Source of the DNA: Xestospongia bergquistia
Taxonomy: Eukaryota; Porifera; Demospongiae; Haplosclerida; Petrosiidae
Direction: 5' to 3'
DNA: 64,000 nucleotides
Assembly: GCA_963965975.1 (NCBI GenBank)
Contig: OZ014417.1
Coordinates: 8,232,746-8,296,745, forward strand
The number at the start of each line of letters is the position of its first letter. The first letter of the stretch is position 1. Both the position numbers and the translations under genes were made by a program. The notes below the pieces were generated by a model. The model had not been told where the DNA came from, made no database searches, and was given only the letters and a program-made list of their open reading frames with translations. Of this stretch, positions 1-64,000 are shown piece after piece.

Positions 1-254
1 ATTGTCATCAGAAGGATGTCTCTGGACGCTAAGGAATGGCTTACTCTCCATCTTATAACAGCAGTATTAGTGAAGATCTGATTAGCTACAACACTGCACT
101 TTAGTGTCAGTCCCAAACGGTAGCCACGCCCCTACAGTAGCCACGCTACCTTGCAGTATAGACATGGAGTGGTATGAGAACCAATCCAGTAGGTGTGATA
201 ATTTTAATCACGTGACATCATACGTTTAATAAAATTCATCTTTTTGTTTTCCAG
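1..254. other. Unassigned left edge
   Basis: I recognise no product here. Short open stretches exist but none extends or matches a family I know. The segment is probably intron or non-coding sequence of a gene entering from the left, because a good splice acceptor ends it at 254. An E-box-like TCACGTGA lies at 208-215. Confidence 0.3.
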
Positions 255-314
255 AATGATTCTACTTGTATTGTAGAGGAGAGGAATAAAACTAGAGAGA
301 AACAGATCTTCTAG
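255..314 (+). CDS. Possible last exon of an upstream gene
   Basis: A pyrimidine-rich tract ending in CAG at 254 is followed by 20 codons and a TAG stop at 312-314. The encoded tail is charged and hydrophilic (ends EKQIF). It would be the C-terminus of a gene lying mostly outside the window on the same strand as USP32. The product cannot be identified from 19 residues. It could equally be chance or a 5' untranslated exon of USP32. Confidence 0.3.
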   Translation, partial: NDSTCIVEERNKTREKQIF

Positions 315-381
315 TAAGTTAGACTGTACAAGTAAAATATACTGATATGATATGAGTCTCTTTTGTTAGATAAAACTCCTT

Positions 382-391
382 ATCACGTGAT
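382..391. promoter_or_regulatory. Palindromic E-box upstream of USP32
   Basis: ATCACGTGAT is a perfect 10-bp palindrome ending 21 bp before the USP32 start codon. A second TCACGTGA lies at 208-215. CACGTG is the core bound by bHLH-ZIP factors (Myc/USF/TFE families). Function is inferred from position only; the same core also occurs in introns (around 3754 and 49243), which lowers confidence. Confidence 0.35.
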
Positions 392-412
392 CTTTTCAGA
401 GGTTACCCCAAA

Positions 413-7368
<6,956 letters not shown>

Positions 7369-7519
7369 TATTTTTCAATAATAATAAAACAGTAATGACA
7401 ATTTTAATGTTAATATGATTTGTTATTGTGTGTGTGTATATAAAAATGATGTTTTTTTGTATGAACAAATTCTATTATTTTTAGTAACATTGAGTGATAA
7501 CATTAATAATTACAGGAGG

Positions 7520-10500
7520 TTAGATCAATCTTTCTGGACTCCGTGGACCGTCATTGTCTGGACTCTGTGGTCCATCAATGTCTGGACTCTGTGGATCATT
7601 ATCATCATTTCTTTTCCTGCGAGATTCAGACACACCTCCTTGATTACGTAGCCGGCGAGCAGCTAATCTTGCCTTTTCTCTTTTCCTTTTCAAAGTATCA
7701 TCACCAGACACACTTCCACTTGAGATATCAGCTTCACTTGTTGATGCAGTGCTGTTACGATCACCTTTTTTGCCACCAGATCGTGTAGCATTACGTCTTT
7801 TCCAAGAATATCCACCATCTTGTTTTTGTGCAGTGTTACTATGGTCTTCATGTGAAGGTGGATCAGTATGTTCTGTTGCCTTGACAACCAGTGTCCTACG
7901 GCGAGGTTTAATTGGAGGTGTGGGTGTAGGTGTTGTCTCCTTTTCTTCTGATGTAAACCCAACCTCTGTTTTGTTCTCTAATTCTTTTACTGGATATGTT
8001 AGATCAGAAATTTCCTTTAATTCATTAACTGGACTTGTTAGCTCAGATAATTCCTTTTGTTTTTGTTTATCTTCTGGTTCCTTGACTGGAATTACTGGGA
8101 ACATTAGCTCAGAGGTATCTTCTGGTTCCTTGACTGGAATTACTGGGAACATCAGCACTGAGGTATCTTCTGGTTCCTTGACTGGAATTACTGGGAACAT
8201 TAGCTCAGAGGTATCTTCTGGTTCCTTGACTGGAAACATTAGCTCAGAGGTATCTTCTGGTTTCTTGACTGGAATTACTGGGAACATTAGCTCAGAGGTA
8301 TCTTCTGGTTCCTTGACTGGAATTTCTGGAAACATTAGCTCAGAGGTATCTTCTGGTTCCTTGACTGGAAACATTAGCTCAGAGGTATCTTCTGGTTTCT
8401 TGACTGGAATTACTGGGAACATTAGCTCAGAGGTATCTTCTGGTTCCTTGACTGGAATTTCTGGAAACATTAGCTCAGAGGTATCTTCTGGTTCCTTGAC
8501 TGGAATTTCTGGAAACATTAGCTCAGAAGTATCTTCTGGTTCCTTGACTGGAATTACTGGGAACAATAGCTCAGAGGTATCTTCTGGTTCCTTGACTGGA
8601 AACATTAGCTTGGAGGTATCTTCTGGTTCCTTGACTGGAATTACTGGGAACATTAGCTCAGATGTATCTTCTGGTTCCTTGACTGGAATTACTGGGAACA
8701 TTAGCTCAGAGGTATCTTCTGGTTCCTTAACTGGAATTACTGGGAACATTAGCTCAGAGGTATCTTCTGGTTCCTTGACTGGAATTACTGGGAACACTAG
8801 CTCAGAGGTATCTTCTGGTTCCTTGACTGGAAACATTAGCTCAGAGGTATCTTCTGGTTTCTTGACTGGAATTACTGGGAACATTAGCTCAGAGGTATCT
8901 TCTGGTTCCTTGAGTGGAAACATTAGCTCAGGCATACTAATGGATTCATTCATGGAGTTATCTTCTTGTTCATTGACTGTAATTGTTAGCTCAGAGGTAG
9001 TACTGTGTGGTTCTCCTGTCAAGTCTTCAGGTTCTTGTTGATTTTGTCTGCCTGGATACTTTAATTCAGATGTATCGTTTGGAAGGAATGGGTTTTTACG
9101 AGAGAAACTAAGATCAGATTTATCTTCAGTAACTATGTCATTATCTTTGTTGATACTTTTACGTTTGGAACGACGAGTAGCATTCTTTCTTTTCAGCCTC
9201 TGTGGACCCTCCTCTTCCTTATTGTTCTGTTCTGAGACACCATCTCCATAATGACCACTATTGTCCTCAATATGTATTGAGGGTTCAGAAACAAGAATAA
9301 GAGGAACATTGGAACTTTCGTCAAGTGATTGACGTATTACTAACAAATCTCCTCCTACTTCGAGGGAAGAGTCACTGTCGGGATAAGGTGAATGTGATGT
9401 TTTATCTTCACTGTCTGTACTGATCTGATTTTGATGGAGTAGTTTTGCTCCAGGCTTGTATTTTGCTAGTTCTTGTCTCTGGCTGGGACTCATAGCAAAA
9501 GATCGTCTGATACCAAAGTGAGGTGGTGAGGGAGGAGGAGAGGGTGTTGGGTCGATAGATGGTGTGGTGGCACTAGAAGGACGTCCTGGTTTATCTAGAA
9601 TCACACTACTACGTTGTCTATGTGAGGATGAAGCTCGCCTATCTTGTGCTATGATCATGTCTTCTACACAACTACTACTTTTACGAAGTTCATCGAGATT
9701 ATCCCAGCCAGGAGTTGAAGCACGAGAAGGCGGACGTGAGCTATCATCACGATCTTGAAAAGTAAGATTATTAAAAGAATTCATAGTAGCATCTTTAGCA
9801 AGTTCTTCAATATCCTCTTCCAACATACTCTCCTCAGTTTCTGTCATTCTAATTTTTTCACCTAATGCTACACCAGATATTTCCAAAGCTACATAAATAA
9901 AATATAATAAATAAAATGGACTTGAGAATATAAAGAGACTTACAAGCTTTGCGTTGTTTGTTTTCAGTAGTCTACAGAGAAAAAATCATTAATATATTAA
10001 TAGTAACTATTATAATGACATACTTTGTTGATTAAGTCTTCAAGTTGCTTTTTATTAAAAGTTTGAGGAGGTAGTGCATTCATTAACCAAGCTCCAGTCT
10101 TACGCCACAACTAACCAATTATGAGACATATCAAGTGGGTGTGGCTTACAAATGGATGCAGTTACCTCTTTTTCTTCAAAACAGACAGGACATAAACAAA
10201 TTAGGTCTCCAAATTCTTTCTCTTCATATTTACAACGCAAGCAAACAATCTATGCGAGTGAGAGAGAGAAGTGACATACTCAAGAGAGTTGACCACACCT
10301 ACTTTGCTACAGACATGACAGTAAGATGCTCGCTCATTATTGTGTGGTTGGTTAAAGTCATATCCACACAAGATACAAGTACTAACACCATCTCCTTCAC
10401 AATTCTTCTTTAGTTCATCATATTGTAAAATCAATGATCTAAAAATAAGTAAGTCCCTGTCATTATTAGTTTATAAATGAGTAAGTCCCTATCATTATTA

Positions 10501-11745
10501 ATTAATAAATTGAGTAATTCCCTATCGTCATTAGTTTATAAATGAGTAAGTCCCTATCATTATTAATTAATAAATCAACTTACGAATTTCTCATTTCATT
10601 CATTTTTTCTATTCGTGCTGAGCGGGCAACTACATCTTCAATAATATCAAGTTCTTCTACTGACAGACCACGTACTGATGCTGTACCAATTATAGGAGCA
10701 TATTTATTGACATTAGCTCGTCCAGCAATAGTTGAATAACCCACTTTGATCCTATTAATAAATAACAAGCAGGGAATAACTCGTATGTGGTTCAATTAAC
10801 AAATAACAACCAGGAAATAACTCACACATGGTTTAATTAACAAATAACAACCAGGGAATAACTCGTATGTGGTTCAATTAACAAATAACAAGCAGGGAAT
10901 AACTCACACATGGTTCAATTAACAAATAACAAGCAGGAAATAACTCGCATGTGGTTCAAATAACGTCAATATTTATGTCAAAAATATAGTCTTTGTGATA
11001 ACAGGCTTGGCTCAGAAAATAGTATGTTTGGCTCAACTTTTATGTGTAAGGAAGTCAGCCAATGAATTGGCTCTTAGCAATTCCAAGAATGGTCATATAT
11101 ATACACAACATGTGTATGTGTAAATTAATGGTGGGTGTCTAATTAATAGCAGTATGTACAAAGCCCTAGTTTACTATGTTTGTCCATTAGAGTAATAATG
11201 GACAACAGGTGGCAATGGATGAATAAAATATAAATGGATTAACAGATTCCAGTAGTAATTAACTGTTATTATATTAATAAAATAAACAATAAACATTTAT
11301 TGAATAAACAAATCACATATTATATTTATTATACTACTTTATAAATAGACTCTGTTGATATCTTTTTATACAAACATTTTATTATAAGATAGTGACTGAT
11401 GTCAGAACAATTGACAATAATCCTAATGTATTAATAAACACTTCAATGTTGTACTTTAAGTATTAGCAATGATAACTGGTTTATTACAGTATTTCTATTA
11501 AAATATATTAATTCACTTGACTACATAAATACATCTTTACTTCATATCTCTCTAATTTGGTACATGACAATATATTATATTATAATATCATATTATTTGC
11601 ATTTATATTATAACAAGTTACCCTTTCTTTCAAGGTGTGATGCTGTAATAACTTACTTAGCTCTCAATGCAAGCTCTCTATCAGACGGACACTTCCACCA
11701 AGGTAGAACATCTTTCCTTTTTAGAATAGGATTCAAAACAGCCAT
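7520..11745 (-). CDS. Noc2/rabphilin-like Rab effector with a long repeat tail
   Basis: Rab-binding protein, 986 residues, seven exons on the minus strand: 11657-11745, 10584-10751, 10303-10438, 10166-10249, 10024-10110, 9944-9971, 7520-9888. The N-terminus (WKCPSDRELALRAK) matches the Noc2/rabphilin start WVCPNDRQLALRAK. It is followed by the Rab-binding helix (LSVEELDIIEDVVARS) and an FYVE-type zinc finger with CxxC pairs CILC, CHVC, CLRC and CPVC. The SGAWFF motif of the family reads TGAWLMN here. No C2 domain follows; instead there is a long disordered serine-rich tail with a tandem repeat and a basic C-terminus. It is therefore Noc2-like rather than rabphilin proper. Noc2 and rabphilin link Rab3/Rab27 to regulated exocytosis; that role here is inference. 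It shares a 177-bp divergent promoter region with the FERM gene and converges on USP32. Confidence 0.88.
8075..8935 (-). repeat. Coding minisatellite in the Noc2-like gene
   Basis: Roughly 17-20 tandem copies of a 51-nt unit (17 residues, consensus KEPEDTSELMFPVIPV plus linker), with frequent 39-nt short units lacking the IPV part (KEPEDTSELMFPV). Copies are nearly identical, which suggests recent homogenisation or expansion. Both strands stay open through the array because the unit contains no stops in that frame; the sense assignment comes from the intact multi-exon gene. Confidence 0.95.
10440..10575. repeat. AGTAAGTCCCTATCATTATTA intron repeat
   Basis: About four imperfect copies of a ~30-35 bp unit (core GTCCCTATCATTATTA plus an AATAAAT-rich spacer) fill the intron between the second and third exons of the Noc2-like gene. 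Confidence 0.8.
10752..10960. repeat. 41-bp tandem repeat in Noc2-like intron 1
   Basis: About five copies of a ~41-bp unit containing ACAAATAACAA, CAGGGAATAACTC and TGTGGTTCAATTA, alternating ACTCGTATGTGG and ACTCACACATGG variants. It lies at the 3' end of the 905-bp first intron; the remainder (10961-11656) is AT-rich with no feature I recognise. Confidence 0.85.
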
Positions 11746-11922
11746 CGCTGATCTTCTGATCTTCTGATCTTCTAGTTTCTAGCTGTGCCAGCGATTTAAT
11801 AGCGTTTATACAAGTTCCCTAAGGTGTGGTGTTGTGATGATGTATGAGCCACGCCTTCCTTCCCCCATGTGCAGCTCCACCCTTTGAAAAATTACACTCT
11901 TTTAGCACCAGTCGTAAACAAG

Positions 11923-14900
11923 ATGAGTTTTAGACTAACTATTGACTATGAACTAGATGACACTTCTATTGAGCAGACACCGTCCAGTAATTCAATGATA
12001 TTTGAAGTAAATATCTTTTTGATATGAATAATGAAGGGGTGTGACTGTTTGCAGTGAAATTAACTTACCTTATTTTCTTTGCAGGTATCTCGACTTCATA
12101 ATATTGCTGAAGTATGTGCTAGCATTTACAGGAGATTACAATCACAGTTACGGCATACAGAGGATATGTATGCATTATATTGGCCTGATAGAAAGGTATT
12201 GTGTCTAATAGGATATTAGTTAGTGTAGCCAGTACTTCCATTTGAGACTAGACCATAAATAGTAGAGAGCTGTTAAAACTGTATATTAAGGCTCCCAGCT
12301 ATTGTATAGGTATTGTATGATGTGTTACTGCAAACCACAAAGTAGCTATTTATATTGTATATAGTATTGTTTGAATGTTGTGATTAGTGTCCAATAACAT
12401 CTTGTGAACACTCTTTTGTAATAGATGTGGTTAGTGAATAAGCCTGTTGGTCGGGTTTTATCTGGTGTTGTGTCCGCAAGACTAGAATACAGACTTAAAA
12501 GAAGAGCATTTAAAATTCGGTAATAACTATTGCTATTATTCATTGAATAACTTAGTCATTTCATCATATAATAATACATAGTGACCACTCCCCCCTCATA
12601 TCACAATCTATGAATATATCCTCTTATGTTGTTGTATTCATGAGTTGATAGTCTCATGACTATATGACTATTAAATAGTACCAACATTGTACTAACTATA
12701 AATATGTCATTATATTATAACATGTCTGTAGTATTTATAATATTTTATTGATAATGATTCCTTTCATATATTAGGTTTCTAGATGCTTCTTCTAAAAGAT
12801 TGTTTATTGATGAAACATTACCTGTGAGTGAATCCCTCTAATTGTTTAGTTAACATATTGTTATGATAGGTCAGAGAGATAGTCAATAGAATATGTACAC
12901 AGCTTAAACTAGAACATCCAGTAAGTATTAATTCCTACTACATAAAGTCATTGGTATTACTAGGAAGAAATGTCATTGGTTGTTGCTGTAGATTACACAG
13001 TTACTAAACAGTGAGTATTGTCTATAAATTAAGTTATACAAACTTACTCTATTATAGCCACCCAGCAGCAAGTCAACCAGACAGTAGTAACAAATGTAAG
13101 TGTCTCATTGGTACATTGGTTATTAGAACAATGTTATACTGGTATACTGGGACAATGGTATACTGGTATGCTGGGACAATGGTATGTATACTGGTATACA
13201 GGTACAATGAAATACTTGGTCAATGGTATATTGGGACATTGCTATACTAGTACATTGGTATACTGGTATATTGGTATACTGGTACATTGGTATACTGGTA
13301 CATTGGTATATTGGTACATTAGTATACTGGTACATTGGTATACTGGTCTTCAGGTACAATCACCCAAATATATTCTTCAATTTTGTAGTGCAAACTCTTA
13401 CTGTAAAGAAAGATACTGTCCCAGGTGATACATCATTGGGTTTGTCTCCAAAAGCAAGAAGAAAACAAGTAATACTACACTACTGTTGTACATTTTATAT
13501 ATTGTTGTTATTAGTTGGGTCGTCCTGGTAGTGCTGGGGGAGGAGGTCGTCCAGGGAGTAGTGAAAGACCAGAAAGTGCTGGAAAATTTCGGAGGAAGAG
13601 TTCATCTCAATTAGTCAATAAAAAGAAGTGAGTTAATCTATTACTAATTATCATATTACAATTTATTTTTTTAAAGACAAATATCTCGTAAACATCAAAT
13701 GAGAATTGATACTCCGTGGTTAGATCCTTGCAAAACTTTAACTGAACAAGAAGTTAGTGATGATGATGACCTGCTATTAATGTATCGATTTTATTACAAC
13801 ATGGATCTCCAAAGGTACACATGATTACAACACTATATTATAAAGATTCCATTACTATAGAGATTCTATTCAGATTGAAATGCTATATAAACAAGCAAGG
13901 TAATATTTTTAATGTATTGTATTTCATCAACATGTTATATAATAGAGCAACATTCTTAGCTGGAGAAATGCTTTGTTCTCCTGAACATGTGCCAAAGTTT
14001 ACTGCTCTACTCTGTCAAATTACTAAAGGAGATTTTGCATCAAGAGAGTGAGTATTGATATTATTACTATTATTAGTGTTATGATATTATTGTAGGGAGA
14101 CTCAGGACTTTTTGCAAAAATTAAAGAGACTTTTAGTCCCACCTAAATATAAGACAAAGGTATCATGTGGAGTCATGTGATATTGAATGGAGTCATGTGA
14201 CTTGATGTCATTCTTTAGACTCTTGTGAAAGATATTGTGAATAGTTATGTTAATTTGAAAGGATTATCAGGTGAGTATGTTAACTGTTGATCCATTTATC
14301 TACTATATCAATCTATTTATCTACTATATCAATCCATTTATCTACTATATCAATCCATTTATCTAAACTATCAATCCATTTATCTACTATATCAATCCAT
14401 TTATCTAAACTATCAATCTATTTATCTACTATATCAATTTATTTATCTAAATTGTCAATCCATTTATCTACTATATCGATCCATTTTTAGTTCAAGATGC
14501 AAAGTGTTGGTTTATCAAACTCTGGTCGACCATGCATTTATTTGGGACAGAGTTTTTTTCTTGCACTAATGTTGACACAAAAGAGAATGGTCTTGTGGGA
14601 ATATCGAAACAGAAAGTAAAAATATTTCATGAAACAACATCTGATCAAAATTTGTAATAGGTAATGTTTTTTTATCATAATTCCAAAAAGAAAAGTCAAT
14701 TCTGGGACTACAGTACATTAGAACATTGGACTCATGTATATATATATACATCTAGTATATGTTCATGGTTTATATTTACAGGATCATGATCGAGAGATAG
14801 TCACTCTTTTTTTTAGCCGAGATAACCCAGTAGATAAACTTCAACTTCAGTTAATCGATTATTCCAGTGTACTTCTTGATTGCTTAGAAGGTGCGTGTTA

Positions 14901-15709
14901 ATATTATAGTAATGCTATTATTAAAGGTATGATGTAGGTCATAGACAGTTAACAAGTTCTATGTCTGGTCATCAACAAGAATATCAGTTTGATGAAGTAA
15001 AGTTAACACATATTGTCAGACATTATAATATTCTTACAGACTACAGAGGCAGAATTTAGGAAATATATTAATGACAGTAAATCTACTATTGTTAAGACAC
15101 ATAAACGAGCTGGCTCTTTAACTTATAATGAGATTTATTGGGCAGATCAAATGACTAATCCACTGGTATTCATTATATTACTATATATATATTAATATCT
15201 GTGTATGTGTGGGTAGGTCTCACCTGAAGAAGAACAGTCATTGAAAACAGATTCCTGGGAAAACCCAGTATTTGAGAACTTGGATCAATTGATGGAAGAA
15301 AGGTATTATAACATACATTGTATAAATTATATAATTATTATATATTTACAGATTTAGTTTTCTTGACTTTAACGACAGTGAAGAGACAAGTACAGGATTA
15401 GAAGATAAATCTCCCAAAGAGAAAAAGAAACATCCAGACAGTCCGTTGTCAACTCGTCTTCAACATCATAGTCCATCTCCAGGTGTCCACCGTCCATCAT
15501 ATCCTAGTCCACTCCTTGTAACTAACCACACCCACTCATCGTATACAGTCCCTTCTATTGACGTGGAGAGAGAAGATAGCAGTACAAGTACTGATAATGA
15601 GGCTGAAAATAATGATGAGAATATATTTAACAAAAGCATTGGTTTAGAAGACAAAACAACGACCATCATTCCATCTATTAAATATGATGATGTATCAATA
15701 TTACAGTGA
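11923..15709 (+). CDS. Talin-head-like FERM protein without a rod
   Basis: 666 residues, 21 exons: 11923-12006, 12085-12195, 12425-12519, 12775-12823, 12870-12920, 12964-13010, 13058-13095, 13389-13468, 13515-13627, 13677-13814, 13861-13899, 13946-14047, 14096-14159, 14219-14270, 14491-14615, 14661-14735, 14782-14890, 14938-14996, 15040-15165, 15217-15302, 15352-15709. F0 (~1-95), F1 (~96-225, with a long basic loop), F2 (~235-355) and F3 (~356-457) follow the talin order. DTPWLDPCKTLTEQ matches talin PWLDPGRTLREQ, and KIRFLDASSKRLFIDE matches KIRMLDGTLKTIMVDD. F3 keeps a Trp (near 419, EHW) at the position of talin Trp359, which contacts integrin beta tails. F2 has no PH insertion, so it is not kindlin. 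The ~210-residue tail is disordered, contains NPVF, and ends at a stop; none of the talin helical rod is present. Integrin or membrane binding is inference. Confidence 0.85.
13125..13357. repeat. CTGGTACATTGGTATA minisatellite
   Basis: The intron between the seventh and eighth exons of the FERM gene (13096-13388) is almost entirely a 15-30 bp tandem repeat of CATTGGTATACTGGTA variants, roughly 12-15 units, more divergent on the left. Open frames on both strands here are repeat artefacts. Confidence 0.9.
14285..14485. repeat. TCCATTTATCTACTATATCAA minisatellite
   Basis: About nine copies of a 21-22 bp unit, alternating CTACTATATCAA and CTAAACTATCAA endings, fill the intron at 14271-14490 of the FERM gene. 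The TCCATTTA core recurs in intronic repeats of other genes in the window. Confidence 0.9.
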
Positions 15710-16934
15710 TGACATATGTATATTGTTTGTTTAATACTTTATAAATACGTTTACCATAAAAGTGCAGATTAAATGTGATTACATGCGTACGAAATAGGCG
15801 TGGCAGTGCTACGCCCACGCTCTATTTAAGACATTAAACTCGACCGCAATGCAATAATAATCACTTTTGTTCCTTAGCAGTTCTAGCAACAACAAAAACA
15901 ACACGAGAAGTTTACAGACAAGTAAGAAGATCTATCTCCTATATCCTGATCAGATTACTCCACAGCTCATCGGCTAGACGTATATAGGTCAGTATAATTA
16001 TAGAGAAGTACACTGTTCTCGTTAGAAAGATGACATTTTAATTTTTAATAATATAATTTTGTGTTAAGATAAGGTATTAGAGTGTCTCCTCCATTGTTTA
16101 TTGAGGCTAATATTTATAACTATTAATATGTTAGTATCTTGTGAGCTATAGATAGAGACACACATATATACATCATAGTAGGAGTTACCAGACTCTTCTA
16201 CTGGTATTCATATTATTTCTATAGTAGTTATGATAGTAGCATTTGTAAGTTACATTATTATAATACACCTAGCTATGATAAGAATCTCTGTTACGTTATA
16301 TACACTTGAGGAGAATGGAATGTTTGGAGTAACAAGAGAGAAGAACTTGTAGTAATAATATAACATTTTAAAAATTGTTGTTATTGTTATTATAATTTTT
16401 ATTATAGTAATGTTATGTTGTCAGAGTTGTTATTTTCAATATATTATTTAAGGAATGTGCTTTATGAACTTGTTAAACTAGTCCCTTTTGTCTGATAGAA
16501 CACGTTTACTGTCCCTGTATACAAGACATGGCTATTCATAGTGTGATATTGTGTTAGGTAACATTATAGACAGCATTGTTGTACCTAATATAAGGTCTTA
16601 TCTAAAAACATCATTGTCTGACCATATTAATTAATAGCATTTAAAAGGATTCATATATATAATAATTTATTTGACTAATTGTGTCTCACTTGGAGGGTAA
16701 GTGTTAATTACACTAGTAAGGACCCTCAATTTGTTTTGTCTAATTGTGTAATATTGACATCATTGTTGCCAAATTAATCTTTTGGTGGTCATTTAGTAAG
16801 ATTTTAAATATTGAAACTATTTTATTAGCACAAAATAAATTAACACAATTACTAGTGTTATCAACAGTGATATTTTCTCCTACCATATTTGGTCATAACA
16901 TTATTTATCACACTACGTAGGACTCCGCCCTTAA
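15710..16934 (+). other. Probable cytospin promoter, 5' UTR exon and intron
   Basis: No coding potential is visible. A TATA-like TATTTAAG near 15821 precedes a short segment ending in a donor (ACAAGTAAGA near 15924). An acceptor (CTACGTAG, 16920) lies 14 bp before the cytospin start codon. This fits a non-coding first exon with a ~1-kb 5' UTR intron, but no transcript evidence is available. Confidence 0.4.
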
Positions 16935-19900
16935 ATGGCTGATCTGCCTCGTGATATCGGCTTTGATGATGAACCAGTCGTTTTAATAAGTTATGTTCAA
17001 TTAGATGACACTGAGGAGACCCCTAATCAAAGTAAGTTAATTAGAACATGACAAGTACACACCATTTGTAGCAAACATTTGTAGTTGTCTGTCCTTTTAT
17101 AAGCTACTAAGAAATAGTGTTCGATAATTGTCTGTATATTGACATTATTGTCATATTTTTATTACCTAGTTCATACAATGTAAACAGATTAACTCGATAA
17201 GGGCTCTGTTTTGACACAATATGTCATAGTATGATTGTATATCCTTCTTATGTAATAATGAATTATTCATTTTTTAGATGTTTCTTCGAACCAACATAAA
17301 TTAGCTAGCCCTACTCAAAAAACAAGAACAAAATCTGACTCATCAATGTCATCAGGTCTGTATGTGTGTTATAACAATGATATAGTCTATAGTATGTCCT
17401 GCTATCCACTAATTGTGGAATGCAAAGGTCTCTCTGTACAACATTTTTGACATATTTCAGTGACAACATGTTTATGAGTGACTTCTATTTGTATTTAGGG
17501 GGAGGAGGGAAGAAGAAAAGAAGTCGTAGTAAATCCTCTTTATCTTCAGTATCAGGTAGTTGTGGGGAATTACCTGTTAATTAGCGATTGATTATTTGTC
17601 TTTACAATAGATATATCATCTTATGAACTTAATACAGGCGATGTTGATGTGAGTAAATCCCTCACAAATGAGGTAATAATTGACATAATAATTCTATAAA
17701 TAGTTTCATTATAAATATCTTGTCTCTCCCACTACTGGTCAACTATACTTGTTAAGTAATGATTTATGATACTGATATTGTCTATTGGTTATAATGGAAA
17801 TAAATTTGTTAATAATATTTACTCCCATTGTTAACTTGTTTTATTCATATTAATAATGTAATGAGTTTATTACAAGCTTCAATGATAAATAACAAACTTG
17901 TTATACATTTAAAAGTGAAGTGCTGTCATTGATACCGTTTTGTCTATTCCTCCCCCAGACTCCAACGACATCTGATATTACTAAAGAGTGCAGTAACAAC
18001 CCTCAAAACAAAACTTCTCTTGTCAGTCTTGAAGAAGAAGAGGACACAGAACTAACTGTGATCAACAAAAAGTTACCTCATCAACACTCCACTAGTAAAA
18101 GTCCTGAGAGAGAACTATCTATAGTTGTTGAGAAAACTAGTAAAACGAAGAAAGCAGTTAAAAAAAGTTATAGTGTTGAATCAACTGTTATTGAGAAAAG
18201 ACTGTTTGATTTGGAGCAAAACTTAGTTGCTAGAGAAAGTGAAATTGCTAATTTACGAAAGCAATTAAAGGAGTCGCAACAAACCCAATCATCATCTTCA
18301 ATATGTATTCTTGGTGAGTCATCAATTGAGACTACTACTGATGATAGATCGTTTGAATCATCAACAGTTCATCACAGAACTGTCCTATACAAATTAATGG
18401 AAGAACAAAAGATTTGTTCAAAATTGAAGTCTAGTAATACTGAATTGAGATTGAAAGTCGCAACGTTAGAAGGGGAGGTCGATAAACTTCACCAACAAAA
18501 TCTATTTCAACTACAACAACTTGAACAAGCTACTAGTCTAGCTATTGCTGCTAAAACAGCTGCTAGTAGTGCTGCTGTTAAATCAAAAAAGAAATCGTTT
18601 TTTGGTCTACGTCGCTCTGGTCGTAAAGGTAGTGGAGGAGGGATTAAAAATGGTAGTGGAAGTTCTGCTGAACAAAGCCCTCGATTAATTCGACCTGTTC
18701 TTTCTTCATCTTTTGAGGGTTCCTTATCAGAACATGATCTTAGTAGTCTCTTAACAAGAAGAAACGAATCTCACTCAGGGACTAGCTCACCAAAACAACA
18801 GACCAATGATAATGTTGATATTCAACTCCTTCAAACAAGTCTTAGATTATCAGTAGAAGAGAAAGTAGAGTTTGAGAGGCAGTTAGAATCACTTCGAGAT
18901 GAGCTAAGACAACAAGAAGACCGCATTGATCGTATACTTAGAAACACTGTTGATAAGCAGAAAATATTAGAATTGACAGCTGAGGTCGAGACCTTACAAC
19001 AATCTGTACAGTTACTAACAAGAGAGAAAGAGTTAATGAGGAGCGAAAAAGAAGGGTTGACATATGAATTGGAGAGTCTCAGAGCTGAGAGTGAAACTTT
19101 GATATCGTCGCTGAAAGGAAAAGAGGTGAAAGCTGTTTTAAAGGAAAAGCAGGAAATGGACTTTTTACGATCTGAAAACAAGGCGTTAATGAGCGAAGTT
19201 CGAACTTTGATTACCAACAGCGATAATTTGGAGACCTCGTTGAGTCAGTTAAGACGTGAGATGGTTGCTCGCGATGTACGAGAACACGAATTGAAATTAA
19301 AAGTTAAGAAACTAGATCAAGAAAATGTAAAATTGAAAGCTGATTTATCTGTGGTAAGTCAAGAGTTAAATAAACGCAAATCTTTAGAGAGAAGTCCACT
19401 CATCACACCTTCACAAAAACCTCCAGCCGCAGCCACTTCTAGGAAATCTTCTACTGGTCAACAACATCGTAAATCTAGAGATTCATCCCCTTACACTTCA
19501 TCTCCAGAAAGACAGCTGCTGTCCTCATCTTCTTCTTATACTGAACAACAATCTCCAAGTACTGGTCAAGTTACAACTAAAACAGGTCATCAAAAGAAAC
19601 CAAGTTGGCCCCCACCTGTCGTTATATCAGAAAACAAATTGGCAGTAGAGTCATTTCATGAACGGGCTCAAAGTGAAGACCTCTCAACAAATACTACTCC
19701 TCTCCCGATTTCACGAACTTCAAGTGGAGGAACTAAAGCAATGGCCGTGCAAGTGACATTACCAAAGAAAGAAACAGCTTTAAAAGTCACTGGAAAATCA
19801 TCATCTGTTCCATCTCTCTCTAAGTCTAGTAGTACTGCTTTAAAAGAAGACCTAACTGATAAAGGTTCTGACAAAGGTTCTGATAAAGGTTCTGATAAAG

Positions 19901-21554
19901 GTTCTGAAAAAGGTTCTGATAAAGGTTCTGATAAAGGTGCTCGAAAGTCATCTACCACAGAATCAAATCTAGGAACATTTCGTACCAGCCTCTCTCCATT
20001 GAGCCCCAAACCAGCTGGAGTGAATTCATTAGTCAAAATGTTTGAATCAGGCTCAATGTCAACATCAAACAATAACAATACAATGACTGAATCACTTCCA
20101 TTGTCAGAAGAACTCAATGAATCTAAAGAAGATACTGTCTCTGTAGAGTTTTCTATTGCTCCATATGAATTGAAAACAGAGGTAGTAAATGATATACCGA
20201 AATCTACAGAGACGTTATCTCCAAACAGATCAACTACAAGACCATCCTCTGCTGGTACAAGACCTCAAACATCAAGTTCTTTGAAGGAAGAGTCTGATAA
20301 AAATAAAGTTGTAATATCACATGATAAGAAGAGTGACGAGAAACTAAAAGAAGGTACTAGTAAAAAGAGAGAAGAGCAGCAAGACAAAAAGAGAATCAAT
20401 GAAGAAGATCTTAAGAAGGAAAACGAAAAGAAAGATCTCGAAAAGAAGAGACAAAAAGAAGAAAAGAAGGAAAAAGATGATTTATCTGATCGATGTCAAA
20501 CATGGCCACCCAAACATGATATAATTCCACCAATTACAAATACATTACCATCTTCAACAGCAAAACATGATCAGAAAAGTTCATCTCCAACACAATGTAG
20601 TCCACTAGCTATTAGTAAGCCTAAACCACCTCCATCAGTGACTATAAAAACACAAAAACCACTTGTTCATCAACAAACCTCTCCTGTGATACAAGTTGAA
20701 GTCAATAAATCACCGACAAGTGTTGTTGCTAACCTCCGCTCCTCATGGGAGAAGAAAGCAGTACCTAACAATAAATTTCCTCTTGCTAAAACATTTAGTA
20801 ATCCTGTATCACCTAATAACAAACCTGAACAAAATATTTCTCTTTCACAGCAACAACATTTACGACCTCTCACTAAAACAGGGAGTGGACCTTCTGGTGT
20901 TATTATATCATCACCAAGTGATGCCAAATCACAAATTTTAACATCTAAAACTATTCGTTCTCATCCGCCGTTAACAAAAATGGAAAGTACACCAGTAATA
21001 ACCACATCTCCTCATCAACAAAATGGTGTTGTTCAGTTAAGACCGAAACACTTGTCTACTGCAGACGTTAAGAAAGCTTCATCATTAGAGAACATCATTG
21101 ATGAGGCAGCCCCTGCTGCTTCTACTACTAATAAAAATACAACAAATGGCCAAACCTCATCTCCAAAATTATATGGTCGACCAGCTTCTCTCTATGTTAG
21201 CGGAACAGATTCCTCAAATGATAAGAAATTGAGTTCATTAATTACCATACTTCAAGAAAAAGAGACATCATCACGACAACGATCATCACCTACACCGCCT
21301 GCTGGGACCACACCCACTAGATCTCCGATATTTAGACAAACATCAAATAAGTGAGTTAGTTAGTGTAATAATCACATTTTATAATCTTTGTTTTATAGAC
21401 CAGAACAACGTCAATTTTCTAGACCTCATTCTTTTCATTCTGACAGTCCCAAACTTCAGAGAGCAGCTTCATTAGCTTCACCTCTTGATCGCCGATCAAA
21501 GAAATCAATGTTAATACGATGGTGTCAAATGATGACACAAGATTATGATGTGAG

Positions 21555-21590
<36 letters not shown>

Positions 21591-21983
21591 ATTTATTGAT
21601 TGTATGTGTCTATTCATTTGTTTATGCATCCATTTACAAGTATTTTATTTTTTAGAATGTAGATATTAGAAACTTTGGCGATAGTTTTTCGGATGGTCTC
21701 GCATTTTGCGCTATATTACATCATTTTATGCCTGATCAAATACCTTATTATACTTTAAATCATTTAAATCAAAGGAAAAATTTTGAAATTGCATTTACAG
21801 TTGCAGAAAGTATCGGAATACCTCAACTATTAGTGAGTTACCATGCATCCATTACAATTCCTTCATTTAATTTTATTGTCCATTTAGGATATTGACGATA
21901 TGGTTGCACTTAGCGTACCAGATTGGATGTCTGTTATGACATATGTCTCATATATATATAATCATTTTGCAAAAAAGATCTAG
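16935..21983 (+). CDS. SPECC1L: Cytospin (coiled coil plus C-terminal CH domain)
   Basis: 1369 residues, 8 exons: 16935-17031, 17278-17355, 17499-17555, 17611-17672, 17959-21350, 21399-21549, 21656-21832, 21888-21983. One giant 3.4-kb exon encodes a coiled-coil region (~180-560), a serine-rich low-complexity region with a DKGS repeat, and a highly charged KEEKKEKDD stretch. The last three exons encode a single calponin-homology domain (LIRWCQMMTQ, FSDGLAFCAILHHFMP, PDWMSVMTYVSYIY) that matches the cytospin CH domain (WCQNKTEGY, NDGLAFCALLHTYLP, PDWQNVMLYVTAIY). Cytospins cross-link actin and microtubules and act in adhesion and cytokinesis. Two in-frame donors at 17648 and 17672 could give proteins differing by eight residues. 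It could be orthologous to SPECC1 or SPECC1L; a pre-duplication gene is likely. Confidence 0.9.
19855..19942 (+). repeat. DKGS coding microrepeat in cytospin
   Basis: Seven tandem 12-nt units (GATAAAGGTTCT with single-base variants) encode DKGS repeats inside the serine-rich region. In-frame and hydrophilic; likely a linker. Confidence 0.9.
21556..21586. repeat. (AT)n microsatellite
   Basis: About 14 AT units directly follow the donor of cytospin intron 6, then TCCATTTA-type sequence fills the rest of the intron. Confidence 0.9.
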
Positions 21984-22145
21984 TGTGTATTAATCATGTA
22001 TGTGGGTGTGTTAATTATATTCATTATTATTGTTTTTAATTCATTTGCGTGTTCATTAGAATCATTAATGATATTCATGATAAGAGGGTTGTGTGTATAT
22101 ATAGTGATGCAACAATAGAATAAATGCAATGAGCAGCAAGCTAAG

Positions 22146-23855
22146 ATGTCAGCTTGTATTTGTACTAAACGTACTGTACCTCCTCCAGAAAGCTGGAACT
22201 ACCCAGAATGGAAGGAAGGAGCTGATAACCTTGCTATGTTCCAAAAACATGGTTACTTAATAGTACATGGGTTAATAAATAATGAAGAGGTTGAAGCTAC
22301 TAAGGAAGTGGTGTCAGATATTGTACAGCAATGGTTTGCAAAGACAAAGTCTAGTGGAGAAGATGGAAAAGATTGGGAGGAGATTGCTAACAGGTTCAGC
22401 CACACCTCTTTTTCCATGTCTTAGTAAACTTTACAGATTACCAGAGCTCCAAGGCAAAGAGCTTCAAGATGATGAGTTGACAATAAGACGGTTATTTCGC
22501 ATGTGTGTACACAATGAATACTTTGCACGGTTTTGTTGCCATCCAAAAATAGTTTCCATGGTAACAGAACTGTTAGGACCAGATGTCAAGTTACTACAGT
22601 CAATGTCATTACTAAAACCACCTGGTAAGGGATATCATGATCATGATGAACATTAGTTATCACTGATCAGGTTCTGGAGAGAAGAAATGGCATCAAGATA
22701 ATGCATACTTTCGGCTAACACCTTCACGGATCCTGGTAAGGTCTGGAGTACTAGGTACCATATATGGACATATCTATATATATGTAGGGTTGTTGGATAG
22801 CTCTTGATCCTACAGATTGTGCCAATGGATGGTATGTTATTTTAATGTTGTATTAATTTTAATAAAGCCATTGTTTTACTAGTACATGATGTACATGTAA
22901 ATTAATAAATCTTTTTGTTTGTTTTTTACACACTTTAACAAAATTTCTGAGCACCAACAATTACTCTATTTAACAAAGACCTATATAGCTAACTTTATAA
23001 AAAAATTCAAGTGATTTCGTTACCTATCATTTTGGGCCATTTAAAAAAAATACCATGGACTAATATAGTCCATGGTATTTTTAAAAAATGGAGAATTGGC
23101 CCACATCATGAAATCACTTGAATTTTTTTATGGAGTTAGCTACACATGTCCTTGTTAAGTGACGTTAATATTAGTGCTCTTAATTGTTGCATTAGATTTT
23201 AAATAAATATTATAATAATGCCCTTCGTTCTACTGGTACAAGAAGACATGTAAATTAATAAATCTTTTTGGTTTTTGCACCAATGATTTTGTGACATGGG
23301 CCGATTCTCTATTTTTAACCCTTTGTAAACTTAATTTGTTGTTTTCAGTATGCACATGTTACCCTCGTCACATGGTACAGGAGTATTCCCTCATGATGCC
23401 CCCAAAGGAAATCACATTGATTATGGCATGATTACTCTTCCTAATCCTAATGATGTAAGGCCACACCTTCTTATCACATCCCTGCTATCCATATTCATAA
23501 GGTTGTCCCTGTTATATTACAACCTGGAGATGCATTGGTATTTCATGGAGAGACTGCCCACTACACTCCTCCTAATGTTACAAATACTCGGTAATGATAT
23601 TCATAGCTTATGATGTCATTATGTGTCATATACAGACGCCGATCCATTCAGTTGCATTATGCATCCAGTTATTGTAAACCAATAAAATGTCCATTAAAAG
23701 AAGGGGAAAGTTCTACTGATCCTACGCTACCTCCTGACCCTGATAGACCATATTACTTTGATTGCGATCCTAATTGTGAAGAACCTACATACTGGTATTA
23801 TAAAAAGGCTGAGTTGTTAGTGACTGGACAAGACTTTGGAGGAGAATATATATAA
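22146..23855 (+). CDS. Phytanoyl-CoA dioxygenase (PhyH) family protein
   Basis: Fe(II)/2-oxoglutarate dioxygenase of the PhyH family, 319 residues, 7 exons: 22146-22393, 22437-22624, 22671-22735, 22788-22831, 23349-23454, 23502-23590, 23636-23855. Iron ligands are visible: His and Asp in WHQDNAYF (HxD) and a distal His in GETAHYTPPN. The following Arg-rich segment TRRRSIQLHY should hold the Arg that binds 2-oxoglutarate. The turn NGCMHMLPSSHG is typical of the family (NGCLxVIPGSH). There is no clear peroxisomal PTS1 at the C-terminus (GGEYI), so it resembles PHYHD1-like cytosolic members more than peroxisomal PHYH. Substrate unknown. Intron 4 (517 bp) is roughly ten times the usual size because it contains a foldback element. 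Confidence 0.9.
22955..23190. mobile_element. Foldback/MITE-like inverted repeat
   Basis: Two arms face each other around a central perfect palindrome. The left arm reads TTAACAAAGAC...TAGCTAAC...TTCAAGTGATTTC; the right arm is its reverse complement GAAATCACTTGAA...GTTAGCTA...GTCCTTGTTAA with few mismatches. The centre contains TACCATGGACTA / TAGTCCATGGTA. Flanking it, CATGTAAATTAATAAATC occurs on both sides (near 22897 and 23250) as direct repeats. No coding capacity. It sits in intron 4 of the PhyH gene and looks like a non-autonomous DNA element. Confidence 0.75.
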
Positions 23856-24099
23856 AATGTATTGTTTATAATATTGTGTTTGTTTGTTCTTTTTATTGGT
23901 GAAAAATTGCTAAAAGATTTTAATTTTATCATGAAAATGTAAATAAAAAGAAAATGTTATTGAATATGTCATATATAAATGATATATAATATTATATATT
24001 GTATGTCTCCTTTAGTATAATTGTCATATTAATGTGTAGTAAATATTTCTACACTAACTGAAGAACACAAATATTGTTTGAAGAAGTGAACAGAGGCAG

Positions 24100-27000
24100 T
24101 TAGTGATGAGTTGATAGAAGTTTTAAGCGAGACTCCACACAATTAATATCTAATGAAATATATTATTAATAATTAAAACATAGTTACTTTGTTATAAATA
24201 ATACTTACATTTTTGAAGTATATTTTGATCATTATCACTTTTAGCATCAGATAATAATAGTTGTAACAATATCAATGAAATACGATATCGTCTAATACAC
24301 TAAAAAATCATTCCAGAATTAAAAATAGCATTGATGACATCATAATTACCTCATGTTTCCGAGGTGTCGACTCCTCTAACACAGCTTGTTTGCACTATAC
24401 AAAAATCACACAGTTGTCATATGACATATTTATTGTCACTTACCAAGTCAACTGCTTGTAAAAAAATCAATCTTTCAGCTGTCACCTTCGTTTGTGGCTA
24501 CAAGGTCACATGATCATCACATGATTCACCATGTGACATGTACTTACCAGTGGCTGTCTCTGTTGCTTGCTAGTACATTTGAAATATAACTCTCTGGCCA
24601 ATTGAGCTTTCTCTAAACAGATTTCTTGAAGTTCTTTTGCTTCATCAAAAACTAATATGGAAAGTATCATGGGATGATAAAGTGGGTGTGGCTAACCAGT
24701 TGAATGGATAGTCTGTGGTTCCATTGAAGAGACAGCTAGCGATATTTCATATTTTTTGCAACCATCTTCAATAACATTAGCAGCTTTTACACAAAGTACT
24801 AACTGTTCTGAAAATCTGTGTGCATGGTCTAACATTCCACTTGAATCACCCTACAGATCACATGATAATCACATGATAGTCATCTGACACTATATACCAT
24901 TGATGAAGAGAGAAGTAACATTGGTCCTTGACGACTTTTAGCCAATTTGAGTAGTTCCTGTGCTATTAATGTAGACTCTTTCAGTCCATGTAAGTACCTG
25001 TCATTATCTGTCTGTTTTGAAACACTATAATTATTACCTTAATTATAAGGAGTTACCTCGTCCATTTGAAAAGAGAACATTTCCTCTCCAGTGTCTTGTA
25101 GTGGTCCTAGACTCTCATCACCTTGTCCTTCTTCTCCTCCAACATGAAAAAGTGGACTGTTACTCTTTATCAGTGACGTATTATCAGGTTCTGGAGTTTT
25201 TAAGCCAAATTTATTACTTCTTTGTAAATGTTCAGTTCCCATTAATAAACTGTGACTAATGAGGTCTGTTGAGTCTACTAATTGAGGGGCAAGCTCACGT
25301 TTACTCTCAAATAAAACTGATAATTTGTTATAACTGTCCTGACGAGATCCTGGTAAGCTCCGCTTACCACTTCCAGGAGATCCTTGAAATCTTATAATTG
25401 GACTAGAACTTGATGAAGAGGGTGAGGCCTGAAAAGAAGGTGTGGTTTGATATGAGATAGGAGATAATTTTGTAGCATTGCCTGATGGACTGCTACTGAT
25501 AGATGCTCCACCCAATTTAATTAATGAAGAAAAAGGAGGTGTGTCTTGTCTTTTAAAATGAGATGTTTGTGTTGAGTGCGATGAGGCAGATATTAAGTTA
25601 GGTGGGTGTGGTTGAGAGAGCGGAGATACAAATTGATGTGTGAGTGATCCAAGGGAAGACAGAGTATGTGAGGAAGAACTTTCTTGAGACGAGTTTGACC
25701 CATGAAATGAGGGAGGGTCTAAAATGTCATATGACCTTATAATGATGTCATAGTTATTATGTACCTGTTTTACTAAGACTACTAATTAAAACAAAGCCCT
25801 ATAAAATAAGTCATGTGATGATCATGTGTGGTCATGTGATATAATACCTCATCTGTATCATTAGTAGTGGGTGGACTAGGAGCACAATAATGAGGAAGAG
25901 ATGAGTCTATGGACAGATACACAATAAAAGGATAGATAGTTATAGAAAATGGACAAATAGTATAGGTAAATGGACAGACACTTACTACTCCCAATATTAT
26001 GAAGAGTGGGTGGACCAGACGAAGGAGAGAAATATTTTTGACCATTAAGTGAAGTTTGTTCCCGTCCAGTACGCTGTTACAAAGGAGTTAAAAATACATA
26101 TATAAATATTGTTTATAGTACCGGTGATGATCTAGGTGAATGCGTTGTGTAACCAGATTGTGTGCTAGACTGTTGTCTTTGTATAGGAACAGGACAAGAT
26201 TTAGCATGTAATGATGGACTATCTTCAAGAACTAGATTTAAAACATGATACAATACATCTTTTTTATTATCATTATGTACCTTTTGTTTGAATACAATCT
26301 TGTCTTTGAAGGAATTGATGTGAGAGAAACTCATCTAGTATTGAACAGATATCAATGGACTATTTACTATAATGCGATTATTACCTTGACTGAGACGATC
26401 TTGTGGTTTCTTTCTCAGTAAATTTAATAATAGATCTTTTAATAAGTAAGATGTCCCCTCTGGTATTCTAAGTATGTGCTGTAATATAATTTGTAATAAT
26501 TATATTTATAATTACTTTGGTATAAGGGTTTCCCTCTCATAACGTCTTTTCAAAGCATGAGGGCTAGGAGCCTATAGTAAAGGGAACTGATTGTTGAATG
26601 TGATAACAACGAGGGTACAAAGGTTAACTTAGGTATGTATCCTATCCTCACCAAAAATGGTGCTTTTCCATCAAGACATTGAAATAAAATAGTCCCAGTG
26701 CTCCAAAGATCAACTTTACTATGATATGGATGTCCCAGTAGTATCTCAGGAGCCTATAATCAAAAGAGATTTAATTAATAGTTATTATTACTAGGGGCAT
26801 ATACCATATAAAGAGGAGAGCCACATAAAGTAACAGCCATATCAGCTCCTGAAAGATATCGTGCAAACCCAAAATCAGCTGAAAAAATAATAACAACATT
26901 ATTATATTGATGATGGTATTAATAGAATATACCTAATTTGATCATTGCATCTTTAATTTGTAGGGATCCACTCTTATTTGAAGGATATGACAACAGCAAA

Positions 27001-27837
27001 TTTTGTGGTTTAATGTCACGATGTATTATGTTTCTTTTATGAACTGTGCAGAGTGCCTTAGCTAGAGAGAGAAAGAGAGAGAGAGAGATGCATATGTCCC
27101 TGACGTCCAACAATATTACCAATATGTATGGCAAGATGTCTGATAGAGTCCTCTGATAATGTCATCTTGTCTATAGAGAAATCAGTCAAACCAGAATGAC
27201 CAGTATAAACCACACCCACCTTGTAAGTATTGCGCCAAATCACCTCCATTACAAAACTATATAATATTTGAATATATAGAAAATATCATATTATACTTAC
27301 TTCCATTATAAGGTATATTTCATTTCGTGTTTCCTATTCACATGAAAGTCACATGATTTATACAAGTAGTCACATGATACTCACATGATAGTTGTATAGC
27401 TGGACAATATTGGGATGCTTCAAATCCTATGACATGAATATCACTATAGTAACTATATTCAAAGCCACACCTCTTTTACCTTTAATATAGAGATCTCTTT
27501 TTGACTAATACTTGACAATTTTCCAGGAATATTTTTGAGAAGTATCTGCTTCACAGCAACTGGTCTTCCAGACTAGAAATTAGACGAGATGACATTAGTA
27601 ACTATGGCAACATAGCAATGATAAGTGGTCCTCATCAGCTGATGACAACCACTATCAATGCAGACAGCTGTGTACAATGATAAACCTTACTAGCAAATTA
27701 TCATTGAGTAAACATATTTGTACAATATTTCTATAGTAACATACTGGTTTGTGTTGGCCTTTAAATACTAATGCAAATGCTCCGTGTCCTATCAAGTTAG
27801 CCAGTCCATACTCGTATTCTCCGATAGATTGCATCAT
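24100..27837 (-). CDS. ULK1: ULK/Atg1 autophagy-initiating kinase
   Basis: Serine/threonine kinase, 803 residues, 24 exons on the minus strand: 27745-27837, 27480-27572, 27385-27426, 27301-27333, 27220-27256, 27120-27170, 26933-27061, 26805-26878, 26652-26753, 26516-26571, 26385-26467, 26281-26334, 26122-26231, 25986-26073, 25848-25906, 25765-25798, 25057-25718, 24898-25011, 24697-24850, 24548-24651, 24444-24497, 24350-24394, 24209-24299, 24100-24149. The kinase domain (~8-265) has all key motifs: [29 protein letters not shown] and GSPLYMAPE. A serine/proline-rich spacer follows, then the C-terminal EAT/MIT domain (~600-803, [23 protein letters not shown]) that binds Atg13 and membranes in ULK1/2. 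An in-frame stop directly precedes [10 protein letters not shown], fixing the start. It converges on the PhyH gene and diverges from MIOX. ULK1 versus ULK2 cannot be distinguished. Confidence 0.95.
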
Positions 27838-28176
27838 ACATCCAGATGAGAAAGAAGGAAACACTCAGGAGGTGACTGGAAAAGACTAATAGATCGAAAT
27901 AGATATAGTAACAGCCTTACCAAATGCAAATCTGTTGTTTTGTGCAGGAGAACCTGCTAGTATATCTTGAAATAACCTGTCTCTAGATGATTCTCATTGA
28001 GTCATAAACTATGAGAAAGCAGCAATGTCAAGTTTTAAATATTACTTTTGTACGTAATATAAGATGTAAACAAGTATAATTTCGGTAAGCTTAAAACGTC
28101 AGGGACTCAGGATATGACGCCATATAATAATAAAATTGCACATAATTCGTAAACAGGAAGGGTTGCTCTGGTGGCG
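27838..28176. promoter_or_regulatory. Divergent ULK/MIOX promoter interval
   Basis: 339 bp between two start codons facing away. On the minus strand a segment near 27921-27975 is bounded by an acceptor (GACAG) and a donor (GTAAGG), and another acceptor lies at about 27880, so ULK probably has a spliced 5' UTR here. No clear TATA box was found. Confidence 0.4.
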
Positions 28177-29410
28177 ATGCCTGGAGATAACAGAAAAGTT
28201 GTTGGAGATAGTGGACAATCCGTTATGACAGACAAGGAGAAAATTGTTCTAGAAGATCCGTCTGAATATAGACCAGAATTGAAAGATATGATATTGGGCA
28301 AAGAACAAGATGAGTTCAGAGGATTTTATGATGTGAGGATGTTACATGACAGTAACTATGTTTTAATTATTAATTCTTTATTTAATTACAGGAGAATAAC
28401 AAACGTTACTCAATTGTTCGTGAGACATATTTAAAAATGCATACGAACCAAACAGTTGATTTTGTACTTCAGAAAGTAAGATTATTCACTAAATTATATT
28501 AAATGATATCAATTCATTTGATAGATTGACGAATGGGGCAAATTAAATCATCGTAAAATGACAATAATGGAAGCTATTGATAAAATGGATGAGTTAATAG
28601 ATGAGTCTGACCCTGATGTAAGCTATAATTTTACTGATATAGATTATGACATTATTGTATAGGTTGATCTTCCTAACTCAGTTCACGCATATCAAACAGC
28701 TGAAAGAATACGTGAAGCACATCCTGATAAAGACTGGTTCCATTTGGTTGGGCTCATTCATGATTTAGGTAAAATGGTTGCACTCTTTGGCGAACCTCAA
28801 TGGGCAACTGTTGGGGATACATTTCCTGTGGGGTGTCGATTTTCTGATAAATGTGTATTTCCTGATTTATTTGCTGATAATCCAGACAGTCATCATCCAG
28901 TGTACAGGTATGTTGTCATCACATGATATAACAATGTTAACAGATATTGAAGTCATATTTCCTAAGTCATACTAAGTCATAATATATTATATAGTGACAT
29001 CAAAGCATATATTGTGTTTCTATAGCACACTGTATGGGATGTACGAGCCAAATTGTGGTCTAGACCATGTGACAATGTCATTTGGTCATGACGAGTATAT
29101 GTATCGTGTTCTTGTTGGTAATGGGACTACATTACCAAAACCTGCTTTGTATATGGTTCGATATCATAGTTTTTATCCATGGCATACTGGATGTGACTAC
29201 AACTATCTCTGTAATGATCAAGACTTACAAATGTTGGAATGGATCAGAGAATTTAAGTAAGGGAATTAGTAATTTATATATTTCATTTAGTATTTTTTCA
29301 GTAAATACGACCTTTATTCTAAAGCTGATAACATTCCAGATCCAGAGAAAATCAAACCATACTATCAAAGTCTTATTGACAAGTACATACCAGGTGTTCT
29401 CAATTGGTAG
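28177..29410 (+). CDS. MIOX: Myo-inositol oxygenase
   Basis: Diiron enzyme that converts myo-inositol to D-glucuronate, the first step of inositol catabolism; cytosolic. 305 residues (family ~285), 6 exons: 28177-28332, 28392-28475, 28525-28617, 28663-28907, 29026-29256, 29302-29410. Family motifs are intact: [26 protein letters not shown] (His-Asp diiron ligands), [20 protein letters not shown] and [12 protein letters not shown], ending in the conserved ...VLNW tail. The stop lies 85 bp from the convergent VPS53 stop. Confidence 0.97.
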
Positions 29411-29495
29411 AATTGTACACAAAATTTTTAATGAAATGTGAAATGTGTGTACTTTATACAACATTCTATTTGTTCAATATTATTGTAAATAATTG

Positions 29496-32400
29496 TTATT
29501 TATTACTTTTGAAAGAATCTGTTGTTCGAGTTCTCATTAAACGTTCCACAATCTCTAACTTTTTCATTCCCAGTAAACCTTTATCACTTCCTGTGGCTGA
29601 AATGGGAACATCCTCTTTCTCCCCCTCTTGTTTTGACGACACTTTTACTTTAAATAATTCCAACAAGACATGTTGTTCATTTCGTCGCAGCCCCTAACTC
29701 ATTAATATTTAATTGAACAAGAGTATTCTTTTTACCTTCATTTCTAGTATTTTCTGGAAATTACTTGGATCAAAATCTCCCTGCATAATTGATAAATAAT
29801 GAGATACAAATTCTTGAGCTTGTTCATGTGGTGACATCACAATCTATTGAAAAGATTCCCTTATTTTCAGAGACAACCTTCACTTAGTTACCTTAACAAT
29901 TAGTTCTGCTTTCTCCATACCAGTGGCAACCAGTTTGGTAAACCTGTTAAACAAGAATGATCAGTTCTATTAGCATTACTAACTTACGAGGCTGGTGCTT
30001 TCCTAGTGACGGTAGCACCCACTGAAGGTAACTCTAACAATGCACTTTTCAATGAGTGAGTATCCAATAACAACTGTGTGTTAGAAATTAATGTATTGTT
30101 GTTGTTTACATTAATTGTTGTTGTTTACCTGTTCAGCAGCTATTGTATTTATTGGTTTACATTTGTATAAATGTGTTATAAAGGCAGGAATAAAGACACT
30201 GAAAATTAAAAATAAAATTCTTAATTCCTTTTTAGTACATGATGACTTACTTTGCAAATTTATGGCAGAAATTAATGAAATATTTTCTTACAGCTGCCAA
30301 GTTTTGTCTTATCAAAGGAATTGTTGAGCGAAGATGTCCAATAATTTGTGACACATACTGACTTTGATCACCAACAGCTTCAACTGTACCCCAGGGTAGC
30401 TAGATGGGGAATATATTAATACTCCTAACAAATTAGTTATTAATAATACTTTAGTCATTGCATTAAAAGAAGCAACACAAGCTGTTTCACTGTCTTGAAT
30501 GAGGAGTTGTATACATGTTGATGTCAAACTAGTGAAGGGACTCAAACCTAAACTGATAGAATGGGAACAAACCTTCTGAACAAATCCATTTCCTGATTAA
30601 AATCAACTTTATCAACTAAAGACTCATCAATTTTCTCTTTCAGTTTAGATTCCAACTAAAACAATATTGGCAACAAGTGGGTGTGGCTGAACAAGTGGGT
30701 GTGGTTTACCTGTTGTGTAGTTTCCAAGCAATAGTCTGCAGTACACAATATAGTACAAGTCATTGTGATCTCATCACGAGATAGTCGGATATCTTGAGGA
30801 GTATCTCGCTTTAAACCAGTTAGTGTCCGCCTTAATCCACTGTTTAACCTAAATGGTTGCCATGGCAACTAATACATGTATCTATAATTGTTCTTACTTT
30901 GGTAGATTAGCACCTAATATTTTTTCTGTGTATTCTTTGAGATATTTTTGAAAGACAGTTGTTAGTTCTAGTAATGGCGGACCAGTTGATAACGAAGTAC
31001 ATTGAACAAGACATCTCTTATAAAAAATGAAGAGATCGGCAGCACTGGGAAATGCAACAGTGGTCATGTCTCCCTCGGCTGCTCCCTTTGAAGGAAGATA
31101 GGATTTCACATCTGATACAAAATTTTCCATTAGCTCTGATAGGTTCCTATAGTCACATGATTATCACATGATTGTTATGCCACGCCCACTAACTTGTCTT
31201 GTGATTCAATGTACACATTAAGATGAGGTTCAAAACATCGTGATATCATACCAAGGAATGGGGATGAGTCTTGCTTGGAATAGGAACCAGGCTATTACAA
31301 CATATATACAATTTAAAAACAATACATTATATTACATTTTTATGATCATCTTCAGTTGATTCAACTTGCAATACTTTCTTTGGTATCAACTACAATAGTA
31401 TAATTAAGAGGGTGTGGTTAGTGGATGTGGCTTACAGTTTCCATATATGGACTGCCAGCAAATCTTTGAGCTAAAAACTTTTCAAATGCTGTTGTTTTCT
31501 GAATAGCAAACAACAACAATTTGACTTCAAGATCAGCAGCTTTGTTTTTCATAACAACTGAAAGTCCTTTCCTATAAATAAAGGGGATGTGCCCCTGTAA
31601 TTAAATGAGATAATGATGTACTTTGTCTTCTGACAAAATTCAATACATATTCTTTCTGGCATATACCATTCAGGTGGAAATATAGCAGAACATTCTTCCT
31701 CATAATTTAACAGAGTACGTTTTAACCAACTATATCGCCTATCCACCTGTAGGATGGAATTAATGAGATTGTATCTAATTATAAGAATATTTAAATATTA
31801 CTTTATCAAGCCAGGACGGGTCAAGACTCTCATGAAATAACATGTCATAATCGCTAAGTTGCATTTTAACAAACCATATTATCAGCTCTTCCCTAAACCA
31901 TAGAATCATGACAAAAGAGAGAGTGGGAGAGAGAGACTCACTTTGGTGTTTCACCTAACACATCCAGTACAAGACAGGCATCATGAAGCTCCGCCTTAGC
32001 TCCTCCCTAAAATTATATATCAAGTTATTTATTACGCCCGTTACTTACAGCAGTGCCTCGAATTGAAAATGCTTTTTCAAAATCAACTTTAATTTGAGCA
32101 GCAAGATCACGTTTCATTGAGGAAAGTCTAAAACAATTATAATAACGATTAATAATCTATAGAAGCCACACCTACCTTTCAATGAGGTATTTAATTTGAG
32201 GGATGGCTTGATATTTGTTGAATTCTTCCACTACATCTCCTGCTCCATGTAATTGACTGGCTACATGAGCATATTGTCGAAGACGCATATTACGACTAAT
32301 TAATTACATAATTAAAGGATCTCTGTATAAAACTAGCATACTCTATTTCCTCCAAGTTTGTAATTAGTAGGCGGAGTCGCTCCAATGTTCTGACAGAATC

Positions 32401-33058
32401 CATCAAGTGTTTCTTTGCAATATCAAGCTGTTTAATATCACCAGTAATTTTTTGAACCTGTATAATTTATATGAAAGGACTACTCCTAGTAATTAATTTA
32501 TAATTACCATTAATTCAGAATGTTCAGCTTTTTCTTTAATATTTCGTATTCGACCAAACAATTCTTCAATTGCTTTCTGAGCCTCCTCAAGAGCCTAATA
32601 ATTATCTAATTATCTCAATAATTAAAGGGACCCAATTACCTGTCGTCCCTCATGGCCTGCCTCAGCTTGTTCTCGTACAATCGTCCTAATATCTTCATCA
32701 AGCACTTTCATTTTGACTCTCAAACGACTCACAGTATCATCAACACCAGCTAATGACTGTATTATAATTAAAATTACAGGGGTATTTGAATTTAAAAGGT
32801 ACCTGCTCTGTTGGAAATAATGTATTGATGTAGTCTATAGCATCAAAATCATTGCTATCAAGTGGATCATTACTTGGGAAGACCTGTCGACAGTAATAAC
32901 TAGAATGTAGTCGATATTAGAGAGCTTACTTCTTGAATTGCTTCCTCTACTTCAGTAGAATATAAAACAGCTTGAAGTTCCTCAGCAGTCCAATCACCAG
33001 CCATCTTGTCTAGTACGCCTCCTCCTTCCCACTCTGGTTGCTGAGAAGAGGAAGCCAT
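29496..33058 (-). CDS. VPS53: VPS53 subunit of GARP/EARP tethering complexes
   Basis: 844 residues (human 832), 23 exons on the minus strand: 32930-33058, 32803-32883, 32640-32756, 32508-32594, 32342-32457, 32176-32295, 32049-32127, 31942-32006, 31802-31892, 31622-31746, 31436-31571, 31336-31389, 31194-31291, 30898-31146, 30710-30848, 30573-30655, 30450-30552, 30251-30399, 30129-30198, 29988-30073, 29892-29943, 29736-29843, 29496-29693. The N-terminal Vps53 domain shows [19 protein letters not shown] and TLFPTEQSLA, near-identical to human. Later blocks [31 protein letters not shown] and [17 protein letters not shown] also match. GARP/EARP tether endosome-derived vesicles at the trans-Golgi and recycling endosomes. 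The start codon is 30 bp from a 63-bp promoter element also found at EXOSC9, and 205 bp from the divergent GGT start. Confidence 0.97.
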
Positions 33059-33087
33059 GTTCTTGAACCACCCACGTTTAAGTATAG

Positions 33088-33150
33088 TATACGGAGTTAA
33101 TTATTTTCTCCCATTTCGTTTCTGTACAAAATTTAGAATGTTTCCGTATA
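33088..33150. promoter_or_regulatory. 63-bp TATACGGA...TCCGTATA element, copy A
   Basis: Starts with TATACGGA and ends with the exact reverse complement TCCGTATA, with internal AATTTAGAATGTT. It ends 30 bp upstream of the VPS53 start codon, in the VPS53/GGT divergent promoter. A second element of the same length and orientation sits 36 bp upstream of EXOSC9 (47436-47498). Confidence 0.6.
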
Positions 33151-33263
33151 TCTCCGTGTCATTTTGTTGAAGGAGTGGCTGAGATATTGCAGAAATAAAC
33201 AAAGAAAACATACAACATTAGAAAGAACCCTACGTAATACAGTCTGCTAGCGATAGTAGTGTG

Positions 33264-35222
33264 ATGGTAATCTTCATTATTGCTCTGGGAATAGGGCTGT
33301 CATTAAGCCTAACTCTTGGTGATGTGTCTTCAAATACATATAGTTACAAACATGCTGCAGTAGCTACTGATGCTGGTCCATGTTCAGTTGTAGGAACTGA
33401 TATTTTAAAGAAAGGTGGATCAGCTATTGATTCTGCTGTAGCAAGTTTATTATGTATTGGAGTATATAACTTGCAGTCTACTGGGCTTGGAGGTGGGGGG
33501 TTTCTAATGTTTTACAATGCTACAAGTCAGGAGTCATTTTGCATTGATTTTCGTGAGAAAGCTCCAAGTATTATTTCTGATGAAGCAATGCAAAGATATC
33601 TTAATGATCCTAATTCAACCATAAAAGGTATACACTCAATAGTAATGATGTTAGTGATATTACATTCTTTGATAGGTGGACTAGCCATTGGTGTACCGGG
33701 ACAACTTAAAGGAATGTATGAGGCTCATCAACGATTTGGGCGACTTCCTTGGTCTGATGTTGTTGAGCCATCTATTCAGTTAGCTATTGATGGTTTTATA
33801 ATCACACCAGCTATTGCTGATGCTATCGAAGCTGTTCAAAATGATTTAAAGACTGGAAATTATCCTGGTTTAGTGTATGTTACCGTAGTAACTCACTTGA
33901 TTAATATAATTTGTCATTTATAGGGAATTATTGAACCCCAATGGTCAACCACTAAAAGAAGGAGATATCTTAAAACAGCCTGAATTAGCCAAGACTCTAC
34001 AAGCTATAACTAGTGGAGTGGACTATTTTTATAACAGTAGTTTCACTGAAGAAATGGTAGCAGAATTAAGTGACCAGTACAATAGTATCTTAACGGTTGA
34101 TGACTTCAGAGATTACAATGCAGTTATACGACCTGTACTAACCAGCTCTTATAATGGATTACTACTACATAATTTCCCACCACCAGCCAGTGGTGCAGTA
34201 TTAGCATTGATATTAAATATATTAGATGGTAACTCAAGTACATATACCACACGTTATAACAATCATATAATGTTAGGATATAACTTCACTGAAGAGGACT
34301 TTAGTTCTTTAAGCTATCATCGTATTGTAGAAGCATTCAAGTTTAGTTATGCTCAACGTATGGATTTAGGTGATCCAGATTATAATGAAACTATTAATGA
34401 AGTTAGTACTGCTAATATACTTGTTTTACTAGTACTCTATATCAAAGGTGATCAAGTTCATGATGGATCCTACTACAGCAGATATAATGCGTTCTAAAAT
34501 CACTGATAGCACAACTCATGATCCTCAATATTACAAGTTTGATTTGCAATATAATCCACCATCTTACGGTACTACACATCTTTGTGTACTAGATGAAGAA
34601 GGTAATGGTGCTGCTATTACAAGCACTATCAATACATAGTAAGTAGAATATTATAGAACATTATATAATACTGCCTCAGTTTTGGTAGCTTAGTGCGATC
34701 AAGAACTAGTGGTATTATCTTTAATAACGAAATGGACGATTTTGGTGTCCCAGGAAGAAATAATACATATGATTATCCTCCCTCTCCTGCTAATTATTTA
34801 AGAGCTGGTCGTCGACCCCTCTCATCATCTGTGCCAACTATTGTTACTAAGAATGGAGAGATTGTTATGATAGTTGGAGCATCAGGTGGATCCAGGATAC
34901 CCACCTCAACCTCACAAGTATAACACCCACTCATTTAATTACTCCACCACCTCATTTAATATAGGTTTTACTGGATGTTCTCAGTTTTGGAATGACATTA
35001 AGTGATGCAGTGGACATTCCTCGATTACATCATCAATTATTACCAAATTATGTCACAGTAGAGAGTGACTTCCCTTCATTATATATTAATGGATTAGAAC
35101 AACGTCATCATATTGTTAAGAAAACTGGCCCTCTGGCAACTGTTCAAGCAATTTATAAAGAAAATGGTGTAATTTATGCTGCCTCTGACAGAAGAAAAGG
35201 AGGCCAACCAAGTGGCTATTAA
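33264..35222 (+). CDS. GGT1: Gamma-glutamyltransferase
   Basis: Glutathione hydrolase/transpeptidase, 575 residues, 6 exons: 33264-33627, 33676-33874, 33924-34401, 34448-34638, 34680-34917, 34965-35222. An uncleaved-looking N-terminal hydrophobic segment (IFIIALGIGLSLSLTL) fits the family's type II membrane anchor, so the enzyme should face outside the cell. Several NxT/S sites are present. The autoprocessing nucleophile is the first Thr of TTHLCVLD near residue 389. Substrate-site segments TSTINTYFGS, FNNEMDDF and VGASGGSRIP, and the C-terminal DRRKGGQPSGY, match human GGT1. Its stop is 54 bp from the convergent RPAIN stop. Confidence 0.96.
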
Positions 35223-35276
35223 AGTATTAAGTGAGTTTAAAGTCTTATTATATTTATTTTAATTTGATGTTCATTC

Positions 35277-36416
35277 TTATACAATTATATATAGAAACTC
35301 ACAGTCCTAGTTAAGATATAAATAATATATTATTATAATATATATATTATTATTTATATTAACTTACTTGGCATGTCATAATTAAATTGGTCATACCTAC
35401 AATTGATTTTAATGAGAATGATGGAGGCATTACACAGGATTGACTGTGGGAGAAGTTATGATTATGAATATTTATAACATCATACCTGTGTAGTGAAGAT
35501 GCATTTTCTAATTGTTCCTTAACAAAGTCTAGTGTAATACCATCTTGCTAGAAGAGAGAGAGAGAGAGAGATAGAAAGGTTATTATTTGCAAACATGGTA
35601 ACTTACTGCAGTATCTATTGATAAACCACAAGTACAATAGATAATATTAGAGTCCTGACAGAGATTATTTCTATTATAAATGAATTATTATAGCACACAT
35701 AAAGAAGTGGTCATACTTTAGACAAAGAGGACATATGATGTCATCAGTGGTAAGACAATCTATGGCAGCTGTTATGACTTTCTCTGTAAATAATTCTTCC
35801 TCTTCATATTGAGCTATGATATCTTGTTCTATGATGGCAGATATTAGATTGAGACTCATGCTAGAGGACTGAAACTTATAATAGAGACTCATATACCTTC
35901 TTTAATAAGTTCTTGAGTTATGTCATCCATTACAGCTAATATTGCATCAATATCATTAGGGTCCTCCTCATTATCAGAAAACAATCTTTTACTGGCAAGT
36001 TCATCTAACAAGGGGGAGTGGCTTTTACGTTTTTGTCCTCTTAGAGATAGCGGAGGTAGCGATACCTCTGATCTATGTTGTAATGACATCATTAAAATGA
36101 TAACATCATAATGATGTCACCTTAAATTATCCCATTCTTCTTGCATGACATCATAGACTGTATCTACAATATCATCAGATGAGTCTGCCCCCTTATAACG
36201 ATGCTGATCCATTACATTATGACGATTCACCTTTAATCTCTCAACACATCTCTACAAACACAAAACATGGATCAGATCACTACATTATAATAGCATAATC
36301 ACTTGACGATATGTATCCCTCCATCCAAATACATCTCCTGCTTTATATAAACCCTTTCTGTATTGTTGTCTGTCTTGAGGTGTCTGTGATCGACGGGATG
36401 GAGTATGGGATGCCAT
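35277..36416 (-). CDS. RPAIN: RPA-interacting protein
   Basis: 254 residues, 8 exons on the minus strand: 36303-36416, 36121-36251, 35897-36072, 35717-35828, 35607-35670, 35486-35547, 35368-35443, 35277-35306. It follows the RPAIN layout: an N-terminal basic helix with WRDTYRQRCVERLK (human WKEAFRQRCLERMR), EEWDNL, a central acidic helical part (ITQELIKEEQDIIAQYEEE), and a C-terminal zinc finger with CPLC, CTCG and final Cys residues (TCQDCEFLYIIV against SCLACDTWAVIL). RPAIN imports replication protein A into the nucleus. The ends of two short exons were chosen by frame and family alignment, so the 68-nt intron at 35829-35896 is the least certain boundary. Confidence 0.88.
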
Positions 36417-36483
36417 TAGCCAGAGCAGAGAAGGTTATCCTTCAATTTTAACCCGTACTGACCCACGCATGCTCAAACTACTA

Positions 36484-37074
36484 GTTACCGTTAATGAGAT
36501 TCATAAGCGTACACCGTGCCGCCCCACAAAAGCATGAAGACAAAATCTTACGTACATATAAAAGGAAACTTGAACAGTCCTGAGTGCCAGTGTGTTGTGG
36601 GCCAGCGTTCTGCAATGCATCAGACCTCTGAGATGGTTACCAGCATACTCTACGGAGTATCCGAAAGGCCGACTAGGATAGGGCTGGTAGTCTCCCTTTA
36701 AACGAGACGAGGCTGGTGTATTTGTGGTTCCCGGTTCCTGAATGCGACATTCCCTAAGAGCTGGAATCCCGTACGGCTGGTTTTAAGTTAGGGCGACGCT
36801 CCAGCCAGGATTACCTCGCGAAGACGAGGGTTACCAAGCCAGGTGGCGGTCCCAGCTAGCAATAGCAGGGAATCCTGGAGCCTAAGTGGAAGCCTGAGTG
36901 GGTGAGCGAGTAGGAATCGTTTGGGCAACACACAAGGGTTTTTTTTTCATAAATTTAGATTTAGTTTGTGCATTAAGTTCTGTGATAACTACATTTGACA
37001 ATTCTGTAATACTAAGTGTGACACTAAATAGTATAGTTCTTGTCTCAAAATATTTGTTTATTGTGTTAATTTCA
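36484..37074 (+). repeat. Structured GC-rich dispersed repeat, copy 1
   Basis: A 591-bp block repeated in inverted orientation at 47841-48432 with very few differences. The left ~430 bp is clearly more GC-rich than the AT-rich surroundings and holds compact hairpins: ATACTC-TACG-GAGTAT, GAATG-CGA-CATTC and CTCG-CGAAGA-CGAG. Then come GTTTGGGCAACACACAAGG, a T run (~36940-36948) and an AT-rich 3' part. Short open frames are present but their products resemble nothing known. It lies between the RPAIN start (36416) and the CASP start (37306). Confidence 0.85.
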
Positions 37075-37305
37075 TATTACTAATGTAAAGTATCATTGTC
37101 TCTTTTTTATGTTACAACAAATAAAAATCCTTACCTAAACACTATTAATCCACAACGTGTAACTTCTAAGAGAATACAATAAAACTTAAAAGAAGGGGTT
37201 AAAAATTTAGATAACCTTTAATAGCTGTGGGAGTATGACCGGTAGCCATCTTACTTTTAATGAGAGGTGTGGTATAGTTTGTTATGCCACACCCACTAAT
37301 AATAA

Positions 37306-40300
37306 ATGGCTTACCAAAATGCTATTCAATTTTGGAGGGATTTTGATGTTCCATCCTTACAGGTATTTATATTATCATAATAGAGTTTATTGTATATTGT
37401 AATAGAGACAACTTGATGAGGAAGCTGCCAATGTTGCTAGGAGACAAGATGACTCTGATGCCTCAGTCAAGAAACTTGTTGAATTAAGTCGTGATTTTAA
37501 AAGGAATTCTACTGAGGTAATGGACTTATATTAATTGAACTATCTAGTGACATATCCTGTTTTATTAGGATGTCCGTAAAACTGTGTCTCCATTATTGAG
37601 ATCATTTCAATCAGAGATTGATTCTCTCACCAAACGAGCGAATGCATCTGAAACAACTTTCTTAAATGCTTACAAAAAATTTATAGAAATACCAGGTACT
37701 TAATTAATGGTAATTAACCACACCCCCTTTGACCTCACCTACCCAGATCCCATTCCACTCTTGGAACAAGCTTTGTCCCAGCAACAACGATTAAATGCAA
37801 TGCAAGATTTGGAAGTAGAAAACGTTAAACTGAGAGAAACACTTGATGAATATACAAAGGAATTTGCTCAAGTCAAAAACCAAGGTATTAAAAATGATTA
37901 AGTTATCATGTGATTATCATGTGATCAGAGGCAACTATAACCAAACTACGAAATCAAATACGAGAACTGGAGAACAAAGCTGAAGAAAGAGCATCAGTGA
38001 GTTAAATTAATTAATAATTATTGGGTTATTAAATAAACTTCCCTCATAGGTAAAAGCTAATGAATATGAAACTCAACTTTATGAAGCATTTAAAGAGAAA
38101 GAAAAGTATAGAAAATTAATGAATTAATTAACACATTCTTTGTTTACTCAGAGAAATGGATGAACGTGTTGCCATGGCAACAACAAAAATGGAAGAGGCA
38201 GTATCAAAAACAAGTGTATTGCAGTCAGGTAAGTTCATTAATTAGAGGAGGTGTGGCTATTTTATTATCTACAATGTAGCTTTGGATTCTACTCAATTGG
38301 AATTATTTGAACTGAAAAACAGACTAGATGATGACAGTTCAGCCAGGTGAGTAACCCCTAGTAATTATAAATTGTTACTATTAATACAGAGCAGCTGAAT
38401 TAGATATTTTAGTAACTGATTTAGATCGTGCAAATCAACGTGCGTTAACTGCAGAGAGAGAACTTGATAAGCTCAAGAGATCTCAAACAACAACATTAAC
38501 TGATCCTCATCTAAAAGTACATGATATTATTATAACATATAATAATATATGTATATATAGTTATCAGTAGATACGACTGAATTAGAACTTGAGCTTCAAG
38601 CTAAAGATAAAGAATTGAGTTGTGTATTAGATGATGTTGAAAGATTACAAAAAAGTTTGAATGTTCTCAAAGAGAATTCAAGTAAACATATCATGTTATT
38701 GGAGTCTCAGTTGAGAGAGAAAGAGAGCAAGTTAAGGGACTTTGAGCAAACACTAGAACATCAAAAAGATTATGAAGAGATCAAAAAAGAAATAAAGTGA
38801 GTTTATTAATAGTAACATTTCAATTAATACATTTTATTTTAGTATATTGAGGAGTGTTGAGTTCTCATCAAGTACTCATGAGGCAATTCCCACAGTAAGT
38901 TTCTGAGTGATCACATGACTGTCACATGATCTATTTATCTATCTATCTATATATATATATAGAGTTTGACAAAACCTTTGGAAGTTCTTTTGTTGGAGAA
39001 AAACAGAGGTTATTTATGGAAATTAATATTTTATTAATAATTATAATATTCTTAATAGGATTAGTAAATGAAAACACAGCATTAAAGACAGAATTGTCTG
39101 AACTAAGAGGTGAGAGAGAGAGAGAGAGAGAGAGAGGTGTCATCTATTCTCTGTAGGTCACTTTGTCACAGTACAAACACAGTATAAAGAATCATTGCAG
39201 ACATTACAAGATCAAACATCATTAATAACACAATTAGAATCTGATCTAACACGTATTCAACCATATTTACCTCCAAGAACAGAAGGAGAGGTCATTGATA
39301 ATATCTTAATTATTAACTATAATTGTTAAATATAGGGTCAAGCCAGTCCCTCTGATATAATTGCTGAAGCTGTCCGTGATATACATCCTGAGAGGAAATC
39401 ATCAGGTATGAAGGTCTGTTGTCTCATCATGTTAATATTGTGTTATTATAGAAGTGGGCGGAAGTAATGAGTCATTATTATCTATTATTACAAGTCAAAG
39501 GGAACGTTTCAAACAACGAAATATTGAACTACAAACAGTTAGTTCTACTTATATATCCATTTATTTACTATGTATCCATTTATTTACTATGTATCTATTT
39601 ATTTACTATATACCTTAATTTATTAAGTATCTTTTTTCACAAAGGAGTGTCAGCAACAGAAGCAGACTGTCTCCGTTTTACAACGAGAGGTAGACACATT
39701 ACGAGGGGATAATGTTAAAATGTATGAGAAAATAAGATTCCTTCAATCCTACCCATCACAGGTAATTTATAACTATTAATAACTATTAATAACTATTAAA
39801 TATTAATAGCATAAAGGAGGTGATGATACAACAACAAGTCGTTATTCTAATCAATATGAGGCGGGGCTTGATCCATTTGCAGCCTTTAGTGCTAAAGTGA
39901 GATTAATTAAGATATTATTATTAAATTAATTTATTAATTTAGGAAAGACAAAGAAAATACATGCAATTAAGTGGACCTGATAAAGCCACCTTAATAATGG
40001 TCAGGTTAATTTACATTATATCCAATTATTTGTTTATTACAGGGGCGATTTATTCTCTCCAATAAAATAGTTAGAATGGGAGCATTCTTCTATACAATTA
40101 TACTACATCTTATCGTCATGTTGGTAAGTTGTATCACCACGCCCACATTATTAATTACAGGGTGTGTCCCTTGTAGTTATTGGCCAAATTAATCAATACT
40201 ACAGATATGCAAACAGTTGACTTATACAGCGAGTGTGCCAAAAAGTAAGTGTTATTGTTGGCACGTGCATATGTAGTATAGAAGAATATCAGTTAAATTA

Positions 40301-40408
40301 TAGACATCTATTTTTTATAGGTTTAATGAACATATGTCAATGTTTCATCCACCTAATGTAGAAAAAGTAATGGAAACATTTCATGGAGGGGGGGGTGGAG
40401 TGAGATAA
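37306..40408 (+). CDS. CASP golgin (CUX1 Golgi isoform family)
   Basis: Tail-anchored Golgi coiled-coil protein, 666 residues, 22 exons: 37306-37362, 37406-37516, 37569-37695, 37747-37884, 37929-37996, 38050-38105, 38152-38228, 38280-38346, 38390-38516, 38561-38796, 38843-38894, 38963-39008, 39059-39109, 39157-39290, 39336-39405, 39452-39537, 39645-39761, 39810-39896, 39943-39999, 40043-40123, 40177-40244, 40321-40408. Near the N-terminus, QFWRDFDVPSLQRQLDEEA matches CASP QYWKRFDLQQLQRELD. Coiled coil fills residues ~20-560. The conserved C-terminal block includes SLLSIITSQRERFK, ENVKMYEKIRFLQSYP-like sequence, RQRKYMQLSGPDKATL and NKIVRMGAFFYTIILHLIVML (membrane anchor). In vertebrates CASP is spliced from the CUX1 locus; here no CUT or homeobox exons are seen downstream. 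CASP acts in intra-Golgi transport. Confidence 0.95.
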
Positions 40409-40450
40409 CCCTTAATTAAAACATATTAAACTAATAAATGTAATTTAAAT

Positions 40451-41341
40451 TTAATCTGAGTTTAATTTAGGAGGTGCAGTTGCTGGCACAGCATTATATT
40501 CACGTTTAGTTTTCTTATAAATAGACTTGGCTTGTATTTGTATGGGAGTATCTGGTTTATCAGTAAACACAGCTGTTAGATAACCTCCATAGACACATCC
40601 AGTATCAAGACCAGTGGCATAAGGATAACTTTGGAAATAACGACGAGCATCATGTCCAAAATAAATGTGATCTGGTCCTTCCCAAGCTTGGGCCCATGGC
40701 TGACCTTCTGGTTGGGACTTTTTATGGCCTGAAAAAGTTAGACTTTTAACATCAAATGTGACATCCCTCATATGCAGTAGATTATCTTGTTTCTGATGTA
40801 CAATATCTACTCCTGGGACAGCACCAGCATGTACTAACATTACTTGACGAGAGGGAAATCTAAGTGTAAAGGGCAAATTAAATAACCAATCTATTTCCTC
40901 TTTTGATAAATTATTCATCCATTGAAATGAAGAGGGCAGACTTTCTTCCTCTTCTTTATGACGTTGCCATTCTCTTAATGAGATTTCGTCATGGTTACCA
41001 CGGACACAGTACCCACCTAATTCCCGAACTAACTGCACAACTTGTGTACTATTAGGTCCCTTGTTTATAATATCACCTACAAATGCTACGCATACATTAG
41101 GATCACGTGCGTTATACGTGTCCAGTAACTCAACTAATTCATCATAACATCCATGAACATCCCCCACAATCAAAAGACGACGGTCTTGTATCTCGTCTTC
41201 CAGGACAACTCTGTGTTCTACTAACGGAACTGGTAAACCATAGGGTGTTCTGTCAACGAGAAATGGATGACGGGAGCCTGGAAAGAACCTTTTTAGTGTG
41301 TTTCTAAAAAAATGAACACAACAAGCAACAAACACACTCAT
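40451..41341 (-). CDS. ApaH-like metallophosphatase (ALPH)
   Basis: 296 residues in a single uninterrupted exon, in contrast to its intron-rich neighbours. PPP-superfamily metal motifs are present: GDVHG (~67), GDIINKGP (~100) and GNHD (~127), plus later His residues in VHAG and FGHD. Replacing the usual GDxxDRG by GDxxNKGP is the signature of ApaH-like phosphatases, relatives of bacterial Ap4A hydrolase that cut dinucleoside polyphosphates or RNA caps (the trypanosome member decaps mRNA). The N-terminus (SVFVACCVHFFRNTLKRFF) is hydrophobic and basic and could be a targeting signal. I chose the Met at 41341 because the upstream in-frame start is not ATG. Stop is 42 bp from the convergent CASP stop; start is 182 bp from SH2B. 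Confidence 0.85.
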   Translation of the reverse strand: MSVFVACCVHFFRNTLKRFFPGSRHPFLVDRTPYGLPVPLVEHRVVLEDEIQDRRLLIVGDVHGCYDELVELLDTYNARDPNVCVAFVGDIINKGPNSTQVVQLVRELGGYCVRGNHDEISLREWQRHKEEEESLPSSFQWMNNLSKEEIDWLFNLPFTLRFPSRQVMLVHAGAVPGVDIVHQKQDNLLHMRDVTFDVKSLTFSGHKKSQPEGQPWAQAWEGPDHIYFGHDARRYFQSYPYATGLDTGCVYGGYLTAVFTDKPDTPIQIQAKSIYKKTKREYNAVPATAPPKLNSD

Positions 41342-41523
41342 CTCGAATCTGAAAACCACGCCTATCAATGAAATTTAATTATAAGATCATTAATAGGGTT
41401 TTACTCAAACACGTTCTTATTTATTGTAGCCGTAAAGCCTAGAGACTAAACTATTACATAAAGTACAAGAAGAGAGTGTCATTGGCAGGAAATCTACGAG
41501 AACACTTTATTACCGTTACCGTA

Positions 41524-42703
41524 ATGTTAGGAGCTTCTCGTAGAAGTCGTGAACCCAGTCCTTCAGTGGCACAGCAAGATTGGAGATTATTCTGTCAGCA
41601 AGAAGGCAAAAAAGCCGCCGAGTTGTTTCTGAATCATCTCACAACGTACAGAGAAGCTCACACCGATGTAGTAGAGCCGTTATGTATTCGAGAATTCGCT
41701 ATTTCTTTGACAGAAGCGCTAAGTTCGTATGGGATTAGCTCTATCACTGAGCCAACTCCTACAGTCACATCTGGTAAACCTCCTTCTGCTAAAAGCAAAC
41801 ATTGGTGGAAAATTTTTAAGAGAGGAAGAAGTGTCCGTCGTAAAACAGCACACAGTGACATTTTTTTAGATGAAACAGGTGTCATTCTTGATAGAGTTGT
41901 TTCACAAATGAATCTTCAAGAAGATGAGATAAACGGAGATGAACCCTCATGGGGACGTTGTCGACTGATCCTTATTAATCGCCATGGAAATTATCAATTA
42001 GAGATTTACTCTCCTCCTAAAGTATGTTATACTCTATGTTCTGTACATGTAATGACATGTTGTTGATATAATGTTAGAGCTATTATGAGAGAGTGTACAT
42101 ACTAAAGAGAATTTATTGTTTTTATTAGATGGTTTGTGGTAATGGGATATTATAAGTAACTTTGTATTAGCAGGTGGTTTTGAAGGAAACTATTAATTGT
42201 TATTTGATATAATTTTAAGTATTATATATTATAATTTTAGTGAGTAGTTTGTTCAGCGGGAAGGATGTGTGTGGTTTGTATTTACCATATATGGAGATGA
42301 GCTTGTAGTAATGATAAGATATAGGGGCAGTTTAAATATTGTATTTACGAGGAACTTCCCTTTATGATTGTTTATGTCCTATTCATTGTTTACCAATATT
42401 TTGGTGGTGTTGAATCAATTAGTAATTATTGATGTCCTAATTAGTTATATATATATAAACATAATGGACAGTTATAATGGACACATGATGTATGACAATG
42501 GACAGATGGTTTATACCGGATGCATGGTGTATTACAATGGACAGATGGCTTAAATGACATAATGGACAGATGGTGATACTATGATTCTTTGAAGTGGTCT
42601 AGTGTTGTATATCGACCCAAACCCTATAAATCATGACATAATTAATATCATAATGAGATCATACTATTGTAGTCTGTGTGGGGACTTTACATGATAGTAG
42701 GTG

Positions 42704-42767
<64 letters not shown>

Positions 42768-45539
42768 TAGTAACAGTGGAGTAGTCTTTAGACCTTCTAG
42801 TACTCTAGCTCTGTGAGCTCATGTTACATCACGTACATGTTAGTAGATGTGATGGTTATAAACAGCATATGGTCATCACTGATACTTTTCATTGAATTAC
42901 TTAATTTACAACTTGTGAACAAATAGCAAATTGTCTTTAGAATATAGTAACTTAATTGATAGCAATTGTTCAAAGATTGTTTAGTATAACACTCTATATG
43001 TGTTGTCAAATTATTGAACTGAACAATAGGTTAATATAATGAGCATTATGTATTTAACACACAATGTACTATATTTAATGTTTAACACATCACTATTGTG
43101 TAATATTTAACACAATATATTATATTGTTCATGTAATTCTGTTAATGATTGTCATGTTAGCAAGTTTACTATATAGTCAATGAGGACATAGTTAGAAGTC
43201 CTTGTACATGTGTGAGAATACTTGTAGACAACTTCCTCTGTGAGGTTTTGGGATGCCAGTCGTTGTTATGGTAACTAATGTTCTTCTATCAACCAATTAT
43301 GATAGGAAACCTCAAGGGCACTTATGTATTGATAATGAATTTTTGTTTTTTTAGAGTGCTGTGCCCAAAATGTCGTTGTTTTGTTTCTTAATTGAAGAAG
43401 TTAGATCGACATCATATCTAGAAGTACCTGATTCTGAATCTTGTTTTGTTATTAAGGTATTATTAGTAGATCATTAATTACATTGTCATACTTTTATATT
43501 TTAATATTATAAGTAGATCATTAATTACATTGTCATACTTTTATATTTTAATATTATAAGTAGATCATTAATTACATTGTCATACTTTATATTTTAATAT
43601 AGTCTCACAGTCATGGTGAGTATGTTTTTGATGCTGGTTGTGTTGCTGATAAAGATATATGGATGAATACTATTATGCAATATACAACTAATGGACATCT
43701 ACCAATGTAAGTTGATCTAGTTAATGATAATAAATTAGTTTATTTATTTTCTAGTTCAGCGTCACTTGGAGCATTGTCTGAAAGCCAAGGCGCACGTTCA
43801 AGTAGTCGAGGAGTATCACGATTTCCAAGGTCTCGTTCTCAAACACCCATTGCCTGTACTACCTCTCCTCTTGTTGAAAATCATCGTCCTGCAGGCATGT
43901 CTGATCAGTACACTTCACATTCTCAACCAGCTGATGAGGAACCAATACATGTTGACATCTTGTCACTCAATCCTAGCCACGCCCCTTCACATGATAGACG
44001 TTTTGTACAAAGCATGTGTATAGATACACCCACTTGTTTAATGATACCAGTTTCGACATCTTCATCTCCCCCATCTAATCCTAACTCGCCTCCCTCGTCC
44101 AATGATGAACAAGATGCTCCTTATCCAAGTCAGCTTACTTCTCCTCGGAAGAAGTCTCCGCCCACTGACTTACCCATCAGAAATGAGGCTCGTTCGTCAT
44201 CATCATCAGCATTACATCCAGTATCATTAGCAGCCATGGACACGATGACCACACCCTCTACAAGACCACCAGTTAACCGCCAAAGAAAATCAAGTGCACC
44301 ACCTACTGTTGTTCATGATTTACAAAATGAAGCTTCATCGACTCCACCCCCTCGTTATAACAGCTCGGAAGCTTTGGATCGTGTTGGTTATGAGGACAGA
44401 TTGAGTTTTATCACTGTTCCATTAAGTCTTGGAGAGAGAGGTCATTCTCGACAGCGCAGTTATGACAGTAGTTATAGTCACAGTACTGATATTGGGGCTC
44501 CAACTTCACCTCTTGCTAGAACCTGTTATAGAATAGATATCGGAAGCAATGAGAGAATTAGCAATGGAACGAGTGGGCGGTCCAGTGCTTTCTCAAGTGC
44601 TGGTAACTTACATGATGTTACCAGAGATCAGATAAATTCTCCTGTTACCGTGACAACCACACCCGATCCTGTTTTACAAGCTGACACGTCTAGTCAGTCT
44701 TCTAATCCATTGTATATAGAGACATCAGGTCCTGCTGATATCCAATTACCACGACATACTGAACACCCTTATCAATCTTGGGCTAATACTTCTGTTGATG
44801 TTGAGAACCTTCGTAATCTCTCTCAGTATCCGTGGTTTCATGGAATGATTTCTCGTGCTAATGCTACATCTTTAGTATTGCTTCATGGTACTGCAGGGAG
44901 TGGTCAATATCTTGTGAGGCAGTCAGAATCGAGAGAAGGGGATTTTGTATTGACATTTAACAGCCACAATAGAGCTAAGGTAAATATTAATAATGAACAG
45001 GGGCTCACTCATTGATTTATTATTCTATTTTCTAGCATTTAAGGCTTACTCTAGATTCAACAGGATGTACTATACAACATTTGTGCTTTGAAGATGTCTG
45101 TTCAATGTTAGAATACTTCAAGACTCATCCTATTCCATTAGAAACTACACCAGCTAGTGAAGATATTACTCTGACTGCATTTGTTGATCGTTCAGCTTCA
45201 GATCATATCCGAACAACTACAATCATTAATTTAGAACGAATACAACGTACACCTCCAAGAAGAGCACGCTCAATTCATGTCACGTCGTCTCTCGGAGCAT
45301 CACTAGATGGATCTAGTTCTCCTGTGCATGGGAATCGGTCTGGTCGCCAAGGTAATTGGCGTCAGATTTTTAATCGGCAAAGGTCTTCAAGTTCTCAGAG
45401 CATTCGCTCTCATGCTACAGTCCAACGTACACATTCAGCTAATGCTGGATCCTTACAGGAAATACCGGTTCGAGCTCGTGGGAATAGGTGGGGTAGTCGT
45501 GAACGTAATGAGAATTCTTATGTTAGTAGGCATTACTGA
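41524..45539 (+). CDS. SH2B-family adaptor protein
   Basis: Signalling adaptor of the SH2B1/2/3 (APS/Lnk) family, 810 residues, 5 exons: 41524-42021, 43355-43456, 43603-43706, 43755-44979, 45036-45539. N-terminal phenylalanine-zipper-like helix (DWRLFCQQEGKKAAELFLNH), PH domain (~130-235: CRLILINRHGNYQLEIYSPPK, SCFVIKSHSHGEYVFDAG) interrupted by a 1.3-kb intron, a long Ser/Pro linker, then an SH2 domain (~590-690: YPWFHGMISR, YLVRQSESREGDFVLTF with the phosphotyrosine-binding Arg, HLRLTLDSTGCTIQHLCF). The block from WFHGM to HPIPLE is strikingly close to vertebrate SH2B. Family members couple receptor tyrosine kinases and JAKs to signalling. The start is the first in-frame ATG. One pre-duplication ortholog is likely. 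Confidence 0.94.
42022..43354 (+). other. Large SH2B intron 1 with simple repeats
   Basis: 1.33-kb intron, unusually long for this window. It contains an AATGGACAGATGG-type minisatellite (about 42470-42570), TATA-rich segments and a (GT)n microsatellite (~42711-42763). I see no exon or conserved element in it. Confidence 0.7.
42711..42763. repeat. (GT)n microsatellite
   Basis: About 26 uninterrupted GT units inside SH2B intron 1. Confidence 0.97.
43457..43602. repeat. 52-bp tandem repeat filling SH2B intron 2
   Basis: Three near-identical ~52-bp units (AGTAGATCATTAATTACATT, then GTCATACTTTTATATTTTAA and a short tail) make up the whole intron. Each unit ends in sequence close to the real acceptor, so the intron appears to have grown by tandem duplication. 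Confidence 0.9.
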
Positions 45540-45626
45540 TGTCATATGACTTATCATATTCCTCATTGTATATATATACACAATTTAACTTTTTCAGTTC
45601 ATGTTTGAAATAATTTATTTTTTGAA

Positions 45627-45727
45627 TTAATTTCTCTTGCCTCTTTTATTTTTAGGTTTTGAAGAACGAGTTTTTTTACTTGTTCCATTATTGATAATGT
45701 CTTTCTTTTTCCTAGAGAGAGAGAAAG

Positions 45728-45780
<53 letters not shown>

Positions 45781-47400
45781 TTAAACAAAGGACATCTTAC
45801 TTGGTAAATCCTAGTTGTTCTCCAGTAACTACCATTGTTGTTTCTTCCTCGCTGTCATCTTGTTCCCAAGTTGGAACTGTTTTTGGAGTTTCCAAAACTT
45901 CAATTAAATCTTTAGTATTAAGGGGCATTTGTAGCTCACTAGTATGATCCCCCTAGAAACGTAATAAAACACAATAAGACATGACCACACCCACCAATAT
46001 TATAATATCAGGTTCCTCTTCACTGATAAGTTCTACTCAATAAATGTATTGATATTTCATAATATTATATAATATACCACTTTCTTTATTAGTACTAATA
46101 TCTACACAATGAGTATCTTCTATTGTCTCTGTTTCTAAAATAGACAGATCTCTTTAAAGAAAAATTATTTTTTTTATATTTCATTACTTACGTAATTGTA
46201 TTAATTGTTGAGGATGTCCCCTTAAGGGTAGCTTTAATCAATTCATTAATTTCACTAACTTTAACAGTGGCAATTTGAGTACATCTCCTGATCTATGATG
46301 ACACATAACATTAGATGATGTCATTATGACATCTACCTGGTCTGGTAATAAAGCTACACCTCCTGTCATTTGTAATGTACATATTTCCCGATGTACATTC
46401 ATGGCTAATATTAGCCGCCCATCAATGACAACTTCCTCCTCGTGTGTGGGGTCAACCAAAAGATACTCCCTGGTAAATATGTGACCATATCTACTTTAAG
46501 TAGTACTTACCCTAGATGGTAGAACCCAAATGTAACACATAATGGCATATGATGAATGCTAAGAGGGACTGGTTCTCGTTCTGTTACAGGATGCTAGTGG
46601 AATAGACATGAGACTTGAAAAGTAATATATATTTACAATAGTAGCTTCTTCACCGACTACAGTAACATCAGGTCTCCTGTGTAATTAAGAAATATTGTAG
46701 GATTATATAAAGGGTTGTCTCCCTCTTACCTAAAGTGTTTCAATGCTGTTATAGCAGCTATTGTACAACAGTCAATGATATTACCACAATCATTAAGAAC
46801 ATGGATATCAACGCGTACAGACCACACCTATTATTAAATCATAGTATTAATATAATTAACAGGGGCTACCTTATGTCCAGCAATAATACACAATCCTTCA
46901 GTATCGATTGCACGAGAGTCTTTAAAACATCTTTCTAATAAACGTTCAGTCTCTACAACTAGAGGAGAGGGCCTAAGAAAAGACTAAAAAATAAACAAAC
47001 ATGTTAGATACCTCCCTCCTATTTCATAATAAGGTGAAGCCATTGGTGAAAGAGTAACATTAAAAAATAGTTGTCCATCAGTAGGCCGTTGAGGACGAGG
47101 TGATACCACCTCACAGGATACACAAGTTAATACTCTATAAAGTAATTATTTGAGAGGGAGGAGTGATAGGGCATACCTTGTCCCACCTAATGTCACTGAA
47201 ACATTACCTGGTGTTGTATCACTGGTATTTATTGTAATAGTACGATAATCATAGACTGAGCGACCATCTAAACGCTACATATATATAATATAAATTACTT
47301 AGTCTAGTCATAGCAATTACTTCACCTTTCTTTCTTTAATTGCTTCTAATATAAATTGTCTTTCACATGTAATCGAGACTGCCTCTTTGCTTCTGTTCAT
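45627..47400 (-). CDS. EXOSC9: Exosome subunit EXOSC9 (Rrp45/PM-Scl75)
   Basis: Non-catalytic RNase PH-fold ring subunit of the RNA exosome, 401 residues, 13 exons on the minus strand: 47326-47400, 47177-47274, 47012-47134, 46870-46972, 46730-46827, 46637-46676, 46511-46593, 46337-46469, 46192-46292, 46078-46151, 45995-46035, 45801-45952, 45627-45711. RLDGRSVYDYR, CEVVSPRPQRPTDGQLFFN, DTEGLCIIAGHKVW, RVDIHVLNDCGNIID, HFRRPDVTV, PVPLSIHHMPLCVTF and NVHREICTLQMTGG all match the human protein. The C-terminal tail is acidic, then ends in a Lys/Arg-rich segment, as in PM-Scl75. Nuclear/nucleolar RNA processing and decay. A 63-bp element lies 36 bp upstream. Converges on SH2B with 87 bp between stops. 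Confidence 0.97.
45729..45779. repeat. (AT)n microsatellite
   Basis: About 24 AT units in the last EXOSC9 intron, immediately beside a (GA)n tract that forms the acceptor polypyrimidine tract on the minus strand. Confidence 0.95.
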
Positions 47401-47435
47401 ACCTGCAATATAAACCAGTTACATGCTTCAGGTAG

Positions 47436-47498
47436 TATACGGAATGTTGTGTTAATCCGCACTACATTTCCATATAAATTTCAGAATGTTACCGTATA
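47436..47498. promoter_or_regulatory. 63-bp TATACGGA...CCGTATA element, copy B
   Basis: Begins TATACGGA and ends ACCGTATA, internal AATTTCAGAATGTT; same length and same orientation relative to the gene as the copy upstream of VPS53. It ends 36 bp upstream of the EXOSC9 start codon. The middle ~25 bp differ between copies; the ends and the AGAATGTT block are conserved. Confidence 0.6.
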
Positions 47499-47751
47499 TT
47501 TCCGTAATTGAGTAGTTGTATATTTTCAACTACTTCATAAATTAATATTTTTCATAACTTTTTATAGCAGGTTCAATTCTTAAATCATTTTTAATTGCTT
47601 CTTTAATTCCCACTTTAACTCATCCTACTTTAATTTTCCTTCATTAATTTTATTGTTATTTAAAGCTGAAATGTTCAATATCAGACTGACCAGTTTTACT
47701 GACAATCCTTCCAAGTAAATTTAATAGATTTAAGATTTATAAAATAAAAAC

Positions 47752-47840
47752 AAAAAAACCTTGTGTGTTGCCCAAACGATCCCTCCTCACTCACCCACTC
47801 AGGCTTTCACTTAGGCTCCAGGATTCCCTGCTATTGCTAT
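47752..47840 (-). repeat. Partial tandem module of the structured repeat
   Basis: An ~89-bp segment (CCTTGTGTGTTGCCCAAACG through GGATTCCCTGCTATTGCTAT on the + strand) repeats 47970-48058 with several differences. It means copy 2 of the structured repeat is followed by a second, older copy of its terminal module in the same orientation. Confidence 0.8.
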
Positions 47841-48432
47841 TGAAATTAACACAATAAAACAAATATTTTGACACAAGAACTATACTATTTAGTGTCACAC
47901 TTAGTATTACAGAATTGTCAAATGTAGTTATCACAGAACTTAATGCACAAACTAAATCTAAATTTATGAAAAAAAAACCCTTGTGTGTTGCCCAAACGAT
48001 TCCTACTCGCTCACCCACTCAGGCTTCCACTTAGGCTCCAGGATTCCCTGCTATTGCTAGCTGGGACCGCCACCTGGCTTGGTAACCCTCGTCTTCGCGA
48101 GGTAATCCTGGCTGGAGCGTCGCCCTAACTTAAAACCAGCCGTACGGGATTCCAGCTCTTAGGGAATGTCGCATTCAGGAACCGGGAACCACAAATACAC
48201 CAGCCTCGTCTCGTTTAAAGGGAGACTACCAGCCCTATCCTAGTCGGCCTTTCGGATACTCCGTAGAGTATGCTGGTAACCATCTCAGAGGTCTGATGCA
48301 TTGCAGAACGCTGGCCCACAACACACTGGCACTCAGGACTGTTCAAGTTTCCTTTTATATGTACGTAAGATTTTGTCTTCATGCTCTTGTGGGGCTGCAC
48401 GGTGTACGCTTATGAATCTCATTAACGGTAAC
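47841..48432 (-). repeat. Structured GC-rich dispersed repeat, copy 2 (inverted)
   Basis: Reverse complement of 36484-37074, with only scattered substitutions seen (for example GTGCCGC against GTGCAGC, and CAAAAGC against CAAGAGC). Homology ends sharply at GTTACCGTTAATGAGATT on one side and TTAATTTCA on the other. All three hairpins listed for copy 1 are preserved exactly. It lies upstream of EXOSC9 and downstream of POLD4, in one of the few long gene-free gaps. Confidence 0.85.
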
Positions 48433-49102
48433 CGCTTGCGTTTACCAGCAAAAAACTAATCTTATTTAAGCAAACTAGAACAGTACTACTAATTATATTA
48501 ATTTTATAGGCACAACAATCTTATAAAAAGTAAGTTAAATTCTTTTAAGCCACACATAGTTAATTGGCATGTTTATATCAGATCACATGATAAGCTATCA
48601 CTTTCAAAATGGTTCAAAGAGAACACGCTCTAAATGTCTTCTAACTTTTATGGATGTTTTGTGATCTTCAATATAATGATCACAAATAATAAGGCTTAAG
48701 TAACTCCACCCCTAATCACACCCACTAACATTCTTGTTACAGGCATATGTATCGAAAGAAAGTTGCCAACGCACTTTCTATTATTGACAATTTATTTGCC
48801 ATACATTAAGTTACCATCGATATTAGATTATTATATTACTCTAATATCTATGAAGTTACTAATTGACCACACCTACATTCATTGTGCAAGATGATAACAA
48901 AACCACAAGATGATATGACATAACTTTAATATAGTCCTATTAAAGTTAAAGGTTTTACAATTTGTGAAACAGTTGTTGATGTAATTATAAAAATATTGGT
49001 AAAGTTTTTAATTAAAGTACAATATAAAATAGTTCAATTTGTAACTGGCATTAATCCCCTCTCATTATGCCACAAACTATAGAGGACAATATAATAATAT
49101 AG
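48433..49102. other. Gene-free interval
   Basis: AT-rich sequence between the structured repeat and the POLD4 stop. I find no open frame of note, no tRNA-like fold and no tandem repeat. It probably includes the POLD4 3' UTR. Confidence 0.5.
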
Positions 49103-49484
49103 TCAATAATACAAGGCAATGTACCATTCTATATAGTCATTGTCTTCAAGATGATGTTGTATGATGTCATAGACTTGTATGGGAGGATCCAAACCAAGTT
49201 CCTGTGAACGTTGCCATCGTTCCAAACGAGTTATACCTAATATCACGTGACATCATGTGATAAAATATTATATCTCACCAAGACAAGGTCCATATTTAGC
49301 ATTTAAGTCAAAATTATGTAACAAATCAAGTTCTTCTTTCTTTGATAGTGCTAATAAACAAAAATGGACACTTTTATACAACATTATAACTACTTGTTGT
49401 TGTAGAAGTTGTCTTCTTTTCTTTCTTAATATCAGGTACTCGAGGACGTGTCTGCCTAAAGTTTATCTGTTGTTGTTCAGACAT
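49103..49484 (-). CDS. POLD4: DNA polymerase delta subunit 4
   Basis: Small fourth subunit of DNA polymerase delta, 98 residues (human 107), 3 exons on the minus strand: 49394-49484, 49279-49350, 49103-49236. The C-terminal domain is diagnostic: FDLNAKYGPCLGITRLERW (human FDLAWQYGPCTGITRLQRW), then GLDPPIQVYDII and a closing WYIALYY (human LWHLYPL). The N-terminus is short and basic (KKEKK); QQINF could be a degenerate PCNA-interaction motif, as POLD4 carries one at its N-terminus. The intron at 49351-49393 is only 43 nt. The frame is open upstream of the chosen ATG, so a longer N-terminus is possible. Confidence 0.92.
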
Positions 49485-49900
49485 TTTATGAATTCGAGTT
49501 TGAACTTTGAAATTTAAATTTAAATTAAAGACACATTGTTTACAATTACGGACGTAAACAGTTTTTATTGACATGCGAACTCCGTAAATTCGAATAATTT
49601 TAATTTTAGTATTACCTCTAAATTTGACACAATAGATCATATTAATTTGTTGTAAACTGTTAGAGTTTATTTGGTTTTTGACTCTTTCTTTTATAATTGT
49701 ACAAAATCAATTAAATTTATTATGGAAGGATAATTATAGGTTCTTAAATGGCATTACATCTCTTTAATGGTATTAAAAACTTGTTCAATGATATTACTTC
49801 TCACATTAAAATACCTTAACTTTTAGTAAATTGAAATTTTAATGGATTTTTTAAAAAATATACATTAAAATTATGATTTACACTTTAAATAATAATGCAT
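49485..49900. other. Gene-free interval
   Basis: 416 bp between the POLD4 start and the TBL3 stop, both on the minus strand. AT-rich; an upstream extension of the POLD4 frame runs to about 49640 but has no recognisable homology. Nothing else seen. Confidence 0.45.
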
Positions 49901-52900
49901 TTACATGAACACATTTTGTTTCTTTTTCATTAACTTTGTTTTCAGTTTCATCATCTTCTTATTATTATATGGTGCTATACTTTCTATAGTTGATATTGGC
50001 TCTCTTTGCAACAGATCAACATCAGGACAATTATCAACTACATATATGTCATCATCTATAGATAACATTTATTTCAATTAGTAGGACAAATACAACATAC
50101 CTTGTAATGTAGTTGAATATGGTATTGCCTTAACAACAGGAGATGGTACCATTACTTCTGATTCCATTTCAGTAGCCACACCCTCTTTATCTCCAGATAA
50201 GGTCATACATTGCCAAGTATAATCCATAAATGATGACAACTACACTGACGTATTATATAATATATTAATAATGTTAATTATACCTGTAAAAGTTTTGAGA
50301 CTCTTTGAAAATGTCTCTCTAAATAATAAAATATCATAAAACAATGTGTTGTCATTATATGTTTACCTGTATAAGGAATGAGCCCCTGTAATAAATCATT
50401 AATTCCTTCTAATTTCAGTAGTGTTGTTGGTGGAGTAGTTCTCAATATAACATGCCATACTAAAATAATAATAATAAAATTATTTAAAATTATTCTTACT
50501 GTTCTGAGCTATTAGACAATATCTTGAGTTAGTATTCCATTTTGAGGCATAATTTAAGAGAGCTCCTATAATTATATAATGATTAATTAAGTAATGAAAT
50601 TAGTTCCTGACTTTGTTCATCTTCTTGTAATGATGCAATAGTTACTTGAAAATCACCCTCAATTCCACCATCATTTAATAATTCTATCAGCAATAATTAA
50701 TAGTTATAATTAGTGGGGATTACCTGTTAATATAGTAAGAACTCTTGATGGTTGATCCAAGCTAATAGCCACACCCACTGCTCTAGTATAATCCTGTTGT
50801 TGTAAGAGATTCATTAAATATTGCTCTCTGAGAAAAAAAAAGATATTAACAGAAGAAAAACAAATTATTACTTTAATGTTTGTTGTTCTATTTTGTTTTT
50901 TTCTTCTGCCAATACTTTGTCAGTTATATCCTAATAAATATGATATTAGAATGATGTCATAACGATTTCATTTTACCTCCCATTGGCAAAGGAGAGCATC
51001 ACTTCCTCCAGTAAAGAGTGTGTGGCCATCATCAGGTGTAGTCACGGCCCATATCTTATCAGAATGTCCATCTAAAGTAACTTTACATTCATTGTTCTTG
51101 ATATTCCATAACTTGATGATTCCATTGTTATCACTAAAGTATCTCTATTATACAAGTTCAATAATAAACTCTAACTTACACCGATATTATCTGAAGTCCT
51201 TTTGTAACAAATATTGCCTTTAAAACAGAACTCATATGACCTTCAAATGTCTTCAAACAATTGCTGTCACAGACTGACCATAACTTGATAGTATTGTCAC
51301 TGGAACTAGTGAGAACACACTATTGTGTTACTAAATATAGAACATTTACTATTTATAGATATGGCCTCAGATTTACGAGATACTATCACAAGTCCCATTC
51401 AATACTTAGTTTATTTTGTCATCACTGGCCATTATAATTAGTTACCTGATCAACAGGGGAGAACTCAACACTCCAGATCCCTCTACGATGTCCTCGTAAT
51501 GTACTTATCAAACTACCATCACTAACACGCCATATCTACTCAGAAATCAATGGAGAATGTGGGTGTGGTCAATTTGTTAATTACCTTAGCTGTTTTATCA
51601 TGTGACCCACTTACAATTAATTTATCATTTGGAGAAACATCTAATGAATTAATATCCTGTAATAAAATAGTCAAATACTTCATGTGTGGGCAGGATATAC
51701 CTTCTCATGAGCTAACTGAGTATAAATTACAGGGATTTCATTCTATAAAATAAAGAGGATACCCCTATAATAAAAAAGTTAATTATTACCTTGTCATCAA
51801 TATCCAAGTCCTTTATATTCCATAACTTTAAAGTTTTATCTTGACCTCCACTCACAATAAATTTAGTATTAATTCTAATATCTCTAATTATAATATTAAT
51901 ATCATAAGATATAGTATTACTTGGAACAAGCTACTGCACAGACACTAAGTGTGTGACCACGTCCGATTCCACAACAATTAAACTGTAGATTAGAGGGATC
52001 CAATCGCCATACCCTTATTGTATTGTCCTAATTAAAGGGGTTACCTCATTAGTATCATTGTACTATTATAATACCTTAGATCCAGTAACTAATATATTAT
52101 CAGCTATATCTAAACATAAGATGATGTCATTATGACCACGTATGATGTCACAGCTCCAATTAGATGGATTATACACCTTAAGGTTTTCACTATTAGTTGC
52201 CACGGCAACCAATGGATGATCATCACCCACACATTTAATATCTAAAATTTCATCTAGATATCCAGGATACTATAATACAAAAATACTTGAAAATATTATT
52301 AAAATACTTACATATTTAATATCATCTCTGTCGTCTAAAGAATATAGAGTCAATGTCTGATCACTGGCCACACCCACTATTGTATTTACTGAGGGACAAT
52401 ACTGAAGGTCAACATAACCTTGATCACATTGTTCCAGAGAGTCAAGACAACATCCACTTGTTAAGTCCCAAATATTAATAATACCTAAAACAACTATCAA
52501 TTTAAATAGTGACTGTTGATAATACCTTTATCGCCAGCAGTTGCTATGGTAACATGGTCTTCAGCAACACCCATTTCCATTGGTAATACTATTAGCCCTT
52601 CTATAATCTGTACATACTCATAATTGTGGGTGTGGTATATTTTAGTAATAATACCTCATATAGTGGCAATGTTTTCAGAAGTTGACCTTTCATAAAGTCC
52701 CAATAATTAATAATTTGGTCACGCCCACCACTAATGAGGTTGTTCCCATCATTACAAAACCCAATACATGTCACAGTACTAACATGACTCTTTAAAACAT
52801 GACAACATCTATTTATGTTAGTAATAAATACAAAATAATTGACATATACCATCTTACTTGCTATTTTCTAAGTCCCATACTCGTATTGAGTTATCTGATG

Positions 52901-53609
52901 ATGATGAAAATAATATCATTGCTTTAGGATGAAATTTCACCAATGAAACCACACCCACTGCTGGTCTGAAATGATGCGTACAATATTGTTTCATCATATC
53001 CCAAACTTTAATACTGGAATCACCAGATCCTACATTATATTATGAAATAATATAACACTGACTGATTTACCTGTTGCTAACAATGTAGAAGAGGGATCAA
53101 TTGCCATGGCAACCACAGGTCCTTCGTGACCCTTAAATACATGATATAACTGTACATCTATTTAAAACCTATGCATCCATTTACTTTCCATTGTCTTTGA
53201 CAAAATCCTTCTTTCCAATTGTATTGTTTTATTAATCGACTTCTCCAACTTACAACAAGTAGGGTCTCATCCGGACTAACTACTAATGAGAGGGGCGTGT
53301 CCTCCTCCTAATATCAACAGCATTACATTAGTGTTGTCATATTACATGTAATATACCTCTTCAAATGTTTGTAATGGACATTGACTAGATAAATCTACTA
53401 TTTTGATAGTTGATTCACAAATACTGATGATATGGTGTCCATCTTGTAATATCTTGTAGCAGTAATATATAAAAAGTGATATATATATAACTTACTTGTA
53501 TAGTACCTCCTGTATAAAAGGGTTCTATTTTTGTGACTGGAGAATAACTATTAATAAAATAAAAACATTATAAATAATATTATTATTATTACTTCACTCG
53601 AAGTGACAT
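49901..53609 (-). CDS. TBL3: TBL3/UTP13 WD40 protein of the SSU processome
   Basis: 849 residues (human 808), 25 exons on the minus strand: 53593-53609, 53496-53547, 53357-53452, 53185-53307, 53071-53131, 52858-53029, 52655-52808, 52526-52607, 52312-52484, 52075-52269, 51921-52027, 51790-51883, 51701-51742, 51585-51656, 51446-51535, 51180-51319, 50977-51133, 50872-50930, 50724-50827, 50612-50683, 50500-50565, 50367-50459, 50284-50318, 50101-50239, 49901-50055. The start NYSPVTKIEPFYTGG matches human NYAVERKIEPFYKGG. Two beta-propellers of WD repeats follow (SGDSSIKVWDM, SSSDNSIRVWDL, SGSHDKTAK, SSSDNTIKLWS). The Utp13 C-terminal helical domain is present (LLNYASKWNTNSRYC). Acts in early 18S pre-rRNA processing in the nucleolus. 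The C-terminus is a Lys-rich tail. Shares an 81-bp divergent promoter with TBCK. Confidence 0.95.
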
Positions 53610-53623
53610 GATGCTCGTTAATA

Positions 53624-53635
53624 TTCCACGTGGAA
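53624..53635. promoter_or_regulatory. Perfect 12-bp E-box palindrome in TBL3/TBCK promoter
   Basis: TTCCACGTGGAA lies in the 81-bp gap between the TBL3 and TBCK start codons, 15 bp from the TBL3 ATG. CCACGTGG is a canonical Myc/Max/USF-type E-box. Being palindromic, it could serve both genes. TBL3 is a ribosome-biogenesis gene, a class commonly driven by Myc in animals; that link is inference. Confidence 0.5.
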
Positions 53636-53690
53636 CGGTTAGGCCACACCCCTTAATTAACAGCAAGGGTGGAGCTGGGTGGAGAGAGAG

Positions 53691-56600
53691 ATGTGTTCTG
53701 CAGAATTAGGTACTGGTTCCTTTGGTGCCTTTACATTCTTTGCTCGTGAACATGGAGCTGAAGAGTGTGATAGTCATGGATTACCTCTGACACCAAATAC
53801 TATTTTAATTACTGGATTATTTCAGCAACTTAAAGAGATGCCACACCCATTTCTTTGTGAATATCTAGACCTTATGAAATGTGACAGTGGTACACATAGG
53901 ATATTGTTAGCCACACCTCTTAATTATTCTCTTTAATAGAACGTATGATATGTGTCTCAGAATACTATATAGAATCATTGGAGTCTCATTTACTGAAGAA
54001 AATAAGGTCAATAACTCTATGGAATTCTAAATATAGTAACATGTGTTACTATTAATAGTAAAATGTGATTATGTATAATATAATATAAATATTTAAGAAT
54101 TACTCTCTACTTGGATTGATTTGGCATGAGTACTTTCCAATATTGTCCTCCATTATGTTTTAGTACATGTGTTTTAGTAAATTTACATGTAAATAATTGT
54201 ACTTTTCCATTTATAGTGTACCTATTGTAAAGTTATCATGTCAAATTACTCAAGCTCTTAGTTATCTTCATAATAAAGACATTACTGTCCGTACATTAAG
54301 TCCTGATACTATTCTCTTTACTCCTGAGGTAATATACTTTTATTAATTACTATTATGAGTTTTAATTATAGGGGAATGTCAAATTGTTAAATTATGGTTT
54401 CTATCACATGACTAATAACGGAACAGCTGTTGATTTTCCTATTGGGTAAATGATTAATAAATAAACCACACCTACTTTATTATATCTAATTAGATCACCA
54501 CGGTATCTAGCACCTGAACTATTGCTATTACCAGACAATAATGATGTCAGTGTTGCCATAGCAACCAAGTCTGATATCTGGTCATTAGGAATTATTCTTA
54601 CTGAAGTTTTTATGGTATTTATAAAAATGTATTGGAACATTTTACTTCTTACTCATAATTAGGAAAGTCATATCTATCCAGATTTGTTCTTAAAAAATGG
54701 TTTGAAAACTCTATTTACTAGGATACTACGACTTGTTCAAAATCATCAACGTTAGTTCAAATAACTCACAATGACCACGCCCATTCCTAATTAGGAGGTT
54801 CAGCATCACCATTATTAGCTCTTCTTGATACACATGGTCTTGGAGACAAACCAATTGATCCACCATTAAAAGAATTTATTGAATATTGTCTATCTCCCCA
54901 ACCATCTCAAAGGTAATTATAAAATTCCTCAATATTAATAGTTCATTATATTACAGATATTCAGCTCGTTCTTTATTGTCTCTGTCATTAATTAAATCAT
55001 CAAAATATTCTATTTCACAAAAGGTATTATTGTTATTTGTAACTATAAATGTTTTATAGTGTGTAATAGTGTCCAAGTTTGAGAGATCCTTTTAGTAAAA
55101 TAGTATTTGATAGTTCTAAAGTTGAACTTTCATCTCTTCCATCAAATAATCTCACATTATTAGAAGCTAATGTTGTTTTAAAGGAAGACTATCTCATAAC
55201 TTGTAGCATGAAAGTAAGAGAATTAATATAATAATAATATGACATTTTGGGATGTAGGAAGTATACTTTCTATGGGGATTAGCTGGTGGAGGTCTTCAAA
55301 GTGAGTTACAAAAAAGTGGAGTTATTCAAAAACAGCTTCCCATTCTTAACATACCTTGGTAAGTGACGATATACTTTGATACACCCACTTTAATTAGTTG
55401 TGATAGTGTGGTGTCAAAGGAAGGAGAGGAGCTTGGAATGAAACGAAATAAAGTTCATTTATATGACTCCACAGTGATACCACTTCCAATGGATCAACTT
55501 AGAACAGTAAATGGATGAATAATAGTAAAATGGACACAGGTTCTTAAATATTTTAATAGAGGTTGGAAACAAAGTCAGTTGAAGATTTTTATCCAATTTT
55601 ATCTGATCCAGAGGAGAAGGCCAAGTACTATTATTATCACAGTATTATCATGATCTGATATTATTATAGTGATAGGATATCTATTGTAAGTACCTCAGAA
55701 CATTTAGCACAGTCAGCTAAACTCCCACTCCTCATTAAAGAGAGGGACATTGATTATCAGGTGAGTCATAATGACATCATCTATTGTGACATATTTGTAG
55801 TTTCATCGTCTTATATTGTATCGTCGTTTATTGGAGGGGTACCCCTATACTAATGAGATGATAATTACAGAAGCTATTATTGATGTATGTCCACTTGTAA
55901 GAGGACCTATTTGGGCAGCTTTACTCAACATACAAGTGAGGAGGGTCCTTTAATAACAGTCTAATTATATTTATAATACAAAGGGAGATATTCATACAAC
56001 TTATATTAATATTGATAAAGTGTCAGAGACACAAACAGATCGTCAAATTGCTGTAGATATTCCACGATGTCATCAGTATGATCTATTATTAGCATCTAGT
56101 GAAGGTCATCAAAAATTTATGAGAATTTTAAAAGCATGGGTTGTGGCACATCCTAAACTAGTATATTGGCAAGGTATAGTGTGATGTCACAATGATGTCA
56201 TAATGATGTCATTCCAGGATTGGATTCCTTGTGTGCTCCATTTCTGTCACTAAACTTTAATAATGAAGGTACTGCCCCCTTTATAAAGAGATCGTTATAA
56301 TAATTAGTTGTATAATAGCATTAGCATATTCATCTTTATGTGGCTTCATTAACAAATATCTTCATCATTTCTTCTTAAAAGATAATTCTTATATTATGCA
56401 AGGTACTTTAAATTGATTTAATAATATTAATAATATATATGTATATAGAATATTTAGCAGTTTTCTCACAGATCATAGCATATGATGATCCTGAAGTATT
56501 TAACCATCTTGATAACATTGGATTTCATCCAGACGTATGTATTAATAACTATAATATTATTATATTATTTTATATTATAGTTATATGCTATTCCATGGTT

Positions 56601-57644
56601 TCTGACCATGTTTACTCGTAAGTACACAATATAATTATTGTTACTAATATTGTCTTTAGATGTGTTTCCACTGCATAAAATTTATCATCTATGGGACACA
56701 CTGTTGCTAGGCAACACATCCTTTCCATTATTTGCTGGGTTAGGTATATTAATTCAGTTACGAAGTGAACTCCTTAATTCTGGATTTAATGAATGTATAA
56801 TGATGTTTTCAGATTTACCAGGTATTTATTAATAATACTATATTGTTATAATATATCTTTTGTAGATATTGATATACATCAATGCCTAATGGAGGCTGTC
56901 CAGCGATATCAGGCCACACCCTCTAGTTTGTGTGTACGTCAATATGATGTTATTCCAATACAACATTCTGCAATACCACAAGAAGCTGTAATACAATTAA
57001 ATATGGGGGCGTATATATAATTATCCCTATTTTCTTATAGCGTAAGGAACCTTTGTCACTTGATGTATTGAAGATGGAGTGTTCTCCTCAAATATCTGCT
57101 CATGATTTTTTAACCCTTTGTAAACTAGAACATAATGTCCACTGGTATACAAATATGACTCCACCTCCTCGTAAGGATCCTAATAATCCGTTGCTATGGC
57201 GACAACTTGAAGAGAATGTAGAGACTCAAGAAGTGATAGTTTTGGATATAAGAAGTGAAGAAGAGTATCCTATAATATCATTATGACATCATAATTACAT
57301 CAGATTTTATAAACCTGATCTAATTTAGATATCGTCAAGGACATGTACCTAACTCTCTCAATTTACCACATACAGAAGCATTTTTTACAGATGGTTCTTT
57401 AGCTCCATCCCCAGTAACTACTTACCTTCAAGAGGAACAGCACAAAGGCCATATTATTGTTATTGTAGCAAATAAACATGACCCTGGACCCACTGTAAGT
57501 AAATATGTAGTTAATTCTATTATTATTATTATGTTTTCTGGTTAGTTCGCTAGACAACTGGTACGGCTCAATTTCTCTCATGTTTGTTTATTACATGGAG
57601 GTGCTGGTATATTGCACTCTCTAGGAATATTATCTTCAGTTTAA
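53691..57644 (+). CDS. TBCK: TBC domain-containing protein kinase-like (TBCK)
   Basis: 900 residues (human 893), 24 exons: 53691-53889, 53940-54006, 54217-54328, 54372-54445, 54494-54614, 54663-54750, 54795-54912, 54957-55023, 55070-55213, 55258-55358, 55407-55506, 55560-55624, 55670-55760, 55801-55935, 55984-56173, 56218-56268, 56319-56402, 56449-56534, 56581-56617, 56660-56821, 56866-56987, 57041-57264, 57329-57494, 57546-57644. The N-terminal kinase fold is catalytically dead: HRD reads VRTLSPDT and DFG reads LNYG. The Rab-GAP TBC domain keeps both fingers (Arg in [10 protein letters not shown], Gln in [12 protein letters not shown]). A C-terminal rhodanese-like domain follows ([23 protein letters not shown]); its active-site loop LLHGGAG lacks the Cys. 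TBCK belongs to the FERRY endosomal mRNA-transport complex and affects mTOR signalling in vertebrates. Confidence 0.96.
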
Positions 57645-57732
57645 ACTATTATTATTATTATTATGTTATTATAATTCTTATGTAATGCTAATGAATATTA
57701 TTTGGCCCCGCCCATTAGTTAAGTGCAATACG

Positions 57733-58008
57733 ATGTACACTTGGTGCTTTAGTTGTTTGTTTGTTCTCACTCTTCTGTTTCTGTTTACTATTGGACATCC
57801 TTATGAGCCACGCCCCCCAATAACTGGTATACAATGTCCTGATAATAAAACACAATGTTTAAATGGTAACACCTGTTGTGAAATGGCCGATGGAAAAAGT
57901 TATGAGTGTTGTCCATTAGAGAATGCAGTTTGCTGTCCTGATCATCTTCATTGCTGTCCTGAAAAGAAAAAATGTGGAGATGATGGTAACTGTTTCTCTC
58001 TAACATAA
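57733..58008 (+). CDS. Secreted single-domain granulin
   Basis: 91 residues, no intron. A hydrophobic signal peptide (CLFVLTLLFLFTIG) is followed by one complete granulin/epithelin module with all 12 cysteines in the standard CC-paired spacing (QCLNGNTCC, ECCPLENAVCCPDHLHCC). An in-frame ATG at 57685 would add 16 residues before the signal peptide; I prefer 57733, which starts directly at it. Granulins are cysteine-rich growth-factor-like or lysosomal peptides; vertebrate progranulin has seven and a half modules, while single-module forms occur in invertebrates. It lies 88 bp after the TBCK stop on the same strand, with an acceptor-like CCCATTAG 13 bp before the ATG, so co-transcription with TBCK or trans-splicing is possible. 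Its stop is 48 bp from the INO80B stop. Confidence 0.85.
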   Translation: MYTWCFSCLFVLTLLFLFTIGHPYEPRPPITGIQCPDNKTQCLNGNTCCEMADGKSYECCPLENAVCCPDHLHCCPEKKKCGDDGNCFSLT

Positions 58009-58056
58009 CCCTATCATTAAAAACAAATTGACTATGCTATAACACAATCAATTCCC

Positions 58057-59353
58057 TTAATATATATATAAGCTGATACCTGCTGTTATATTTGCTGATA
58101 ATTGAAGTTTTTTATAACATTCTAAACTACATAATGGTAATCCAGTTTTAGAGTGAGAATATTTCTTAATATTAGGACATATTGTACATTTGATGATATC
58201 AGGTAATCTATAATATATAATATATAACTAAACAATTATAATGTAATATTTTCTTACTTTGATGGTCCAGATTGTTCCTTTAATGGATACATTAAACCAG
58301 GTGTTAATGACAGACTTGTACCATTAGTTAAATTGCTGATGTAGCATAAATGTGGACCAATAACTTGAGGAGTGGTTTTCTATAATATAACAATAATAAT
58401 ACATTACAATTATAACAGTGACCACACCCACCTTATCGTCTTCTTTTTTCTTTGTTGATTGTTTTTGAAGTAACTTTTGTACTGTTTCTGCCTACAAGGC
58501 ATTACATAATGACCACACCTACTAATTATGAGTGCACCTTGTGCTTCTCTCGTCTTTTTATAGCTTGTAATCTTCTCTTTTTATTTCGTTCTGTTTTCTT
58601 TAAAAGCATTTCTTCTGATTCAACTTCATCATGTTTCTCTATAATAATTTCATTAACTAGTAATTAGATAGGGACGTACTCATTAAAGGAAGTTCTAATA
58701 ACTCTTCTTCTTTAGATCCAAGCATTGCTCTCTAAAAACATTAGATATTAAAGTATGGTCACTCTGGTTGTCAAGACGATGACACATACCTGCCGAGCTG
58801 TCATATTGGTAGGGTCTTTCTTTTGAGGTAAATAACCACGTTCATTAACAGTGCCTGCTTCTAAAGCATTTAGCCACGCCTCTTCATCATGATCATCCTC
58901 CTGACCACTTTGCTGGTAGCTCTCATCACCAAGAGATATATCATCACCACCTGTACGAAAAGAGTCATGTCATGTGACTGTCATGCGAGTAACCTGGCAT
59001 CCATTCCTCTTCTGGTAGACCAAAATGGCTACTTTTCAAAGAACTAGTATCACCAATAGAAAGTTGATCATTTGATTTTGAATCAGTTGTTAACAGTTCA
59101 CTACTACCTAGTTTTATCTTAAGTGTCAATGGACGGTGAACAACAGGAGGTTCATCTGCATCTTGTACAACTATTGCAGGGGTATCCTCATCATCTTTAG
59201 AATGACGCTTCTTTCGTTTCACTTTCTTTGATTTCTTTTTTACTGATGTATTCTCTAATTAAAAGAAATAATACCATGTACATAATACGGTATTCTACCT
59301 TCTTCATCTATCTCCTCTTCTTCTTCAACTACCCTCTTTCTCTTTCTTCCCAT
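58057..59353 (-). CDS. INO80B: INO80 complex subunit B (PAPA-1/Ies2, HIT zinc finger)
   Basis: Chromatin-remodelling subunit, 320 residues, 8 exons on the minus strand: 59299-59353, 58994-59254, 58790-58950, 58680-58731, 58538-58638, 58432-58491, 58258-58379, 58057-58207. Basic and acidic N-terminus with nuclear-signal-like KKKSKKVKRKKR, then LTLKIKLG, the PAPA-1 core (LNALEAGTVNERGYL, MTARQRAMLG, EEELLELPL), a Lys/Arg-rich helix, and a C-terminal HIT-type zinc finger (CTICPNIKKY, SKTGLPLCSLECYKKL). This combination is characteristic of INO80B/Ies2, which activates the INO80 nucleosome remodeller. Only 97 bp separate its start from the next gene's start. Confidence 0.9.
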
Positions 59354-59450
59354 AGTACTCTAGCATTACCCATTTAATGCCCTCTTTTTACGTGAATTTC
59401 ACACGTAGTAATTAATTCACAGTTTTGCAGTGATTCAGTATTAAAATGAA

Positions 59451-60772
59451 ATGAAAACGCGACGAAAACTTAGTTGTTATTGTGTAACATCAGGAACAGT
59501 TGAACAAGACGTATCTATACTAGGTCCATGGTATCCTGTGTCATCAGATGATGTACATTTAAAGACAAGACCTGGTCGTTTAGAAGATGCAACACGAGTT
59601 TCCAAATATGGTCAACAACGAAAACCTAAACACTGCACACAATCACATGTAACAACAAAACAGACTAGAAATAAAGTAGAATATCATTTTTCTCATCTTT
59701 CTCCTGAAGACTATATCAGTAGTTATAGAGATTGCTGTAGTAGTGTTAGTAGACAAGGTGAGAGTACCGTAACTAATGAAAAGTAAGTCATAATTTTTAA
59801 CTATATTTATATAAATGTGATATTTTTAGAGTAAAACGATTACCCATTGAAGTAACAAGTATTTTATTGGAGTCACCACTTCCGCTAAAAGATACTCAAT
59901 CTCATACAAGACCAGCACAACAATCTGTTCCATTTACAGAACATTGGTCATCAACTGTCTCAACAGCTGGTATCAAAAGTGATGGTCTAACTCAAAGTCA
60001 CAAAGATGATATTCAAGTTATCATTGATAATAAAGGACCCAAGCCATTAGCAATTATGACATCATTTAAATATGTTGTCACTAATGAATTCCCTTTTTAC
60101 AAGAGTGACAACAATCTTACATCAGGGAAGAAGTCATCAGTTAACAGATATATTGATAATAAATTATTACACAGTAAGGATCATACTCACAGATATAGTA
60201 ATCATAAAGATCAGTCTCACAATGTTTTAGTATCAACTAAAGAACACAATACATTGTTTAAAGATGTGGTTTCCCCGGCAATGGTAGGAAATAAAGATGC
60301 ATTTGGTCGTTTATTAACTGCTCGTTTAAAAGCTATTTCAGATTATACTATTTACAAAGACCCCAGTATATTAAACACTGCATTAGTTAGTAAAAGATTA
60401 CAACCATCTACTAATAAAATGGAAGACATCAACATACCAACTGTTACAAGTACTCCTAATGTTCTTCAAAAAACACTACAACATCATCTCATACCTTATC
60501 ACAATTGTCTTCTGATCAACAGTAATGATTCCTTTGATGAACCAGTGTTACGGTCTAGTGTTAGTGCTCGTGTTAAACATCGATTATCACTTATTCCGTC
60601 ATCAGCCACTGTTCGTAAGGGACAATCTCACAAACCACATCAAATGACGTGTTTTAAAAAATCATTACGGAGACATTTGTCAACAGGGAAATGGTTATTT
60701 CTGGACAGAAAAACTGATATTAGTAAATCTGAAGAAAGACCCACATTAGATGATATTTTAAATGCTGAATAG
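59451..60772 (+). CDS. Unrecognised 424-residue protein
   Basis: Two exons, 59451-59782 and 59830-60772, joined by a 47-nt intron with good splice sites. I do not recognise the product. It is polar and moderately basic, without a signal peptide, membrane segment, coiled coil or known motif. It is rich in Ser, Thr, His and Lys, mostly predicted disordered, with a few hydrophobic patches (LSPEDYISSYRDCCSS, LPIEVTSILLESPLP, MTSFKYVVTNEFPFY) that could be short binding motifs. The acidic end is TLDDILNAE. An upstream ATG at 59446 opens only a two-codon frame overlapping the start. It sits in a divergent pair with INO80B and its stop is 6 bp from the DHX37 stop. Coding status rests on length, frame and splice continuity. 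Confidence 0.75.
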
Positions 60773-60778
60773 TTATTG

Positions 60779-63700
60779 TTATAAAGGTGGCCATATTTTA
60801 ATTAAATCATTATGTTTCTTTTGAGGTAGCCACATTGAGAAAGCTGCTAATAAATCTATAAAAATATGTATTAATGATGTCATTATTAGACAGTCTTACA
60901 TTGTGGATCTTCCTTCCATGTTGTTAATAACTGGTCACGAGATGAGACCTCTTTAGCAACAAGAGCTGATAATAATACTTGAGTTCTTTGTTGGAGTTTA
61001 GCCCATGATTTGATCATTGTAATAGGAGGACTCAATAATGATGAAGTAAATTGACTTAATATTGGTATAACCTACATAATATATAATGTATATATGTAAC
61101 CATGGCAACAATGTACCTCTCCTTTTAGGAGAAAAACAGCAAACCATTTATATCTTTCTAGACATTGTGGATATGGTAAAAGTCGAGGTAACAGAGACCA
61201 CAAACCTAGAGTGTTTGTACTATATGTTATTAAATGAACACTTCTTACCAAATGAACACGTCATGTGACATTTAACAATACCAGTAATGTGATCAAATAT
61301 TGGAAGGGGTGTGTCTAGAGGTTTTGAGAAGGTACAAAGGTTAGGAAGCAGAACTGGTAACCATTCCTCTTCAATTACACACATATCTTTGATATACATG
61401 ACAATAAAGTCTTGTTAATAAGTGAGCATTACCTCTCATGTAAAGTTTACGAGTTTCAACTAACTCTTGAAATACAATATATTGAGGTACAATCTTTAAT
61501 AGACTGCTAGTTGGATGAAGATAGACTGGTTCCTCACATAACATACACTATTACATCAATAATATTATTATATTATTAATGTGTCATACTTGATAAGCAT
61601 ATCTATATTTCTTTTTGTCTTCTGAATTCATAGCATTAGTGTTTATTTTCCTATAATAGTTAAAGTCATGTGATTGTCATGTGACCATCATACCTGGCTA
61701 AATGATTACCAGATCCAGTTAGGACAATTTGACGCAAAAATTTTGCCTGATATTCATGTGAAAGTTGAGATTAATATCAATTTAATTACTTGTTGCTGAG
61801 TAGGTGGAGCCATCTTAGGATCAAGGTGCAAGTCATTATTTGATGACAGTCCATTAACTAATAAAAAATAAATTGTTAATAAATTAATAGGGACTAACTT
61901 ATGTTTGTTAATTGTTGACGAAGTTTTCTAATTTCATTAAGAGCTTTTAATCTTAGTCCAAATTTTGAACAAAAAGATGTTTTATTATCAGCTAACTCAT
62001 AAGCACCAACAGCTCTTAACAGAACCATTAGGTCACCCAGAAGAGACCACTCCCCCTAACAAGATTTAATTAACAAACTACACTAACTAGTACTCACTTG
62101 ACCAACCCAAGCACGTTTAATAACAGCTATCTCATCAATTAAATGAGGTGTGGTCTCGTCATTGGTTATAAATAATTCTCTTACACTCAATGCTGATACC
62201 AAGATTACCATATATGGAAGACAGTCATATTGATGAGCTAATGCTAACATTTTAGCATATCGTGGTGCTACTGGTAAAGATGCCATTGTCTGACCCAATG
62301 GAGTTATAGTTGTAGTCACTTGATCTAAGGCTCCAAGTTGAATTAGAAGTTTCTCAGCTGCCTATAATGAATTAATTACTATATCAATTAAAGAGGACTT
62401 ACTCTGAGAGCATCTTGACTAGGTGGAGTTGGAAAGGGAAAATTAATTACTTTAACAATATTCATTGCTTTCATTTGTAATACAAGATCATCTACTGGAC
62501 GCTCTGTGATCTCAGGTCTTGAGAAATCAGGGAATTCATTATGAAATATTGATGATGAATAAAGCCTAGGACAGATCATATGACAATCATGAGATATCAC
62601 ATGACATACCTATAACAATGACCAGGTTCAGTACGTCCAGCACGCCCTGCCCTTTGATCAGCAGATGACTTTGAGATCCATTCAATTCGAAATGTAGATA
62701 TTCCAGTTAATTTATCATAATATTTTCGTTTTACCTAATAATGCTGTCATTATGATGTTATCCTTAGAAACAGTACCTTGCCAGAATCAATGACATATTT
62801 AATATGAGGAATAGTGACAGATGTTTCAGCAACATTAGTTGATATCACACACACACGCACACCATCAGATGGACATGAAAAGACCTGATATAGAATAATA
62901 GTAATATTATTTATCACTATATTGATATACTCGAGATTGCTGCTCAGGAGATAATGTTGCATAGAGTGGTAATACGAGAAGAGGAGATGATGACATCACT
63001 AGCTCCACCCCCTCATTATAATCACTCTCGTCTCCAGACTCTTCTCCTAAACTTGTTGTCCATTCCTCATCTTCTAAATACATAGGTTGTGGAAATGATG
63101 GATAACTACATAATATAAAGTAATTATATTATCATAAATTAAGAGAACTTACTCATTTAAATCAATGTCATTTGAATTGTTTATAGTTTGTTTCTTTTTA
63201 ACTTTGTAACCATTGTCACCATCACATAATCCAGTTTGTGATGAAGTTATTTCATTGCCCTTATAAGGAAATGAACGTTTTAATTTAGCACAAAGTTGAT
63301 ATATCTCTTGTTTTCCAGTCACAAATACTAAGATATGTCCATTTGGTAAAGATTGATGAATTTTCGATACTTTATTATATGCAGCTGATATATAATTGTC
63401 AGGTGTATGACGATTGAAATGAACAGTCACTGGATACTGTCTAGACTCCACCTACTAATAACATGAGCGCTGTCATTAATTTTGTAATTATTACCTTAAT
63501 TACAGGGGGAGGGGCTGGAAACAGTGTTTTATTTTGAGTGAAGTCTTCGATTCGTAAAGTTGCAGACATAATGACAAGTTTTAACGGACAACCATTCTAA
63601 AATGGATGCATATGACATAAAATGGACACATAAATATATACCTTATATCTTAATGGAACAATCCTTGATAACAGGCCAATAAGTACATCAGTATACATGC

Positions 63701-64000
63701 TCCGTTCGTGTGCTTCATCAACAATTATCACTGAATATGAACTCAAATAAAAGTCCTAAATAAAACCAGGTAATAACACATGTAGACCACACCTACTCAT
63801 TACCTTTTCGATCTCTTTTAACAAGACACCATCAGTCATAAATTTAATACATGTTTTAGAAGTGACATTACCTTCATAACGTATTTGATATGACACTTCT
63901 CTACAGATATATATATATACTATATAATATGCAGTAATAACTAACTCATTGGTTAAATTCATTTCTTGAGCCACTCGTTGTGTCATTGTGACAGCTGCTA
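60779..64000 (-). CDS. DHX37: DEAH-box RNA helicase DHX37, 5' end outside window
   Basis: C-terminal part of the SSU-processome helicase DHX37/Dhr1, which releases U3 snoRNA from pre-18S rRNA. Exons seen, minus strand: 63946-64000 (cut), 63804-63900, 63642-63755, 63495-63596, 63153-63451, 62931-63105, 62777-62884, 62610-62734, 62403-62565, 62098-62361, 61899-62055, 61790-61857, 61694-61746, 61590-61650, 61433-61547, 61282-61386, 61117-61205, 60900-61071, 60779-60855. Helicase motifs: [32 protein letters not shown] (II), SATL (III), STNVAETS (V) and DQRAGRAGR (VI), followed by winged-helix/ratchet and OB-fold regions ([26 protein letters not shown]). An acidic insert interrupts the second RecA domain, as in the human protein. 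Motif I and the N-terminus lie beyond position 64000. With TBL3 it is the second SSU-processome gene in the window. Confidence 0.95.

Follow-up and report, generated by a model that had tools for sequence, protein, structure and literature searches.

The window analysed here, a 64,000-nt stretch of Xestospongia bergquistia contig OZ014417.1, carries two inverted copies of a GC-rich element at 36484-37059 and 47857-48432, which align over 576 bp at 99% identity, with 10,797 nt between them. A first-pass annotation had described this inverted pair as 591/592 bp long; the pair was recovered, and the extra length is a short stretch with one indel. The copies differ by three mismatches (36520, 36530, 37044), none of them in the predicted RNA. 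The reported GC richness also held, with 54.8% in the RNA part against 33.9% in the window minus the copies; the downstream part has 25.2%. Each copy comprises a full predicted transcription unit, which consists of a PSE-like box, a second upstream box, TATAAAAG, a GC-rich RNA of ~356 nt and a T run (Table 1). A 3'-terminal fragment of an older copy adjoins copy 2; neither this fragment nor the promoter boxes appeared in the first-pass annotation. The fragment is probably the remnant of a gene replaced by copy 2, and the sharp-edged window pair looks like a product of gene conversion.

Table 1. Features of the two element copies in the window (identities are means over pairs of the 101 copies compared).
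Feature	Position	Strand	Remarks
Copy 1 PSE-like box GTTAATGAGATTCAT	36490..36504	+	92% identity, 101 copies; box also upstream of both U6 genes found
Copy 1 diverging spacer within promoter	36505..36520	+	49% identity
Copy 1 second promoter box CCCCACAA...GAAGACAAAATC	36522..36547	+	93% identity; matches upstream regions of U6 L031 and three RNase P genes
Copy 1 TATA box TATAAAAG	36557..36564	+	block 36552-36563 98% identical; distance to start as in U6 within ~3 nt
Copy 1 predicted noncoding RNA, ~356 nt	36583..36938	+	start 36583-36586 by U6 analogy
Copy 1 end-to-end stem, 5' arm GUGUGUUG	36590..36597	+	pairs with 36926-36933
Copy 1 hairpin AUACUC-UACG-GAGUAU	36645..36660	+	UACG in 87/101, UUCG in 14/101 copies
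Copy 1 hairpin CCUCG-CGAAGA-CGAGG	36814..36829	+	this form in 84/101 copies
Copy 1 hairpin GCUA-GCAA-UAGC, GNRA loop	36855..36866	+	unchanged in 97/101 copies
Copy 1 end-to-end stem, 3' arm CAACACAC	36926..36933	+	pairs with 36590-36597
Copy 1 T9 run, presumed Pol III terminator	36939..36947	+	longest tail T run 6 to 17 in 101/101 copies
3'-terminal fragment of older copy, adjoining copy 2	47749..47839	-	93% to 36857-36947; cmsearch 56 bits
Copy 2 T9 terminator, presumed	47969..47977	-
Copy 2 predicted noncoding RNA	47978..48333	-	same sequence as copy 1, no mismatch; coordinates by arithmetic
Copy 2 TATA box	48352..48359	-
Copy 2 second promoter box	48369..48394	-	one difference from copy 1; coordinates by arithmetic
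Copy 2 PSE-like box	48412..48426	-

The genome-wide search proposed with the first-pass annotation was conducted with the element core and returned 296 core copies, while the reversed control returned none. Detailed comparison of 101 copies read out of these matches revealed that the RNA body (36593-36930) is 98.5% identical, with 234 of 338 columns invariant, and that identity falls to 37% in the upstream and 67% in the downstream flanks. Since the RNA body is so uniform and the spacer within the promoter retains 49%, selection is pointed to. The PSE, the TATA box and a run of at least five T were all present in 99 of the 101 copies, and the RNA measured 355-359 nt in 98. Indels of 1, 2, and 4 nt occur inside the RNA, which argues that it is not coding. 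The copies fall into two subfamilies (62 and 39 copies) that differ at both RNA ends; the subfamily letters at the 5' and 3' ends agreed in 101/101 copies, and five of the six tabulated internal variants were found in both subfamilies. On contigs C4-C9, 62 of 66 subfamily 1 ends were located within 1 Mb of a chromosome end (15.6 expected), but a general placement of the family near chromosome ends was rejected by many internal copies on C1 and C2, and no telomere repeats were seen at the three contig ends examined. Relics truncated at the 5' side were identified at 76-80% identity. As for neighbours, a common exon-like ORF lies upstream at 7 of 30 loci; it resembles a ubiquitin protease by eye and has no Pfam match. 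A 4315-bp tandem unit contains a DDE_1 ORF; neither accounts for the family.

The structural claims of the first-pass annotation were sustained in part. The hairpin ATACTC-TACG-GAGTAT recurs in copy 2 (48256-48271), as had been noted, and its loop keeps the UNCG form while N varies. The hairpin at 36814-36829 is rebuilt into a longer form, CCUCGUC-UUCG-GACGAGG, in 13 of 101 copies, 9 of which have the UUCG loop, and carries single changes in 4. The end-to-end stem of 8-9 bp is preserved in both subfamilies through a swap of its outer pair: among 66 distinct RNAs, 43 have U-A there and 23 have G-C. The matching of the end types might also do no more than tag two locus lineages. Outside this stem and the loops of two hairpins, no covariation was found in the RNA: a double change occurred at 1 of 119 predicted pairs, and changes at predicted pairs stayed paired no more often than expected in type 1 (11/33 vs 11.7, p 0.80) and in type 2 (13/33 vs 11.2, p 0.19). 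The folding energy of the whole RNA was ordinary (z = -0.70), with 25 of 100 shuffles folding equally well. The T run reported after the GC-rich part was found in both window copies and throughout the 101 copies. By eye, the RNase P genes of this genome end at TTTT and MRP seemingly also has an internal TTTT; early termination of the element RNA is conceivable because it contains an invariant TTTT at 36781 and RNase P genes end at such a run.

The main evidence beyond the first-pass annotation is a U6-type promoter. A PSE and a TATA box lie upstream of the RNA, as in type 3 genes, and both recur at the U6 genes of this genome; the RNase P RNA genes have a looser form of this promoter. With a weight matrix built from the 101 copies, the upstream regions of both U6 and three RNase P genes outscored all 1500 random window segments. 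Scored by blocks, the second box in U6 L031 and the three RNase P genes was equalled by 0 of 3000 random segments, and the PSE block had p 0.003 in both U6 genes. The second box of U6 L032 (p 0.048) was about level with that of U2 L112 (0.051). U2 gave 12 matches above the search cut-off, and the six loci scored for promoter boxes had p 0.05-0.75 for the second box and 0.013-0.47 for the PSE, at best a weak match; the SRP and MRP genes of the genome were without the element-type promoter. The matrix did not pick a TATA box at the expected position in the RNase P genes, where one was seen by eye, and TATA-like boxes were also seen by eye upstream of some U2 genes. For these reasons the promoter draws no clean line between Pol III and Pol II genes.

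We propose, with a probability of about 0.8, that each copy encodes a structured noncoding RNA of ~356 nt, has a type 3 Pol III promoter and a T-run end, and belongs to a multicopy family of ~300 genes. The evidence comprises the copies themselves, the shared promoter boxes, conservation limited to functional blocks and the compensatory end stem. Pol III would transcribe each copy from the U6-like promoter and stop at the T run, and the RNA would be closed by the stem between its ends, with UNCG and GNRA loops on its hairpins. The ~300 near-identical genes are probably held uniform by selection, gene conversion and segmental duplication. The RNA is probably an abundant RNP RNA, possibly restricted to this lineage, and its high output would be served by copy number, the many genes meeting the required dosage as they do for 5S rRNA. 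The copies, the end stem, the kept UNCG loop, the T-run terminator and the lack of a known class favour the structured noncoding RNA family that had been suggested from the two window copies.

A fairly unlikely alternative shares this core and differs in the number of working copies, such that a few loci are active, most are inactive, and gene conversion maintains their likeness. Copies do occur in tandem and segmental duplications, and the junction between copy 2 and the tail fragment resembles, by eye, a one-sided conversion; however, the retention of promoter and terminator in 99/101 copies, and of the promoter boxes while the spacer between them changes, argues against widespread inactivity.

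The first-pass annotation had also considered a new non-autonomous element. A mobile element of this kind (SINE-like or DNA element), with a Pol III promoter and young copies, appears improbable. About 300 copies, dispersed as well as clustered, together with the truncated relics, would fit such an element, as would the sharp edges of the window pair (36484, 37059). These edges are those of the pair; homology edges varied among 435 pairs of 30 loci. Left edges fell within -200 to -161 of 36661, at the PSE-like box, in 220 pairs, while 275 pairs had their right edge directly after the T run (+280 to +319). Such clustering might mark unit ends, but it is also expected from alignment when flanks diverge and functional blocks stay. 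Remaining pairs share more, the homology reaching as far as -1680 on the left and about +1780 on the right, and flanking sequence well beyond the unit is common to many pairs of copies. Boxes at 92-98% on either side of a 49% spacer would be unexpected in a young element, and a reverse-transcribed copy of the RNA would lack the promoter. Because of the boxes conserved around the fast spacer, the 99/101 intact units and the shared flanks, mobility is less supported, and the copies resemble members of an undescribed RNA family more than a transposing unit.

The inability of the first-pass annotation to assign a known class was confirmed. The Rfam scan of the window gave nothing at gathering score; that of the element gave four sub-threshold matches, the best being SNORD34 in the A+T-rich part (19.2 bits, cut-off 38), and the tRNA scan gave 0. 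RNase P, MRP, and SRP RNAs were rejected in the absence of an Rfam covariance match to the element, with matching genes at other loci, and 7SK likewise lacked such a match; GATC, the HEXIM site of 7SK, is absent from the element RNA. Telomerase RNA was rejected on its template, which exceeds one telomere repeat: the element matches CCCTAA repeats over 6 nt at most, on the premise of TTAGGG telomeres, although the three contig ends showed no such repeats. When a covariance model built on the 3' domain was run against 10 sources, matches came from the window and locus L018 alone, and none from the U6 (2), RNase P (3), SRP, MRP or U2 (1) loci included among them. Exact-pattern scans of viral and prokaryotic contigs gave 0 and are uninformative for animals. 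It is most unlikely that the element is one of the known Pol III RNAs (7SK, telomerase RNA, RNase P or MRP RNA) in a form so divergent that Rfam misses it. None of these would ordinarily have intact copies by the hundred, and the RNase P, MRP and SRP genes at other loci, missing GATC, short telomere match and empty cmscan result also speak against it. In its favour, the length and promoter type of the element fit 7SK, a 7SK search of the genome found no match (its control was also silent, so absence is not implied), and type 3 genes for telomerase RNA occur among animals (PMC9841428).

Several known systems resemble the family. U6 and RNase P RNA genes have the same order of PSE, second box and TATA box and the same T-run end, with the U6 distance from TATA box to start close to that of the element, but the RNAs are unrelated, and 296 element copies contrast with at least two U6 genes and at least three strong RNase P matches. 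7SK snRNA is of similar length and has a type 3 promoter, whereas the element has no Rfam match, no GATC and hundreds of copies. The Plasmodium genome that hosts RUF6 is AT-rich. RUF6 is likewise a GC-rich RNA family and is transcribed by Pol III, as predicted for the element, for which no link to one variant gene family was seen. According to PMC7919456, dictyostelid Class I RNAs are also a lineage-specific multigene family, in which an upstream element is conserved and the two RNA ends are held together by a compensatory stem, but they are ~60 nt with variable bodies, while the element RNA is ~356 nt with a nearly invariant body; its length does not fit theirs. The open-access literature, in the portions covered by our search, held no report of such a sponge RNA. 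Taken as a new class of animal noncoding RNA, that is, an end-closed, tetraloop-rich Pol III RNP RNA of ~356 nt with ~300 dispersed genes, possibly specific to sponges or a sponge lineage, the proposal seems somewhat more plausible than its opposite.

The type 3 Pol III genes of animals form a small, old set (U6, RNase P, MRP, 7SK, and few more). This view of the set draws in part on PMC10498592. If our reading is true, one more type 3 RNA whose ~300 genes are maintained, and whose host may be an early-branching animal, would represent a major undescribed RNP, with a gene number on the order usual for core translation RNAs. In addition, the native U6-type promoter might serve guide RNA expression, and the family would offer a clear case for the concerted evolution of dispersed genes.

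Alignment of 101 copies showed that conserved blocks alternate with diverging ones along the element (see the table below). In 99 copies, TATAWAA and five or more T accompanied a PSE match with no more than 3 substitutions, and the remaining two lacked the PSE match alone. The window occupies C7:8232746-8296745 of the 146.5-Mb genome (21 contigs). Across this genome, a 32-base core searched with as many as 3 mismatches allowed matched at 296 places, 167 on the forward strand and 129 on the reverse, and the reversed core pattern, used as control, matched at 0. The analyzed copies comprised the first 30 of 40 loci scored among 484 first-look candidates of a DNA search, and 71 of 100 listed places on contigs C1 and C2; the sample is non-random, its DNA-search part favoring copies resembling those of the window. 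Many copies among the 100 matches listed were clustered at a spacing of a few kb, and the clusters include tandem units of 4315 bp. Such a unit with the RNA gene also carries a DDE_1 transposase-like ORF (locus L110, 3387-4181, minus strand, E 3e-21).

Features of the element and of the window, with conservation among 101 copies
Feature	Window position	Mean pairwise identity
Upstream flank		0.37
PSE-like box		0.92
16-bp spacer		0.49
Second box		0.93
4-bp gap		0.63
TATA region		0.98
TATA-to-start		0.76
RNA 5' end		0.66
RNA body, 338 columns		0.985
RNA 3' end		0.72
T run		0.91
Beyond T run		0.67
Copy 1	36484-37059 (+)	
Copy 2	47857-48432 (-)	
Copy 1/copy 2 mismatches	36520, 36530, 37044	
Third piece	47749-47839	
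Predicted RNA start	36583-36586	
CCUAAG hexamers	36753, 36881	
Internal TTTT	36781	
Long ORF	7520-9985 (-)	
48/39-bp tandem repeats in this ORF	8020-9012	

Both U6 genes found (L031 and L032) carry upstream boxes resembling those of the element; in L031 they read GTTAATGAAATTCAT, CCCACAA...ACAAAATC and GTAAATATAAAAG, with the TATA 26 nt upstream of the assumed start, matching the element's spacing. The RNA start is predicted as a range because the U6 Rfam match begins 3 nt after the assumed U6 start. Above the cut-off, RNase P RNA gave three strong matches and a weaker fourth; these genes showed a looser version of the boxes. With a weight matrix built from the 101 copies, the upstream regions of both U6 genes and of three RNase P genes outscored all 1500 random window segments, as did fragment L037; L036, a weak RNase P relative, fell short (323/1500). 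Block-by-block scoring used 3000 random segments as background. For the second box, none of these was as good as U6 L031 or the three RNase P genes; p was 0.048 in U6 L032, 0.05-0.75 across six U2 loci, 0.72 in SRP and 0.40 in MRP. The PSE gave p 0.003 in both U6 genes, 0.007-0.016 in RNase P, 0.013 in one U2 locus and 0.34-0.47 in the other five, 0.17 in SRP and 0.49 in MRP. The TATA was correctly positioned in both U6 genes (p 0.002), with p 0.02 in MRP, 0.11-0.44 in U2 and 0.66 in SRP; in RNase P the best match was misplaced at -118, and a ACTATAAAAA box was noted by eye. Judged from upstream sequence, the closest promoter grouping of the family is with U6, its separation from U2 being imperfect. 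The U2 genes (L111-L116) have upstream boxes of their own in common, seen by eye as TATTCAT, mostly TCCCCTAAG and sometimes ACTATAAAAA, which might correspond to the U6 promoter. At C5:8258235-8275789, three genes for RNase P RNA (L033, L034 and L035) lie in the same orientation at ∼8.6 kb spacing.

The copies fell into two subfamilies (62/101 and 39/101) with 5' ends CCAGUGUGUUG or GGUUGUGUUG and, in most copies, 3' ends CAACACACAAGG or CAACACAACAUG. Truncated copies included, the 3' signatures occurred 150 times for subfamily 1 and 163 times for subfamily 2. Subfamily 1 had 13 places on C1 and 7 on C2, and on C4-C9 62 of 66 lay within 1 Mb of contig ends (15.6 expected, clustered copies being counted as independent); for subfamily 2, the matches listed (63 of 163 being unlisted) put 76 places on C1 and a minimum of 24 on C2. 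Bodies seem to recombine while ends remain matched, because the 5' and 3' types agreed in 101/101 copies and five of six tabulated internal variants were shared between the subfamilies, with only 36612 A restricted to subfamily 2. Matched ends could merely mark two lineages of loci, but the letters of the end stem changed in complementary fashion and the stem persists: of the 66 distinct RNAs aligned (out of 68; shortened L040 and L044 excluded), 43 carry U-A and 23 carry G-C at alignment columns 8-358. Covariation, proposed as a check in the first-pass annotation, was not found beyond the end stem and two hairpin loops, with no double change at 118 of 119 predicted pairs; changes at predicted pairs showed no preference for kept pairing, and the folding energy of the whole molecule was ordinary. 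The UNCG hairpin reported earlier held up, its UACG loop being replaced by UUCG in 14/101 copies. Hairpin CCUCG-CGAAGA-CGAGG was found in 84/101 copies, with a longer rebuilt form in 13 (UUCG loop in nine), and GCUA-GCAA-UAGC was identical in 97/101. Supported structure should be taken as limited to the end stem and these three hairpins. The RNA, which has GNRA loops, also contains two CCUAAG hexamers, half of the 11-nt GAAA-tetraloop receptor; UAUGG, the other half, was absent from the predicted RNA. An internal TTTT in this predicted Pol III RNA was invariant in the 66 aligned RNAs.

A mobile element is less supported. Left homology edges fell at the PSE in 220 and right edges just beyond the T run in 275 of 435 locus pairs, as this reading would have it; however, the remaining edges extend as far as ∼1.7 kb on either side and flanks are common to different loci, which is consistent with duplication of larger segments. 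Protein coding is unlikely, given indels of 1, 2 and 4 nt between copies and RNA lengths from 319 to 360 nt. The absence of an assignable class was borne out, as neither element nor window searches gave the element an Rfam family match. SRP, RNase P, MRP, U2 and 5S RNA were rejected since their matches lie at other loci, and telomerase RNA since at most 6 nt of the predicted RNA fit a template; the genome search found no 7SK, its control also being silent. Upstream flanks of 7 of 30 RNA genes (L004, L006, L007, L010, L012, L027 and L030) share an exon-like ORF (DRYQDAHEYYVLLVNNL), ubiquitin protease-like by eye and without a Pfam match. The window's long ORF contains tandem repeats coding EPEDTSELMFPVIPVK-like units.

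The inverted pair described earlier was confirmed (576 bp, 99%), as was its GC-richness (predicted RNA 54.8% G+C vs. 33.9% in the window). The third piece, a 93% repeat of the element 3' end, adjoins copy 2. By eye, the upstream flank of copy 2 resembles that of other copies and copy 1 lacks such a flank; after the flank, copy 2 is copy 1-like to about 37074, and a piece of an older copy's 3' end follows. One-sided gene conversion is the simplest interpretation and would explain the pair's sharp edges: homology at a resident gene's promoter may have started conversion, copy 1 would have been copied into that site, and the tract end would have joined within the resident gene.

The nearest published parallel found is the dictyostelid Class I RNAs (PMC7919456), which are multigene and lineage-specific, with a conserved upstream element and a compensatory end stem. 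A covariance model was used there together with upstream elements, and in PMC9841428 snRNA promoter comparison served to recognize new type 3 RNAs; our route was similar to both. The predicted RNA is most likely an abundant structural RNA of an RNP, and putative Pol III transcription from many genes would give high RNA output.
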